Below are positions 1-64,000 of a stretch of 64,000 nt of DNA, piece after piece (position 1 is the stretch's first letter; every line of letters starts with the position of its first letter). This stretch comes from an uncultured Jannaschia sp. (GTDB taxonomy: Bacteria > Pseudomonadota > Alphaproteobacteria > Rhodobacterales > Rhodobacteraceae). The position numbers and the translations under genes were made by a program. The notes below the pieces were generated by a model that worked only from the letters and a program-made list of their open reading frames with translations, was not told where the DNA came from and ran no database searches. The stretch covers positions 124,001-188,000 of the forward strand of contig NZ_CANLTQ010000002.1 in the NCBI RefSeq assembly GCF_947494025.1. Direction: 5' to 3'.

Positions 1-1949
1 TTGCGTTCTCACTAATATACTGAAACCGCATCTCCGGCTTCTTGCCCATCAGGCGTTCCACGAGGTCGCCGGTCTCGCCGGGGAGGTCCTCGTCGATGGA
101 GACGCGGATGAGCTTGCGGGAGGCGGGGTCCATCGTCGTCTCCTTGAGGTCCTTCGCGTCCATCTCGCCCAGACCCTTGAAGCGGGAGACGTCGATCTTG
201 CCGCCGTTCTTTCCCTTGCCGCCCAGACCCTTCTTCAGCCAGGCGTCGCGCTCGGCCTCGTCGAGGCAGTAGACGCGGTTCGCCCCCTGCGTCAGCCGGA
301 ACAGCGGCGGGCAGGCGAGGTAGAGGTGGCCGCTGTCGATCATCGGCCGCATCTGGGTGAAGAAGAACGTCATCAGGAGCGCGGCGATATGCGCCCCGTC
401 CACGTCGGCGTCGGTCATGATGATGACCTTGTCGTAGCGCAGATCCTCGATGTCGAAGCGCGAGCCCAGCCCGACGCCCAGCGCCTGCGACAGGTCCGAG
501 ATCTCCGCGTTGGAGCCGAGCTTGGAGGACGCCGCGCCGAGCACGTTCAGGATCTTGCCGCGCAGGGGCAGGAGCGCCTGGGTCTTGCGGTCGCGCGCCA
601 TCTTGGCGGAGCCGCCGGCCGAGTCGCCCTCCACGATGAAGATCTCGGTGCCGTCGCGCGCGCTCGCCGTGCAATCGACGAGCTTGCCGGGCAGGCGGAG
701 CTTCTTGGTGGCGGATTTGCGGGCCGTCTCCTTCTCCTGCCGGCGGCGCAGACGCTCCTCCGCGCGCAGCACGAGGAAGTCGAGGATGGCGCCCGCGGCC
801 TTGGTGTCGGAGGCGAGCCAGGTGTCGAAGCGGTCGCGGATCGCCGTCTCCACCAGCCGCGCGGCCTCCGTGGTGGCGAGCCGGTCCTTGGTCTGGCCGA
901 CGAATTCGGGCTCCGCGATGAAGCAGGAGACGAGGGCCGCGCCCCCGGTGGTCAGGTCGTCGCGGGTGATCTGCGCGGCCTTGCGGTTGCCCGCGAGTTC
1001 CCCGTAGGCCTTCACGCCCTTCAGGATCGCGGCCCAGAACCCCTGCTCGTGGGTGCCGCCCTCGGGCGTGGGGACGGTGTTGCAGTAGCTTTGCAGGAAG
1101 CCGTCGCGGGAGGGGGTCCAGTTGATCGCCCACTCGACCTTGCCGGGGATGCCGAACCGCTCCCGGAAGTCGACGGTGCCGGCGAAGGGCGCGTCGGCAT
1201 AGGTCGCGGCGTCGCCCAGCGTTTCCGCGAGGTAGTCGGCCAGCCCGCCGGGGAAGTGGAACGTGGCCCTGGTGGGCGTTTCCCCGTCGTCGATCTCCGA
1301 CGACCAGCGGATCTCGACGCCGGAGAACAGGTAGGCCTTGGAGCGGATCGAGCGGAACAGCCGCGCGGGCTTCAGGCGGTGGGTGCCGAAGATCTCCGGG
1401 TCGGCGTGGAAGGTGGTGGTCGTGCCCCGCCGGTTCGGCGCCGCGCCGATCCGGGCCACGGGCCCCTGCGGGACGCCGCGGGAGAAGCGCTGCTCCCAGA
1501 GCTGGCGGTCGCGGGCGACCTGCACTACCATCGAATCGCTGAGCGCGTTGACCACGGAGGCGCCCACGCCGTGCAGGCCGCCCGAGGTCTGGTAGGCCTT
1601 GCCGGAGAACTTGCCGCCGGCGTGGAGCGTGCAGAGGATCACCTCCAGCGCGGACTTGCCGGGGAACTTCGGGTGGGGATCGACGGGGATGCCGCGGCCG
1701 TTGTCGCGGATCGTGCAGGAGCCGTCGGCGAGAAGCTCCACCTCGATCCGGTTGGCGTGGCCGGCCACCGCCTCGTCCATCGAGTTGTCGAGCACCTCGG
1801 CCACCATGTGGTGGAGCGCCCGCTCGTCGGTGCCGCCGATATACATCCCCGGGCGCTTGCGGACGGGCTCCAGCCCCTCCAGCACCTCGATGGAGGAGGC
1901 GTCGTAGCTATGGTCCGGCTGGGCGCCGTCGAGGAGATCGTCGGGCATT
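1..1949 (-). CDS. parE: DNA topoisomerase IV subunit B (3' end truncated by window edge)
   Basis: Reverse-strand translation MPDDLLDGAQPDHSYDASSIEVLEGLEPVRKRPGMYIGGTDERALHHMVAEVLDNSMDEAVAGHA...EGDSAGGSAKMARDRKTQALLPLRGKILNV...MTDADVDGAHIAALL...LMGKKPEMRFQYISENA; GHKL ATPase plus TOPRIM motifs. Open to the window edge, so missing from the ORF track in this frame. Confidence 0.93.
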
Positions 1950-2149
1950 CTGCTGCTCTATCTTGTGGTGTTCGTGCCTGACTAGGCGAAATGCGGCCCT
2001 CGCGAAAGACCGTCCCGGCCGACCCGAAGCCGCCCGCCCGCGATCCGTTCCTGTCGCGCCGGCGTTCACCTCGTCGCGCGCCGCAGGGTTTTCGCGCGGA
2101 TGCGGAGCCGCTAGACGCGGAGAACCGACAGCTTTTCCGGAGATCCGAC

Positions 2150-3166
2150 ATGCCGCACATCCTCCTCACCGGCGGGGCCGGCTATATCGGGTCGCACACC
2201 TATGTGGCGCTGCGCGAGGCCGGGTTCGCGGTGACGATCCTCGACGACTTCTCGAACTCCGACGGAGGCGTGATCGACCGGCTCGCCCGTTTGACCGGCG
2301 CGGATGTCGACGTGGTGGAGGGAACGGTGCTCGACCGCGCGCTGCTGACGCGGCTCTTCGCGGCGAAGCCCATCGACGGCGTGGTGCATTTCGCCGCCAG
2401 GAAGGCGGTGGGCGAGAGCGTGGCGAAGCCGCTCGACTATTTCGAGACGAATATCGGCGGGCTGACGAACCTGATGCTGGCGATGCGGGCGGCGGAGGTC
2501 TGGCGCCTCGTCTTCTCCTCGACGGCCACGGTCTACGGCGAGCCGGAGGTCTTTCCGCTGACGGAGGACATGCCGCTCGCCCATACCTCGCCCTATGCCT
2601 TCACCAAGGTCACCTGCGAGCGCATTCTGGAGCAGGCGGCACAGGCCGATCCCTGGCTGATCGGCGTCTTGCGGTATTTCAACCCGGTGGGGGCGCATGC
2701 GTCCGCGCTGATCGGGGAGGATCCGCGCGGCACGCCGGAGAACCTGATGCCTTATGTCGCAAAGGTCGCGACGGGCGAGATGCCGGAGCTGCGCGTTTTC
2801 GGGGATGACTACGACACGCCGGACGGGACTTGCTGGCGCGACTACATCCACGTGATGGACTTGGCCGACGCCCATGTGAAATCGCTGCAGGCGCTGCTGG
2901 ACGGGCGGGCGCACCGGCTCAACATCGGAACGGGCAATCCCGTCTCGGTGCTGGAGATGCACGGTGCCTATCAGAAGGTCGTCGGGCGCGAGCTGCCCTA
3001 CCGCATCGCGCCGCGGCGGGCGGGCGATGTTCCGAAGCTCTACGCCGATCCGAGCCGTGCGCGGTCCGAGCTCGGCTTCGAGGCGCGGCGCGACCTGGAG
3101 GAGATGTGTCGATCGAGCTGGAACTGGGTGCAGGCCCGCGCGGCGGGCTGGAAGTTCAACTCCTGA
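2150..3166 (+). CDS. galE: UDP-glucose 4-epimerase
   Basis: MPHILLTGGAGYIGSHTYVALREAGFAVTILDDFSNS...YAFTKVTCERIL...YFNPVGAHASALIGEDPRG; SDR-type GxxGxxG and YxxxK motifs. Confidence 0.93.
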   Translation: MPHILLTGGAGYIGSHTYVALREAGFAVTILDDFSNSDGGVIDRLARLTGADVDVVEGTVLDRALLTRLFAAKPIDGVVHFAARKAVGESVAKPLDYFETNIGGLTNLMLAMRAAEVWRLVFSSTATVYGEPEVFPLTEDMPLAHTSPYAFTKVTCERILEQAAQADPWLIGVLRYFNPVGAHASALIGEDPRGTPENLMPYVAKVATGEMPELRVFGDDYDTPDGTCWRDYIHVMDLADAHVKSLQALLDGRAHRLNIGTGNPVSVLEMHGAYQKVVGRELPYRIAPRRAGDVPKLYADPSRARSELGFEARRDLEEMCRSSWNWVQARAAGWKFNS

Positions 3167-3265
3167 GCCGGGCCGCCGACGGGGTGGGTCAGCGCGGACC
3201 GGGCTATATCCGGGCAGCGGCGCGCCCGGACCGGAACCGTACGGCCGCCGGCATTCGGGGCCGGA

Positions 3266-3280
3266 TTAATTCCGTATTAA
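3266..3280 (+). promoter_or_regulatory. Candidate CtrA-binding site TTAA-N7-TTAA upstream of cckA
   Basis: TTAATTCCGTATTAA at 3266-3280: perfect match to TTAA-N7-TTAA in an AT-rich intergenic patch about 70 bp before the cckA start. Confidence 0.6.
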
Positions 3281-3349
3281 GATTTATTTAGGATACGTTT
3301 ACCGCGTTATCGACGGATAGGCCGATCAGGCTCGGCGAAAGGGTGGACT

Positions 3350-5896
3350 TTGGGCGATACGGCACAGACCCTCAACCGATTGCGGACCGGGTCCACGATC
3401 TTCTTTCTTGCGGCGCTCGCCGCGGTGTTGGCGTCCTTTGTGGTGGAGCTCGACGTATCGCGCGCGCTGCTGCTCGCCCTGGCGGGATCGCTCGCGGCGA
3501 TCCCCGCCGCGTTGCAGATCGCGGCCAATGTGGACGCCCGCATGGAGCGCCGCCGGCTGAAGGCCGTGATGGAGTTCCTCGAGTTCGACACCGCCCCGGG
3601 CCTGTGCACGGACGAGGCCGGAACCGTGTTCGCGCAGAACGCCGCCGCTATCGACAAGTTCGGCGCGCAGGACGGCGCGGCGATGACGACCGCGCTGGAG
3701 GCGCTCTTCGCCAATCCGGACGCCGTCGTCCATCGCCTCCGCCACGCCGCGCGGGGGCAGGGCTCCGCGCACGAGGACGTCGTGACGCGCAGGGGCCATG
3801 TCCGCGTGGCGGTGCGCCAAATCCCCGGCGGCCTTCTATGGCGGTTCGTCGACCTCGTGGACCGGCCCGCGCGCGCGCGCGATGGGATCGGCCTGCCGAT
3901 GCTGGCCTTCGGCCCGTCGGGAACGGTGCTTTACACGAACGAGGTGCTGCGCGCGCAGGTGGGACATCGCGCCGAGCGCCTGCGGGATCTGTTCCAGGAC
4001 CTGCCTCTCGTGAGCGGTGGTCTGAACCGGCTTCTCACCGACGACGGGCCACAGCCCGTCCGCGTCATCCTGTCGGAATCGGTGAACGGGCGGTCCGAGG
4101 TTTTCGTGATGCCGGCGACGGAGCATCAGAACGATCGCGTCGGGCTCGACTCCCTGCCCGTGGCCCTTCTGCGGCTCGATTCCGAGGGCCGCGTCCTGTC
4201 CGCCAACCGGCTGGCGCGCGATCTGCTGCCGGCGACCGCGTCCCCCGGAGAGGTCCGGCTCGCCGCCATGGTCGAGGGGCTGGGCCGCAGTGTCCGCGAA
4301 TGGGTCAGCGAGGCCGCGGCCGGGCGGGGCCTTTACCGCGCGGAGGTGGTGCGGGTGACCGGCGCCGAGGTGGAGACCTACCTGCAGATCACGCTGGGCC
4401 GCCCGGTCGACGACGCGGAAGGCGGCCTGCTCGCCGTGCTGAACGATGCGACCGAGCTCAAGACCCTCGAGGCGCAGTTCGTGCAGAGCCAGAAGATGCA
4501 GGCCATCGGTCAGCTCGCCGGCGGCGTGGCGCACGACTTCAACAACCTCCTCACGGCGATCTCGGGCCATTGCGACCTGCTGCTCTTGCGCCACGAGGAG
4601 GGCGACGAGGATTTCGCGGACCTCAAGCAGATCAACCAGAACGCGAACCGCGCGGCCGCCCTCGTGGGCCAGCTCCTTGCGTTCTCGCGCAAGCAGAAGC
4701 TGCAGATGCAGCCGGTGGACCTGCGCGACACGCTGAGCGATCTCGCGCATCTTCTGAACCGGCTGGTGGGCGACAATGTCCGCCTTACGCTGCAGCACGA
4801 TCCCGGCCTCATTCCGGTCCGGGGCGACCGGCGGCAGCTGGAGCAGGTGCTGATGAACCTCGTGGTCAACGCGCGGGACGCGATGCCCGAGGGCGGCGAG
4901 ATCCGGATCGAGACCGAGTGCCGCTTCCTGAACCAGCCGCAGACCCGCGACCGGGTGACGATGCCGCCGGGCCAGTACGTGGTCATCACCGTGACCGACG
5001 AGGGCTTGGGCATCTCCAGCGACAACCTCGGCCGGATCTTCGAGCCGTTCTTCACGACCAAGCGACCGGGCGAAGGGACCGGCCTCGGCCTGTCGATGGC
5101 CTACGGCATCGTGAAGCAGTCCGGCGGCTATATCTTCGCGGATTCCGAACTCGGCGTGGGAACGCGGTTCAGCCTGTACTTCCCGGCCATGCCCGACGAC
5201 GAGAAGGTCGCCGATCTCGATGACGATCCCGACGAGATGCTCGCGTCGCCCGCCGTCGCGACGCCCGCCGTTCCGGCCAACCCGGTCGATCTGCCGGCGG
5301 CGCCCGAACGCCCGGGCAGCCGGGCGGAGGACGGGGACGCCGCGCGCGCTCCGGCGAAGGGCGACAGGGATGCGGGATCCGGGCGCGAGGATGTCGATCC
5401 GGGCAGGGCCGGAACCGCGGACGAGGCGGACCGCCTGATCGCCAAGGCGGTCCATGCCGCCCGCGCGAAGACCGGGGGCGGCGCGAACGGGGCGACCGTC
5501 GACGCGCCCGCCGAAACGACCGGGGACCGCGCGCGCCCTGTCGTGCTTCTGGTCGAGGACGAGGCGCCGGTCCGGGCCTTCGCCTCCCGCGCGCTTCGCC
5601 TGCGCGGCTACGACGTGGTGGAGGCCGAGAACGCCGAATCCGCCCTCGCGCAGCTGTCGGACGCGTCGCTCGTCGTCGACCTGTTCGTGACCGACGTGAT
5701 GATGCCGGGGCTCGACGGGCCGAGCTGGGTGCGCAAGGCGCTCGAGGACCGGCCCAAGGTGCGGACCGTCTTCATCTCGGGCTACACGCAGGACGCGTTG
5801 TCGGAAACCAGCGCCCCCGTGCCGAACGCGACCTTTCTGGCCAAGCCGTTCTCGCTGAACGACTTGACCCGCACGGTGGAGCAGGCGCTGCAATAG
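3350..5896 (+). CDS. cckA: Hybrid sensor histidine kinase/receiver CckA (TTG start)
   Basis: N-terminal TM pair, PAS-like regions, [28 protein letters not shown], HATPase [30 protein letters not shown]-terminal [39 protein letters not shown]...[13 protein letters not shown]. Upstream of recA as in related genomes. Confidence 0.92.
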
Positions 5897-5897
5897 G

Positions 5898-6476
5898 TCA
5901 TCGGGCCGCCCCCTCCCAAAGCGCGTAATCCGCCGCCCGTTCGTCGCGCAGCCGCGCGGTCAGGGCGGGCGGCAGCGACAGGTCGCCGCCCGGCGAGGCA
6001 TTCGCGCGCGGAAGCTCGAACGCGAGGTCGAGACGCTCGCGGAGATACGCGACCGCGCGGTCCATCGCCTCGTGCCGGAACAGGTGGTCGACCCCGTCCG
6101 CGAGCATCACCGCCTGCGATCCGACGCGCGCGAAGGGGGGTGGATCGGGCGCGAGATGCGCCTCCATGAATTCCGCGAACGTCAGGCCCGCGGTGGAGTT
6201 CGCATGGCCCCGCAGCGCGGGCCGGGTGCGGTAGCGGAACCAGCTTCCAAGCCAGTCCCCCGGCTCCCGCACCAGGGCCATCTTCTCCAGCGACCGCCCG
6301 TTCCGCTCGAAGAACGGACGCAGCTCGCGGTCGTATCTCCGCACGCCGCAATGTTTCAGTCCCGGCGGATCGACGATCGCCGCGGCCGCGTGCGGGACGA
6401 GCGCCGCCTCGAGCGCGGTGGAGCCCGTCTTGGGCACCGCCAGCAGCACGAGACGGGCCTTCCAGAAGATCAACAC
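5898..6476 (-). CDS. Sulfotransferase-family-like protein
   Basis: [45 protein letters not shown]...[27 protein letters not shown] resembles the sulfotransferase PAPS-binding loop and [13 protein letters not shown] the 3'-phosphate-binding segment. Confidence 0.65.
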
Positions 6477-6546
6477 GTTCGGATTCTCGCTTCCATGCCC
6501 TCCCCATCGCGCGAATTAAGGTCGATTTGAATGATTACTTGAATGC

Positions 6547-6561
6547 GTTCCCCAAACGTTC
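6547..6561 (+). promoter_or_regulatory. LexA/SOS box GTTC-N7-GTTC (recA operator 1)
   Basis: GTTCCCCAAACGTTC; matches the alphaproteobacterial LexA motif GTTC-N7-GTTC. Lies between a candidate -35 TTGAAT (6539-6544) and -10 CATATC (6562-6567). Confidence 0.8.
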
Positions 6562-6578
6562 CATATCCGGTGCAAGCA

Positions 6579-6593
6579 GAACGATACGAGAAC
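6579..6593 (-). promoter_or_regulatory. LexA/SOS box GAAC-N7-GAAC (recA operator 2, opposite orientation)
   Basis: GAACGATACGAGAAC; reverse complement of GTTC-N7-GTTC, 32 bp from operator 1. Confidence 0.75.
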
Positions 6594-6643
6594 GAAACCC
6601 CGATTGCCGCGGCTGCGGCAGCATGCAACAAGGGCCTGATACT

Positions 6644-7714
6644 ATGGGAATGGCGAACCTTATCGACATGGCTGACAAACGCGGCGCGGACAAGCAGAAG
6701 GCGCTCGACAGCGCGCTGGCCCAGATCGAGCGGCAGTTCGGCAAGGGCTCCATCATGAAGCTCGGGGGCGACAACGTCCTCAAGGACATCGAGTCGACCT
6801 CGACCGGCTCCCTTGGCCTCGACATCGCGCTCGGCATCGGCGGCCTGCCGAAGGGCCGCGTGGTCGAGATCTACGGCCCGGAATCCTCGGGCAAGACGAC
6901 GCTGACCCTCCATGTCGTCGCCGAGGAACAGAAGAAGGGCGGCGTCTGCGCCTTTGTCGACGCCGAGCACGCGCTCGACCCGCAATACGCCCGCAAGCTG
7001 GGCGTCGATCTCGACGAGCTCCTGATCTCGCAGCCCGATACCGGCGAGCAGGCGCTCGAGATCGTGGACACGCTCGTGCGCTCCGGCGCGGTGAGCCTCG
7101 TGGTGGTGGACTCGGTCGCGGCGCTGACGCCGAAATCGGAGCTCGAGGGCGACATGGGCGACAGCTCGGTCGGCGTTCACGCGCGCCTGATGAGCCAGGC
7201 CATGCGCAAGCTCACGGGCTCGATCTCCCGCTCGAATTGCATGGTGATCTTCATCAACCAGATCCGCATGAAGATCGGCGTCATGTTCGGCTCGCCGGAG
7301 ACGACCACGGGCGGCAACGCGTTGAAATTCTATTCCTCCGTCCGGCTCGACATCCGTCGCATCGGCGCGATCAAGGATCGCGACGAGGTCGTGGGCAACA
7401 CCACGCGGGTGAAGGTCGTCAAGAACAAGGTCGCGCCGCCGTTCAAGCAGGTCGAGTTCGACATCATGTACGGCGAGGGCATCTCCAAGATGGGCGAGCT
7501 GCTCGACCTCGGCGTGAAGGCCGGCGTGGTCGACAAGTCCGGTGCCTGGTTCAGCTACGGCGACGAGCGCATCGGGCAGGGACGCGAGAACTCCAAGACG
7601 TTCCTGCGCGAGAACCCCTCCGTCGCGCTCGAGATCGAGGACAAGATCCGCGCGGCCCACGGCCTCGACTTCAAGATGGGCGCCGACGACAACGACGAGA
7701 TTCTGGACCAGTGA
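6644..7714 (+). CDS. recA: Recombinase RecA
   Basis: [42 protein letters not shown]...[24 protein letters not shown]...; Walker A. ATG at 6644 chosen over the longer ORF start at 6527 because SOS boxes and promoter lie between them. Confidence 0.97.
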
Positions 7715-7749
7715 CCGTCCGCCGCGCGCGGACCATGGCCGGATGACGT

Positions 7750-7783
7750 GACGGGGTCGCCTGCCGGGCGGCCCCGTCTTCGT
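7750..7783 (+). terminator. Hairpin downstream of recA
   Basis: GACGGGG (7750-7756) pairs with CCCCGTC (7772-7778), followed by TTCGTT. Confidence 0.6.
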
Positions 7784-7851
7784 TGCCCGACTGGACGGGC
7801 CGGCATGGCGGCGATAGGACGGCGCGGACCCGCCGCGCGAGGACGAAAGAC

Positions 7852-10498
<2,647 letters not shown>

Positions 10499-10500
<2 letters not shown>

Positions 10501-10530
10501 CGGGGCGATCGGCGGGTTCAGTGCCCCGTC
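10499..10530. terminator. Hairpin spanning the convergent alaS / SMR 3' ends
   Basis: GACGGGGC (10499-10506) perfectly complementary to GCCCCGTC (10523-10530). Confidence 0.45.
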
Positions 10531-10847
10531 GTGTCGGAAAAGAGCTGCATCACGACGATCCCGGAGATGATCAGGATCAGCCCGGCAATCGCGGGAAGAT
10601 CGAGCCGCTGCCCGAAGACGACCCAGCCGATCGCCGCGATCAGCACGATGCCGAGCCCGGACCAGATGGCATAGGCGATGCCCACGGGGATCGTCCGGAG
10701 GACAAGCGACAGCAGGAACAGCGACACCACGAAGCAGAACAGCGTGACGAGCGAGGGTCCGAGGCGGGTGAAGCCGCCGGAGGCCTTCAGCGCCGAGGTG
10801 CCGACGGTCTCGAAGGCGATGGCGAGGATCAGGAGCACCCAGTTCAC
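10518..10847 (-). CDS. Small multidrug resistance (EmrE/SugE-type) transporter
   Basis: 109 aa with four hydrophobic segments: MNWVLLILAIAFETVGTSALKASGGFTRLGPSL...IPVGIAYAIWSGLGIVLIAAIGWVVFGQRLDLPAIAGLILIISGIVVM. Confidence 0.88.
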   Translation of the reverse strand: MNWVLLILAIAFETVGTSALKASGGFTRLGPSLVTLFCFVVSLFLLSLVLRTIPVGIAYAIWSGLGIVLIAAIGWVVFGQRLDLPAIAGLILIISGIVVMQLFSDTTGH

Positions 10848-10848
10848 G

Positions 10849-11493
10849 TCAGCGTCCGATATAGCGGTCGCGGCGATGGTTGACCGCGATGACGAGGTTC
10901 ACGATCACCGCGCCCAGAAGCGAGACCAGGGCGAGGAACGGGTCGAGGATCACGAACGCCGTCGCAAAGAGCACCGCGTCGAAGCCAAGTTGCACCCACC
11001 CCGCCCGGACCCCGAACCGCTCCTGCATCCAGAGCGCGAGGATGCCGATGCCGCCGAGCGAAGCGCCGTGCCGGAAGATCACGATGAGCCCCATGCCCGT
11101 CACGGCGCCCGCGAGCGCCGAGGCGACCCAAGGGTCGAGTCGTTCGAAGGTGACGAAGGACGGCAGCAGCGCGGCGAAGACCGACAGCAGCGAGACCGCG
11201 ATCACCGTCCGGGCGATGAAGCGCGGTCCCATCCGCCGCCAGCCGAGCACGTAGAACGGCAGGTTCAGGACGAAGAACCAGAGCCCGAACGGCCAGCCGG
11301 TCAGGTAGCTTGCCAGGATGCCGAGTCCCGCGGTCTGGCCGGTCACGAGTCCCGCCGACGTCAGCAAGAGCACGCCCAGCGCGCAGAGCGCCGTGCCGAG
11401 GAGAATGGCCTGAGCATCCTCGAGGGGCGTGTGCGCGACGGCCGCAGGGCGATGCGGCTCGCGGTTCGGCCAGGGCGTGGAGGTTTCTGCCAT
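10849..11493 (-). CDS. YitT family membrane protein
   Basis: ILLGTALCALGVLLLTSAGLVTGQTAGLGILASYLTGWPFGLWFFVLNLPFYVLGWRRMG...FRHGASLGGIGILALWMQERFGVRAGWVQLGFDAVLF. Confidence 0.8.
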   Translation of the reverse strand: MAETSTPWPNREPHRPAAVAHTPLEDAQAILLGTALCALGVLLLTSAGLVTGQTAGLGILASYLTGWPFGLWFFVLNLPFYVLGWRRMGPRFIARTVIAVSLLSVFAALLPSFVTFERLDPWVASALAGAVTGMGLIVIFRHGASLGGIGILALWMQERFGVRAGWVQLGFDAVLFATAFVILDPFLALVSLLGAVIVNLVIAVNHRRDRYIGR

Positions 11494-11523
11494 GGGTTGG
11501 AACGGGTGCGCGGGGCGTGCGCG

Positions 11524-12732
11524 CTACAGCGCCGCCTGCAGGTTCGCGTCGACCTTTTCGAGGAATCCCATCGTGGTGAGCCATTTCTGATCCGGCCCGA
11601 CAAGGAGCGCGAGATCCTTCGTCATATGCCCGCTTTCCACCGTCTGGACGATCACGGTCTCGAGCGTTTCCGCAAAGTTGCGCAGCGCCGCGTTGTCGTC
11701 GAGCTTGGCGCGGTGCTTCAGCGCGCCGGTCCAGGCATAGATGGAGGCGATGGAGTTGGTCGACGTTTCCTTGCCGGCCTGATGCTGACGGAAATGGCGC
11801 GTGACCGTGCCGTGCGCGGCCTCCGCCTCCACGATCTTGCCGTCGGGCGTCATCAGTTGAGAGGTCATCAGGCCGAGCGAGCCGAAGCCCTGCGCGACGG
11901 TGTCGGACTGCACGTCGCCGTCGTAGTTCTTGCAGGCCCAGACATAGCCGCCCGACCATTTCAGCGAGGCCGCGACCATGTCGTCGATCAGACGGTGCTC
12001 GTACCAGATCTTCTTCGCCGCGAACCGGTCCTTGAACTCGGCGTCGAACACCTCCTGGAAGATGTCCTTGAAGCGCCCGTCATAGACCTTCAGAATCGTG
12101 TTCTTCGTGGACAGATAGAGCGGCCAGCCCCGGTTCAGCGCGTAGTTCATGGAGGCGCGGGCGAAGTCGCGGATCGATTCGTCGAGGTTGTACATCGCCA
12201 TCGTCACCCCGGACCCCGGCGCGTCGAAGACCTCGTGCTCGATCTCCTGCCCGTCCTCACCGACGAACTTGATGGAGAGCTTGCCCTTGCCCGGAAAGCG
12301 GAAATCGGTGGCGCGGTACTGGTCGCCATAGGCGTGGCGGCCGACGACGATGGGCTTGGTCCAGCCGGGCACGAGGCGGGGGACGTTGCGGCAGATGATG
12401 GGTTCGCGGAAGATGACGCCGCCGAGAATGTTGCGGATGGTCCCGTTGGGCGAGCGGTACATGCGCTTCAGCCCGAACTCCTCCATCCGCGCCTCGTCCG
12501 GCGTGATGGTGGCGCATTTCACGCCGACGCCGACCTCCTTGATCTTCTCAGCGGCGTCCACGGTGACCCGGTCGTCGGTCTCGTCGCGCGCTTCCATGCC
12601 GAGGTCATAGTAGAGCAGGTCGACGTCTAGGTAGGGCAGGATCAGCTTGTCCTTGATGAATCGCCAGATGATGCGGGTCATCTCGTCGCCGTCGAGCTCG
12701 ACGACAGGGTTTTCGACCTTGATCTTGGACAT
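11524..12732 (-). CDS. icd: NADP-dependent isocitrate dehydrogenase
   Basis: [64 protein letters not shown]...[14 protein letters not shown]. Confidence 0.95.
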
Positions 12733-13050
12733 GGGGTCTCCGGAATTGCGCCAGACGTTGCGAGGGTCGTAGCGCATCCCCCGGGCGGGGGCCAGCGACG
12801 GGGCGGAACGATCCGGGCGGTTGGAGAGGCCCGCCCGCAGGCGCGTCCGGGCCGGCGGCCGTGCGGCCGTGGCGCCATGAACCGGCGGCGCCTGTTTGGA
12901 TGGCCGTCGGGGGCGGCGCCATCCTTCGCGTTCGGATGGGCCGCCCGCATCGACGGGGTGCCGGACGCATGGCCCGACACCCCGCCGATCCCCCGCGCCG
13001 TCACGAGGAAAGGGCGCAAGGCGTTTCGGCGGGCCCGAAGGATTTCCGCG

Positions 13051-13629
13051 CTAGCCGGCGAAGAAGGCGGCGATCCTGCGGGAAATCCAGGTCCAGAGGT
13101 CGGGCGCGCCGCGCGCGATCTCCGGTCCGATCCGGGCGCGAATCGCGTCCTCCGACACGTCGTAGTCGCGCCAGGACCCGCCGCCGGCGGCGAGATTCAG
13201 ATTCGGCGGCTGGAACCTGTCGAGCGCCTTGGCGAACCGGGCGTCCGGCGTCTCGGCCGCCTCGAACTCGTTCCAGAGCGCGCGGAACAGGGCGCCCTGC
13301 GACGCGGGCAGGAGGCCGAAGATGCGGTCCGCGGCCGCCCGTTCGGCGCGGGCCTGCGCGGCGGCGTCCCCGGCCTTCGCGGCATAGATCGGCGTGTCGC
13401 CGGCGTCGATCTCGACCAGATCGTGCAGGAGCAGCATGCGGATGACGCGATCGATGGACACGCCGTCGGGGGCGTGCGGCGCGAGCGTCAGGGCGAACAG
13501 CGCGAGGTGCCAGGAATGCTCCGCCGAGTTCTCGGCCCGCGTGCCGTCCACGACACGGGTCGCGCGCTCGACCGAGGAAAGGCGGCCGGCCTCCAGAAGG
13601 AAGGCCATGCGATCGTCGAGATCAGCCAA
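13051..13629 (-). CDS. HD domain protein (YfbR/HDDC2-like phosphohydrolase)
   Basis: MADLDDRMAFLLEAGRLSSVERATRVVDGTRAENSAEHSWHLALFALTLAPH...IRMLLLHDLVEIDAGDTPIYA; HD motifs ENSAEHSWH and LLLHDLVEI. TTG start at 13629 overlaps the upstream small ORF stop; ATG alternative at 13608. Confidence 0.85.
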   Translation of the reverse strand: MADLDDRMAFLLEAGRLSSVERATRVVDGTRAENSAEHSWHLALFALTLAPHAPDGVSIDRVIRMLLLHDLVEIDAGDTPIYAAKAGDAAAQARAERAAADRIFGLLPASQGALFRALWNEFEAAETPDARFAKALDRFQPPNLNLAAGGGSWRDYDVSEDAIRARIGPEIARGAPDLWTWISRRIAAFFAG

Positions 13630-13891
13630 CGTCGGGCGGCACCGGCCGGGCGGCCGTGTCCTGCGATGGGTGCCGGTCGTCGAACCCGGCCATACGCTCG
13701 GCGAGGAGCCGGTCGGCCCGGAGCGCCGCGCGCTGGACCCGGAGCGAGGTGTGGAACGCGTCGCGCAGCGTCTGGCACGTATCGTCGAGGCTTCGCGACA
13801 GGAGCGCGACGACGTCCTCGTCCCCCGTCTTCTCGACATGGGCGATCACGCGCGCGGCGAGCTTGTCGGCCAGCTCCTCGGTCAGGCTCAC
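13622..13891 (-). CDS. Conserved-looking small protein of unknown function
   Basis: MSLTEELADKLAARVIAHVEKTGDEDVVALLSRSLDDTCQTLRDAFHTSLRVQRAALRADRLLAERMAGFDDRHPSQDTAARPVPPDVG; helical, overlaps the HD protein start. Confidence 0.6.
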   Translation of the reverse strand: MSLTEELADKLAARVIAHVEKTGDEDVVALLSRSLDDTCQTLRDAFHTSLRVQRAALRADRLLAERMAGFDDRHPSQDTAARPVPPDVG

Positions 13892-13898
13892 GCGCGCC

Positions 13899-14552
13899 TC
13901 ACCGCGTGGTCTCGGTCATGCGCCGCGCGACGTAGCTCTTCACCGATGCGATCATCGGGTCCATGTACGGATCCTCGAAGAAATGCCCCGCGCCTTCCAT
14001 CTCCTCGTGGGTGATCGTGATGCCCTTCTGCTCATGGAGCTTGTTGACCAGCGCCAGCGTGTCCGCGGGCGGCGCGACACGGTCAATGGACCCGTTGATG
14101 ACGAGGCCGGAGGCGGGGCAGGGGGCGAGAAAGCTGAAATCGTAGCGGTCGGGCTGCGGCGACACGGAGATGAAGCCCGTGATCTCCGGCCGGCGCATCA
14201 GAAGCTGCATGCCGATCCACGCGCCGAAGGAGAAGCCCGCGACCCAGCAATGCTTGGCGTTCGGGTTGAGCGCCTGGAGATAGTCGAGCGCGGAGGCCGC
14301 GTCGGAAAGCTCGCCGATGCCCTGATCGAACTCGCCCTGGCTTCGGCCCACGCCGCGGAAGTTGAAGCGCAGAACCGTGAAGCCGAGCTCCTGGAACGCG
14401 TAATGCAGGTTGTAGACCACGCGGTTGTTCATCGTGCCGCCGAATTGCGGATGCGGATGCAGCACGATGGCGATCGGGGCGTCCTTGACCTTCTGGGGGT
14501 GATACCGGCCTTCGAGGCGACCCTCGGGGCCGGGGAAGATCACTTCGGGCAT
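13899..14552 (-). CDS. Alpha/beta hydrolase
   Basis: MPEVIFPGPEGRLEGRYHPQKVKDAPIAIVLHPHPQFGGTMNNRVVYNLHYAFQELGFTVLRFNFRGVGRSQGEFDQG...GFSFGAWIGMQLL. Confidence 0.88.
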   Translation of the reverse strand: MPEVIFPGPEGRLEGRYHPQKVKDAPIAIVLHPHPQFGGTMNNRVVYNLHYAFQELGFTVLRFNFRGVGRSQGEFDQGIGELSDAASALDYLQALNPNAKHCWVAGFSFGAWIGMQLLMRRPEITGFISVSPQPDRYDFSFLAPCPASGLVINGSIDRVAPPADTLALVNKLHEQKGITITHEEMEGAGHFFEDPYMDPMIASVKSYVARRMTETTR

Positions 14553-14681
14553 GGGCGCTCCTGTCGCTTCGGTCGGTTGACGCGGAACGGGCCCGGACGA
14601 TAAACCCGTCCGACCGATTTTCCGTGGTGGCACGAGGTAAGCCCTGTGCGCCGAGGCGTCAATCGGAGTGAGGGGGCGTCG

Positions 14682-15140
14682 ATGAAGCTGAGCACCAAGG
14701 GGCGATACGCGATGGTGGCGCTGGTCGACCTCGCGCAGCGGGACGCGGGGACGACGGCGTCGCTGTCGGAGATCTCCAGACGGCAGGACATCTCGCTGCC
14801 CTATCTGGAGCAGCTTTTCGTGAAACTGCGGCGGGCCGGTCTGGTCGAGTCCATCCGCGGCCCGGGCGGCGGCTACCGACTGGCGCGGGCCGCGTCCGAG
14901 ATCCGGGTCTCCGACGTGCTCGAGGCGGTCGACGAGACCGTGAGCGCGTTGCATACCGGGGCGGCCGCATCGGGCGGCCTGTCGGGCAGCCGTGCGCAGT
15001 CGATGGCGAACCGGCTCTGGGAATCGCTTTCGGCGCATGTCTACGTGTTCCTGCACCAGACGCGCCTGTCGGACGTTGTGGGCAACGACCTCGTCCCCTG
15101 TCCGGCTGTCCCCTCCCTGCTCCAGGTGGTCGACGAGTAG
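14682..15140 (+). CDS. iscR: Rrf2 family regulator IscR
   Basis: MKLSTKGRYAMVALVDLAQRDAGTTASLSEISRRQDISLPYLEQLFVKLRRAGLVESIRGPGGGYRLARAASEIRVSDVLEAVDE; first gene of the isc-suf cluster. Confidence 0.92.
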   Translation: MKLSTKGRYAMVALVDLAQRDAGTTASLSEISRRQDISLPYLEQLFVKLRRAGLVESIRGPGGGYRLARAASEIRVSDVLEAVDETVSALHTGAAASGGLSGSRAQSMANRLWESLSAHVYVFLHQTRLSDVVGNDLVPCPAVPSLLQVVDE

Positions 15141-15147
15141 CGACCCT

Positions 15148-15162
15148 CCGGGCTTCGCCCGG
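15148..15162 (+). repeat. Hairpin between iscR and iscS
   Basis: CCGGGC-TTC-GCCCGG, no following T-run. Confidence 0.5.
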
Positions 15163-15198
15163 GTTCGGAGTACTTGCATCAGGAAGAAGGAGGCGCGG

Positions 15199-16232
15199 AT
15201 GGCCGAGCGGGTCTACCTCGACTGGAACGCGACGGCGCCGCTCCGGCCGGAGGCGCGCGCGGTGACGATCGCCGCGATGGACGCGATCGGCAATCCCTCC
15301 TCCGTCCACCACGAGGGCCGGCAGGCGAAGGCCATCGTCGAACGCGCCCGCGCGCAGGTCGCCTCCGCCATGGGCGCGGACGGATCGGACGTCGTCTTCC
15401 TGTCCGGCGCGACCGAGGCCGCGGCGCTTGCCATGTCCGGACGCGATCTTGCCACGGCGCTCGTCGAACACGAGGCGGTGGCGGCCTGGGGCGACGGCAC
15501 GCTGCCCGTGGGGCCGGACGGCCGCGTGTCGTTGCGCGACCCGGCTGCCAGCGCTCTGCAGGCGGCCAATTCCGAGACCGGAGTGATGCAGGATCTGCCG
15601 TCCGGACTCGCGGTCAGCGACATGACGCAGGTCTTCGGCAAGGTGCCGGTCGCGTTCGACTGGTCGGGGATCGGCATGGCGCTCGTCTCCGCGCACAAGC
15701 TGGGCGGACCGAAGGGAATCGGGGCGCTCGTCCTGCGGCGCGGTCTTGATGTCACGAGCCGGATCCGCGGGGGCGGACAGGAGATGGGGCGCCGTTCGGG
15801 AACGGAGAACGTGGCGGCCATCGCCGGCTTCGGCGCGGCGGCCGAAGCGGCGATGCGCGATCTGGAGGCCGGCACGTGGGACGGGGTTGCGCAACTTAGA
15901 ACTTTTCTAGAAACAAGTCTTGCGGGCGCGGGCGCACCGACTACCTTGGTGGGTGACGGAGCCGCGCGCCTGCCGAACACGTCCTGCCTGATTACGCCCG
16001 GGTGGAAAGGCGAGACGCAGGTGATGGCGCTCGATCTGGCGGGGTTCGCGGTCAGCGCGGGCTCGGCCTGCTCCAGCGGCAAGGTGCGCGAAAGCGCGGT
16101 GCTGCGGGCGATGGGATACGGTCCGGGCGAGGCCGATTGCGCGATCCGCGTGAGCCTCGGTCCGGATACGACGGAAGAACAGGTGGCCCGGTTCGTCGAG
16201 GCGTTCCGACGGTTGCGAGACAGGAGACGGCG

Positions 16233-16236
<4 letters not shown>
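15199..16236 (+). CDS. iscS: Cysteine desulfurase (short IscS/NifS-type)
   Basis: [44 protein letters not shown]...[12 protein letters not shown]...[14 protein letters not shown]...[25 protein letters not shown] Lys (SAHKLGG) and active-site Cys (GSACSSG). Confidence 0.9.
15896..15910 (+). promoter_or_regulatory. Irr/ICE-like palindrome inside iscS
   Basis: TTAGAA-CTT-TTCTAG in a run of AT-rich codons, directly after the perfect palindrome GTTGCGCAAC (15886-15895). Confidence 0.4.
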
Positions 16237-17746
<1,510 letters not shown>

Positions 17747-17750
<4 letters not shown>

Positions 17751-18100
17751 GCATCTGGGGCAGCAAGCGCGAGCCCGAGGTGATCTCCACGACCACCCCG
17801 ACCATCGAGGGACGCCGCATCACCGCGTATCACGGCATCGTCGTGGGCGAGGCCATTCTCGGGGCGAACGTGTTCCGCGACATGTTCGCGGGCATCACGG
17901 ACATCCTCGGCGGCCGGTCGGGATCCTACGAGAAGTCGCTGCGCGAGGCCCGCGCCATCGCCGTCGGCGAGATGGAGGCACAGGCCGCCGAGCTCGGCGG
18001 GAACGCGGTCGTCGGTGTCGATCTGGACTACGAGGTTGTCGGCAAGGACAGCGGGATGTTGATGGTTTCCGCGTCGGGCACTGCGGTCACCACGGAATGA
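17747..18100 (+). CDS. YbjQ/UPF0145 family protein embedded in the suf operon
   Basis: [103 protein letters not shown] overlap with sufB. Confidence 0.85.
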
Positions 18101-18134
18101 ACGTCGCGCCGCAGGGCGCTGGAAGGATTACGAT

Positions 18135-18889
<755 letters not shown>

Positions 18890-18890
<1 letters not shown>

Positions 18891-20143
18891 TGGCGGCGGA
18901 CCCGAAGCAACAGGCGACCGAAGAGCGTCTCGCCGCGCTGACGCTGCCCGAGGGCGGCGGTTGGCTCGGCGCGGCACGCAAGGATGCGCTCGGACGGCTC
19001 GAAGCCGTGCGGCTGCCCGGCCGGCGCGACGAGTACTGGCGCTACACGAACCCCGCGCCGCTGGTGCAGGCGGCCCCTGCGCTCGACGTGCCGGATCAGG
19101 TCGAGGACCCGTTCGAGGGGGTCGATGCCCTTGTCGTGACGATCGACGGCGACAACATCGAGATCCCCGGTGAGTTGCCGGCGGGGCTGGAGATCGGCAC
19201 GCTGGCGGATGCGGCGCGGGCCGACATCCACTGGGCGAAGGAGCTCTACGGTCATCGCGAGGCGGCGGGGTCCCGTCCGGTCTCGCGCCCGCTCGCGATG
19301 CTGAACTCGGCCTTCGCGACGAACGGCCTCGTGATCCGCGCGACGGGCAAGGTCGCGATGCCGATCCATGTCCGCACCGGCGGCGGCACCGACCCGATCC
19401 TGCATCACCTTGTCAAGGTCGAGACCGGCGCGTCTGTTACCGTGCTGGAAAGCGGGATCGCAGGCGCGCGCTCGAACATCGTGACCGAGATCGACGTCGC
19501 GGACGACGGCACGTTCCACCACATCCGCGTCGACGGGCCGACCCGCGCGCGGCACGGCAACACGCACCTCTTCGCCCGGCTCGGGGCGGAAAGCACGTTC
19601 AAGTCCTTCACGCTCTCGGCGCATGGCGAGCTTACGCGCAACGAGGCGGTGGTCGAGCTGACGGGCGACGACGCGGTGAGCCACATCGCCGGCGCGGCCT
19701 TCGGGCAAGGCGATTTCCACCATGACGATACGGTCTTCGTCATCCACGATGCGGAGAATTGCGAAAGCCGCCAGGTCTATAAGAAGGTCCTGCGCGACGG
19801 CGCCGTCGGCGTGTTCCAGGGCAAGATCCTGGTCAAGGAAGGCGCGCAGAAGACCGACGGCTACCAGATCAGCCAGTCGCTGCTTCTGGACGACGACAGC
19901 GTGTTCCTCGCCAAGCCGGAACTCGAGATCTATGCCGACGACGTGGCCTGTTCGCACGGCTCGACCACCGGCGCGATCGACGAGACGGCGCTCTTCTACC
20001 TGCGCTCGCGCGGCGTGCCGGAGCGGGCGGCGACCGATCTGCTGGTGCTGAGCTTCCTCGCCGAGGCGCTGGAGGAGATCGAGGACGAGACGCTGCGCGC
20101 GAATATCTCCGGGCGGCTGGCCGATTGGCTGTCCCGCGACTGA
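18890..20143 (+). CDS. sufD: Fe-S cluster assembly protein SufD
   Basis: MAADPKQQATEERLAALTLPEGGGWLGAARKDALGRLEAVRLPGRRDEYWRYTNP...GKILVKEGAQKTDGYQISQSLLLDDDSVFLAKPELEIYADDVACSHGSTTGAIDE. Confidence 0.94.
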
Positions 20144-20144
20144 G

Positions 20145-20696
20145 ATGTCGGTGACGCGCGACATCCCGCGGGCGTGGCTCCGCCCGCGCGCGGTGATGGC
20201 CGAGCGTCTTGCGCAGGGGCCGAGCGAGCGGGTGGCCTTTGTCTATCTCGCCGCTGGCTCCTTGCTGGGCTTCGTCGCGCAGCTGCCCGCTCTCGTCCGG
20301 CGGGCGCAGGCGTCCGATCCGGCCTTCGAGGCGGCCCTCCTCTCCGAAAGCGCGCGGGTCGGCGTGGACATCCCCGCCGACCTCGTGGATGCCAAGTTCG
20401 AGGCGCTGGTCTCGGGCGCGGTCATGGCCTGGATCTTCATCGTGCCGATCGCGCTCTACATCCTCGCCTTCGCCTCGCATCTCGTCGCGCGGGTCGCGGG
20501 CGGGCGCGGAACCGGGCTCGGTGCCCGGATCGCGCTTTTCTGGGCGTTCCTCGCGGTCGTGCCGGCGCTGCTGCTCCTCGGCCTGACGACGGGCTTCGTC
20601 GGACCGGGTGCGGCACAATCGCTCGTCGGCCTTGTCGCGCTTGGCGGGTTCGTCTGGGTCTGGCTCAATTCCCTCTACGTTGCGGAGACCCTCTGA
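20145..20696 (+). CDS. Yip1-family-like membrane protein in the suf operon
   Basis: 183 aa with several TM segments: MSVTRDIPRAWLRPRAVMAERLAQGPSERVAFVYLAAGSLLGFVAQLPALVRRA...AFASHLVARVAGGRGTGLGARIALFWAFLAVVPALLLLGL. Confidence 0.65.
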   Translation: MSVTRDIPRAWLRPRAVMAERLAQGPSERVAFVYLAAGSLLGFVAQLPALVRRAQASDPAFEAALLSESARVGVDIPADLVDAKFEALVSGAVMAWIFIVPIALYILAFASHLVARVAGGRGTGLGARIALFWAFLAVVPALLLLGLTTGFVGPGAAQSLVGLVALGGFVWVWLNSLYVAETL

Positions 20697-21916
20697 TGTT
20701 CGATGTCGACGCCGTTCGCGCGCAATTCCCGATCCTCTCGCGTGAGGTGAACGGCAAGCCGCTCACCTATCTCGACAACGGCGCCTCGGCGCAGAAGCCG
20801 AAGGTCGTGCTCGACACGATCCAGCGCGCCTACGGCGAGGACTACGCCAACGTCCATCGCGGGCTGCACACGCTGTCCACGATCTCGACCGAGAACTACG
20901 AGAAGGTTCGCGGCACCGTCGCCCGGTTTCTTCGCGCCCCGTCGGAGGAGGACATCGTCTTCACCTCTGGCACGACGGAGGGGATCAACCTCGTCAGCTA
21001 CGGCTGGGCCGCGCCGCGAATGGAAGCGGGCGACGAGATCGTGCTGTCGGTCATGGAGCATCACGCCAACATCGTGCCTTGGCATTTCCTGCGCGAAAGG
21101 TTGGGTGTGAAGCTCGTCTGGGTCGACACCGCGCCCGACGGCTCGCTCGACGCGGAGGCCGTGCTCGACGCGATCACCGAGCGCACGAAGCTCGTCGCGA
21201 TTACCCATCTGTCGAACGTGCTCGGCACCGTCGTCGACGTGCGCGCCATCTGCGCCGGCGCGCGGGAACGGGGTGTGCCGGTCCTTGTCGACGGCTCGCA
21301 GGGGGCGGTGCATCTGCCGGTGGACGTGGTCGAGATCGGCTGCGACTTCTACGCGATCACCGGACACAAGCTTTACGGCCCCAGCGGGTCGGGCGCGATC
21401 TACATCCGTCCCGAGCGAATGGCGGAGATGGTGCCTTTCATGGGCGGCGGCGACATGATCCGCGAGGTGACGCGCGACACTGTGGTCTACAACGATCCGC
21501 CGATGAAGTTCGAGGCGGGCACGCCCGGCATCGTTCAGACCATCGGGCTGGGCGCCGCGCTCGAATGGATGATGGGTCTGGGCGTGGAAAACATCGCCGC
21601 GCACGAGGCGCGGTTGCGCGACTACGCGCAGGACCGCTTGCGCGGGTTGAACTGGCTCAACCTGCAGGGCGAGGCGCCGGGCAAGGCCGCGATCTTCAGC
21701 TTCACGCTCGACGGCGCGGCGCATGCCCACGACATCTCGACCGTGCTCGACAAGAAGGGGGTCGCGGTCCGCGCCGGCCATCACTGCGCCGAGCCGCTGA
21801 TGCGCCATATGGGGCTGAGCGCGACCTGCCGGGCGAGCTTCGCGGTCTACAACACCGAGGCAGAGGTCGACACGCTGGTCGACGCGCTGGAGCTGTGTCA
21901 CGACCTTTTCGCCTGA
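20696..21916 (+). CDS. sufS: Cysteine desulfurase SufS
   Basis: MFDVDAVRAQFPILSREVNGKPLTYLDNGASAQKPKVVLDTIQRAYGEDYANVHRGLHTLS...TGHKLYGPSGSGAIY...RAGHHCAEPLMRHMG. Confidence 0.95.
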   Translation: MFDVDAVRAQFPILSREVNGKPLTYLDNGASAQKPKVVLDTIQRAYGEDYANVHRGLHTLSTISTENYEKVRGTVARFLRAPSEEDIVFTSGTTEGINLVSYGWAAPRMEAGDEIVLSVMEHHANIVPWHFLRERLGVKLVWVDTAPDGSLDAEAVLDAITERTKLVAITHLSNVLGTVVDVRAICAGARERGVPVLVDGSQGAVHLPVDVVEIGCDFYAITGHKLYGPSGSGAIYIRPERMAEMVPFMGGGDMIREVTRDTVVYNDPPMKFEAGTPGIVQTIGLGAALEWMMGLGVENIAAHEARLRDYAQDRLRGLNWLNLQGEAPGKAAIFSFTLDGAAHAHDISTVLDKKGVAVRAGHHCAEPLMRHMGLSATCRASFAVYNTEAEVDTLVDALELCHDLFA

Positions 21917-22003
21917 CGTGCGGGGACGACATGGCCGCGCGATCTGCGCGCGGGGTGCGCAAGCGGCTTGACGGGGCGCGCGGCACTTGACCTGACTTGC
22001 GCC

Positions 22004-24730
22004 ATGTTCCGCTCCCGCGTGTGCCGCGCCCCCATTCCCTTCGATGCCGACGCGGGCGCCGCGACGGCGGCCGCGCTGTCCCCGCCAGCCGACATGGCGG
22101 AGCTCGTGCGGGGCGTGGCGGGGTGCAGCCCGTTTCTTGCCCGGACCCTGGAGCGGGAGGCCGCATGGCTGCCCAAGCTATGGGAGGGCGACCCGGAGCG
22201 CGTCTTCGCCGACCTCCTCGCCGGGATCGATGCCATCGAGGGCGACCCGAAGGCCGCACTGCGGCAGGCCAAGCGACGCATGGCCTTGCTGGTCGGCCTG
22301 AGCGAGATCGCGGGCGTCTGGGAGGTGATGGAGGCCGCGGCGCACTGGACGCGCTTCGCCGACGCCGCGCTCGAGAAATGCCTCGCCCATGCGGTCGGCC
22401 GCCTCGCGCGCGGCCCGGTGGACGGCGACGGCGGTCTGGTGGCCATCGCGATGGGCAAGATGGGCGCGGGCGAGCTCAACTATTCGAGCGACATCGACCT
22501 CGTCCTCCTGTTCGACGAACAACGCTACGACCCCGCCGATTACGGCGAAGCGCGGGCCGTCCTGTTGAAGGCCGCGCGGCGGGCAATGGCGCTGATGTCC
22601 GACATCACCTCCGACGGCTATGTGTTCCGCACCGATCTGCGTCTTCGTCCCGATCCCGGCTCCACGCCCATCGTCCTTTCGATGGAGGCGGCGGAGCGCT
22701 ATTACGAGGCGATGGGCCGGACATGGGAACGGGCGGCCTGGATCAAGGCGCGGGCCTGCGCCGGTGCGATCGGGGCGGGCGAGGATTTCCTGGACCGGCT
22801 CGTTCCCTTCGTCTGGCGGCGGCATCTGGACTACGCCGTGGTCGAGGAAACGCAGCAGATGCGGCAGCGCATCCGCGCCCACAAGGGATTGTCCGGTCCG
22901 ATCCAGATCGCCGGGCACGACCTGAAACTCGGCCGCGGCGGCATCCGCGAGATCGAGTTCCTGACGCAGACCCAGCAGATCATCGCGGGCGGGCGCGATT
23001 CCACCCTGCGTGTCCGCGGCACGCTCCAGGGTCTCGACCGTCTGGTGGAATCCGGCTGGGTCGTGCCGCGCGACCGCGACCTGCTCGCGCGCGCCTATCG
23101 GGACCTGCGGGTCGTCGAGCATCGCGTGCAGATGGTGCAGGACGCGCAGACGCATTGCCTGCCGAAGGAGCGGGCGGGACTGGACCGCATCGCCCGGTTC
23201 ATGGGGCAGGGCGACACGGCCGCGTTCCTGACGGATCTCCGGGGCACGCTGGAGGCCGTGGAGGCGATCGCCGCGCCCTCCTTCGCGCCGCCGTCGGGCA
23301 CGGAGGACGTGACGACGTTCGAGGGGGCCGAGGCAGCGACCGACCGGTGGATGACCTACCCCGCCCTCCGTTCGAGCCGCGCGCGCGTCATCTTCGAGCG
23401 GCTGCGCCCGGGCCTTCTGACGGAGCTCGCCCGGGCCGCCCGGCCGGAGGAGGCGCTGGCGGCCTTCGACGGGTTCCTCCGCGGGCTGCCCGCCGGCGTG
23501 CAGATCTTCTCGCTGTTCGAGGCCAACCCGAAGCTTGTCTCGCTGATCGCCGACATCTGCGCCACGGCGCCGGACCTCGCGCGGCACCTGTCGCAACAAG
23601 CGGGGGTGCTCGACGCGGTGATCGACGGGTCCTTCTTCGAGCCCCTGCCGGAAATCTGGGACGTGCCGACGTTCGAGGACGAGTTCGAGACCGGGCAAAT
23701 CGCGCTTCGCCTCTGGCACCGCGAGGCGCATTTCCGCATCGGTGTCCACTTCCTGCGCGGCCTCATCGACGGGCGCACGGCCGGGGGCGCCTATGCGGCG
23801 CTGGCGGGGGCGACTCTGGGTGCGGCCTGGCGCCAGGCGGAGCGGGAGACGGCGCGTCGCTACGGGCGCGTGCCCGGCCTGCGGCTCGCCGGGCTCGGCA
23901 TGGGGTCGCTCGGGGTGGGCCGGCTGACGGCGCGGTCCGACCTCGATCTCGTCGTCCTCCATGACGGCGCGGCGGCGGACGCGATGTCGGACGGCCGCCG
24001 CGCGCTCGGTGCCTCGCAATGGGCGGCGAAATTCACGCAGGTCCTGATCACCGCGCTGTCGGCGCCGATGGGGGCGGGCAAACTCTACGAGGTGGACATG
24101 CGCCTGCGCCCCTCCGGGCGGCAGGGGCCGGTCGCGACGCCCCTGCAGAGCTTTGCGCGCTACCAGGCGGAGGAGGCCTGGGTCTGGGAGCACATGGCGC
24201 TGACCCGGGCCCGTCCGGTCGTTGGCGACCCGCAGCTCCGCGGGGATGTCGAGGCGGCGCGCGCCGCGATCCTCGGGGCGAGCCGGTTCGACAACGACGC
24301 GATGCTCGATGCGCTGCGGGAAATGCGTCTGCGCCTGATCGCGGCGGGACGCACGGGGACGGGGCTCACGGTGAAGTCGGGCCCGGGCCGGATGCAGGAC
24401 ATCGAACTCGTGGCCCAGACGCACACGCTGATGGCGGGCTCGAAAGCGCGCGGGATTACCGAACAGATGGCGGTGCCGGGCTGGCTGACCGAATCCGAAC
24501 GGACGGAACTTCTGCACGCGCACCGCTTCATGGCGGGCGTGCAACAGGCGATCCGGCTTCTGACGGAGGCCGAGCCGCCCGGCACACTGGGCACCGGCGG
24601 CGCGGCCTTCCTCGCGCAGGCCATGAACCTGCCCTCCGCCGATGCGACCAAGGCCGCCTGCGACGCGGTGGCCGCGACGGCGGCCCGGATCATCGCGCGG
24701 GCGCTGGACCGGGCCGCGACGGGGGGCTAG
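22004..24730 (+). CDS. glnE: Glutamine synthetase adenylyltransferase/deadenylyltransferase
   Basis: MFRSRVCRAPIPF...AMGKMGAGELNYSSDIDLVLLFDE...GHDLKLGRGGIREIEFLTQTQQIIAG...GLGMGSLGVGRLTARSDLDLVVLHD; two nucleotidyltransferase domains. Confidence 0.93.
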   Translation: MFRSRVCRAPIPFDADAGAATAAALSPPADMAELVRGVAGCSPFLARTLEREAAWLPKLWEGDPERVFADLLAGIDAIEGDPKAALRQAKRRMALLVGLSEIAGVWEVMEAAAHWTRFADAALEKCLAHAVGRLARGPVDGDGGLVAIAMGKMGAGELNYSSDIDLVLLFDEQRYDPADYGEARAVLLKAARRAMALMSDITSDGYVFRTDLRLRPDPGSTPIVLSMEAAERYYEAMGRTWERAAWIKARACAGAIGAGEDFLDRLVPFVWRRHLDYAVVEETQQMRQRIRAHKGLSGPIQIAGHDLKLGRGGIREIEFLTQTQQIIAGGRDSTLRVRGTLQGLDRLVESGWVVPRDRDLLARAYRDLRVVEHRVQMVQDAQTHCLPKERAGLDRIARFMGQGDTAAFLTDLRGTLEAVEAIAAPSFAPPSGTEDVTTFEGAEAATDRWMTYPALRSSRARVIFERLRPGLLTELARAARPEEALAAFDGFLRGLPAGVQIFSLFEANPKLVSLIADICATAPDLARHLSQQAGVLDAVIDGSFFEPLPEIWDVPTFEDEFETGQIALRLWHREAHFRIGVHFLRGLIDGRTAGGAYAALAGATLGAAWRQAERETARRYGRVPGLRLAGLGMGSLGVGRLTARSDLDLVVLHDGAAADAMSDGRRALGASQWAAKFTQVLITALSAPMGAGKLYEVDMRLRPSGRQGPVATPLQSFARYQAEEAWVWEHMALTRARPVVGDPQLRGDVEAARAAILGASRFDNDAMLDALREMRLRLIAAGRTGTGLTVKSGPGRMQDIELVAQTHTLMAGSKARGITEQMAVPGWLTESERTELLHAHRFMAGVQQAIRLLTEAEPPGTLGTGGAAFLAQAMNLPSADATKAACDAVAATAARIIARALDRAATGG

Positions 24731-24739
24731 GGCGGTGCG

Positions 24740-25012
24740 ATGGCACAGGCATCGAGACCCATGCAGGACGACGACGATCCCAAGGGGTTGATCGCGGAAG
24801 CCTACCGGATCGACGGGATCGCCCCCGGCGAATGTCGGTCGATCTTCCTCGACTGGGCGTTGTCCTTCGACGGCGACCCGGCGGAGGCGATCCCCCGCCT
24901 GCTCGCCGCCAGGCCGCCGCATCCGATGACCGAAGTCCTGCGCGAGGCGCTCGACGGACCGCGGCGGTCGGGCCGACGCGGCGGGCGGGCAGGACGGCGA
25001 CCGCCCACCTGA
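24740..25012 (+). CDS. Small acidic protein downstream of glnE, unknown function
   Basis: MAQASRPMQDDDDPKGLIAEAYRIDGIAPGECRSIFLDWALSFDGDPAEAIPRLLAARPPHPMTEVLREALDG... Confidence 0.6.
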   Translation: MAQASRPMQDDDDPKGLIAEAYRIDGIAPGECRSIFLDWALSFDGDPAEAIPRLLAARPPHPMTEVLREALDGPRRSGRRGGRAGRRPPT

Positions 25013-25013
25013 G

Positions 25014-26015
25014 CTAGGCGTGCGTGCCCCGCTCCCGGTAGGGGGTGGAGCCGTAATGCGCCCGGTAGCATTTCGAGAAATGCGACGGCGAGGTGAAGCC
25101 GCAGGCCAGCGCCACGTTGATGATCGACATGTCGGTCTGCATCAGCAGGTTGCGCGCCTTGGCGAGCCGCAGCTCCATGTAGTAGCGCTTCGGGCTGCGA
25201 TCGAGGTAGCGCCGGAACAGCCGCTCGAGCTGCCGCGTGGACATGCCCACCTCCGCGGCGAGCGTCGCGGGGCTCACCGGATCCTCGATCGCCTGCTCCA
25301 TCTCGCGGATGACCTTCGACAGGCGCGGGTGGCGCACGCCGATCCGCGCGGGAATCGACAGCCGCTGCGTGTCCTGGTCGGTGCGGATCGCCGAATAGAT
25401 CAGCTGGTCGGCCACGAGCGCGGCGAGATCCTCGCCGTAATCACGGGCGATCAGATGCAGCATCAGATCGATCGAGGCGGTGCCGCCGGCCGTGGTGATG
25501 CGCTTGCCGTCGACCGTGAAGATGGCCTTGGTCAGCTCGATCTCGGGAAAATCCTCGCCGAAGCCGTCGTGGTTCTCCCAATGGATCGTCGCGCGCCTGC
25601 CGTCGAGCAGCCCGCTCGCCGCGAGGCTCCACGCGGCGGTGCAAAGGCCGCCGACGGTGATTCCCTTGCGCGCCTCGCGCCGAAGCCAGTTGCGCAGGCG
25701 GGGGGTCGTCGCCTGAGCGATCCCGGTGCCGCCGACCACGAGCACGGTGTCGTCGCGTCCGACCTCGCCCAGATCGCCATCGAGGCGGATCGTGGTGCCC
25801 GCCGAACAGCTGGCCGACCCGCCCCCTTCGCCGACCAGCGACCAGGAATAGAGCTTCACCTCCGACATCCGGTTCGCGAGCCGGAGCGCGTCGAGCGCGC
25901 TGGCGAAGCACATCAGCGTGAACCGGTCCAGCAGGACGAAAGTGAAGTGCCGCGGTTTTCCCGGCGGAGCGACACGGATGGCGCGGGGCGTTTCGGGCAG
26001 GGCCTTGTCGGTCAT
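25014..26015 (-). CDS. GlxA family transcriptional regulator (DJ-1/PfpI-like plus AraC HTH)
   Basis: N-terminal amidotransferase-like HFTFVLLDRFTLMCFASALDALRLANR...VGGLCTAAWSLAASGLLDGRRATIHWEN; C-terminal AraC HTH MSIINVALACGFTSPSHFSKCYRAHYGSTPYRER. Confidence 0.9.
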   Translation of the reverse strand: MTDKALPETPRAIRVAPPGKPRHFTFVLLDRFTLMCFASALDALRLANRMSEVKLYSWSLVGEGGGSASCSAGTTIRLDGDLGEVGRDDTVLVVGGTGIAQATTPRLRNWLRREARKGITVGGLCTAAWSLAASGLLDGRRATIHWENHDGFGEDFPEIELTKAIFTVDGKRITTAGGTASIDLMLHLIARDYGEDLAALVADQLIYSAIRTDQDTQRLSIPARIGVRHPRLSKVIREMEQAIEDPVSPATLAAEVGMSTRQLERLFRRYLDRSPKRYYMELRLAKARNLLMQTDMSIINVALACGFTSPSHFSKCYRAHYGSTPYRERGTHA

Positions 26016-26168
26016 CGACGCACTCCGGAACGGCGTCCGGACGCAGGTTGCGGATGCCGCGTTCCGGGAAAGCGCAATCCGCGATCCGGTTCAAGGGCGA
26101 TCGCAGCGTTTGCGACATGCGGTCGAATAGGGTAGGCGCGTCCCGGTCGAGTGGGAAGGATGACGGTC

Positions 26169-27533
26169 ATGGCCTGGACGAAGTCGGATTGGCGCGCGAA
26201 ACCGCGGGTGCAGATGCCGGATTACCCGGACGAGGCCGCGCTGAACGCGGCGGAGGCCCGGCTGTCGCGCTATCCGCTGCTCGTTTTCGGCGGCGAGGCC
26301 GTGTCGCTCAAGCACGAGCTCGCGCAGGCCGGTCGCGGCGAGGCGTTCCTGCTTCAGGGTGGCGATTGCGCGGAGAGCTTCGCGGAGTTCTCCTCCGACA
26401 CCATCCGCGACACGTTCAAGGTCATGCTGCAGATGGCCATGGTCCTCACCTTCGGGGCGAAGGTCCCGGTGGTGAAGGTCGGCCGCATGGCGGGACAGTT
26501 CGCCAAGCCGCGCAGCGCCCCGACCGAGGCGCGCGACGGCGTGGAGCTTCCCTCCTATCGCGGCGACATCGTCAACGAGCTGGCCTTCACGCCCGAGGCG
26601 CGAATGCCCGATCCGGCGAAGATGCTGGAGGCCTACACGCAGGCGGCGGCGACGCTGAACCTGCTGCGCGCCTTCTCGAAGGGCGGCTTCGCGGATGTGC
26701 ACAAGGTCCACCAGTGGACGCTGGGCTTCACGGAAGGCCAGCGCGTGCAGCAATACAAGGACATGGCGTCCAAGCTGCAGGACACGCTCGACTTCATGAC
26801 GGCGGCCGGGCTCACCGCCGACAGCAACGCCGAGCTGCACACGGTTGATTTCTACACCTCCCACGAGGCGCTGCTTCTGGAATACGAGGAAGCGCTCTGC
26901 CGGCAGGATTCGCTGACCGGCAAGTGGCTCGCGGGGTCGGGGCACATGCTCTGGATCGGCGACCGCACGCGGCAGCCGGACGGCGCGCATGTCGAGTTCT
27001 GCCGTGGCGTGATGAACCCGATCGGGCTCAAATGCGGGCCGAGCACGACCGAGGAAGACCTGAAACGCCTGATCGAGACACTGAACCCCGAGAACGAGAT
27101 GGGCCGGCTGACGCTGATCGCGCGGTTCGGCGCGGGCAAGGTCGGCGATCATCTTCCGCGCCTCGTCCGTACGGTGCAACGCATGGGCGCCAACGTCGTG
27201 TGGACCTGCGACGCGATGCACGGCAACACGATCAAGTCGTCCTCGGGCTACAAGACCCGCCCCTTCGAGAGCGTGCTGCGCGAGGTGCAGGAGTTCTTCG
27301 CGATCCACCGGGCCGAAGGCACCGTGCCGGGCGGCGTGCATTTCGAGATGACCGGGCAGGACGTGACCGAATGCACGGGTGGCGTCCGGGCGGTGACGGA
27401 CGAGGACCTTTCGGACCGCTATCATACCGCCTGCGATCCGCGGCTCAACGCGTCGCAATCGCTCGAGCTGGCTTTCCTCGTGGCCGAGGAACTGTCGGGC
27501 CTTCGCAGCGAACGGCAGCGCGCGGCGTCCTGA
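26169..27533 (+). CDS. Class II 3-deoxy-7-phosphoheptulonate synthase
   Basis: [89 protein letters not shown]...; class II DAHP synthase signature QGGDCAESF. Confidence 0.95.
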
Positions 27534-27556
27534 TCGCGACACCTTCGTGCCCTTTT

Positions 27557-27585
27557 GCGGGTTCACCCCGGATCGGCGAACCCGC
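27557..27585. terminator. Hairpin between convergent DAHP synthase and PAS-protein genes
   Basis: GCGGGTTC (27557-27564) perfectly complementary to GAACCCGC (27578-27585). Confidence 0.45.
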
Positions 27586-27647
27586 TCGTCCCCGATCCAG
27601 CTTCCAGGCCTCGCGCGCCCGACGCCTTCCGGGCTCGGGCGCGGCGA

Positions 27648-28328
27648 TCACTTGACGACGCGGAGCCAGGGCACGGAGGAGGGACGCATGGCCGGGGCGC
27701 CGGTTTCCTCTGGCCGCATCTCCTCCGGCAAGTCGGACGCGGGGGCCGCGCGGCACGCCGGCATGGCCCGCATCGAGGCCGTCTGAAGCGGGACCATCGT
27801 CGCGTTGGTGATGCCGAACCGGCGGGGCGGATCGCTGACCACGCGGTCGGTGACGAGGACGCTGAGCGCCTTGGTCGGCGCGCCCGCGCTATCAAGCAGC
27901 GGCAGGAACAACATCCGGCCCGTCAGCAGGGCTCCGGTCGGGCTCTGCGACAGCAGGTCCATCTCCAGCGAGGCCGGCGTCTCGAAGACCTGGTTGACGA
28001 GCTCCACCGCGCGGTCGCGGTCGCGCAGCTCGAAAAAGGCGCGGACCGGGAGGCCGCGGACGTCCATGCCCATCAGGTCGTTCATCACGTGCCCGCCGAG
28101 CCGGGCGCGGATCGCGCCGTTATGGACCCGGTCGAGGATCATCGCGTGGCCGATGATGTGGCTCATCGCGCGCGGATCGAGCGCGGTGCGACGCGGCAGG
28201 TCCGCACCCTCGCGCAGGGTATTCCAGTAGCGCATCGCCTCGTTGAGGATCGGCGAGGTGCGCATGGTCCGAAGCCCGCTGGGACCGCGCCCCGTCATTT
28301 CATCCATCGTCCCGTCGAACTTCGTCAT
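27648..28328 (-). CDS. PAS-domain-like protein
   Basis: MTKFDGTMDEMTGRGPSGLRTMRTSPILNEAMRYWNTLREGADLPRRTALDPRAMSHIIGHAMILDRVHNGAIRARLGGHVMNDLMGMDVRGLPVRAFFEL...; PAS-like fold typical of alphaproteobacterial PAS_5-type proteins. Confidence 0.65.
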   Translation of the reverse strand: MTKFDGTMDEMTGRGPSGLRTMRTSPILNEAMRYWNTLREGADLPRRTALDPRAMSHIIGHAMILDRVHNGAIRARLGGHVMNDLMGMDVRGLPVRAFFELRDRDRAVELVNQVFETPASLEMDLLSQSPTGALLTGRMLFLPLLDSAGAPTKALSVLVTDRVVSDPPRRFGITNATMVPLQTASMRAMPACRAAPASDLPEEMRPEETGAPAMRPSSVPWLRVVK

Positions 28329-28509
28329 GATACGCCATCCATCGTCTTTGGGCCGCAGCCTCGGCCAACCCGAAACCCGTTGCGGTCAAACGCCCGACAC
28401 CCACCACCGGTCCTACGCAATATATCGAAAATTGTCTCGGACTTCGTTACCAGGAGGTTAACGCACGACGCGGCTTGCCCGGGCGGGACCGGACGGCTAG
28501 GCGGGAGCC

Positions 28510-29367
28510 ATGATGTCGATGACGGGATACGCCGCGCTCGACCGGGCGGGGCGCCGGTGGGAGATGCGCTCCGTCAACGCGCGCGGCCTCGACCTTCGCC
28601 TGCGCCTGCCCGAGCTTCCGGGGCTGGAGCCCGCGGCCCGCGCCGCCGTCGCGGCCGTGGCCGCCCGGGGCAACGTCGCGCTGTCGCTGCGTCTCGCCGA
28701 CGCGGACTCGGGCGGACCTGCAGGGTCCGATGCGGACGCACTCGACGCGACGATTGCCACGCTCGCGCAGGTTCGCGCCGCGGCCGAAGGCCGGGGATAT
28801 CCGCTCGCCCCCGACCGTGCGACCGACGTTCTCGCGATAACGGCCCGCAGGGCGCGCGATGCGGCGCCCGAGCTGACGCCCGACGTCGCGAAAGCCGATC
28901 TCGCGGCGCTTGCCGCGGCCTTTGCGGCCGACCGCGCGCGGGAAGGCGCGGGCCTGCAGGAGCTCGTGGCCGGGCTGGTGGATGAAATCGAGGTGCGCGT
29001 CGCGGACGCGGAGGGTCTCGCCGGGGCGCGTCGCGACCATATCGAAGCCGGCTTCCGGTCCGCGCTCGCCCGATTGCGCGACGTCGGTCTCGACCAGGCG
29101 CGCGTGGCGCAAGAAGTCGCCGCGCTCGCCGTCAAGGCGGACGTGACCGAGGAGCTGGACCGTCTGCACCTCCATGTCGCCGCCGCACGCGACCTCCTCG
29201 CCGCCGACGGGCCGGTCGGGCGGCGGCTCGATTTCCTGACGCAGGAATTCAACCGTGAGGCCAACACGCTCTGCGCCAAGTCGGGCATGCCCGCGATGAC
29301 CACGATCGGGCTGGAACTGAAGACCCTGATCGACCGCCTGCGCGAGCAGGTCCAGAACGTGGAGTGA
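28510..29367 (+). CDS. yicC: YicC family endoribonuclease-like protein
   Basis: [40 protein letters not shown]...[50 protein letters not shown]. Confidence 0.92.
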
Positions 29368-29368
29368 C

Positions 29369-30076
29369 ATGACGACCGCCCCCGAACCCATCGCCGATCC
29401 CATCACGAAGGCCGTCGAGGCGACGCCGGAGCCCCTGCGCCGCGGCCTCGCCATCATCCTTTCCAGCCCGTCGGGCGCGGGCAAGTCCACCATGGCGCGA
29501 CGCCTCATGGCCTGGGATCCGACGCTCGGCTTCTCGGTGTCGGCCACGACCCGCGACCCGCGGCCGGGCGAGGTGGACGGGCGGGAATACCATTTCATCG
29601 ACCGGGTGCGCTTCGGCCAGCTGGTCCTCGACGGCGAGATGCTGGAGCATGCGGAGGTGTTCGACCACCATTACGGCTCCCCCCGCGCGCCGGTCGAGAG
29701 CGCGCTCGCCAAGGGCCGGGACGTGATCTTCGACATCGACTGGCAGGGCGGGCAGCAGGTCCGCAACTCCGCCATCGGCAAGGACGTGATCTCGATCTTC
29801 ATCCTGCCGCCCTCCATCGCGGAGCTCGAGCGGCGCCTGCGCGAGCGCGGCCAGGACGCGCCGGAGACGATCGCCCACCGGATGGCCAAGTCCGAGGCCG
29901 AGATCAGCCATTGGGCGGAATACGACTACGTTCTCGTGAACGACGACGCGGAAACCTGCGAGGCGCGGCTCCGGACGATCCTGATCGCCGAACGGTTGCG
30001 CCGCGACCGCCAGCCTTGGCTGTCGGCGTTCACGCGCGGGTTGAACGAGGAATTCCGGGCGAGGGAGCGGAGATGA
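29369..30076 (+). CDS. gmk: Guanylate kinase
   Basis: [59 protein letters not shown]...[12 protein letters not shown]. Confidence 0.95.
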
Positions 30077-30591
30077 TCTACGAACTGGACGGTGTGGCGC
30101 CCGAGATCGACGGGACGGCCTGGGTGGCGCCCGATGCGCAGGTGATGGGCCGGGTGACGCTCGCCGCCGATGTGGGCGTCTGGTTCGGCGCGGTGCTGCG
30201 CGGCGACAACGAGCGGATCGCGGTCGGCGCACGCTCCAACGTGCAGGACCACTGCGTCTTTCACACCGACATGGGCTTCCCGCTGTCGATCGGCGAGGAT
30301 TGCACGATCGGTCACAGGGCCCTCCTGCACGGCTGCACGATCGGCGACGGCTCGCTCGTCGGCATGGGGGCCACGATCCTGAACGGCGCCAGGATCGGCC
30401 GGGGCTGCCTCATCGGCGCGGGGGCGCTCGTGACCGAAGGCAAGGAAATCCCCGACGGGACGCTCGTCCTCGGTGCGCCGGGAAAGGTCGTGCGCGAACT
30501 CGACGCCGCGGCGCGGGCGGCGCTCCTCGATTCGGCCGCGCGCTACGTCGGGAACGCCGCGAGGTTCCGCGCTGGTCTGCGCGAGCTCTGA
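30073..30591 (+). CDS. Gamma-carbonic anhydrase family protein (hexapeptide repeat)
   Basis: [100 protein letters not shown]. Confidence 0.9.
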
Positions 30592-30595
30592 CCGG

Positions 30596-31222
30596 TCAGA
30601 TGATCACGCTCAGATGCGTCTCGTCGGCGCGCACGGAAACCGGACGTCGCTGCCGCCGCGATTCGCGTCCGAGGATGCCGAACTGCACCTCCGAGCCCTT
30701 GAGGTCCGCCGGCAGCTCACCGTTGCCGAGGCTTTCCCAGAGTGGCGCGTCGATCCTGAGCCGCTTGGCCGTAACATGCACCACCCAGGACGCCTTGTTG
30801 CGCGACACCTCCACGGTCGCGCCCCATGGCGTGGCCACCTCCACGCAGTTCAGCGCGAGGCAGGCCAGCCGCATCTCGGAGCGAGGACGGTCCTCCTCGT
30901 CCTGCCACAGCACCTTGGTGCGCGTCTCCGCGTACATCGCGTCGAGCGCCTCGCGCATCTCCCGCGCCGGGACGATCCCGTCGCCGGCGCCGGATCCGAA
31001 GGCGAGCCGGAAGAACCGGATGCGGGCCTTGGCGGATTCGACCGATGCCCGGATCAGCGCCATCTCGTCGCCGCCGACGCCCGTCATCTCGAGCAGTTCC
31101 AGCCCGTTGCCGATGGCCCCGATCGGACTCACCAGATCGTGGCAAAGGCGCGAGCCGAGCAGCGCGATGAGGTCCGGCTCGTCGGCGTCGTTCGCGGTGC
31201 TATGCTTCGACATGTTCCTCAT
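30596..31222 (-). CDS. chpT: Histidine phosphotransferase ChpT
   Basis: DLIALLGSRLCHDLVSPIGAIGNGLELLEMTGVGGDEMALIRASVESAKARIRFFRLAFGSGAG; ChpT-type HDLVSPIGAI...GLELL signature. Confidence 0.88.
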   Translation of the reverse strand: MRNMSKHSTANDADEPDLIALLGSRLCHDLVSPIGAIGNGLELLEMTGVGGDEMALIRASVESAKARIRFFRLAFGSGAGDGIVPAREMREALDAMYAETRTKVLWQDEEDRPRSEMRLACLALNCVEVATPWGATVEVSRNKASWVVHVTAKRLRIDAPLWESLGNGELPADLKGSEVQFGILGRESRRQRRPVSVRADETHLSVII

Positions 31223-31236
31223 TTCGAGCCCTCTGC

Positions 31237-31416
31237 ATGACTGATGCGACGTCCTTCCTCGAGCCCGGCATGTTCGTCCGCCATCCCGACGCCGCCGATT
31301 GGGGGCTGGGGCAAGTGCAATCGGTGATCGGCCAGCGGGTGACTGTCAACTTCGAGCATGCGGGCAAACAGGTGATCGAGGGACGGCGCGTCGCGCTGGT
31401 TCCGGATTTCGGTTAA
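31237..31416 (+). CDS. DUF3553-type small protein (59 aa)
   Basis: MTDATSFLEPGMFVRHPDAADWGLGQVQSVIGQRVTVNFEHAGKQVIEGRRVALVPDFG; just below the ORF-track length cutoff. The G.FV.HP...WG.GQVQS...VTVNFEHAGK motif resembles DUF3553. Confidence 0.8.
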   Translation: MTDATSFLEPGMFVRHPDAADWGLGQVQSVIGQRVTVNFEHAGKQVIEGRRVALVPDFG

Positions 31417-31549
31417 TTGTTCGTTTCTTTCTCGTCGCATGCCGCAAGTTAACGAAGCGTTACGGCGCGTCGTGCACCGGCGCGCGCCGGCGCGATTCCG
31501 CGCGATGGCATGGCTTGCGCGATGCGGGCGCGGGGCCTAGGCAACGATC

Positions 31550-32251
31550 ATGCTGCCAGAGCTCGTCCCGACCCTGACGCGCGACCCGTCCGAGGTCGCC
31601 GCCGCGCACGCGCTGCGCCGGGCCTGCTTCGTCGACGAACTCGGCGCGGAGGCGGAGGCCGACGCCTTCGACGACGCCGCCGACCATCTCGTGCTGCGCG
31701 ACCGGGCGCAGCCGCAGCTCGGGGTGGTGGCCACGCTGCGGATCGCGGAGGGGACGGACTACACCGCGCGGGAGTTCGACCTTTCGCGGCTCCGCGCCTC
31801 GGGTCGGTCCGTGGCGGAGGCGGGACGCGCCTGCGTCCACCGGGACTACCGCAACGGGATTGCCGGCCTCGTCCTTTTCACTGCGCTTCTGCGCCGGATG
31901 CGGGCCCGGGGCGTCGGCTATCTCGTCGGCACGGCCTCCTTCGGCGGGGCCGATCCCGGCGCGCACATGCCGGCCCTGTGCCGCCTGCGCATGGAGGCGT
32001 CCGCGCCCCGCGCCATCGCGCCCGTGGCTCGCGGTCCCGGCGCCGTCGCGATCCGGGGCGAGGCGCCGCGCAGCGCGATGCGGCACGTGCCGTCGCTCAT
32101 CAAGACCTACCTGCGCGCCGGGGCCGTCGTGGGCGACGGGGCCTATGTCGACCGGGCTTTCAACACCGTGGACGTGTGCATGGTGCTCGAACCGGCCCGG
32201 GCGCGGCTGCCGGACGCGCTGCTTCGCGACATCGCGGCGATCGCCCGTTGA
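31550..32251 (+). CDS. olsB: L-ornithine N-alpha-acyltransferase
   Basis: VAAAHALRRACFVDELGAEAEADAFDDAADHLVLRD...EAGRACVHRDYRNG...YLVGTASFGGADPGAHMPALCRLR...LIKTYLRAGAVVGDGAYVDRAFNTVDVCMVLE; followed by olsA. Confidence 0.88.
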   Translation: MLPELVPTLTRDPSEVAAAHALRRACFVDELGAEAEADAFDDAADHLVLRDRAQPQLGVVATLRIAEGTDYTAREFDLSRLRASGRSVAEAGRACVHRDYRNGIAGLVLFTALLRRMRARGVGYLVGTASFGGADPGAHMPALCRLRMEASAPRAIAPVARGPGAVAIRGEAPRSAMRHVPSLIKTYLRAGAVVGDGAYVDRAFNTVDVCMVLEPARARLPDALLRDIAAIAR

Positions 32252-33105
32252 CCTGGGACGGGGCGCCGCCGCCGCCGCAGCCGCGCCCGCTCGGCCCGCG
32301 CGACGCAGTGCGGATCGTCCGGCGGGGCGTGCCGCTGGCCCTGCTGCTCCTCGGAGGGCTTCTTCTCACGCTGCTGCTGCGCCTCGCGGAGCGGCCGCTC
32401 TTCGGTCTGCGTCGGCCGGTCACGCCCTTTGTCACCCGTGGCGTCTGTCGCACGGCCTTTGCGATCCTCGGCATGGGGCGGGAGGTGCGGGGCCCGGTGA
32501 TGGAAGGGGTGGGCGCGGCGGTCGCGAACCACGTCTCATGGCTCGACATCTTCGCGCTGAACGCCTCGAAACGGATCTACTTCGTGTCCAAGTCCGAGGT
32601 GTCCGGCTGGCCGTTCATAGGCTGGCTCGCCCGCGCGACCGGCACGGTGTTCATCCGCCGCGACCCGCGCGAGGCGCGCGCGCAGCGGACGATGTTCGAG
32701 GCACGCCTCAGGGCCGGGCACCGGCTGATGTTCTTTCCCGAAGGGACGAGCACCGACGGCCGCCGTGTCCTGCGGTTCAAGCCGACCCTCTTCGCCGCGT
32801 TCTTCTCCCCCGGCCTGCCCGCGATGCAGGTGCAGCCGGTCACGCTTGCCTACCATTCGCCGGAGGGCGAGCCCGAAACGTTCTACGGCTGGTGGGGCGA
32901 TCAGGATTTCGGGCCGCACCTCCTGCGGGTGCTGGCCTGTCCGCGTCACGGCCGGGTCGAGGTCGTCTACCACGCGCCGCTTGCCGTGGCCGACCATCCC
33001 GACCGCAAGGCGCTCGCCCGCGCGGCGGAGGCGGCGGTGCGCGCCGGACTCGGCGCGGCGGGGCGGTCGGCGTCAGGCGCGGAAGAAGGCCGTCAGCTCG
33101 GCTAG
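32248..33105 (+). CDS. olsA: Lyso-ornithine lipid O-acyltransferase (1-acyl-G3P acyltransferase family), TTG start
   Basis: VANHVSWLDIFALNASKRIYFVSKSEVSGWPFIGWLARATGTVFIRRDPREAR...LMFFPEGTSTDGRRVLRFKPTLF; PlsC HxxxxD (NHVSWLD) and FPEGT motifs. Confidence 0.88.
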   Translation: MTWDGAPPPPQPRPLGPRDAVRIVRRGVPLALLLLGGLLLTLLLRLAERPLFGLRRPVTPFVTRGVCRTAFAILGMGREVRGPVMEGVGAAVANHVSWLDIFALNASKRIYFVSKSEVSGWPFIGWLARATGTVFIRRDPREARAQRTMFEARLRAGHRLMFFPEGTSTDGRRVLRFKPTLFAAFFSPGLPAMQVQPVTLAYHSPEGEPETFYGWWGDQDFGPHLLRVLACPRHGRVEVVYHAPLAVADHPDRKALARAAEAAVRAGLGAAGRSASGAEEGRQLG

Positions 33106-33684
33106 GTGCGCCGCCGGGTCGTCGGCCGTCCAGATCTCCTCGCCGAGCGCGATGAAGTCCGTCACGCCCGCCAGCGCCTCGACCACGTCGGGGCTCAGCG
33201 CGCCCTCGGCCACGACCGGCAGCTCGATCGTCTCCGACCACCAGGCGAAGAGCTCGGGCTCCGCCCGCTCGCCGGTGCCAAGCGCGGTCGCACCGACCGG
33301 CCCGAAGGACACGTAGTCCGCGCCGGCCTCGCCCGCGTTCATCCCCTCGTGCCGCGACGTGCCACAGAAGGCCCCGATGATCGGGTCCGGTCCCCAATCG
33401 GCCCGCAGCTTCCGGATCGGGCGCGGGTCGGACAGATGCACCCCGTCGAGGCCCAGCCGTTCCGCCAGCGCGACATGGTCCTTGATCACGAGCGGCACGT
33501 CGAAGCGATGCGCCACCTCGCGGCAGAGATCGGCACCGCGGGTCACGCGATCCTCGTCGCGGGAGGCGAGGTCGAGGCGCAGGCAGGCGATCTCCGCCCG
33601 ATCCAGTACGCGGGCGAGGCGGTCCCCGAAAGCCGCGTCGATCTCCGGCGGGGTCACGAGATAGATCTGCGGCATGTCGGTCAT
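33073..33684 (-). CDS. Thiamine phosphate synthase/TenI-like protein
   Basis: MTDMPQIYLVTPPEIDAAFGDRLARVLDRAEIACLRLDLASRDEDRVTRGADLCREVAHRFDVPLVIKDHVALAERLGLDGVHLSD...ADYVSFGPVGATALG. Confidence 0.8.
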   Translation of the reverse strand: MTDMPQIYLVTPPEIDAAFGDRLARVLDRAEIACLRLDLASRDEDRVTRGADLCREVAHRFDVPLVIKDHVALAERLGLDGVHLSDPRPIRKLRADWGPDPIIGAFCGTSRHEGMNAGEAGADYVSFGPVGATALGTGERAEPELFAWWSETIELPVVAEGALSPDVVEALAGVTDFIALGEEIWTADDPAAHLAELTAFFRA

Positions 33685-33827
33685 CGAGCGTCCTTTCGTC
33701 CGCCCGAGTAGCGAGAGGCGGGGGAGGCCGCAAGCCGGGCGAATGTTGCGCTGCCCCATCGCCGGCTGTAGGCCCCGCGGATGCGGGCGGGGACCAGTGC
33801 GGACCCGGACCCCATCGACGCAAGGTT

Positions 33828-34625
33828 ATGCAGGTGAACGGGACATTGGCGACGCCCCTCGAAGACCCCCGCGCGGCGAACGCCGAGGCGCCTCCCACGC
33901 CCCCGGCCTTCGTGCTCGTGCGTCCGCAGATGGGCGAGAATATCGGCGCCTCCGCCCGCGCCATGCTCAATTTCGGCCTCGGGCACATGCGCGTCGTCGC
34001 CCCTCGCGACGGCTGGCCCAACGAGCGGGCCGTGGCGCTGGCCTCCGGCGCGGGGCGGGTGCTCGACCGCGCGCGGCTGTCGGACACGACGGCCGAGGCG
34101 GTGGCCGATTGCACCATGGTTTTCGCGACCACCGCCCGCGACCGCGACCTGACCAAGCCGGTCTTCTCGCCCGAGGCCGCGATGGCCGAGGCGCGAACGC
34201 GCGGCGCGCGGGGGGAGCGCGTGGCGATCCTCTTCGGTCCCGAGCGGACCGGGCTCGAGAACGACGACGTGGCCCGCGCCGACGCCATCGTCAGCGTGCC
34301 GACGAACCCGGCCTTCGCCTCGCTCAACCTCGCGCAATGCGTGCTGCTGATGGGCTACGAATGGCGCCGGGCGACAAACGCGCCGGCGCCGGTGGAGGTC
34401 GCGATGGCGGGGACGGAGTGGGCCAGCCATGCCGAACGCGACGCGCTCGTGGCGCATTACGAGGAGCGGCTGGACGCGGCGGGGTTCTTCTTTCCCGAGG
34501 GCAAGGCCGCGGCGATGAAGGTGAACCTTCGGAACCTCTGGTCGCGGATGCCGCTCACCCGTGCGGACGTGCAAATCTTCCACGGCATGATGCGGCAGAT
34601 GGTGCGATGGAAAGAGCGCGGCTGA
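33828..34625 (+). CDS. trmJ: tRNA/rRNA (SPOUT) methyltransferase TrmJ-like
   Basis: PAFVLVRPQMGENIGASARAMLNFGLGHMRVVAPRDGWPNERAVALASGA...VAILFGPERTGLENDDVARADAIVSVPTNPAFASLNLAQCVLLMGYE. Confidence 0.9.
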   Translation: MQVNGTLATPLEDPRAANAEAPPTPPAFVLVRPQMGENIGASARAMLNFGLGHMRVVAPRDGWPNERAVALASGAGRVLDRARLSDTTAEAVADCTMVFATTARDRDLTKPVFSPEAAMAEARTRGARGERVAILFGPERTGLENDDVARADAIVSVPTNPAFASLNLAQCVLLMGYEWRRATNAPAPVEVAMAGTEWASHAERDALVAHYEERLDAAGFFFPEGKAAAMKVNLRNLWSRMPLTRADVQIFHGMMRQMVRWKERG

Positions 34626-34661
34626 GCGCATAGCTGACGCCGCGCAAGGACGGAGACGGAC

Positions 34662-35792
34662 ATGGCGAAACGTGCGATATTCCAGGACGTTCAGGGTGCG
34701 GAGCGTCCCGCGGCGCGGACCGGCGGGATCGACGCCAAGCGGCGCGGTGCGCGGGGCGCGGTGCGGATCTGGCTTGCCGTGCTTTTCGTGCTCGTCGTGA
34801 CGATGATCACCGTGGGCGGACTGACCCGGCTCACCGATTCCGGCCTGTCGATCACCGAGTGGAGGCCCGTCACCGGGGCGCTGCCGCCGATGAGCGCGAC
34901 GGCGTGGGAGGCGGAGTTCGAGCTTTACCGGCAGATCCCGGAATACGAGCTGCAGAACGCGGGCATGTCGCTCGCGGAGTTCAAAACGATCTACTGGTGG
35001 GAATGGGGCCACCGGCAGCTTGGCCGGGTGATCGGACTTGTCTGGCTTCTGGGCTTCGCGGGTCTGCTCGCGACCCGGAAGATGCCGCCGGGCTGGACCG
35101 GCCGGCTCGCCGGGCTGGGCGTTCTGGGCGGGCTGCAGGGCGCGATCGGCTGGTGGATGGTGTCGAGCGGGCTGGAGGGCACGATGACGGACGTCGCCTC
35201 CTACCGCTTGGCCACGCATCTGGGCCTCGCCTTCGCGATCCTGTCGCTGATCGCGTGGTACATGCTGTCGATGTCGCGGGCGGATGCCGCGCTCCTGCAG
35301 GCCCGCCGCCTGGCGGAGCCGCGTCTGATGCGGGCCGGAGCGTGGCTGATCGGCCTCGTCTTCGTGCAGATCCTGATCGGCGCGCTCGTCGCGGGGCTCG
35401 ATGCGGGGCGCAATTACACCGACTGGCCGCTGATGGCGGGAGCGTTCCTGCCACCCGCCATGTGGGAGATCGCGCCGTGGTGGCGCAACCTGTTCGAGAA
35501 CGACGGCACCGTGCAGTTCTTCCACCGCATCACGGGCTATGCCGTGCTTGCCGCCACGATCTATGTCTGGTGGCAGGCCCGCCAGTCGGCGAACCGCAAG
35601 ACGCGCGTGGCCTTCGCGGGCGTGATGCACATGGCAATCGTACAGATGCTGCTTGGCATCGTCACCGTTCTCTACGGCGCGCCGTGGCACTTCGCGATCC
35701 TGCACCAGTTCGGCGCGGTGATCCTGATCTGCCTCGCGGTCCGCGCCCGCCACCGCGCGAAATATCCCCTGCCGCAATCCGTGAGGAGCTGA
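34662..35792 (+). CDS. ctaA: Heme A synthase CtaA/COX15
   Basis: VRIWLAVLFVLVVTMITVGGLTRLTDSGLSITEWRPVTGALPPMSATAWEAEFELYRQIPEYELQNAGMSLAEFKTIYWWEWGHRQLGRVIG. Confidence 0.95.
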   Translation: MAKRAIFQDVQGAERPAARTGGIDAKRRGARGAVRIWLAVLFVLVVTMITVGGLTRLTDSGLSITEWRPVTGALPPMSATAWEAEFELYRQIPEYELQNAGMSLAEFKTIYWWEWGHRQLGRVIGLVWLLGFAGLLATRKMPPGWTGRLAGLGVLGGLQGAIGWWMVSSGLEGTMTDVASYRLATHLGLAFAILSLIAWYMLSMSRADAALLQARRLAEPRLMRAGAWLIGLVFVQILIGALVAGLDAGRNYTDWPLMAGAFLPPAMWEIAPWWRNLFENDGTVQFFHRITGYAVLAATIYVWWQARQSANRKTRVAFAGVMHMAIVQMLLGIVTVLYGAPWHFAILHQFGAVILICLAVRARHRAKYPLPQSVRS

Positions 35793-35793
35793 C

Positions 35794-37260
35794 ATGCCGG
35801 CCTACGACGATCTGATGGCGTTCCAGCGCACCACGCAGGCGCTGGGCGAAGTGGCCGGGCGCACCGGCTGGGATCAGGAGACGTTCATGCCGCGCGGGGC
35901 CGCGCCGCAGCGCGCGGAGGAGATGGCCGCGCTGGAGGAGGTGCTGCACGCGCGGCGCACCGATCCGCGTCTCGGCGACTGGCTCAGGGAGGCGCACGCG
36001 CCCGACGCGGCGGCCGACGCCAACCTGCGCGAGATCCGGCGGGTCTACGATCGCAGCCGCAGGGTGCCGGCCCGGCTTGCCGCCGAGCTCGCGCGCGTCA
36101 CCTCGCTGGCGCAGGGGCAATGGGCCACGGCGCGGGTCCACGACGACGCGGCGGCGTTTCTGCCCGTGCTGGCGGAGGTCGTCCGGCTCCGCCGCGAGGA
36201 GGGGGAGGCGCTTGCCGAGGGGGGCGACCCCTACGATGCGCTGATGCAGGATTACGAGCCGGGCGGATCGTCCGACGCGATGGCCGCGATGTTCGACACG
36301 TTGCGCCCCCGGCTCGTGGCGCTGCGCGCCCGGGCGCTCGCGGGGGAGCCCGCGCCAACCGTCAACGGCACCTTCCCCAAGGCCACGCAGCTCGCCCTCG
36401 GCGCCGAGATCGCGGGCGCGTTCGGCTACGACTTCCAGCGCGGGCGGCTGGACCTCGCCGTGCATCCGTTCTCCTCGGGCTCCGGCCTCGACGTTCGGAT
36501 CACGACACGGGTGGACGAGGCCGATCCGTTCAACTGCCTGTACTCGACAATCCACGAGGTCGGTCACGCGGCCTACGAGCAGGGCGTCGATCCCGCCTTC
36601 CTGCTCACGCCAATCGGCCGCGGCGCGAGCATGGGCGTCCACGAGAGCCAGTCGCGCAGCTACGAGAACCAGATGGGCCGGTCGGAGGCCTATTGCGGCT
36701 GGCTCTACGGACGCATGCGGGACATGTTCGGCGATCTCGGCGTCGGCTCGGAGCGGGACTTCTACCGCGCGGTGAATGGCGTCCGATCGGGCTTCATCCG
36801 GACGGAGGCCGACGAGCTGCACTACAACCTCCACATCATGCTGCGTTTCGATCTGGAGCGGGCGCTGATGCGGGGTGAACTGGAGGTGGCCGATCTGGAA
36901 GGGGCGTGGAACGATCGCTTCGCCGCCGATTTCGGCGTCGCGGTGGACCGGCCGGCGCACGGCTTCATGCAGGACGTGCACTGGTCGGTCGGCCTGATGG
37001 GCTACTTTCCGACCTATTCGCTGGGCAACCTTTACGCGGGCTGCCTGATGGCCGCGGCGCGGCGGGACGTGACGGGTATCGACGAGGCGCTGGCCAAGGG
37101 CGATCCGTCCCCGGCGACCGGATGGATGCGGGAGCATGTGCAGCGCTACGGGTCGCTGCGGATGCCCACGGAGACCGTGGCGCATGCCACGGGCGAGGCG
37201 CCGTCGGCGGAACCGCTGCTCGCTTATCTCGAGGCGAAGTTCACCGACCTCTATCCCTGA
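35794..37260 (+). CDS. Carboxypeptidase M32 (thermostable carboxypeptidase Taq family)
   Basis: MPAYDDLMAFQRTTQALGEVAGRTGWDQETFMPRGAAPQRAEEMAALEEV...YSTIHEVGHAAYEQGVDPAF...GVHESQSRSYENQMGRS; M32 HExxH-type (STIHEVGHA) and HESQS motifs. Confidence 0.93.
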   Translation: MPAYDDLMAFQRTTQALGEVAGRTGWDQETFMPRGAAPQRAEEMAALEEVLHARRTDPRLGDWLREAHAPDAAADANLREIRRVYDRSRRVPARLAAELARVTSLAQGQWATARVHDDAAAFLPVLAEVVRLRREEGEALAEGGDPYDALMQDYEPGGSSDAMAAMFDTLRPRLVALRARALAGEPAPTVNGTFPKATQLALGAEIAGAFGYDFQRGRLDLAVHPFSSGSGLDVRITTRVDEADPFNCLYSTIHEVGHAAYEQGVDPAFLLTPIGRGASMGVHESQSRSYENQMGRSEAYCGWLYGRMRDMFGDLGVGSERDFYRAVNGVRSGFIRTEADELHYNLHIMLRFDLERALMRGELEVADLEGAWNDRFAADFGVAVDRPAHGFMQDVHWSVGLMGYFPTYSLGNLYAGCLMAAARRDVTGIDEALAKGDPSPATGWMREHVQRYGSLRMPTETVAHATGEAPSAEPLLAYLEAKFTDLYP

Positions 37261-37265
37261 TCCGC

Positions 37266-37284
37266 ACGCCGGTCAGGCCGGCGT
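37266..37284. terminator. Hairpin between convergent M32 peptidase and soeC
   Basis: ACGCCGG-TCAGG-CCGGCGT; overlaps the soeC stop codon. Confidence 0.45.
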
Positions 37285-38181
37285 CCGTTCCGAGGCATTG
37301 GCGGTCATGTTGCCGTGCGCGCCGTAATAAAGGCCGACGACATGCTCTGCCTCCGCGAAAAAGAGCCAGCGCTGCACCGCCATCCCGGCCAGATAGCTCA
37401 GGACCGCGACGGCCGCGCTGACGTGATGCGCGCCAAGGACGAGGAGAACGAGGAGAGGCAGGACGACCATCAGGCCCATCGCGATCACGCGGAGCTTCAC
37501 CGCGTGGCGGCGGCCGATCTGATAGACCATTTCCCGCGTCAGGTAGTTCTCGCCGGTATGCGGCTTTTCCCAGAGCTTCACGCGCCCCTCGAGCCGCGTG
37601 GCCGTTTCCAGCGTGGAGCCGACCTCGCCGAAGCGCCGGTCGCCTTTCCACCAGTGCCAGAGTACCACGATGCCCAGTAGCGCGAGGAGGAGGATGGCGG
37701 CCGTCGCGTTCCCCGACAGGAGCGCGCCGCCGGCGAGCGAGGCGACGAGGAACAGGACCGGCGTGGCCCACTGGTTCCATCGCGGCACGGCGCGCAGCTG
37801 CGTATAGATCATCGAGGTCGTGTAGACCGTGAAGAGCGACAGCGCCGCGCCGAGCCAGCCGAGCGGGGCAAGGGTGAGGCCGAAGAAGACCTGCCCGGCG
37901 GCGTAGAGGCCCATGACGACGAGGGACAGAACCGCCGCCCATGCTTCCCGCGACAGCCAGGAAGAGCGCCACTGGCTGTAGCTGCGCCAGGCGTTCTTGC
38001 GGTTCTTCAGGTGGAAGACCGAGGAGAGGAGCCCGATCACCGTGAGGCCGAAGGCGATCAGGTAGAAGACGAAGGCGACCCGACCCTCGACCGCCGGCAG
38101 GCCCAGGCCGAGAAAGATCAGGAGGCCGAAGCCCGCGCCCGACAGGGTGGAGAAGATGATGACGCTGGGAGCGGGGTGCAT
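37273..38181 (-). CDS. soeC: DmsC-like membrane anchor subunit of molybdenum sulfite dehydrogenase (SoeC)
   Basis: MHPAPSVIIFSTLSGAGFGLLIFLGLGLPAVEGRVAFVFYLIAFGLTVIGLLSSVFHLKNRKNAWRSYSQWRSSWLSREAWAAVLSLVV...; multi-TM DmsC-type, tightly linked to soeB/soeA and xsc. Confidence 0.82.
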   Translation of the reverse strand: MHPAPSVIIFSTLSGAGFGLLIFLGLGLPAVEGRVAFVFYLIAFGLTVIGLLSSVFHLKNRKNAWRSYSQWRSSWLSREAWAAVLSLVVMGLYAAGQVFFGLTLAPLGWLGAALSLFTVYTTSMIYTQLRAVPRWNQWATPVLFLVASLAGGALLSGNATAAILLLALLGIVVLWHWWKGDRRFGEVGSTLETATRLEGRVKLWEKPHTGENYLTREMVYQIGRRHAVKLRVIAMGLMVVLPLLVLLVLGAHHVSAAVAVLSYLAGMAVQRWLFFAEAEHVVGLYYGAHGNMTANASERTPA

Positions 38182-38943
38182 TCAGAGCCGCTCCAGCGCG
38201 CCGTCGAGCCATTTCAGGAAGCCCTGCGGCTCCTCCGCGACGGGGGCGAGCCAGGGGGCGAGGATGTCCTCGTCGCCCGTCATCTCGGGGGCTTGCAGCC
38301 GATCCTTCGGGCGCGGCGGCAGGTACTGGTTCACGGGTTTCGTGTTCTGTTCGGGCATGAGATCGACGCCGCCGCGCTCTGCCACGAGCCGGCTTACATC
38401 GCTGTCCGGGTCGCCCAGATCGCCGAAATGGCGCGCGCCGGAAGGGCAGGTCCGCACGCAGGCCGGCTGGCGATCCGCTTCGGGCAGGTTCTCGTTGTAG
38501 ATGCGGTCCACGCAGAGCGTACATTTCTTCATGATGCCCGCGGCCATGTCGACCTCGCGCGCGCCGTAGGGACAGGCCCACGCGCAAAGGCCGCAGCCCA
38601 TGCAGGCATCCTCGTTGACGAGCACGATCCCGTCCTCTGCCCGCTTGTAGCTCGCCCCCGTCGGGCAAACCGTGACGCAAGGCGCGTCCTCGCAATGAAG
38701 GCAGGATTTCGGGAAGTGGATCGTCTGCGACGCACCGTGCTCCGGCTCGACCTGATAGGAATGGATACGGTTCAGGAAGGTGCCGGATGCGTCTCCGTAA
38801 GCGTCCTGATCCGACAGCGGCGCCCCGTAATGCTGCGTGTTCCAGCCCTTGCAGGCGATGACGCAGGCATGGCAACCGACACAGGTGTCGAGATCGATCA
38901 CGAGGCCGAGCTTCCGGTCGGTCCTTTCGGGCAAGGCGGTCAT
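38182..38943 (-). CDS. soeB: 4Fe-4S iron-sulfur subunit SoeB
   Basis: VIDLDTCVGCHACVIACKGWNTQ...CLHCEDAPCVTVCPTGASYKRAEDGIVLVNEDACMGCGLCAWACPYGAREVDMAAGIMKKCTLCVDRI; multiple CxxCxxCxxxC clusters. Confidence 0.85.
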   Translation of the reverse strand: MTALPERTDRKLGLVIDLDTCVGCHACVIACKGWNTQHYGAPLSDQDAYGDASGTFLNRIHSYQVEPEHGASQTIHFPKSCLHCEDAPCVTVCPTGASYKRAEDGIVLVNEDACMGCGLCAWACPYGAREVDMAAGIMKKCTLCVDRIYNENLPEADRQPACVRTCPSGARHFGDLGDPDSDVSRLVAERGGVDLMPEQNTKPVNQYLPPRPKDRLQAPEMTGDEDILAPWLAPVAEEPQGFLKWLDGALERL

Positions 38944-39025
38944 GGGCGTGCATCCCTCCTGTCGCGCCGTCGCCGCGGGGTGCGGGCCGCGACGGGGGAA
39001 TGAGTCTCTGGGCCAGGAAGAAGGG

Positions 39026-41863
39026 TCATTTGACCTCCCAGCGAAGCTGGTCGGGGCCCTGACCCACGGGCGAGACCTGCGGCGCGAGACCGGGCCTGGA
39101 GGCGAGGTCGGGGGGCGGCGCCGTCTTCTCGACGCGCACCTTCAGGTCGAACCACGCGGCCTGACCGGTGATGGGGTCGGAGTTCGACCAGCGCATCCCG
39201 TCCTTCTTCGGCGGCAGCAATTCGTGGATCAGGTGGTTGAGTAGAAAGCCTTTGTCGGTCTCCGGCGCGTTGTCATGCAGGGCCCAGGCCCCCTTGCGCT
39301 TGCCGATCGCATTCCAGGTCCAGATCGTGCGATGGTTGAGCGCGGGCATGTGCGCGACCGGCACCGTGATCTCGCCGTGGGGCGAGGCGATGCGCGCCCA
39401 GTCGCCGTCGGCGAAGCCTTCGGCCTCCCAGATCTCGGTAGGCAGGTACATCGGGTTGCGGCCGTGGATCTGGCGAAGCCAGGCGTTCTGCGTGCCCCAG
39501 GAATGGTACATCGCCATCGGCCGCTGCGTCAGCGCGTGGACGTCGTATTCTCCGGCGCCGTCCTGCCCCTCCGACGGATCCCACCAGATCGGCAGCGGAT
39601 CCATCGTCGTCCGGATGCGGTCGCGCAGGTGGTCGGGCGGCTGCAGGTCGCCCACGCCTTCGGCGGCGAGCTGGAACCGACGCAGCGGCTCGCACCAGAG
39701 CGTGAAGATGTAGGGCGACGGCTTGTCGAACAATCCGATCTCCACCGCCCAGTCCTGATAGGCCTTGTTCCAAGGCTTCATGAACTGCCCCTCTTCGGGG
39801 ACATGGGCGAGGCAGAATCCTCCATTCTCGATATAGCGGTCGAGCTGCGCAGGGTTCGGTGCACCGCGTCCATGGCTTTCGCCACCCTCGCCGTTGCCGC
39901 GCCAGCCCATCAGCGGGCCGACGCCGGGGCGGCGTTCGTGATTGACCATGTAGTCCGCGAAGTCGGCGAACTTCGCCGTTCCGTCGTCCTTGACCATGCC
40001 GGGCAGGCCGAGCCGCGCACCGAGTTGGATCATGGCGGTCTGGAAGGCCCGCACATCGCGGTCCGTCTCCACCACCGGCCAGCGGATCGCGTCGGCCGCG
40101 GCCTCCGCCTCGGAGATCGGGCGGTCGAGGAGGGAGATGCAGTCGTGCCGCTCCAGATAGGTCGTGTCGGGCAGGACCAGGTCGGCGTAGGCGACCGTCT
40201 CCGACGAATAGGTGTCCGCGTAGATGATGTGCGGAATGACGTAGTCGCCGTTCTCGTCCGTGTCCGACAGCATCTCCATCGTGCCGCGCGTGTTCATCGA
40301 GGAGTTCCACGCCATGTTCGCCATGTAGAGGAACAGCGTGTCGATCCGGTACGGGTCGCCCGCATGCGCGTTGGAGATGACCATGTGCATCAGCCCGTGG
40401 GCCGACATCGGGTTCTCCCAGGTGAAGGCCTTGTCGATCCGCGCGGGCGAGCCGTCCGGGCGCAGCGCCAGATCCTCGGGGCCGTGCACGAAGCCCAGAT
40501 GCGGTCCGTCGAGCGGGGCGTTCGGCTGGTGGTTGCGGTGCGGCTTCGGATGGGCGGTCGCGGCCTTGGGGTAGGGCGGCTTGAAGCGGAACCCGCCCGG
40601 CGTCTCGACGCTGCCGATCAGGATCTGCAGCATGTGGAGCGCCCGGCAGGTCTGGAAGCCGTTGGCATGAGCGGAGATGCCGCGCATCGCGTGGAAGCTC
40701 ACTGGCCGGCCCTTCATCGTCGCGTGGCGGCGGCCGCGGAAATCGGTCCAGGGGATGTCGAGCTCGATCGCCTCCTCGAAGGCGGTGCGCGCGATCTCGG
40801 CGGCGAGCGCGTGGATGCGTCCGGCGGAGATGCCGACGCGGTCCGCGATGGCCTCGGGGGCGTAGGCGGGATCGAGATACTTGTCGACCATGTGCTGAAA
40901 CACGGTGCGATGGACGATCCCGTCCCGCTCCCAGGTGCCGGCGAGATCGGGGTTGACCGTCTCGGCATCGAAGCAGCGGGCGCGCTGCTCGTCTCGGCAC
41001 CAGACGAGCTTGTGGCCGTCGTCGTCGAGCAAGGCGAGGCCGTGCGTGGCGGAATCGGGGTCCGCGTCGATGAGGACCGGCGCGTCGGTATAGTCGCGCA
41101 GGTATTCCAGGTCGATTTTGCCGGCCTTCAGAAGGCAGTGGACGAGCGACAGGATGAGCAGACCATCGGTCCCCGGCGTGATCCCGTACCATTCGTCGGC
41201 CACGGCGTTGTAGCCGGAGCGGACGGGGTTGACGCCCACGACCTTGGCGCCGCGCTTCTTGAGCTTGCCGATGCCCATCTTGAGCGGATTGCTGTCGTGA
41301 TCCTCGGCCACCCCGAACAGGATGAACAAGCGCGTGCGGTCCCAATCCGGCTGACCGAACTCCCAGAATGCGCCGCCTATCGTGTAGATGCCGCCCGCCG
41401 CCATGTTGACGGAGCAGAAGCCCCCATGCGCGGCGTAGTTCGGCGTCCCGAAGGCCTGGGCCCACCAGGAGGTAAAGCTCTGCGACTGGTCGCGGCCGGT
41501 GAAGAAGGCGAGCTTGGAGGGATCGCTCGCGCGGATCGGGCGCAGCCAGCCCTCGGCGATGCGAAACGCCTCCTCCCAGGAAATCTCCTCGAACTCGCCG
41601 GAGCCGCGCGGCCCAGTGCGCTTCAAGGGCGCGCGCAGGCGGGAGGGGGCGTTGTGCTGCATGATGCCCGCGGACCCCTTGGCGCAAAGGACGCCGCGAT
41701 TGACCGGATGGGCTCGGTTGCCCTCGATATAGGCGACCTTGTCGCCTTCGGCCGTGTGGTTGATGTGCACGTCGATGCCGCAGCGGCAGGCGCACATGTA
41801 GCAGGTCGTCTTGCGGATCTCGTCGGAGACCTTGGGCGAAAGGTTCAGCTTGGGCTGGTTCAT
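39026..41863 (-). CDS. soeA: Molybdopterin oxidoreductase catalytic subunit SoeA (sulfite dehydrogenase)
   Basis: MNQPKLNLSPKVSDEIRKTTCYMCACRCGIDVHINHTAEGDKVAYIEGNRAHPVNRGVLCAKGSAGIMQHNAPSRL...; N-terminal FeS motif of DMSO reductase family. ATG at 41863 overlaps the pta stop. Specific SoeA call rests on xsc/pta/tau context. Confidence 0.82.
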   Translation of the reverse strand: MNQPKLNLSPKVSDEIRKTTCYMCACRCGIDVHINHTAEGDKVAYIEGNRAHPVNRGVLCAKGSAGIMQHNAPSRLRAPLKRTGPRGSGEFEEISWEEAFRIAEGWLRPIRASDPSKLAFFTGRDQSQSFTSWWAQAFGTPNYAAHGGFCSVNMAAGGIYTIGGAFWEFGQPDWDRTRLFILFGVAEDHDSNPLKMGIGKLKKRGAKVVGVNPVRSGYNAVADEWYGITPGTDGLLILSLVHCLLKAGKIDLEYLRDYTDAPVLIDADPDSATHGLALLDDDGHKLVWCRDEQRARCFDAETVNPDLAGTWERDGIVHRTVFQHMVDKYLDPAYAPEAIADRVGISAGRIHALAAEIARTAFEEAIELDIPWTDFRGRRHATMKGRPVSFHAMRGISAHANGFQTCRALHMLQILIGSVETPGGFRFKPPYPKAATAHPKPHRNHQPNAPLDGPHLGFVHGPEDLALRPDGSPARIDKAFTWENPMSAHGLMHMVISNAHAGDPYRIDTLFLYMANMAWNSSMNTRGTMEMLSDTDENGDYVIPHIIYADTYSSETVAYADLVLPDTTYLERHDCISLLDRPISEAEAAADAIRWPVVETDRDVRAFQTAMIQLGARLGLPGMVKDDGTAKFADFADYMVNHERRPGVGPLMGWRGNGEGGESHGRGAPNPAQLDRYIENGGFCLAHVPEEGQFMKPWNKAYQDWAVEIGLFDKPSPYIFTLWCEPLRRFQLAAEGVGDLQPPDHLRDRIRTTMDPLPIWWDPSEGQDGAGEYDVHALTQRPMAMYHSWGTQNAWLRQIHGRNPMYLPTEIWEAEGFADGDWARIASPHGEITVPVAHMPALNHRTIWTWNAIGKRKGAWALHDNAPETDKGFLLNHLIHELLPPKKDGMRWSNSDPITGQAAWFDLKVRVEKTAPPPDLASRPGLAPQVSPVGQGPDQLRWEVK

Positions 41864-42846
41864 GTCGTCTCCCCCTTTCCGAGGGCGTCGATCTGCGCGG
41901 AGGTGACCGCGATCATGTCGAGGATGTCGTCGGCGCTGCATCCGCGCGACAGGTCGTTGGCGGGCCGGGCGAGGCCCTGCAGGACGGGACCGATGGCCGT
42001 CGCGCCGCCGATCCGCTGGGCGATCTTGTAGCCGATATTGCCGGCGTCGAGATCCGGAAAGACGAGCACATCCGCGTGACCGGCGACCGCGCTGCCGGGC
42101 GCCTTGGAGGCGCCGACGTCCACATCGAAAGCGGCGTCGAACTGCAGCTCGCCATCGACGGGGAAGGGCGCGTCGGACAGGCGTTCGAGCGCGTCCGTCA
42201 CTTTGGTGACCTTGCGGTGATGCGCGCTGCCCTTCGTGGAGAAGCTCAGGAGCGCGACGCGCGGTTCGATGCCGAGAAGCGCGGCGGCGGAGGCGGCGGC
42301 CTGCCGCGCGATGGCGGCGAGCGCATCGGCGTCGGGCTCGATGACGAGGCCGCAATCGGAGAAGATCATCGCGCCGCCGGGCCGCGTCGGATGCGAGGGC
42401 GGCAGCACCATCAGAAAGAAGCTCGACACGAGCGGCATGCCGGGGGCGGCCCCGATCATCTGGAGCGCGGCGCGTACCGTGTCGGACGTGGTGTGGACCG
42501 CGCCGCCGATCGTGCCGTCGGCCCGGCCGGTGCGCACCATCAGCGCGGCATGGATCAGCGGATCGCGCACGGCTCGGGCCGCATCGTCGCGCGTCGGGTG
42601 ACGCTTGGCGCGCGCCTCCAGATAGGCTTCGACCATGGCGTCGGTTTCGGCCGTCGCCGGGTCGCAACGCGCGACGCCGGGGGGCAGGTCGGCCCCCTCG
42701 GGCGCGAGCACGGTGACGTGCCCGATCCCCGCCTCCGCGGCCCGCAGTGCCGCGTCCACCACGCGGGGGTCGGTCCCCTCGGAGAGCACGATGTGGTGGC
42801 GGGCGGCGCGCGCCCGCTCCCGCAGCGTCTGGAGAAGGGAGGTCAT
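41860..42846 (-). CDS. pta: Phosphate acetyltransferase
   Basis: MTSLLQTLRERARAARHHIVLSEGTDPRVVDAALRAAEAGIGHVTVLAP...GAVHTTSDTVRAALQMIGAAPGMPLVSSFFLM...LQFDAAFDVDVGASKAPGSAVAGHADVLVFPDLDAGNIGYKIAQRIGGATAIGPVLQGLARPANDLSRGC. Confidence 0.93.
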   Translation of the reverse strand: MTSLLQTLRERARAARHHIVLSEGTDPRVVDAALRAAEAGIGHVTVLAPEGADLPPGVARCDPATAETDAMVEAYLEARAKRHPTRDDAARAVRDPLIHAALMVRTGRADGTIGGAVHTTSDTVRAALQMIGAAPGMPLVSSFFLMVLPPSHPTRPGGAMIFSDCGLVIEPDADALAAIARQAAASAAALLGIEPRVALLSFSTKGSAHHRKVTKVTDALERLSDAPFPVDGELQFDAAFDVDVGASKAPGSAVAGHADVLVFPDLDAGNIGYKIAQRIGGATAIGPVLQGLARPANDLSRGCSADDILDMIAVTSAQIDALGKGETT

Positions 42847-42877
42847 CGGACCGGTCCGGTTATGGCGGCGCCGGCGA

Positions 42878-44662
42878 TCACTCCGCGGCGACGTTCATGT
42901 CGTCCTTCGACACGCCGGCCACGCGGACCGGCTTCTTCATCGCGTCGCGCCGGAAAGGCTCGCCCAGCTCCTGGTTCAGCATGACCTCGATCAGGGTGGT
43001 CGTGTCGTTCTCCATCTGGTCGCGGATCGCCTCGTTCAGCGCGGCCGTCAGCTCCTCCATCGTGCGGACCTGCACGCCCCTCAGGCCGCAGGCCTGCGCG
43101 ATGCCCGCGTAGCTCACCTTGGTGTCGAGTTCTGTGCCGACGAAATTGTCGTCGAACCAGAGCGTCGAGTTCCGCTTTTCCGCGCCCCATTGGTAGTTGC
43201 GGAACACGATCTGCGTGATCGGGGGCCATTCCTCGCGGCCGATCGCGGTGAGCTCGTTCACCGCGATGCCGAAGGCGCCGTCGCCGGCGAAGCCCACGAC
43301 CGGCACGTCGGGCCGCCCGATCTTGGCGCCCACGATCGCCGGCAGACCGTAGCCACAGGGCCCGAACAGGCCGGGGGCGAGGTATTTCCGCCCCTCGTCG
43401 AAATCCGGGTAGGCGTTGCCGATGGCGCAGTTGTTGCCGATGTCCGACGAGATGATCGCCTCGCGCGGCAGCGCCGACTGGATCGCGCGCCAGGCCATGC
43501 GGGGGCTCATCCAGTCCGGCTTGGCCTCACGGGCGCGCTGGTTCCAGCTCGTGCCCTCGTCGTCGTCCTCGTGATCCATCGAGGAAAGCTGCTGCTTCCA
43601 GGCCGATTTCGTCTGGGCGATGCGATCGCGGCGCTCGTCCCGTCCGGCATCACCGGCGCTGTCCGAAAGATTCTCGAGGATGCCGGTCGCGACCTTGGCG
43701 GCATCGCCGACGATGCCCACGGAGACCTTCTTGGTCAGGCCGATCCGGTCGGGGTTGATGTCGACCTGGATGATCCGCGCCTCGGCGGGCCAGTATTCCA
43801 TGCCGTAGCCGGGAAGGGTCGAGAACGGGTTGAGCCGGGTGCCGAGACAGAGCACGACGTCGGCATCCTTGATGAGCTCCATCGCGGCCTTCGAACCGTT
43901 GTAGCCCAGCGGCCCGGCGAAAAGGGGGTGGCTGCCCGGGAATGCGTCGTTGTGCTGGTAGCCCACGCAGACCGGCGCATCGAGACGCTCCGCCAACTGC
44001 ATCGAGGCCGCGATCCCGCCCTCCGACAACACCACGCCGGCGCCGTTCAGGACGACCGGGTTCTTCGCGGTCGACAGCAGCTCCGCGGCGCGGCGGATCG
44101 AGTTCCCGCCACCGGGCGAGACCTCGAACTCGACCGGTTCGGGGATGTCGATATCGACCTGCTGGGTCCAGAAGTCGCGGGGAATGTTGATCTGCGCCGG
44201 GCCGGACAGGCGCTTGGCCTTGGCGATCACGCGGGTCAGCACCTCGGCCACGCGGGTCGGGTCGCGCACCTCTTCCTGATAGGCCACCATGTCCTCGAAC
44301 AGCTTCATCTGCTCGACTTCCTGGAACCCGCCCTGGCCGATCGTCTTGTTCGCCGCCTGCGGCGTCACGAGGAGGAGCGGCGTGTGGTTCCAGTAGGCCG
44401 TCTTCACCGCGGTCACGAAATTGGTGATGCCGGGCCCGTTCTGGGCGATCATCATGCTCATCTCGCCCGTGGCCCGGGTGTAGCCGTCCGCCATCATGCC
44501 GGCCGAGCCCTCGTGCGCGCAGTCCCAGAAGGTGATCCCGGCCGACGGGAAGATGTCGGAGATCGGCATCATGGCGGAGCCGATGATACCGAAGGCGTGA
44601 CGGATGCCATGTCTCTGCAGCACCTTCACGAATGCTTCTTCGGTCGTCATCTTCATGGCCAT
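42878..44662 (-). CDS. xsc: Sulfoacetaldehyde acetyltransferase
   Basis: MAMKMTTEEAFVKVLQRHGIRHAFGIIGSAMMPISDIFPSAGITFWDCAHEGSAGMMADGYTRATGEMSMMIAQNGPGITNFVTAVKTAYWNHTPLLLVTPQAANKTIGQGGFQEVEQM; ThDP enzyme with Xsc-type sequence, next to pta. Confidence 0.94.
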   Translation of the reverse strand: MAMKMTTEEAFVKVLQRHGIRHAFGIIGSAMMPISDIFPSAGITFWDCAHEGSAGMMADGYTRATGEMSMMIAQNGPGITNFVTAVKTAYWNHTPLLLVTPQAANKTIGQGGFQEVEQMKLFEDMVAYQEEVRDPTRVAEVLTRVIAKAKRLSGPAQINIPRDFWTQQVDIDIPEPVEFEVSPGGGNSIRRAAELLSTAKNPVVLNGAGVVLSEGGIAASMQLAERLDAPVCVGYQHNDAFPGSHPLFAGPLGYNGSKAAMELIKDADVVLCLGTRLNPFSTLPGYGMEYWPAEARIIQVDINPDRIGLTKKVSVGIVGDAAKVATGILENLSDSAGDAGRDERRDRIAQTKSAWKQQLSSMDHEDDDEGTSWNQRAREAKPDWMSPRMAWRAIQSALPREAIISSDIGNNCAIGNAYPDFDEGRKYLAPGLFGPCGYGLPAIVGAKIGRPDVPVVGFAGDGAFGIAVNELTAIGREEWPPITQIVFRNYQWGAEKRNSTLWFDDNFVGTELDTKVSYAGIAQACGLRGVQVRTMEELTAALNEAIRDQMENDTTTLIEVMLNQELGEPFRRDAMKKPVRVAGVSKDDMNVAAE

Positions 44663-44740
44663 TCCCCCGGAATACGATTGCGGCAGCAATGAGACGGGAA
44701 GTCTCAATTCATTCGCATGTTGCTTCCAGATTAGGCGGGA

Positions 44741-44788
44741 GGTCAAGGGCGGGATAGGTCCAGACCGGCCTGTGCCCTATGGCCAAAC
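44741..44788 (-). promoter_or_regulatory. xsc promoter region: two TauR-type direct repeats plus -35
   Basis: Minus strand: CTGGACCTAT (44763-44754) and TTGGCCATAG (44786-44777), starts 23 bp apart; TTGACC (44746-44741) and CAACAT (44722-44717) with 18-nt spacer. Confidence 0.55.
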
Positions 44789-46267
44789 AGGCGCGGCCGC
44801 GGTTGCCGCCAGCGCACCACCGGCCTCGGCGATCCGCGCGATTCCTTCGGGAATGTCGGCCGACGCGATGGAGGAATAGGCGAGACGGTAATGCGTCTCG
44901 GGGTCGCGGCCGGGCCCGAAGAACGGGCCGGCCGGTTCGATCAGGACGTCGCGCCCGCGCAGCGCCCGTGCGAGGGCCGAAGACGCCACCCCCTCGGGCG
45001 CGCGCATCCAGAAGGAGGAGCCGCCGAACGTGCCCGCCCCAGCGATCCGCAGCCCGTGCTCGGCGATCGCGCGTTCGGCCACGGTCCGGCGTTCGCGAAA
45101 TGCGCGCGCAAGGCGGTGAACCTGCGCGTCGTGGTGGCCGCCGGCCAGAAAGAAAGCCGTCGCCCGTTGCAGATGCCCGGGCACACTCCGTATCGTCAGC
45201 CAGCGCAGCGTGCGAAGCTCCCGGATGAGCGGCTCCGGCGCGACCACGTAGCCCAGGCGCAGCCCGGGAAAGAGCGATTTGGCGAAGCTTCCGATATAGG
45301 CGACGCGGCCACCCCGGTCGAGCGACTTGAGGGCCGGGGCGGACGCGCCGGCGGAGGCCAGTTCCGGCTCGTAATCATCCTCTACAATCAGGAAATCGTC
45401 CCGCTCCGCGCGTTCAAGCAAAGCCCGGCGGCGGGCGATCGGCATGGTGGCCGAGGTGGGACATTGGTGCGAGGGCGTGACGAAGACCACGTCCGCGTCG
45501 CCCGGAATGGCCTCCGGTGGCAGGCCCCCGTCGTCGACGGGGATTTCGGCGGCGATGCAGCGCGACCGTTCCAGGATCTCGCGGAGCGCGGGATAGCAGG
45601 GCTGCTCCATCACGGCGGTCCTCCGCTGCGTCAGGAGAACCTGCGCAAGGATCCAGAGCGCGTTCTGCGCCCCCATCGTGATGAGCACCTCGGACGGATC
45701 CGCCGCGATCCCCCGGCGCGGCAGGATGTGGCGGATGATCTGGTCGACCAGGAACGGGTCGTCGCGGCCGTAGCTGTCCTCCGTCAGGGACCGGAATTCA
45801 CGTGTGCCGAGCGCCTGCAGCGCGCTTTTGCGCCAGTTCTGCTGATCGAAGAGCCGGGCGTCGGTCTGGCCGTAGATGAAGGGATAGCGATAGCGGCGCC
45901 AATCCTCCGGCCGGGCGATCACCTGGCTCGCCGGAAAGCGCTGGCCGAGCGCCCGCGACCAGTCGACCCGGCTTTCGGAACGGGCGCGCGTCGGGACCGG
46001 CGCCGGCTCGGGCGCGCTCTCTGAGACGAAATAGCCCGACCGTCCGCGCGCCGACAGGTAGTCGCTCGCCACGAGGTCGGTATAGGCCAGCGTCACCGTG
46101 ATGCGGCTGATCCCCAGATGCCGGGCCAGGCCGCGCGAGGAGGGCATCCGGTCGCCGGGGCGGAACCGTCCCGACAGGATGCCGTTCGTGACGATCTCCT
46201 GCAACTGCCTCTGCAACGTGCCGCGATGTGCGGGGTCGAGGATGAACTGTTCGACGGCGACGACCAT
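44777..46267 (-). CDS. tauR: MocR/GntR-family PLP-dependent transcriptional regulator TauR
   Basis: N-terminal GntR HTH QLQEIVTNGILSGRFRPGDRMPSSRGLARHLGISRITVTLAYTDLVASDYLSARGRSGYFVSE; C-terminal aminotransferase-like VEDDYEPEL...YIGSFAKSLFPGLRLGYVVAP; located between xsc and tpa. Confidence 0.87.
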   Translation of the reverse strand: MVVAVEQFILDPAHRGTLQRQLQEIVTNGILSGRFRPGDRMPSSRGLARHLGISRITVTLAYTDLVASDYLSARGRSGYFVSESAPEPAPVPTRARSESRVDWSRALGQRFPASQVIARPEDWRRYRYPFIYGQTDARLFDQQNWRKSALQALGTREFRSLTEDSYGRDDPFLVDQIIRHILPRRGIAADPSEVLITMGAQNALWILAQVLLTQRRTAVMEQPCYPALREILERSRCIAAEIPVDDGGLPPEAIPGDADVVFVTPSHQCPTSATMPIARRRALLERAERDDFLIVEDDYEPELASAGASAPALKSLDRGGRVAYIGSFAKSLFPGLRLGYVVAPEPLIRELRTLRWLTIRSVPGHLQRATAFFLAGGHHDAQVHRLARAFRERRTVAERAIAEHGLRIAGAGTFGGSSFWMRAPEGVASSALARALRGRDVLIEPAGPFFGPGRDPETHYRLAYSSIASADIPEGIARIAEAGGALAATAAAPVWP

Positions 46268-46338
46268 GTCTGGTCCTCTAGCGCCGCCGAACTGGACGGA
46301 GAAGCCCTCGGCTTACGGCATCCGGGGGCCGGACCTCC

Positions 46339-47727
46339 CTAGTTGCCGAAGACCCGGCCCAGGGCGCCGTCGACGGCCGAGACGATGGCGTCGATGTCGT
46401 CCTTGGTCGCGATCAGGGCGGGGCTGAAGCAGAGCGTGTTGTTGCGGCCCGGCACGGAGCGGTTGGTGGCGCCGATGATGACGCCCTGCTGCATGCAGTC
46501 GGCGACCACGGCCTGCACCATCTTCTCGGACACGGGCTCCTTCGTGGTCCGGTCGGAGACGAGCTCGGCACCGAGGAACAACCCCTTGCCGCGCGCCTCG
46601 CCGATCACCGCGTGCCGTTCGCCGAGCGCGCGCAGCTCGTCGAGCATGTAGGCGCCCATCTTCGTCGTGTTCTCGAGCAGCTCCTCGCGCTCGATGATGT
46701 CCATGTTGGACATCGCCGCCGCCGGTCCGGCGGTGCAGCCACCGAAGGTGGAGATGTCGCGGAAATAGTGCAGGTGGTCGTCCGGCGCGTCCTTGAACAT
46801 CTCGAAGACCCGCTCCGAGGTGACGCAGCAGGAGATCGCCGCGTAGCCGGAGGCCACGCCCTTCGCCATCGTCACGAAGTCGGGGCGGATGTCGTAATGC
46901 TGGTAGCCGAACCAGGTGCCCGTCCGCCCGACGCCGCAGACCACCTCGTCGATATGCAGCAGAATGTCGTATTTCTCGCAGATCTCCTGCACCCGCGGCC
47001 AGTAGCCCTCGGGCGGCACGATCACGCCGCCGCCGGCCGTGATCGGCTCGAGGCAGAGCGCACCCACCGTGTCGGGCCCTTCGCGCAGGATCACCTCCTC
47101 GATGGCGTCGGCGGCGCGGCGGCCGTAATCGGCCTCCCCGGACCAGCCCTGCTCGTGCGCGCGGTATTCGAGGCAGTGCGGCACGGCGACGAAGCCCGGG
47201 ACGAAGGGGCCGTACTGGGCGTTGCGCTCCTGCTGTCCGCCGGCGGACAGGTTGGCGATCGTGGTGCCGTGATAGTCGCGGTCGCGGTAGAGGATCTTGG
47301 ACTTGCGCCCGCCGTGATGGCGCGCCGAGATCTGGCGGACCATCTTGAAGGCCTTCTCGTTCGCCTCCGAGCCCGAATTTGCGTAGAACACGCGCTTCAG
47401 CCCCGGCATCTTCGCCGTCAGCCGCTCGGCGAAGCGGGCGCCGGGGATGGAGCCGGCCGATTGCGCGAAGTAGTTCATCCGCACGAGCTGGTCGCGCACG
47501 GCGTCGGCGATCTCCTCGCGTCCGTAGCCCACGTTGACCGTCCAGACCCCGCCCGACACCGCGTCGAGATGCTCCTTGCCGCCCTGGTCCCAGACCCGCA
47601 TGCCGCGGCCCTCGACGATGATTCGCGGATCGGTCGTCTCCAGCGGCTTGTGCGGAAGCAGATGGTGCCAGACATGGGCGCGGTCGGCTTCGACGATATC
47701 GGTAAGGTCGTTCAGGGTCTGGTCCAC
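46339..47727 (-). CDS. tpa: Taurine:pyruvate aminotransferase (class III aminotransferase), GTG start
   Basis: MDQTLNDLTDIVEADRAHVWHHLLPHKPLETTDPRIIVEGRGMRVWDQGGKEHLDAVSGGVWTVNVGYGREEIADAV...FVTMAKGVASGYAAISCCVTSERV; context tauR/tauABC. Confidence 0.9.
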   Translation of the reverse strand: MDQTLNDLTDIVEADRAHVWHHLLPHKPLETTDPRIIVEGRGMRVWDQGGKEHLDAVSGGVWTVNVGYGREEIADAVRDQLVRMNYFAQSAGSIPGARFAERLTAKMPGLKRVFYANSGSEANEKAFKMVRQISARHHGGRKSKILYRDRDYHGTTIANLSAGGQQERNAQYGPFVPGFVAVPHCLEYRAHEQGWSGEADYGRRAADAIEEVILREGPDTVGALCLEPITAGGGVIVPPEGYWPRVQEICEKYDILLHIDEVVCGVGRTGTWFGYQHYDIRPDFVTMAKGVASGYAAISCCVTSERVFEMFKDAPDDHLHYFRDISTFGGCTAGPAAAMSNMDIIEREELLENTTKMGAYMLDELRALGERHAVIGEARGKGLFLGAELVSDRTTKEPVSEKMVQAVVADCMQQGVIIGATNRSVPGRNNTLCFSPALIATKDDIDAIVSAVDGALGRVFGN

Positions 47728-47779
47728 GATTCGGACTCCTCGGCGGATGCGTGCGGCGAGACTAAGCGTCCCCGAGAGC

Positions 47780-47836
47780 AAAGCGCCAGTTCTGCCGTGC
47801 CGGTTAGGGCCAGAAGCCGCGCGAATCTGAGGCCAG
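47780..47836 (-). promoter_or_regulatory. TauR-type direct repeats in the tpa/tauA divergent promoter region
   Basis: Minus strand CTGGCCCTAA (47813-47804) and CTGGCCTCAG (47836-47827), exactly 23 bp apart; a third weaker copy CTGGCGCTTT (47789-47780). Confidence 0.5.
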
Positions 47837-47970
47837 CCCAGCCCCGTGCTTGTCACGCGCGCAATCCCGCCTCTACGCTTTCGCTTGCCGCGCACGGGCA
47901 GGAATGGTCCGGTGGGGCGACAGGGGGCCGTCAGATGCTCCCGTCGAAGCAACCAACCGGGAGAAGCCAT

Positions 47971-48984
47971 ATGTCGTTCAGATCCACTCTGCTCGGGACC
48001 GTCGCCGCCCTGACGGCCATATCCGGCGCGCAGGTCGCGCAGGCCCAGATGGACCAGATCACCGTCGCCTATTTCATGGACTGGCCGCTGCCGTTTCTCG
48101 TCGCGAAGAACGACGGCACCTACGAGGAGGAGCTCGGCGTCTCGATCAACTGGGTCGCCTTCGACACCGGCACCGCGATGTCGGCGGCGATGGCCTCGGG
48201 CGACGTCCAGATCTCCGTGAGCCAGGGCGTGCCGCCCTTCGTCGTCGCGACCTCCGCCGGGCAGGATCTGAAGGCCGTCGACGTGGCCGTCAGCTATTCC
48301 GACAACGACAATTGCGTCGTGGCGAGCAACCTCGAGATCGACAAGACCAACACCGCCGAGCTGGAGGGCAAGCAGGTCGCCGTGCCGATCGGCACCGCCG
48401 CGCATTATGGGTTCCTCGCGCAGATGCAGCATTTCGGCGTGGACGTCTCGACGATGGAGATCGTCGACATGGCGCCGCCCGAAGGCGCCGCCGCCTTCGC
48501 GCAGGGGGCGCTCGACATGGTCTGCGGCTATGGCGGGTCGCTCGACACGATGAAGGAATACGGCAACGTCCTGCTCACCGGGGAAGAGAAGGAGGAGGTG
48601 GGCATCCTCGTCTTCGACGTGACCTCCGCGCCGGCCCAGTTCGTGGCGGAGGCGCCGGACCTCCTCGCCGACTTCCTGCGCGTCACGGCCGAAGCGAACG
48701 AACGCTGGAACTCCGGCGAGGAAGCGCAGGCCGAGATGCTGCCGATCATGGCGCGCGAGGCCGGTCTGACGGAGGAGGCGGCGATGCAGCAGGCTCAGAC
48801 GTTCCGCTTTCCCACCATAGAGGAGCAGCTGGGCGAACGGTGGCTCGGCGGCGGCGCACAGGACTTCATGCAGGGCGTGGCCGGCGTGTTCACGGAAGCC
48901 GGCTCGATCCCTTCGGCGCTGGAGACCTACGAGGATACGGTCGACGCCGACCCGCTCCGGCGGGCTCAGGACGGATCGTCCTGA
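47971..48984 (+). CDS. tauA: Taurine ABC transporter substrate-binding protein
   Basis: Signal peptide MSFRSTLLGTVAALTAISGAQVAQAQ then MDQITVAYFMDWPLPFLVAKNDGTYEEELGVSINWVAFDTGTAMSAAMASGDVQISVSQGVPPFVVATSAGQDLK. Confidence 0.88.
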   Translation: MSFRSTLLGTVAALTAISGAQVAQAQMDQITVAYFMDWPLPFLVAKNDGTYEEELGVSINWVAFDTGTAMSAAMASGDVQISVSQGVPPFVVATSAGQDLKAVDVAVSYSDNDNCVVASNLEIDKTNTAELEGKQVAVPIGTAAHYGFLAQMQHFGVDVSTMEIVDMAPPEGAAAFAQGALDMVCGYGGSLDTMKEYGNVLLTGEEKEEVGILVFDVTSAPAQFVAEAPDLLADFLRVTAEANERWNSGEEAQAEMLPIMAREAGLTEEAAMQQAQTFRFPTIEEQLGERWLGGGAQDFMQGVAGVFTEAGSIPSALETYEDTVDADPLRRAQDGSS

Positions 48985-49091
48985 TCGGGACGTGACAGGT
49001 CGGGACGGTCCTGCCGTCCCGGTTCCGACGCGGGCGCGATCTGCCCGGCGGGGTTCGACTGGACCGGACATGACATGACGGGAGACACCGG

Positions 49092-49895
49092 ATGAGCGGA
49101 TTATCCATCGAGGGCGTCTCGATGCGCTTCGACCTGCCCGGGGGTGGGCATGTGCAGGCGCTGAAGGACGTCTCGCTCGACCTGGCCGATGGAGAGTTGC
49201 TGTCCGTGCTCGGCCCGTCGGGTTGCGGCAAGACCACGCTCCTCAACATCGTGGCGGGCTTCCTCGCGCCGACCGACGGGCGCATCGTGCTGCACGGCAA
49301 CCGCGTCAGCGGTCCCTCGGCCGAGCGCGGGATGGTGTTCCAGCAGGGCGCGCTCTTCGAATGGATGTCGGTGCGCGACAACGTGGAGTTCGGCCCCCGC
49401 ATGAAGGGCATGCCGGCGAAGGAGCGACGGTCCGGCGCCGACCACCTCCTCGACATCACCGGTCTCGGCGCGTTCAAGGAGAAGGCGATCTACGAGCTTT
49501 CAGGCGGCATGCAGCAGCGCGTGGCGCTTGCCCGCTGTCTCGCCAACGATCCGGATGTGATCCTGATGGACGAGCCGCTCGGCGCGCTCGACGCGCTGAC
49601 CCGCGAAAAGATGCAGGGCCTGGTCCTGAAGCTCTGGAAGGAAACGGGCAAGACGATCATCCTCATCACCCATTCCGTCGAGGAGGCGCTGCTGCTGGGC
49701 GAGCGGCTCCTCGTCATGGCGCCGCGGCCCGGGCGCATTCACCGCGAGTACCGGCTGCCCTTCGCGGAGGCGGGGGTGAACGAGGATTTGCGGCAAGTGA
49801 AGAAGATGCCGGATTTCGCGACGAGACGGGAGGAGATCCTGTCGATGATCTGGGAGATGGAGGAAGAGATAATGGGCCGGACGGAGACCGCCTGA
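49092..49895 (+). CDS. tauB: Taurine ABC transporter ATP-binding protein
   Basis: MSGLSIEGVSMRFDLPGGGHVQALKDVSLDLADGELLSVLGPSGCGKTTLLNIVAGFLAPTDGRI...YELSGGMQQRVALARCLANDPDVILMDEPLGALDA. Confidence 0.92.
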   Translation: MSGLSIEGVSMRFDLPGGGHVQALKDVSLDLADGELLSVLGPSGCGKTTLLNIVAGFLAPTDGRIVLHGNRVSGPSAERGMVFQQGALFEWMSVRDNVEFGPRMKGMPAKERRSGADHLLDITGLGAFKEKAIYELSGGMQQRVALARCLANDPDVILMDEPLGALDALTREKMQGLVLKLWKETGKTIILITHSVEEALLLGERLLVMAPRPGRIHREYRLPFAEAGVNEDLRQVKKMPDFATRREEILSMIWEMEEEIMGRTETA

Positions 49896-49896
49896 C

Positions 49897-51156
49897 ATGA
49901 CCGGGATCATCCTCCTCGCCATCTACGTCGCGCTCTTCGTCGGCTCCATGCTCGCGGTCGGCTTCGCCATGCGGGGGCGGCAGCCGCGCGACTTCACCGC
50001 GCTCAAGACCGTGACCTTCGGCGACGAAAGCGCGGTGCGGCCGAACCGCGTCGCCTCCATCATCTCGGTCGTCGTCATCTTCCTCCTTTGGGCCGCGTTC
50101 ACCGGCTCGAGCCTGTCGCCGCTCCACGTCCCCGGCCCCTTCCTGGGCGAGACGCGCTTCGCCTACACCGCCGCGAACGAGGCCGGCGAGACCGACGAGG
50201 CGGAGGTCGCCCTCGTCGTCCACGAGCAGGGCGCCGCCGTCGAACCGCCCGAGATCGGGGAGGGCGACGGCTTCGCGCTCAACGATTCCGGCCAGATCGT
50301 GGCCTACCGGACCGAGCTCCTGCGCGTGACCGGGAATGACGGCGAGGGCGCGCGCGTCGTCGCCGTGAACGGCCAGCCGATCGAGGCGGGCGGGACCGTC
50401 GCGATCGAGGGCGGCATCGTCGGCCTCACCCCGCGCGGCTCGCTCACCGTGACGCCCGACCGTGGCCTCCAGATGGAGCCGATCTGGCTTCCCTCGCCCG
50501 AGCGGGTCTGGGACGCGCTGACCACGATCGCCACCGAGGGCTACCAGAACGTGCCCCTGCTGGAACATCTGGGCTTTTCGCTCTTCCGCGTGCTCGTGGG
50601 CTTTCTACTGGGCGCGATCGTCGGCATCCCGCTCGGCTACGCGATGGGCCTTTCGGGCTGGTTCCGGGGCTGGTTCGACCCCATCGTCGAGTTCATGCGC
50701 CCCGTCCCGCCGCTCGCGCTCATCCCTCTCGTCATCATCTGGTTCGGCATCTGGGAGAGCGGCAAGATCGTGCTGCTGTTCCTCGCGGCGCTCTGGATCA
50801 TGGCGATCGCCGCGCGCTCGGGCGTGTCCGGCGTGGCGATCGCCAAGGTCCACGCGGCCTATTCGCTCGGCGCCTCGAAATGGCAGATCCTGCGCCACGT
50901 GATCATCCCGAACTCGCTGCCCGAGATCTTCACCGGCGCGCGCGTCGCGATGGGGGTGTGCTGGGGCACGGTCGTCGCCGCCGAGCTCGTCGCCGCGCAG
51001 AAGGGCGCGGGCATGATGATCATCGCCGCCTCCAAGTTCCAGCGCACCGACATCGTCATCATGGGCATCATCCTGATCGGCCTGATCGGCTTCGGCATCG
51101 ACATCCTGATGCGCAAGGCGGAGACGTGGCTGGTGCCGTGGAAGGGCCGGGCCTGA
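49897..51156 (+). CDS. tauC: Taurine ABC transporter permease with large N-terminal extension
   Basis: C-terminal TauC/SsuC core LPSPERVWDALTTIATEGYQNVPLLEHLGFSLFRVLVGFLLGAIVGIPLGYAMGLS...YSLGASKWQILRHVIIPNSLPEIFTGARVAMG; N-terminal TM segments plus about 110-130 residues of acidic non-TM sequence precede it. Confidence 0.87.
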   Translation: MTGIILLAIYVALFVGSMLAVGFAMRGRQPRDFTALKTVTFGDESAVRPNRVASIISVVVIFLLWAAFTGSSLSPLHVPGPFLGETRFAYTAANEAGETDEAEVALVVHEQGAAVEPPEIGEGDGFALNDSGQIVAYRTELLRVTGNDGEGARVVAVNGQPIEAGGTVAIEGGIVGLTPRGSLTVTPDRGLQMEPIWLPSPERVWDALTTIATEGYQNVPLLEHLGFSLFRVLVGFLLGAIVGIPLGYAMGLSGWFRGWFDPIVEFMRPVPPLALIPLVIIWFGIWESGKIVLLFLAALWIMAIAARSGVSGVAIAKVHAAYSLGASKWQILRHVIIPNSLPEIFTGARVAMGVCWGTVVAAELVAAQKGAGMMIIAASKFQRTDIVIMGIILIGLIGFGIDILMRKAETWLVPWKGRA

Positions 51157-51167
51157 TCCGGGTCAGG
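51152..51167. repeat. Inverted repeat containing both convergent stop codons (tauC / MFS)
   Basis: CCTGA-TCCGGG-TCAGG; TGA of tauC and TCA (reverse TGA) of the MFS gene are in the two arms. Confidence 0.45.
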
Positions 51168-52389
51168 TCGGCCGGCGCATCCTGAGCCAAATCAGCGCGC
51201 CACCGGCCAGCGCGAGGAACGGCACCATCGCCGCGTTCACCGCGGCCCAGCCCGACACGGCATCGGCCGCGGAACCCATCAGCCCGCCCGAGGAAAGCGA
51301 CGCGACGGTGACGAGGCCGAAGACCATCGCGTCGTTCAGCCCCTGCACCGATCCGCGCTCATGGGGCGCGTGGTTCGCCGTTAGCATCGCGGTCGCGCCG
51401 ATAAAGCCGAAGTTCCAGCCCAGACCCAGCAGCACGAGCGCGCCGTAGAAATTCGCGAGCGCCGTGCCCGAAAGCGCCACGAGCCCCGCCCCGGCCAGAA
51501 GCAGCAGCCCGACGGACACGATCCGCGTGGTGCCGAACCGCGCGATCAGGTGGCCGGTGAAGAAGCTCGGCAGATACATCGCGACGACATGCGCGGAGAC
51601 GACGTCCGCCGCCGTTCCCGTCGCGAAGCCGCAGCCGACGACGGCGAGCGGCGTCGAGGTCATCACGAGGTTCATGAGCGCGTAGGCCACCATCGCGCAC
51701 AGGATCGAGACGAGGATGGGCGGCGAGCGCAGAAGCTCCGCCCGCGTCCGGCCGCGCGGCGCGTCGTGGGCGGGCTTCGCCGGCGTCGGGATGTCGAGCA
51801 GGAAGAAAAGCCACAGCCCCGCGAGGTTCAGAAGCACGATGGCCAGATAGCTCGCCACGAAGGGCAGCGCGGTCGCCTCCGCCGTCGCCTTGACGAGCTG
51901 CGGCCCGAGAAGCGCCGAGAGCAATCCGCCCGCCATCACGTAGCCGATGGCCTTGGGGCGGAACGCTTCCGGCGCGGTATCGGTCGCCGCGAAACGATAG
52001 AAGCCCAGCGTCGACATGAAGATGCCGCTCAGAAAGGCGCCCGCGAGGAACAGGGCGAAGCTGCCCAGCAGGAGCCCCGTCGCCGCCAGCGCCGCACCGC
52101 CGGCGCCCGCAAGTGCGCCGAGCACGAAGCCGAAGCGCCGCCCGCGGGCCTGCATCAGCGGACTGATCCAGGGGGCGGTGGTCATGGAGCCGAAGACGAT
52201 GAGACTGATCGGCAGCGTCGCGAGGAGCGGCGTCGGCGCCAGCGTCATGCCTGCGAGCCCGCCCATGATGAAGTTCATCGGCAGCTGCGCGCCGAGGATC
52301 GCCTGCGCGGCGACCAGCACGGCGACGTTGCGCCGGGCGCGGGAATCTCGGGTGCGTTCGTCTGCGGGGAGGGCGGTGGCGTCGGTCAT
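51163..52389 (-). CDS. MFS transporter
   Basis: About 12 hydrophobic segments; MNFIMGGLAGMTLAPTPLLATLPISLIVFGSMTTAPWISPLMQARGRRFGFVLGAL... Confidence 0.88.
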   Translation of the reverse strand: MTDATALPADERTRDSRARRNVAVLVAAQAILGAQLPMNFIMGGLAGMTLAPTPLLATLPISLIVFGSMTTAPWISPLMQARGRRFGFVLGALAGAGGAALAATGLLLGSFALFLAGAFLSGIFMSTLGFYRFAATDTAPEAFRPKAIGYVMAGGLLSALLGPQLVKATAEATALPFVASYLAIVLLNLAGLWLFFLLDIPTPAKPAHDAPRGRTRAELLRSPPILVSILCAMVAYALMNLVMTSTPLAVVGCGFATGTAADVVSAHVVAMYLPSFFTGHLIARFGTTRIVSVGLLLLAGAGLVALSGTALANFYGALVLLGLGWNFGFIGATAMLTANHAPHERGSVQGLNDAMVFGLVTVASLSSGGLMGSAADAVSGWAAVNAAMVPFLALAGGALIWLRMRRPT

Positions 52390-52398
52390 GCGCCGTGC

Positions 52399-53661
52399 CT
52401 ACGCCGGCCCCCGCCCCGGGTCCAGCGGCGCGATCAGATGCGCGAAGCCGCCCGTCGCTTGCCCCGCGCAAAGCCCGTCCGGCGGCAGCGCGTTCCCCTC
52501 GGCGTCCTCGACCGCCCAGAGCGGTGTCCCCTCGGCCCGCAGCACGGCGGCGTAGTGGAACTCGTGCCCCGCCCAGCTTCCCGCGAAGGCGCCGTGCTCG
52601 CCGCGAAGCCGACGGTAACCGAGATGCAGCCGCCTTGCGGCGAAGGACGTCTCGAGCCGAAGCAGTCCCGCCATGGCGTGCCGTGCGCCCGCCGCGTCGA
52701 CTAGTCCGTCGCCCATCACCATGTAGCCCCCGCATTCCCCGTGCACCGCACGGCCCTGGAGCGAGCGCAGGAACCGTGCGTTGCCGGCGAGGCGTCCGGC
52801 ATGAAGCTCCGGGTAGCCGCCGGGCAGGTAGACGAGGTCGGCCCCCGGCGCGGACTCGTCGGCCAGCGGGGAGAAGGTTCGGATCTCGGCGCCCGCCGCA
52901 TGCCAGCCGTCGAGCAGGTGCGGATAGGCGAAAGCGAACGCCGCGTCCCGCGCCACGGCGAGGCTCTGCGCCGGGGGCGCGACCGGCCGACGCGTCGCGG
53001 CGGCAAGGGGCGCGGCGATGTCCACTATCGAGTCGAGGTCGAGATGCGCGGTCATGAGGCGGGCCGCACCGACGAGGAAAGCCTCGATCCCGGGATGCTC
53101 CGCCGCCTGCACCAGACCGAGATGTCGCGATGGCAGGGCCAGGGCGGGGTCGCGCGGCACGGCGCCGAGGACGGGCAGCGGGCAGGCGGCGCGCAGCATC
53201 ACCTCGTGCCGCGCGCTGCCCACCCGGTTCAGGATCACGCCGGCGACGCGGACCTCCGGGTCGAACCCGGCGAAGCCCGCGACGAGCGGCGCGACCGATT
53301 GCGCCATCCGCGCCGCGTCGACGACGAGGACGACGGGCAGCGACAGCATCCGCGCGAGGTCGGCCACCGCGCCGCGCCCGTCGGGCGGCGCGCCGTCGAA
53401 GAGGCCCATCGCGCCCTCGACGAGCAGCAGTCCCGGCCCGGCGGCGAGCGAGGCGATCATCTCCGGCGGCATGGCCCAGGCGTCGAGATTGGGGCAGGGC
53501 ACGCCGCTCGCCGCTTCGTGGAATCGCGGGTCGATGTAGTCCGGCCCGCTCTTTGCCCCGCGGACCGCGATCCCGCGATCGCGCAGCGCGCGCAGAAGGC
53601 CCAGCGTGACCGTCGTCTTGCCGCTGCCGGAACCCGGCGCGGCGAGGATCAAACCGGGCAT
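52399..53661 (-). CDS. cobB: Cobyrinate a,c-diamide synthase
   Basis: MPGLILAAPGSGSGKTTVTLGLLRALRDRGIAVRGAKSGPDYIDPRFHEAASGVPCPNLDAWAM...YLPGGYPELHAGRLAGN...GECGGYMVMGDGLVDAAG. Confidence 0.94.
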   Translation of the reverse strand: MPGLILAAPGSGSGKTTVTLGLLRALRDRGIAVRGAKSGPDYIDPRFHEAASGVPCPNLDAWAMPPEMIASLAAGPGLLLVEGAMGLFDGAPPDGRGAVADLARMLSLPVVLVVDAARMAQSVAPLVAGFAGFDPEVRVAGVILNRVGSARHEVMLRAACPLPVLGAVPRDPALALPSRHLGLVQAAEHPGIEAFLVGAARLMTAHLDLDSIVDIAAPLAAATRRPVAPPAQSLAVARDAAFAFAYPHLLDGWHAAGAEIRTFSPLADESAPGADLVYLPGGYPELHAGRLAGNARFLRSLQGRAVHGECGGYMVMGDGLVDAAGARHAMAGLLRLETSFAARRLHLGYRRLRGEHGAFAGSWAGHEFHYAAVLRAEGTPLWAVEDAEGNALPPDGLCAGQATGGFAHLIAPLDPGRGPA

Positions 53662-53668
53662 GGCCGCG

Positions 53669-54523
53669 TCAGCCCGTCTCGGCAGGGCGGCGAAGGTCGA
53701 GCGGGTCGAGATCGCGCGGCGCCTCGCCCCGCGCCTGCGCCTGCCAGTCGAGCACCTGCCGCAGCATCACGGCCATGCCCACGCAGATGATCGCCGGCGG
53801 CTCCAGCCCGGCGGCGGCGATATCCTCCGTCACCGTCCCGAGCGTCGTCTCGATCGTGCGCTGTGCGTCGAGCGTCGCCGTCGTCGTCACCGCGACCGGT
53901 TCGGCGGGCGCGCGCCCCGCCGCGATCAGCTTCGCCGCGATCGTGCCGATATGCTTCATGCCCATGTAGATCACGATGACCTGGCTGCCCCGCGCGATCC
54001 CCGCCCAGTCGAGCGCGGCGGGCGCCTCGCCCAGCCTGTCGTGGCCGGTCACGAAGGTCACGGACTGGTTCACGTCGCGATGCGTGACCGGGATGCCGGC
54101 ATAGGCCAGCCCCGCGATCCCCGCGGTGATGCCCGGCACGATGCGGATCGGGATGCCGTGCTGCACCAGCGTCTGCGCCTCCTCGCCGCCGCGGCCGAAG
54201 ACGAAGGGGTCGCCGCCCTTGAGGCGCAACACGCGCTGCCCGGCCCGGGCGAGCTCCACGAGGCGGAGGGAGATGTCGCGCTGCCGCGCCGAGGGCTTGC
54301 CGCCGCGCTTGCCGGCATAGATGCGCTCGGCCTGCGGCGCCCAGTCGAGCAGCCCCTCCTGAACCAGCGCATCGTAGACGATCACGTCCGCCTGCCGCAT
54401 GGCATTGAGGGCATGGAGCGTGAGCAGCCCGGGATCGCCCGGCCCCGCGCCGCAAAGCCAGACCCAGCCGGGCTTCAGCTCGGGCCAGTCGCTGGCGGGC
54501 AGGTCGGGGGCGCGCGGGTCCAT
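53669..54523 (-). CDS. cobA: Uroporphyrinogen-III C-methyltransferase
   Basis: PGWVWLCGAGPGDPGLLTLHALNAMRQADVIVYDALVQEGLLDWAPQAERIYAGKRGGKPSARQRDISLRLVELARAGQRVLRLKGGDPFVFGRGGEEAQTL. Confidence 0.95.
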   Translation of the reverse strand: MDPRAPDLPASDWPELKPGWVWLCGAGPGDPGLLTLHALNAMRQADVIVYDALVQEGLLDWAPQAERIYAGKRGGKPSARQRDISLRLVELARAGQRVLRLKGGDPFVFGRGGEEAQTLVQHGIPIRIVPGITAGIAGLAYAGIPVTHRDVNQSVTFVTGHDRLGEAPAALDWAGIARGSQVIVIYMGMKHIGTIAAKLIAAGRAPAEPVAVTTTATLDAQRTIETTLGTVTEDIAAAGLEPPAIICVGMAVMLRQVLDWQAQARGEAPRDLDPLDLRRPAETG

Positions 54524-54608
54524 GACCTCTCTATGCCGCGCGGGTGCGGCCGAGGAAAGGCGCCGCCCGACCATTGGCGGCGCGGGGGCGTCATGCGAAG
54601 GATCGGCC

Positions 54609-55640
54609 ATGAACCCTGCGCCCGACAGACCCCTCCGCCGCGGCTGGACCACCGGCGCCTGCGCGACGGCCGCGTGCCGGGCGGCGCTGGAGGGTCTCTG
54701 GGGCGGCGCGGTCCCGGACCGGGTGACGATCACGCTGCCGAAGGGGGAAACGCCCGGCTTCGACGTAGTGGGCGTCCGGCGCGGCGCGGGCTGGGTCGAG
54801 GCCGGCGTGATCAAGGATGCGGGCGACGACCCGGACGTGACCCACGGGGCGGAGATCCGCGTGCGGGTCGCGGCCTCCGCGAGCGGCGTGGTGTTCCGGG
54901 CAGGCGAGGGGGTCGGCCGCGTCACCAAGCCGGGCCTGCCGATCCCCGTGGGCGAGCCGGCGATCAACCCGGTCCCGCGCGCCATGCTCGACGAGATCGT
55001 GGCGGAGCTTGCGGCGACCCACGGGCGGGCGCCGGATGTGGAGATCACGATCTCCGTCCCCGGCGGCGCGGCGCTGGCGCGGAAAACCTGGAATCCCCGG
55101 CTCGGGATCGAGGGCGGCCTTTCGATCCTGGGCACGACGGGGATCGTGCGGCCGTTCAGCTGCGCCGCCTGGATCGCGTCCATCCATCGCGGCATCGACG
55201 TCGCGGTGGCCTCCGGTCTGACCCATGTGGCGGGCTGCACTGGGGCGACGTCGGAGCGGGTGGTGCAGGCGCTGCACGGGCTGCCGGACGGGGCGATGCT
55301 CGACATGGGCGACTTCGCGGGGGGGATGCTGAAATACCTCCGCCGCCATCCGGTCGCCCGCGTCACGGTCGGGGGCGGGATCGGCAAGATGACGAAGCTC
55401 GCGCAGGGGGCGATGGATCTGCATTCGGCGCGAAGCCAAGTCGACCTCGCGCTGCTGTCGGACTGGGCCGGGACCGATCTGACCGGGTGCAACACGGCGC
55501 TGGAGGCTGCGACGCATGTGCCGGCACTTGCCGGGATCGTCGCGCGGGAGGCCCGCCTGCGCGTGCGCGGGATGATCGCGGCGCAGGTCGACGTCGTGGT
55601 GATCGACCGCGCGGGTATCGTGCTCGCCCATGCGCTCTAG
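54609..55640 (+). CDS. cbiD: Cobalt-precorrin-5B C(1)-methyltransferase CbiD
   Basis: RRGWTTGACATAACRAALEGLWGGAVPDRVTITLPKGETPGFDVVG...GRVTKPGLPIPVGEPAINPVPRAML...ISVPGGAALARKTWNPRLGIEGGLSILGTTGIVRPFS. Confidence 0.95.
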   Translation: MNPAPDRPLRRGWTTGACATAACRAALEGLWGGAVPDRVTITLPKGETPGFDVVGVRRGAGWVEAGVIKDAGDDPDVTHGAEIRVRVAASASGVVFRAGEGVGRVTKPGLPIPVGEPAINPVPRAMLDEIVAELAATHGRAPDVEITISVPGGAALARKTWNPRLGIEGGLSILGTTGIVRPFSCAAWIASIHRGIDVAVASGLTHVAGCTGATSERVVQALHGLPDGAMLDMGDFAGGMLKYLRRHPVARVTVGGGIGKMTKLAQGAMDLHSARSQVDLALLSDWAGTDLTGCNTALEAATHVPALAGIVAREARLRVRGMIAAQVDVVVIDRAGIVLAHAL

Positions 55641-56343
55641 GGTTCTGATCCTTGCGGGAACGGCGGAGGCGCGGCGCCTTTGCGCCGCCGTGGCCGATCG
55701 CGACGTGGAGGCCTCCCTCGCCGGCGCGACGGCCGACCCGGCCCCGCTCGGCGTGCCGACGCGCCGGGGCGGGTTCGGCGGGGAGCCGGCGTTCCGCGCG
55801 GCGCTCGCGGACGTCGCGGCGGTGCTTGACGCGACGCATCCCTTCGCATGCGCGATGACCGCGCGCGCCGTGCGCGTCTGCGTCGGGATGGGCCGACCCT
55901 ATCTGCGCCTCATCCGCCCGCCCTGGCCGGTCCGACCGGGCTGCCTCCCTGCGCGTTCGGCCACGGATGTCGCCGCCCGACTGTCCCCCGACGCCCGCGT
56001 CTTCCTCGCCACCGGGCCGGGCTCGCTCGACGCTTTCGCGGGCCGGGGCCTCGCGGTCTTCTGCCGCCGGATCGACCCCGCGCCCGAGCGGGACGGCGTG
56101 ACCTGGATCGTCGGACGGCCACCTTTCGACCTCGCCTACGAGACCGCGCTCTTCCGCGATTTGGGGATCACCGATCTCGTGACGAAGAACGCGGGCGGGG
56201 CGACGGCGAAGCTCGACGCGGCGGCCGCTCTCGGGTTAGCCGTCCACGTGATCGAACGGCCGCCATCCGCCGGCGGGGAGGAGAGTCATGACATCCGACG
56301 CGCCATCGCTTTCGTCCGGTCCCACGCCGGGCCCCGCCCATAG
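55630..56343 (+). CDS. cobK: Precorrin-6A reductase CobK/CbiJ
   Basis: MRSRVLILAGTAEARRLCAAVADRDVEASLAGATADPAPLGVPTRRGGFGGEPAFRAALADVAAVLDATHPFACAMTARAVRVCVGMGRPYLRLIRPPW. Confidence 0.93.
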   Translation: MRSRVLILAGTAEARRLCAAVADRDVEASLAGATADPAPLGVPTRRGGFGGEPAFRAALADVAAVLDATHPFACAMTARAVRVCVGMGRPYLRLIRPPWPVRPGCLPARSATDVAARLSPDARVFLATGPGSLDAFAGRGLAVFCRRIDPAPERDGVTWIVGRPPFDLAYETALFRDLGITDLVTKNAGGATAKLDAAAALGLAVHVIERPPSAGGEESHDIRRAIAFVRSHAGPRP

Positions 56344-56971
56344 GGCCGGACGGATCATCGAGGCCGACGACGACGTGGCCGAGGGCGCGGCCTGGCTCGC
56401 CGCGCGCGATCCGCGCTTCGCGGAGGCGCTCGAACGGGTCGGGCCGCTTCCGCTCCGGCGCCGCACGGACGGATTCCGGGCGCTGATGGGCGCGATCGTA
56501 AGCCAGCAGGTGAGCGTCGCCGCCGCCTCCGCCATCCTCGCGCGCTGCGAGGCGGCGGGGCTCGACGATCCGGCGAACGTCCTCGCCGCCGACGAGGAGA
56601 CGCTGCGCGCCTGCGGCCTGTCGCGTCAGAAGTGCCGCTACCTTCGCGCGCTGGCCGCGCAGGACATCGACTACGACGCGCTGCGCGAGGCCCATACCGA
56701 CGAGGTGGTGGCCGTGCTGACGGAGGTGCCGGGGATCGGGCGCTGGACGGCGGAGATCTACGCGATGTTCTCGCTCGGCCATGCCGACGTCTTCGCGCCG
56801 AACGACCTTGCCCTGCAGGAAGGCGCGCGGATGCTGCTCGGGCTGGAGGAACGTCCGAAGGAGCGTGCGATGCGCGAGATCGCCGGGGACTGGACGCCCT
56901 GGCGCGCGGTTGCGGCCCGTCTGCTCTGGGCCTACTACGCCGCGGAGAAGAAGCGGGAGGGCATCCGGTGA
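56288..56971 (+). CDS. DNA-3-methyladenine glycosylase II (AlkA-like, HhH-GPD)
   Basis: FRALMGAIVSQQVSVAAASAILARCEAAG...LTEVPGIGRWTAEIYAMFSLGHADVFAPNDLALQEGARMLLGLEERP; HhH (VPGIGRWTA) plus GPD Asp. Good RBS before ATG; 56-bp overlap with cobK. Confidence 0.9.
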   Translation: MTSDAPSLSSGPTPGPAHRAGRIIEADDDVAEGAAWLAARDPRFAEALERVGPLPLRRRTDGFRALMGAIVSQQVSVAAASAILARCEAAGLDDPANVLAADEETLRACGLSRQKCRYLRALAAQDIDYDALREAHTDEVVAVLTEVPGIGRWTAEIYAMFSLGHADVFAPNDLALQEGARMLLGLEERPKERAMREIAGDWTPWRAVAARLLWAYYAAEKKREGIR

Positions 56972-57624
56972 GCTTGAACCACGAACGCCGGGGGCCCGAC
57001 GCGCCCAAGCGGCTCGTCATCTTCCTGCATGGCTACGGCGCGAACGCGGCCGATCTGATGGGGCTGGCCGACCCGCTGATGCCGCACATGCCCGACACCG
57101 CCTTCGCCGCGCCTGACGCGCCGGAGGCGTTGGCGGGCATGCCGGGGAGCTTCCAGTGGTTCCCTATTCCGTGGATCGACGGCTCCACCGAGGAGGTGGC
57201 GATGGCGGGGATGGACCGCGCCGTCGACGACCTGAACGCGTGGCTCGACGAGGTGATGGCCGAAGAAGGCGTGACGCCGGCCCAGACCACCCTCTTCGGG
57301 TTCAGCCAGGGCACGATGATGACGCTGCATGTCGCGCCCCGGCGGGCGGAGTCCTTCGCCGGACTCGTCTGTTTCTCCGGCCGGCTCCTGAAGCCCGAGT
57401 TCCTCGCCGAGGAGGCTGTGAGCAAGCCGCCCGTCCTTCTTGTCCACGGCGACGCCGACGAGGTCGTGCCGGTCGAGTCGCTGCCGCAGGCGGCCGAGGC
57501 CCTTGAAGGGGCGGGGTTCGAGCGGGTCTACGCGCATGTCATGAAGAACACGGCGCACGGCATCGCGCCCGACGGATTGCAGGTCGCGGTGGCCTTCATG
57601 CGGGACGTCTTCGACATCGCGTGA
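56968..57624 (+). CDS. Phospholipase/carboxylesterase family alpha/beta hydrolase, GTG start
   Basis: KRLVIFLHGYGANAADLMGLADPLMPHMPDTAFAAPDAPEALAGMPGSFQWFPIPWIDGS...TTLFGFSQGTMMTLHVAPRRAESFAGLVCFSGRL. Confidence 0.9.
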   Translation: MSLNHERRGPDAPKRLVIFLHGYGANAADLMGLADPLMPHMPDTAFAAPDAPEALAGMPGSFQWFPIPWIDGSTEEVAMAGMDRAVDDLNAWLDEVMAEEGVTPAQTTLFGFSQGTMMTLHVAPRRAESFAGLVCFSGRLLKPEFLAEEAVSKPPVLLVHGDADEVVPVESLPQAAEALEGAGFERVYAHVMKNTAHGIAPDGLQVAVAFMRDVFDIA

Positions 57625-57699
57625 CCGGTGGCGCCCCCCGGGTTCGGTTGCCGGAGAAACGTCACGAACATGTGCGATCGGACCCCCCGATCTGGGCAC

Positions 57700-57727
57700 T
57701 TGTCAGCAAGCGTTCGCTAGATATAGT
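57700..57727 (+). promoter_or_regulatory. Sigma70-type promoter upstream of the HNH gene
   Basis: TTGTCA (57700-57705) - 16 nt - TATAGT (57722-57727). Confidence 0.55.
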
Positions 57728-57734
57728 CCCACCC

Positions 57735-57773
57735 GAGAGGGCCGCGCGCCCGGGGGCCGGGCGGGCCGCTCTC
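57735..57773 (+). repeat. Long GC-rich imperfect hairpin in the HNH 5' UTR
   Basis: GAGAGGGCCGCGCGCCC...GGGCGGGCCGCTCTC; GAGAG/CTCTC plus inner GGCC and GCCC/GGGC pairing. Confidence 0.45.
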
Positions 57774-57792
57774 CGATCAGGGAAGCGACCGG

Positions 57793-58410
57793 ATGAGCCT
57801 CTTGACCGTCAGCGACATTTCCGCATCCGAGCCGGATTTCCGCAGCGAGTTCGTCCGCGACCCCGCCGGGCTGCGCCATTTCCCCGCCCTCGTCCTGAAC
57901 GCCGATTACCGGCCGCTCAGCTATTATCCGCTGTCGCTCTGGCCGTGGCAGGACGCGGTGAAGGCCGCCTTTCTCGACCGGGTCACGATCGTGAGCGAAT
58001 ACGAGGAGGTCGTCCGCTCCCCCTCGATCGAGATCCGCATTCCCTCGGTCGTCGTCCTCAAGGATTACGTGCGCCCGCAGAAGGAGGTCGCGTTCACGCG
58101 CTTCAACCTGTTTCTGCGCGACGAGTTCCGGTGCCAGTATTGCGGCGCCCGGGGCGACCTGACCTTCGACCACGTCGTCCCTCGCGCGCGCGGCGGCATC
58201 ACGAGCTGGCAGAACGTCGTCGCGGCCTGCGGCCGTTGCAATCTCAAGAAGGGCTCCCGGTCGCTCAAGCAGGTGGGCTTCACCCTGCGCCGTGCCCCAC
58301 GACGCCCGGCTACGGGCGAGCTGATGAACCTCGGGCGGAAGTTCCCGCCGAACCACCTTCACGAGAGCTGGATGGATTATCTCTACTGGGACGCCGAACT
58401 GGAGGCCTGA
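57793..58410 (+). CDS. HNH endonuclease family protein
   Basis: FRCQYCGARGDLTFDHVVPRARGGITSWQNVVAACGRCNLKKGSRS; HNH motif with two CxxC pairs. Confidence 0.9.
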   Translation: MSLLTVSDISASEPDFRSEFVRDPAGLRHFPALVLNADYRPLSYYPLSLWPWQDAVKAAFLDRVTIVSEYEEVVRSPSIEIRIPSVVVLKDYVRPQKEVAFTRFNLFLRDEFRCQYCGARGDLTFDHVVPRARGGITSWQNVVAACGRCNLKKGSRSLKQVGFTLRRAPRRPATGELMNLGRKFPPNHLHESWMDYLYWDAELEA

Positions 58411-58470
58411 GGTCGCGGGAACAGTCGGGGCGCCGGCCCGTTTGCCTCGCGACACGCGAGGAGACGCACC

Positions 58471-59712
58471 ATGCCCAAGCCCGACCTGTCCCGCCGGGGC
58501 TTCCTTCATTCGACCGCGCTCGGTCTCGGCGCGCTCGGCCTGAGTGCCGGGACGGCTCAGGCGCAGACGGGCGCGGGCGGCACGCCGCCGGGGCCCGACC
58601 TGCCGGTCGAACCGACGGGGCGGCCGCAACCGGCCATGAACGGCCCGAACCCTTGGCCCGCGCCGCCGGGCGAGCGGGTCGGCTGGGCGGTCTGCGGGCT
58701 TGGCCATTTCGCGCAGAACTATGTCCTGCCGCATGTGAAGGAGGGCGTGGACAGCCGCCTGACCGGATTGATCTCGGGCACGCCGGACAAGCTCGCGCAG
58801 GTCGGCGACGCCTATGCCGTGCCGGAGGCGGCGCGATTCGGTTACGACATGGCAGGGCTGGCGGAGGCCGACGACATCGACGTCGTCTATGTCGTCACGC
58901 CCAACGCGATCCACGAGACGAACGTCGTGCGCGCGGCGGAGGCCGGCAAGCACGTCTTCTGCGAAAAGCCGATGGCGACGTCCCCTGCCGCCGGCCAGCG
59001 CATGATCGACGCCTGCGCGGCCAACGGCGTGAACCTCGGCGTCGCCTACCGGGCGCATTTCGAGCCGCACAATGTCGAGTTGAAGCGGATGATCGAGGCG
59101 GGCGCGCTGGGCCGGATCGAGTTCGTGGCTTCCGACCATCACCGTCCGCTCGACCCGAAGGCAACCCGGGACATCTGGCGCATGCGGAAGGATCTCGCGG
59201 GCGGGGGCTCGCTGCCGGATATCGGGATCTATTCGCTGAACGGCCTGATCTGGTTCATGGACGAGGTGCCGAACCGTCTCGTCGCGCAGACCCATGCGCC
59301 CGCCTACGACGACGACCGCTTCGCCGAGGTGGAGGGGATCTGCAACGTCCTGCTGGAGTTCCCCTCGGGGCGGCGGGGCCAGATCTCCTCGGGCTACATC
59401 GCGTCGAAGAAACGGATCGACGTCTGGGGTTCGGACGGCGTAGCGGTGCTCGACCCCGCGACCAGCTACATGGGCAATTCGCTCAGCGTCTCCCGCGTGG
59501 ACGGAACCGAGGAGGTGGCGGTCGACGATCCGGATGCCCGGCAGTTCTGGGAGGAGATCGACCACTTCAGCCGCCATGTCCGCGACGGGGCGGAGCTTCG
59601 CATCACGGCCGAGATGGGCCTGCGCGACCTGCGGCTGATCGAGGCGATCTACGCCTCCGCCGAACGGGGTGTATGGGTCGAGATCGGCCCCGACGGCGCG
59701 ATGAAGGGATAG
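58471..59712 (+). CDS. Gfo/Idh/MocA family oxidoreductase with Tat signal (glucose-fructose oxidoreductase-like)
   Basis: Tat signal SRRGFLHSTALGLGALGLSAGTAQAQ; VGWAVCGLGHFAQNYVLPHVKEGVDSRLTGLISGTPDKLAQVG...EKPMATSPAAGQRMIDAC. Confidence 0.88.
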   Translation: MPKPDLSRRGFLHSTALGLGALGLSAGTAQAQTGAGGTPPGPDLPVEPTGRPQPAMNGPNPWPAPPGERVGWAVCGLGHFAQNYVLPHVKEGVDSRLTGLISGTPDKLAQVGDAYAVPEAARFGYDMAGLAEADDIDVVYVVTPNAIHETNVVRAAEAGKHVFCEKPMATSPAAGQRMIDACAANGVNLGVAYRAHFEPHNVELKRMIEAGALGRIEFVASDHHRPLDPKATRDIWRMRKDLAGGGSLPDIGIYSLNGLIWFMDEVPNRLVAQTHAPAYDDDRFAEVEGICNVLLEFPSGRRGQISSGYIASKKRIDVWGSDGVAVLDPATSYMGNSLSVSRVDGTEEVAVDDPDARQFWEEIDHFSRHVRDGAELRITAEMGLRDLRLIEAIYASAERGVWVEIGPDGAMKG

Positions 59713-59722
59713 GGCCGCCCGC

Positions 59723-60970
59723 TCAGACCATCGTCGGCGCGTTCCCGACCCGCGTGGCGAGGCGGCCGACGGTGAGTCCCTGCACGATGATCGAGAACAG
59801 CACGACGAAATAGGTGCAGGTCAGCATCAGGGGTTTCCACTCCATGTCGGGCAGCGACAGGACGAGGGCGACGGAAATGCCGCCCTTCAGCCCGCCCCAG
59901 GTCATGATCCGCGTGATCCCGTCCTCGAAGCCGGAAAACGGCTTCAGGACGACGACCGGGACGACCACGGCGACGAAGCGCGCGAGGAGGTGCAGCACGA
60001 TGGCCGCGAGACCGGCCACGACATAACTCGCCTCGAAGGCGACCGCGAAGACCTCGACCCCGATCAGCAGGAACAGGACGGCGTTCAGAATCTCGTCCAC
60101 GAGCGTCCAGAAGGTGTCCACATGCGCCCGCGTCTCCGCGGACATGCCGTATTTCGTGCCGACGTCGCCGATCAGGAGCCCGGCCACGACCGCCATGATC
60201 GGTGCCGAGACATGGAGCCAGACGGCGAGCTGGTAGCCGCCGAACGCGAGCGCGAGCGTGATCAGCACCTCGAGAGGCGGGTCGTCGATGCGCCGCATGA
60301 CGCGGTAGGTCAGCCATCCGAGCGCCGCGCCGAGGGCCGCGCCCCCGAACGCCTCCTGCACGAAGAGTTGGGCCGCGCCGGCCAGGCCCCCACCATGCGC
60401 GTCGCCGGCCGGAAAGGCGATGCCGACGAGAACGAGGAACACGACGTAGCCGACCCCGTCGTTGAACAGGCTCTCCCCCGCGATCTTGGTTTCCAGCGTG
60501 CGCGGCAGGGACGCCTGCCGCAGCACACCCAGAACGGCGACCGGGTCGGTGGGCGAAATGAGCGCCCCGAAGACCAGCGCGACGAGGAGCGGCGCGCCGG
60601 CGATCCAGGCGAAGCCCAGCCCGGCGATCGCGGTGGAAAGCCCGACACCCAGCGTCGCCATCAGAAGGACGAGGAGCCATTCGCGCTTCAGGTCGGCCAC
60701 CTTCACATGTAGCGCGCCCGCGAAGAGCAGGAGACCGAGCATCCCCTCGAGCAGCGTCTCGTCGAACTCGATGCCCCGGACGCCGCCGCGGATCTGATCG
60801 GCCAGGCCGAGACCGGGCAGGAGGGCGTCGACGAGCATCAGACCGAAGCTCGCCACGAGCGCGACGATCAGGATGCCGATGGCCGAGGGCAGGCGGAGGA
60901 ACAGGTAATTCACCGCGCCGAACGCGCCGGCCAGCACGACGAGGAGGGAGGCGATGTGCAGGATGTTCAT
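59723..60970 (-). CDS. CPA1-type cation:proton antiporter
   Basis: MNILHIASLLVVLAGAFGAVNYLFLRLPSAIGILIVALVASFGLMLVDALLP...ALVFGALISPTDPVAVLGVLRQASLPRTLETKIAGESLFNDGVGYVVF. Confidence 0.9.
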   Translation of the reverse strand: MNILHIASLLVVLAGAFGAVNYLFLRLPSAIGILIVALVASFGLMLVDALLPGLGLADQIRGGVRGIEFDETLLEGMLGLLLFAGALHVKVADLKREWLLVLLMATLGVGLSTAIAGLGFAWIAGAPLLVALVFGALISPTDPVAVLGVLRQASLPRTLETKIAGESLFNDGVGYVVFLVLVGIAFPAGDAHGGGLAGAAQLFVQEAFGGAALGAALGWLTYRVMRRIDDPPLEVLITLALAFGGYQLAVWLHVSAPIMAVVAGLLIGDVGTKYGMSAETRAHVDTFWTLVDEILNAVLFLLIGVEVFAVAFEASYVVAGLAAIVLHLLARFVAVVVPVVVLKPFSGFEDGITRIMTWGGLKGGISVALVLSLPDMEWKPLMLTCTYFVVLFSIIVQGLTVGRLATRVGNAPTMV

Positions 60971-60984
60971 GTCGGTCTCCACCG

Positions 60985-61131
60985 TCCGGAATGTCGAGTT
61001 CGCCCGGCGCAGGCCCGAACCCGTCGAAGGTGAAGCCCGGATACGCGTTCGCCGGCCCCGGTCCGACGCCACCGGCCCCCTCCCGGAAGCGGCGCGGGGT
61101 CGAGCGTCGCGATGATGTCGTCCGCGTTCAT
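60985..61131 (-). pseudogene. Remnant of a cupin (DUF985/Cupin_5-like) gene with internal deletion and frameshift
   Basis: Minus-strand 5' part MNADDIIATLDPAPLPGGG resembles the N-terminus of DUF985 cupins; another frame downstream gives YPGFTFDGFGPAPGELDIPDG, resembling their C-terminus. The core is absent. Confidence 0.5.
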
Positions 61132-62024
61132 GCCGATCCCCGTTCGCGCCAGAGAATGTAGAGCCCGGTCGCGATCGTCACGCCGATCCCGGCCATCGCC
61201 ATCGGGTTCGGAAAGTCGCCGAAAAGGGCGAGGCCGATGATCGCCGCCATCGGGATCTCCAGATACTGCATCGGCGCGAGGGTCGAGGCCGGCGCGTAGC
61301 GCAGGGACCACGTCATCATCAGGTGCGCCCCCGTCCCAAGGAGGGCCATGGTCAGCAGAAGGGGGCCGTGGTCCGCGACCGGCGCGAGGTCGAAGGCGCC
61401 CGCGCGCGGCAGGACGGCGTAGACAAGCGCGAGGCCCGCCGTCGCCATCGCGCCCGACGCGGCCTGCATCGCGAGCGGGTCGGCTTCCCGCGCGACGCGG
61501 CGGGTGACAAGCATGAAGGCCGCGAAGACGAAAGCGACGCCGAGCGGATAGAAGGCCGGCCACCCGACCGCCGCGAAGCTCGGTTGCACGACGAGAAGCG
61601 TGCCCAGGAACCCGATGGCGCAGGCCGTCAGGCGCCGGGGCCCGACCTCTTCTCCGAGGAGGAGATGTCCGAACAGGAGAAGGATGAAAGGCATCACGAA
61701 GGCGATGGCGATGGCATCCGCCAGCGGTAGCCAGATCAGGCCCGTCACCATGAGCCAGATCCCCGCAATCTGCAGAAACGTGCGCGCCGCCGTCAGGATC
61801 CAGCCAAGACGCGACATCCGCCAGCTTCGTCCCGTCGCGTAGACCAGCGGGGCGAGCAGGATCGCCTGCGCGAGGAAGCGGACCGCGACGAGTTGCAGGA
61901 CGGGAAAGTCCGCCGTCAGAAGCTTCGACACCGCGTCCGACAGCGGCGCGAGGGCGCAGAAGCCGAGCATCAGCGCGACGCCCAACGACGGGCGGTCGAC
62001 CCACGGCGCCGCCCGGTCGGTCAC
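61128..62024 (-). CDS. DMT superfamily (EamA) transporter
   Basis: About ten TM segments; MLGFCALAPLSDAVSKLLTADFPVLQLVAVRFLAQAILLAPLVYATGRSWRMSRLGWILTAARTFLQIAGIWLMVTGLIWLPLADAIAIAFVMPFILLLFGHLLLGEEVGPRR. Confidence 0.9.
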   Translation of the reverse strand: MTDRAAPWVDRPSLGVALMLGFCALAPLSDAVSKLLTADFPVLQLVAVRFLAQAILLAPLVYATGRSWRMSRLGWILTAARTFLQIAGIWLMVTGLIWLPLADAIAIAFVMPFILLLFGHLLLGEEVGPRRLTACAIGFLGTLLVVQPSFAAVGWPAFYPLGVAFVFAAFMLVTRRVAREADPLAMQAASGAMATAGLALVYAVLPRAGAFDLAPVADHGPLLLTMALLGTGAHLMMTWSLRYAPASTLAPMQYLEIPMAAIIGLALFGDFPNPMAMAGIGVTIATGLYILWRERGSA

Positions 62025-63322
62025 GCGGTGGGCAGCCGCAGCCGGGCGACGGTGCCCTGGCCCACCTTGCTCTCGATCTCGAAGGTCCCGCCGGAGCGGT
62101 TGGCGAAGTCCATTACCATGGCGAGGCCCAGCCCCGTTCCCTCGCCCGGGGGCTTGGTGGTCACGAAGGGCTCGGTCGCGCGGGCAAGGACCGACGGCTC
62201 CATCCCCGGCCCGTCATCGGCCACGACGAGGAGAATCCAGGGCGACATGTCGGATGGCGCCGAGGGAGAGCTGATCATCTCGGCCGTCAGGGTGATGATC
62301 CCGCCGCGCCTGCCCATCGCGTCGCGGGCGTTGACGACGAGGTTCAGCATCGCGGCCTCGCATTGCGACGGATCGGTATTCAGCCAAAGCGGCCCGCTGG
62401 CCCCGATGACAAGCGTGATGTTGGCCGGCAGGATACGCCGGGCGAAGGTGCCGAATTCATCGAGAAAGGGCGCGAGGTCCAGAATCCGTGTATCGCTCGG
62501 CGCGCGCCGGCTGGCGTCGAGCAGGCGCCCGACGAGGCGTCCTCCGCGTTCGGTCGCGTCGCCGATCTCCCGCAGCAGCGGGTCGCGTTCGGATTCCGGC
62601 ACCTCGGACAGAAGGTCGATATTGCCGCGCATGACGGTCAGCAGGTTGTTGAAATCGTGTGCGATGCCGCTGGTCAGCCGTCCGACGGCCTCGCCCTTCT
62701 GGGCATGGGCCAGCTCCTCCGTCCGCTCCGAAAGCCGCGCGCGCGTCCGGGCGGTGTTGAGCACCATCGCCGCGAAGTAGATCGTCACCAGGAAACTCGA
62801 GACGTGGAGGAAAACCAAGTCGGATGCCGGGATGGTCTTGCTGTAGCCGAACCCCGCGATCGTGAGTTGGGCGCCGAGTCCGACGATCACGGCGCCGATC
62901 CGCGCCGCGTCCTGCGACCGGGTGTCGTGACCGATGCAGTTCAGCGCCTGACCGAAGACGAGGAGGCCCGCGGACCACGCGGCGATGGCGGTGGGCCAGA
63001 ACGCGTTGACCACGGCGAACGCGCCGAAGGCGAGCACGGTGACGCCATGATGCGTGAGAAGGGCGAACAGCATCCGGCTCGTGACGCGGGCCGCCCGGTG
63101 AACGCGCGCGACGTGCCGGACATAGGTGAGGTCGGACAGGAAATAGATCGGGGCGATCAGCGCGACCCAAGGCGATCCGCCGAAATAGAGCATCAGCAAC
63201 ACGCCGGCTCCGATCAGTCCGAGGCGCAGCGGACGGACGGATGCCTGTTCCTGTTCGACGGCGAGGAAGTCCGCCACCCGACGGCGGAACTGCCTGTCCT
63301 TCAGCGTGGGTGCATGCAACAT
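62021..63322 (-). CDS. Membrane-bound sensor histidine kinase
   Basis: N-terminal hydrophobic segments; [34 protein letters not shown]-box [12 protein letters not shown]-boxes DDGPGMEPS...GTGLGLAMVMDFANRSGG. Confidence 0.88.
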   Translation of the reverse strand: MLHAPTLKDRQFRRRVADFLAVEQEQASVRPLRLGLIGAGVLLMLYFGGSPWVALIAPIYFLSDLTYVRHVARVHRAARVTSRMLFALLTHHGVTVLAFGAFAVVNAFWPTAIAAWSAGLLVFGQALNCIGHDTRSQDAARIGAVIVGLGAQLTIAGFGYSKTIPASDLVFLHVSSFLVTIYFAAMVLNTARTRARLSERTEELAHAQKGEAVGRLTSGIAHDFNNLLTVMRGNIDLLSEVPESERDPLLREIGDATERGGRLVGRLLDASRRAPSDTRILDLAPFLDEFGTFARRILPANITLVIGASGPLWLNTDPSQCEAAMLNLVVNARDAMGRRGGIITLTAEMISSPSAPSDMSPWILLVVADDGPGMEPSVLARATEPFVTTKPPGEGTGLGLAMVMDFANRSGGTFEIESKVGQGTVARLRLPTA

Positions 63323-63410
63323 CCGGCAGCTCCGATCACCCGGACGTTATCACGCGCCCGAGACCGCGCAAGCGCTCCGGCCCCGCGCGGCATGCGATTC
63401 CCGCCCGCAT

Positions 63411-64000
<590 letters not shown>

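Follow-up and report, generated by a model that had tools for sequence, protein, structure and literature searches.

A perfect CtrA-type box stands in front of cckA, the gene for the kinase of the CckA-ChpT-CtrA relay, in Jannaschia and across most of its family. We consider a direct input of CtrA to cckA through this box, at the -35 position, to be probable, and activation is its most likely effect. The idea that CtrA feeds back on cckA is already published, and the Jannaschia case adds to it. The part worth following is a possible composite promoter in relatives, in which the box has a GANTC sequence as its partner.

The box before cckA and its conservation

The window is the whole stretch of DNA that was analyzed, 64 kb from an uncultured Jannaschia. 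The features that frame the box are as follows.

1991 to 3166, forward strand: upstream gene, an open reading frame whose true start is probably further in; presumably UDP-glucose 4-epimerase-like (galE), going by general features of that family
3266 to 3280, forward strand: perfect CtrA-type box TTAATTCCGTATTAA, TTAA-N7-TTAA with the spacer TTCCGTA, from motif match and conservation in relatives
3338 to 3347, forward strand: likely ribosome-binding site AAAGGGTGGA, read from the sequence
3350 to 5896, forward strand: cckA, hybrid histidine kinase of 848 amino acids with a TTG start, from open reading frame, domains, and homology

An earlier note on this DNA had placed a perfect TTAA-N7-TTAA at 3266-3280, in an AT-rich stretch before cckA, and had expected far fewer than one chance match per 64 kb. 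All of this holds. The match is 8/8 and is the single one in the window, where the mean over dinucleotide shuffles is 0.01; the tetramer TTAA itself occurs 6 times in the whole window, which has a GC content of 69.3%. Positions 3260-3310 are 35% GC, the AT-richest stretch in the window's first 10 kb, and the TTG start codon lies 84 bp past the first base of the box. The genome (4.39 Mb in 215 contigs) contains 18 perfect sites, compared with 3 occurrences of the reversed pattern. The name of the downstream gene also agrees with the note, by homology: the predicted product of 3350-5896 has the domain order PAS-HisKA-HATPase-receiver, and its nearest relatives are from Jannaschia (best 78%).

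Conservation was followed in a Rhodobacteraceae sample of 109 genomes, 21 from Jannaschia and 88 from other genera with one genome per genus, taking box positions relative to cckA from match coordinates. A perfect N7 box precedes cckA in 87 of the 109, made up of 21/21 Jannaschia and 66/88 other genera, and it was present in all 15 cckA loci read by eye despite a varying upstream gene. A lack of conservation upstream of cckA was the outcome that the earlier note had named as telling against the site, and the comparison came out the other way. In most of the 22 genomes that lack a perfect box, a 7/8 version lies near the start; several of these genomes are represented by weak or uncertain orthologues. 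Among cckA genes of other alphaproteobacterial families, where start codons are less certain, the perfect box was found in 3/40. From these counts inside and outside the family, the box is particular to cckA of the Rhodobacteraceae and is kept by selection.

The low GC content of 3260-3310, extreme for the first 10 kb, is what one would expect if the box were a chance match in an AT-rich promoter, kept by common descent or base composition. A control on the spacing of the half-sites contradicts this explanation. With the spacing varied from 0 to 20, no value other than 7 matches in more than 2 of the 109 genomes, and all 20 of the other spacings pooled give 13 matches against 87. The eight half-site positions are, moreover, fixed in 66/88 other genera while the spacer and flanks are scrambled. 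A chance origin is hardly credible in the face of these results.

Promoter layout and the candidate regulator

Aligning the 87 promoters on the box gives a logo of TTAA-N7-TTAA-C-N2-TT, then A/T at index 28-31 as counted from the box start. The TT at index 18-19 is conserved, and the spacer and flanks are near background. The distance from the box to the start codon varies, while the distance from the box to the -10-like element is fixed, and the family alignment therefore has a layout of the class II type, with a box near -35 at a set distance from the -10. The logo matches CtrA-activated promoters of Rhodobacter sphaeroides (PMC6180460) and the full-site promoters of Caulobacter (PMC4287350). 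In the R. sphaeroides CtrA promoters, transcription starts 23-24 nt past the box and position -11 is an A (PMC6180460), and the box of Caulobacter ctrA P2 begins at -39 (PMC4287350). Because of these distances, taken with the logo, the -10 element and the start in the window are predicted at the places given here, along with a second box-like sequence.

3277 to 3291, forward strand: overlapping 7/8 box TTAAGATTTATTTAG, its middle half-site in common with TTAATTCCGTATTAA, from a motif scan
3294 to 3299, forward strand: predicted -10 element TACGTT, index 28-33 from the box start, from the logo
3304 to 3306, forward strand: predicted transcription start, a G at 3304 or 3306, from the R. sphaeroides and Caulobacter starts

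The cckA promoter is like R. sphaeroides fla2 (PMC6180460) and Caulobacter ctrA P2 (PMC4287350) in having its box near -35. The starts of those two promoters are mapped, 23-24 nt past the box with an A near -11, whereas the cckA start is drawn from the alignment. The window's own TACGTT is a weak 3/6 match to TATAAT, and the promoter scan found no sigma-70 consensus promoter, which fits an activator-dependent promoter and proves nothing. The overlapping 7/8 box was considered as a third phased half-site and rejected, given that the relatives' logo shows no conservation of it; it is possibly a chance match.

All 21 of the 21 Jannaschia genomes have a gene for CtrA. The copy in the window's own genome (G000:C1:146278-146955) encodes a protein 73% identical to Caulobacter CtrA, which served as the query, and its 21-residue DNA-recognition segment is identical to the Caulobacter one. 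The reading of the site as CtrA-type, first made from the letters of the window, gains support from the conservation of the box, the N7-specific spacing, the -35 position with its -10-like element, and a recognition segment in CtrA that has not changed from Caulobacter. In the proposed mechanism, the box would overlap the -35 region of cckA, where it is probably bound by phosphorylated CtrA. Bound CtrA~P would help the sigma-70 polymerase to start cckA at about 3304-3306, and the level of the kinase would then depend on the output of the CckA-ChpT-CtrA relay, in a feedback that is most likely positive.

Brilli et al. (2010) predicted CtrA control of cckA and divL in cluster-B Rhodobacterales and named the feedback (PMC2877005). 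The regulator, the target, the feedback, and the restriction to Rhodobacterales are the same as here; that work was based on a weight matrix and 37 genomes, whereas the present analysis draws on about 109 genomes, a spacing control, the promoter layout, and a phased GANTC. A CtrA site before cckA has already been found in Dinoroseobacter shibae (PMC4046655, PMC6473078), for which the prediction was made again, and Ruegeria sp. KLH11 has a full CtrA site 62 bp upstream of the cckA start, with an overlapping half-site (PMC3692519). The full sites of these two promoters are like that of Jannaschia, and the expression results in the two species are mixed. Deleting ctrA in D. shibae lowers cckA in stationary phase only (PMC4046655). 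According to PMC3692519, cckA-lacZ was unchanged in Ruegeria KLH11 when CtrA was provided, and a ctrA deletion in R. capsulatus left the cckA transcript unchanged with less CckA protein. The published expression tests of a CtrA effect on cckA thus disagree. Retention of the site across the family despite these discordant tests points to selection on something that the tests may have missed, and on the sequence evidence feedback of CtrA on cckA is likely.

The direction of the effect is a separate matter. CtrA could bind the box and mainly repress or time cckA, as a brake and not an amplifier, and effects on expression that are small or dependent on growth phase in the published mutants (PMC4046655, PMC3692519) would suit such a role. 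However, a box at -35 with a fixed spacing to a -10-like element is the layout of an activator, and repressor sites in Caulobacter are half-sites over the -10 (PMC4287350, PMC6180460). We regard a mainly repressive role as unlikely. The KLH11 result could also mean that CtrA is irrelevant at the cckA promoter and that the box belongs to another OmpR-type or TTAA-recognizing regulator; an Fnr-type site has a TTAAC half in common with CtrA sites (PMC7232146). Yet the spacing of exactly 7 is that of the Caulobacter CtrA motif, and CtrA accompanies the box in every one of the 21 Jannaschia genomes. A different regulator at this site seems quite improbable. CenR, an essential OmpR-type regulator, was considered as the binder and set aside, its published motif being TGA-N8-TGA (PMC9275681).

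If CtrA does feed back on its own kinase, the relay would be self-amplifying. Such a property is relevant to the question of why motility or gene transfer agents are switched on in some Rhodobacterales cells and not in others.

A phased GANTC beside the box in relatives

GANTC is the sequence methylated by CcrM. It is the commonest gapped tetramer in the region past the box, and among the 87 box-bearing cckA promoters it is found within 61 bp past the box in 15/21 from Jannaschia and in 42/66 from other genera; the pattern was first seen in Jannaschia, and the other-genera set of the same 109-genome sample was then used as the check. The peak lies at index 41-44 (43/87 promoters), predicted to be +2 to +8. 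Within index 30-60, GANTC is present in 55/87 promoters against 11 in shuffles, and the next best palindrome reaches 19. Its distance is tighter to the box (sd 3.0) than to the start codon (sd 9.2).

3307 to 3314, forward strand: place of GANTC in relatives (55/87), from aligned promoters; the window has none here

This phasing suggests an extension of the CtrA feedback, and not a strict rival to it. Most of the family may have a composite cckA promoter, in which CtrA sits at -35 and a GANTC open to methylation lies immediately past the start, a reading that we put forward tentatively. GANTC and CtrA together would link synthesis of the kinase to the state of replication. The pair is found at cckA in 38 genomes, against about 0.57 per genome away from cckA, and it is the genome's sole composite in 22 of the 38. 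The window's genome has gcrA and a protein with a RAMA domain, as in CcrM, and cckA of Brevundimonas belongs to the GcrA and CcrM regulons (PMC7987155). Several points stand on the other side. The window's own cckA promoter has no GANTC within 3101-3450 and so falls outside the CcrM/GcrA type, and its sister has GATTG. In Caulobacter, one class of activated GANTC sites lies at -10 to -35 (PMC4287350), and a position past the start differs from this. The sequence could also be an element at the RNA level, although the GAATC and GATTC forms are both common. A disguised LexA site was tried as a further candidate and rejected, as GTTC-N7-GTTC gives 0-1 matches in these promoters.

In its broadest form, the composite reading holds that across the Rhodobacteraceae it is cckA, rather than ctrA, where DNA methylation and the replication state enter the CtrA relay, with the window's lineage keeping the CtrA half only. 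From the aligned promoters this is possible and falls somewhat short of probable. Brilli et al. (2010) described the relay as isolated from GcrA and CcrM (PMC2877005), with Tomasch et al. as a further source on this point, and the view inferred in the literature, in which methylation has no major input to the CtrA relay of Rhodobacterales, rested on ctrA promoters. The phased GANTC at cckA argues against such isolation and brings that view of methylation into question. It also offers a reason for the discordant expression tests, since the promoter may need a state of methylation or replication besides CtrA~P. No report of a phased box and GANTC pair in Rhodobacterales was found in a literature search from which subscription journals were largely absent, and the GANTC beside the cckA box seems to be a new element, apparently undescribed.

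The pair also occurs elsewhere. In the window's own genome, a box with GANTC lies on the reverse strand (G000:C2:515788-515834), before a ChvI-like response regulator that is divergent from pckA. In one genome (G054:C1), about 12 copies of the near-identical sequence TTAAGTCCAAGTTAA stand in front of a GANTC and are probably a dispersed repeat.

Other CtrA-type sites

Upstream of ctrA in 21/21 Jannaschia genomes the sequence is GTAA-N7-TTAA, with the first base G and never T. This fixed sub-consensus box, roughly 63-72 bp upstream of the ctrA start, would mark the autoregulatory promoter. Given the fixed defect in the ctrA box, the cckA box comes closer to the consensus.

The window also encodes the component of the relay that follows CckA.

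30596 to 31222, reverse strand: chpT, from a PF10090 match above the cut-off
31449 to 31463, reverse strand: 7/8 CtrA-type box GTAACGCTTCGTTAA, upstream of chpT by about 230 bp, from a motif scan

The box upstream of chpT sits past a short gene that is apparently divergent. In about half of the relatives within the genus, chpT has upstream boxes of the form GTAA, TCAA, or TTAA-N7-TTAA, at 7/8 or 8/8.

Other perfect sites in the genome adjoin radC, a GH108 endolysin gene, a DUF2793 gene, and a bactofilin gene, and a further one lies between the ChvI-like regulator and pckA. In Rhodobacterales, radC, the GH108 endolysin, and DUF2793 have functions associated with the CtrA regulon. The perfect boxes before the GH108 endolysin and DUF2793 genes are at G000:C7:78643 and G000:C12:4092, and we take these two genes to recall the lysis and head-spike genes of gene transfer agents. 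SOS genes are likewise linked to CtrA in Rhodobacterales, and in the window a 7/8 CtrA-type sequence, TTAAGGTCGATTTGA, lies at 6516-6530, immediately before recA.
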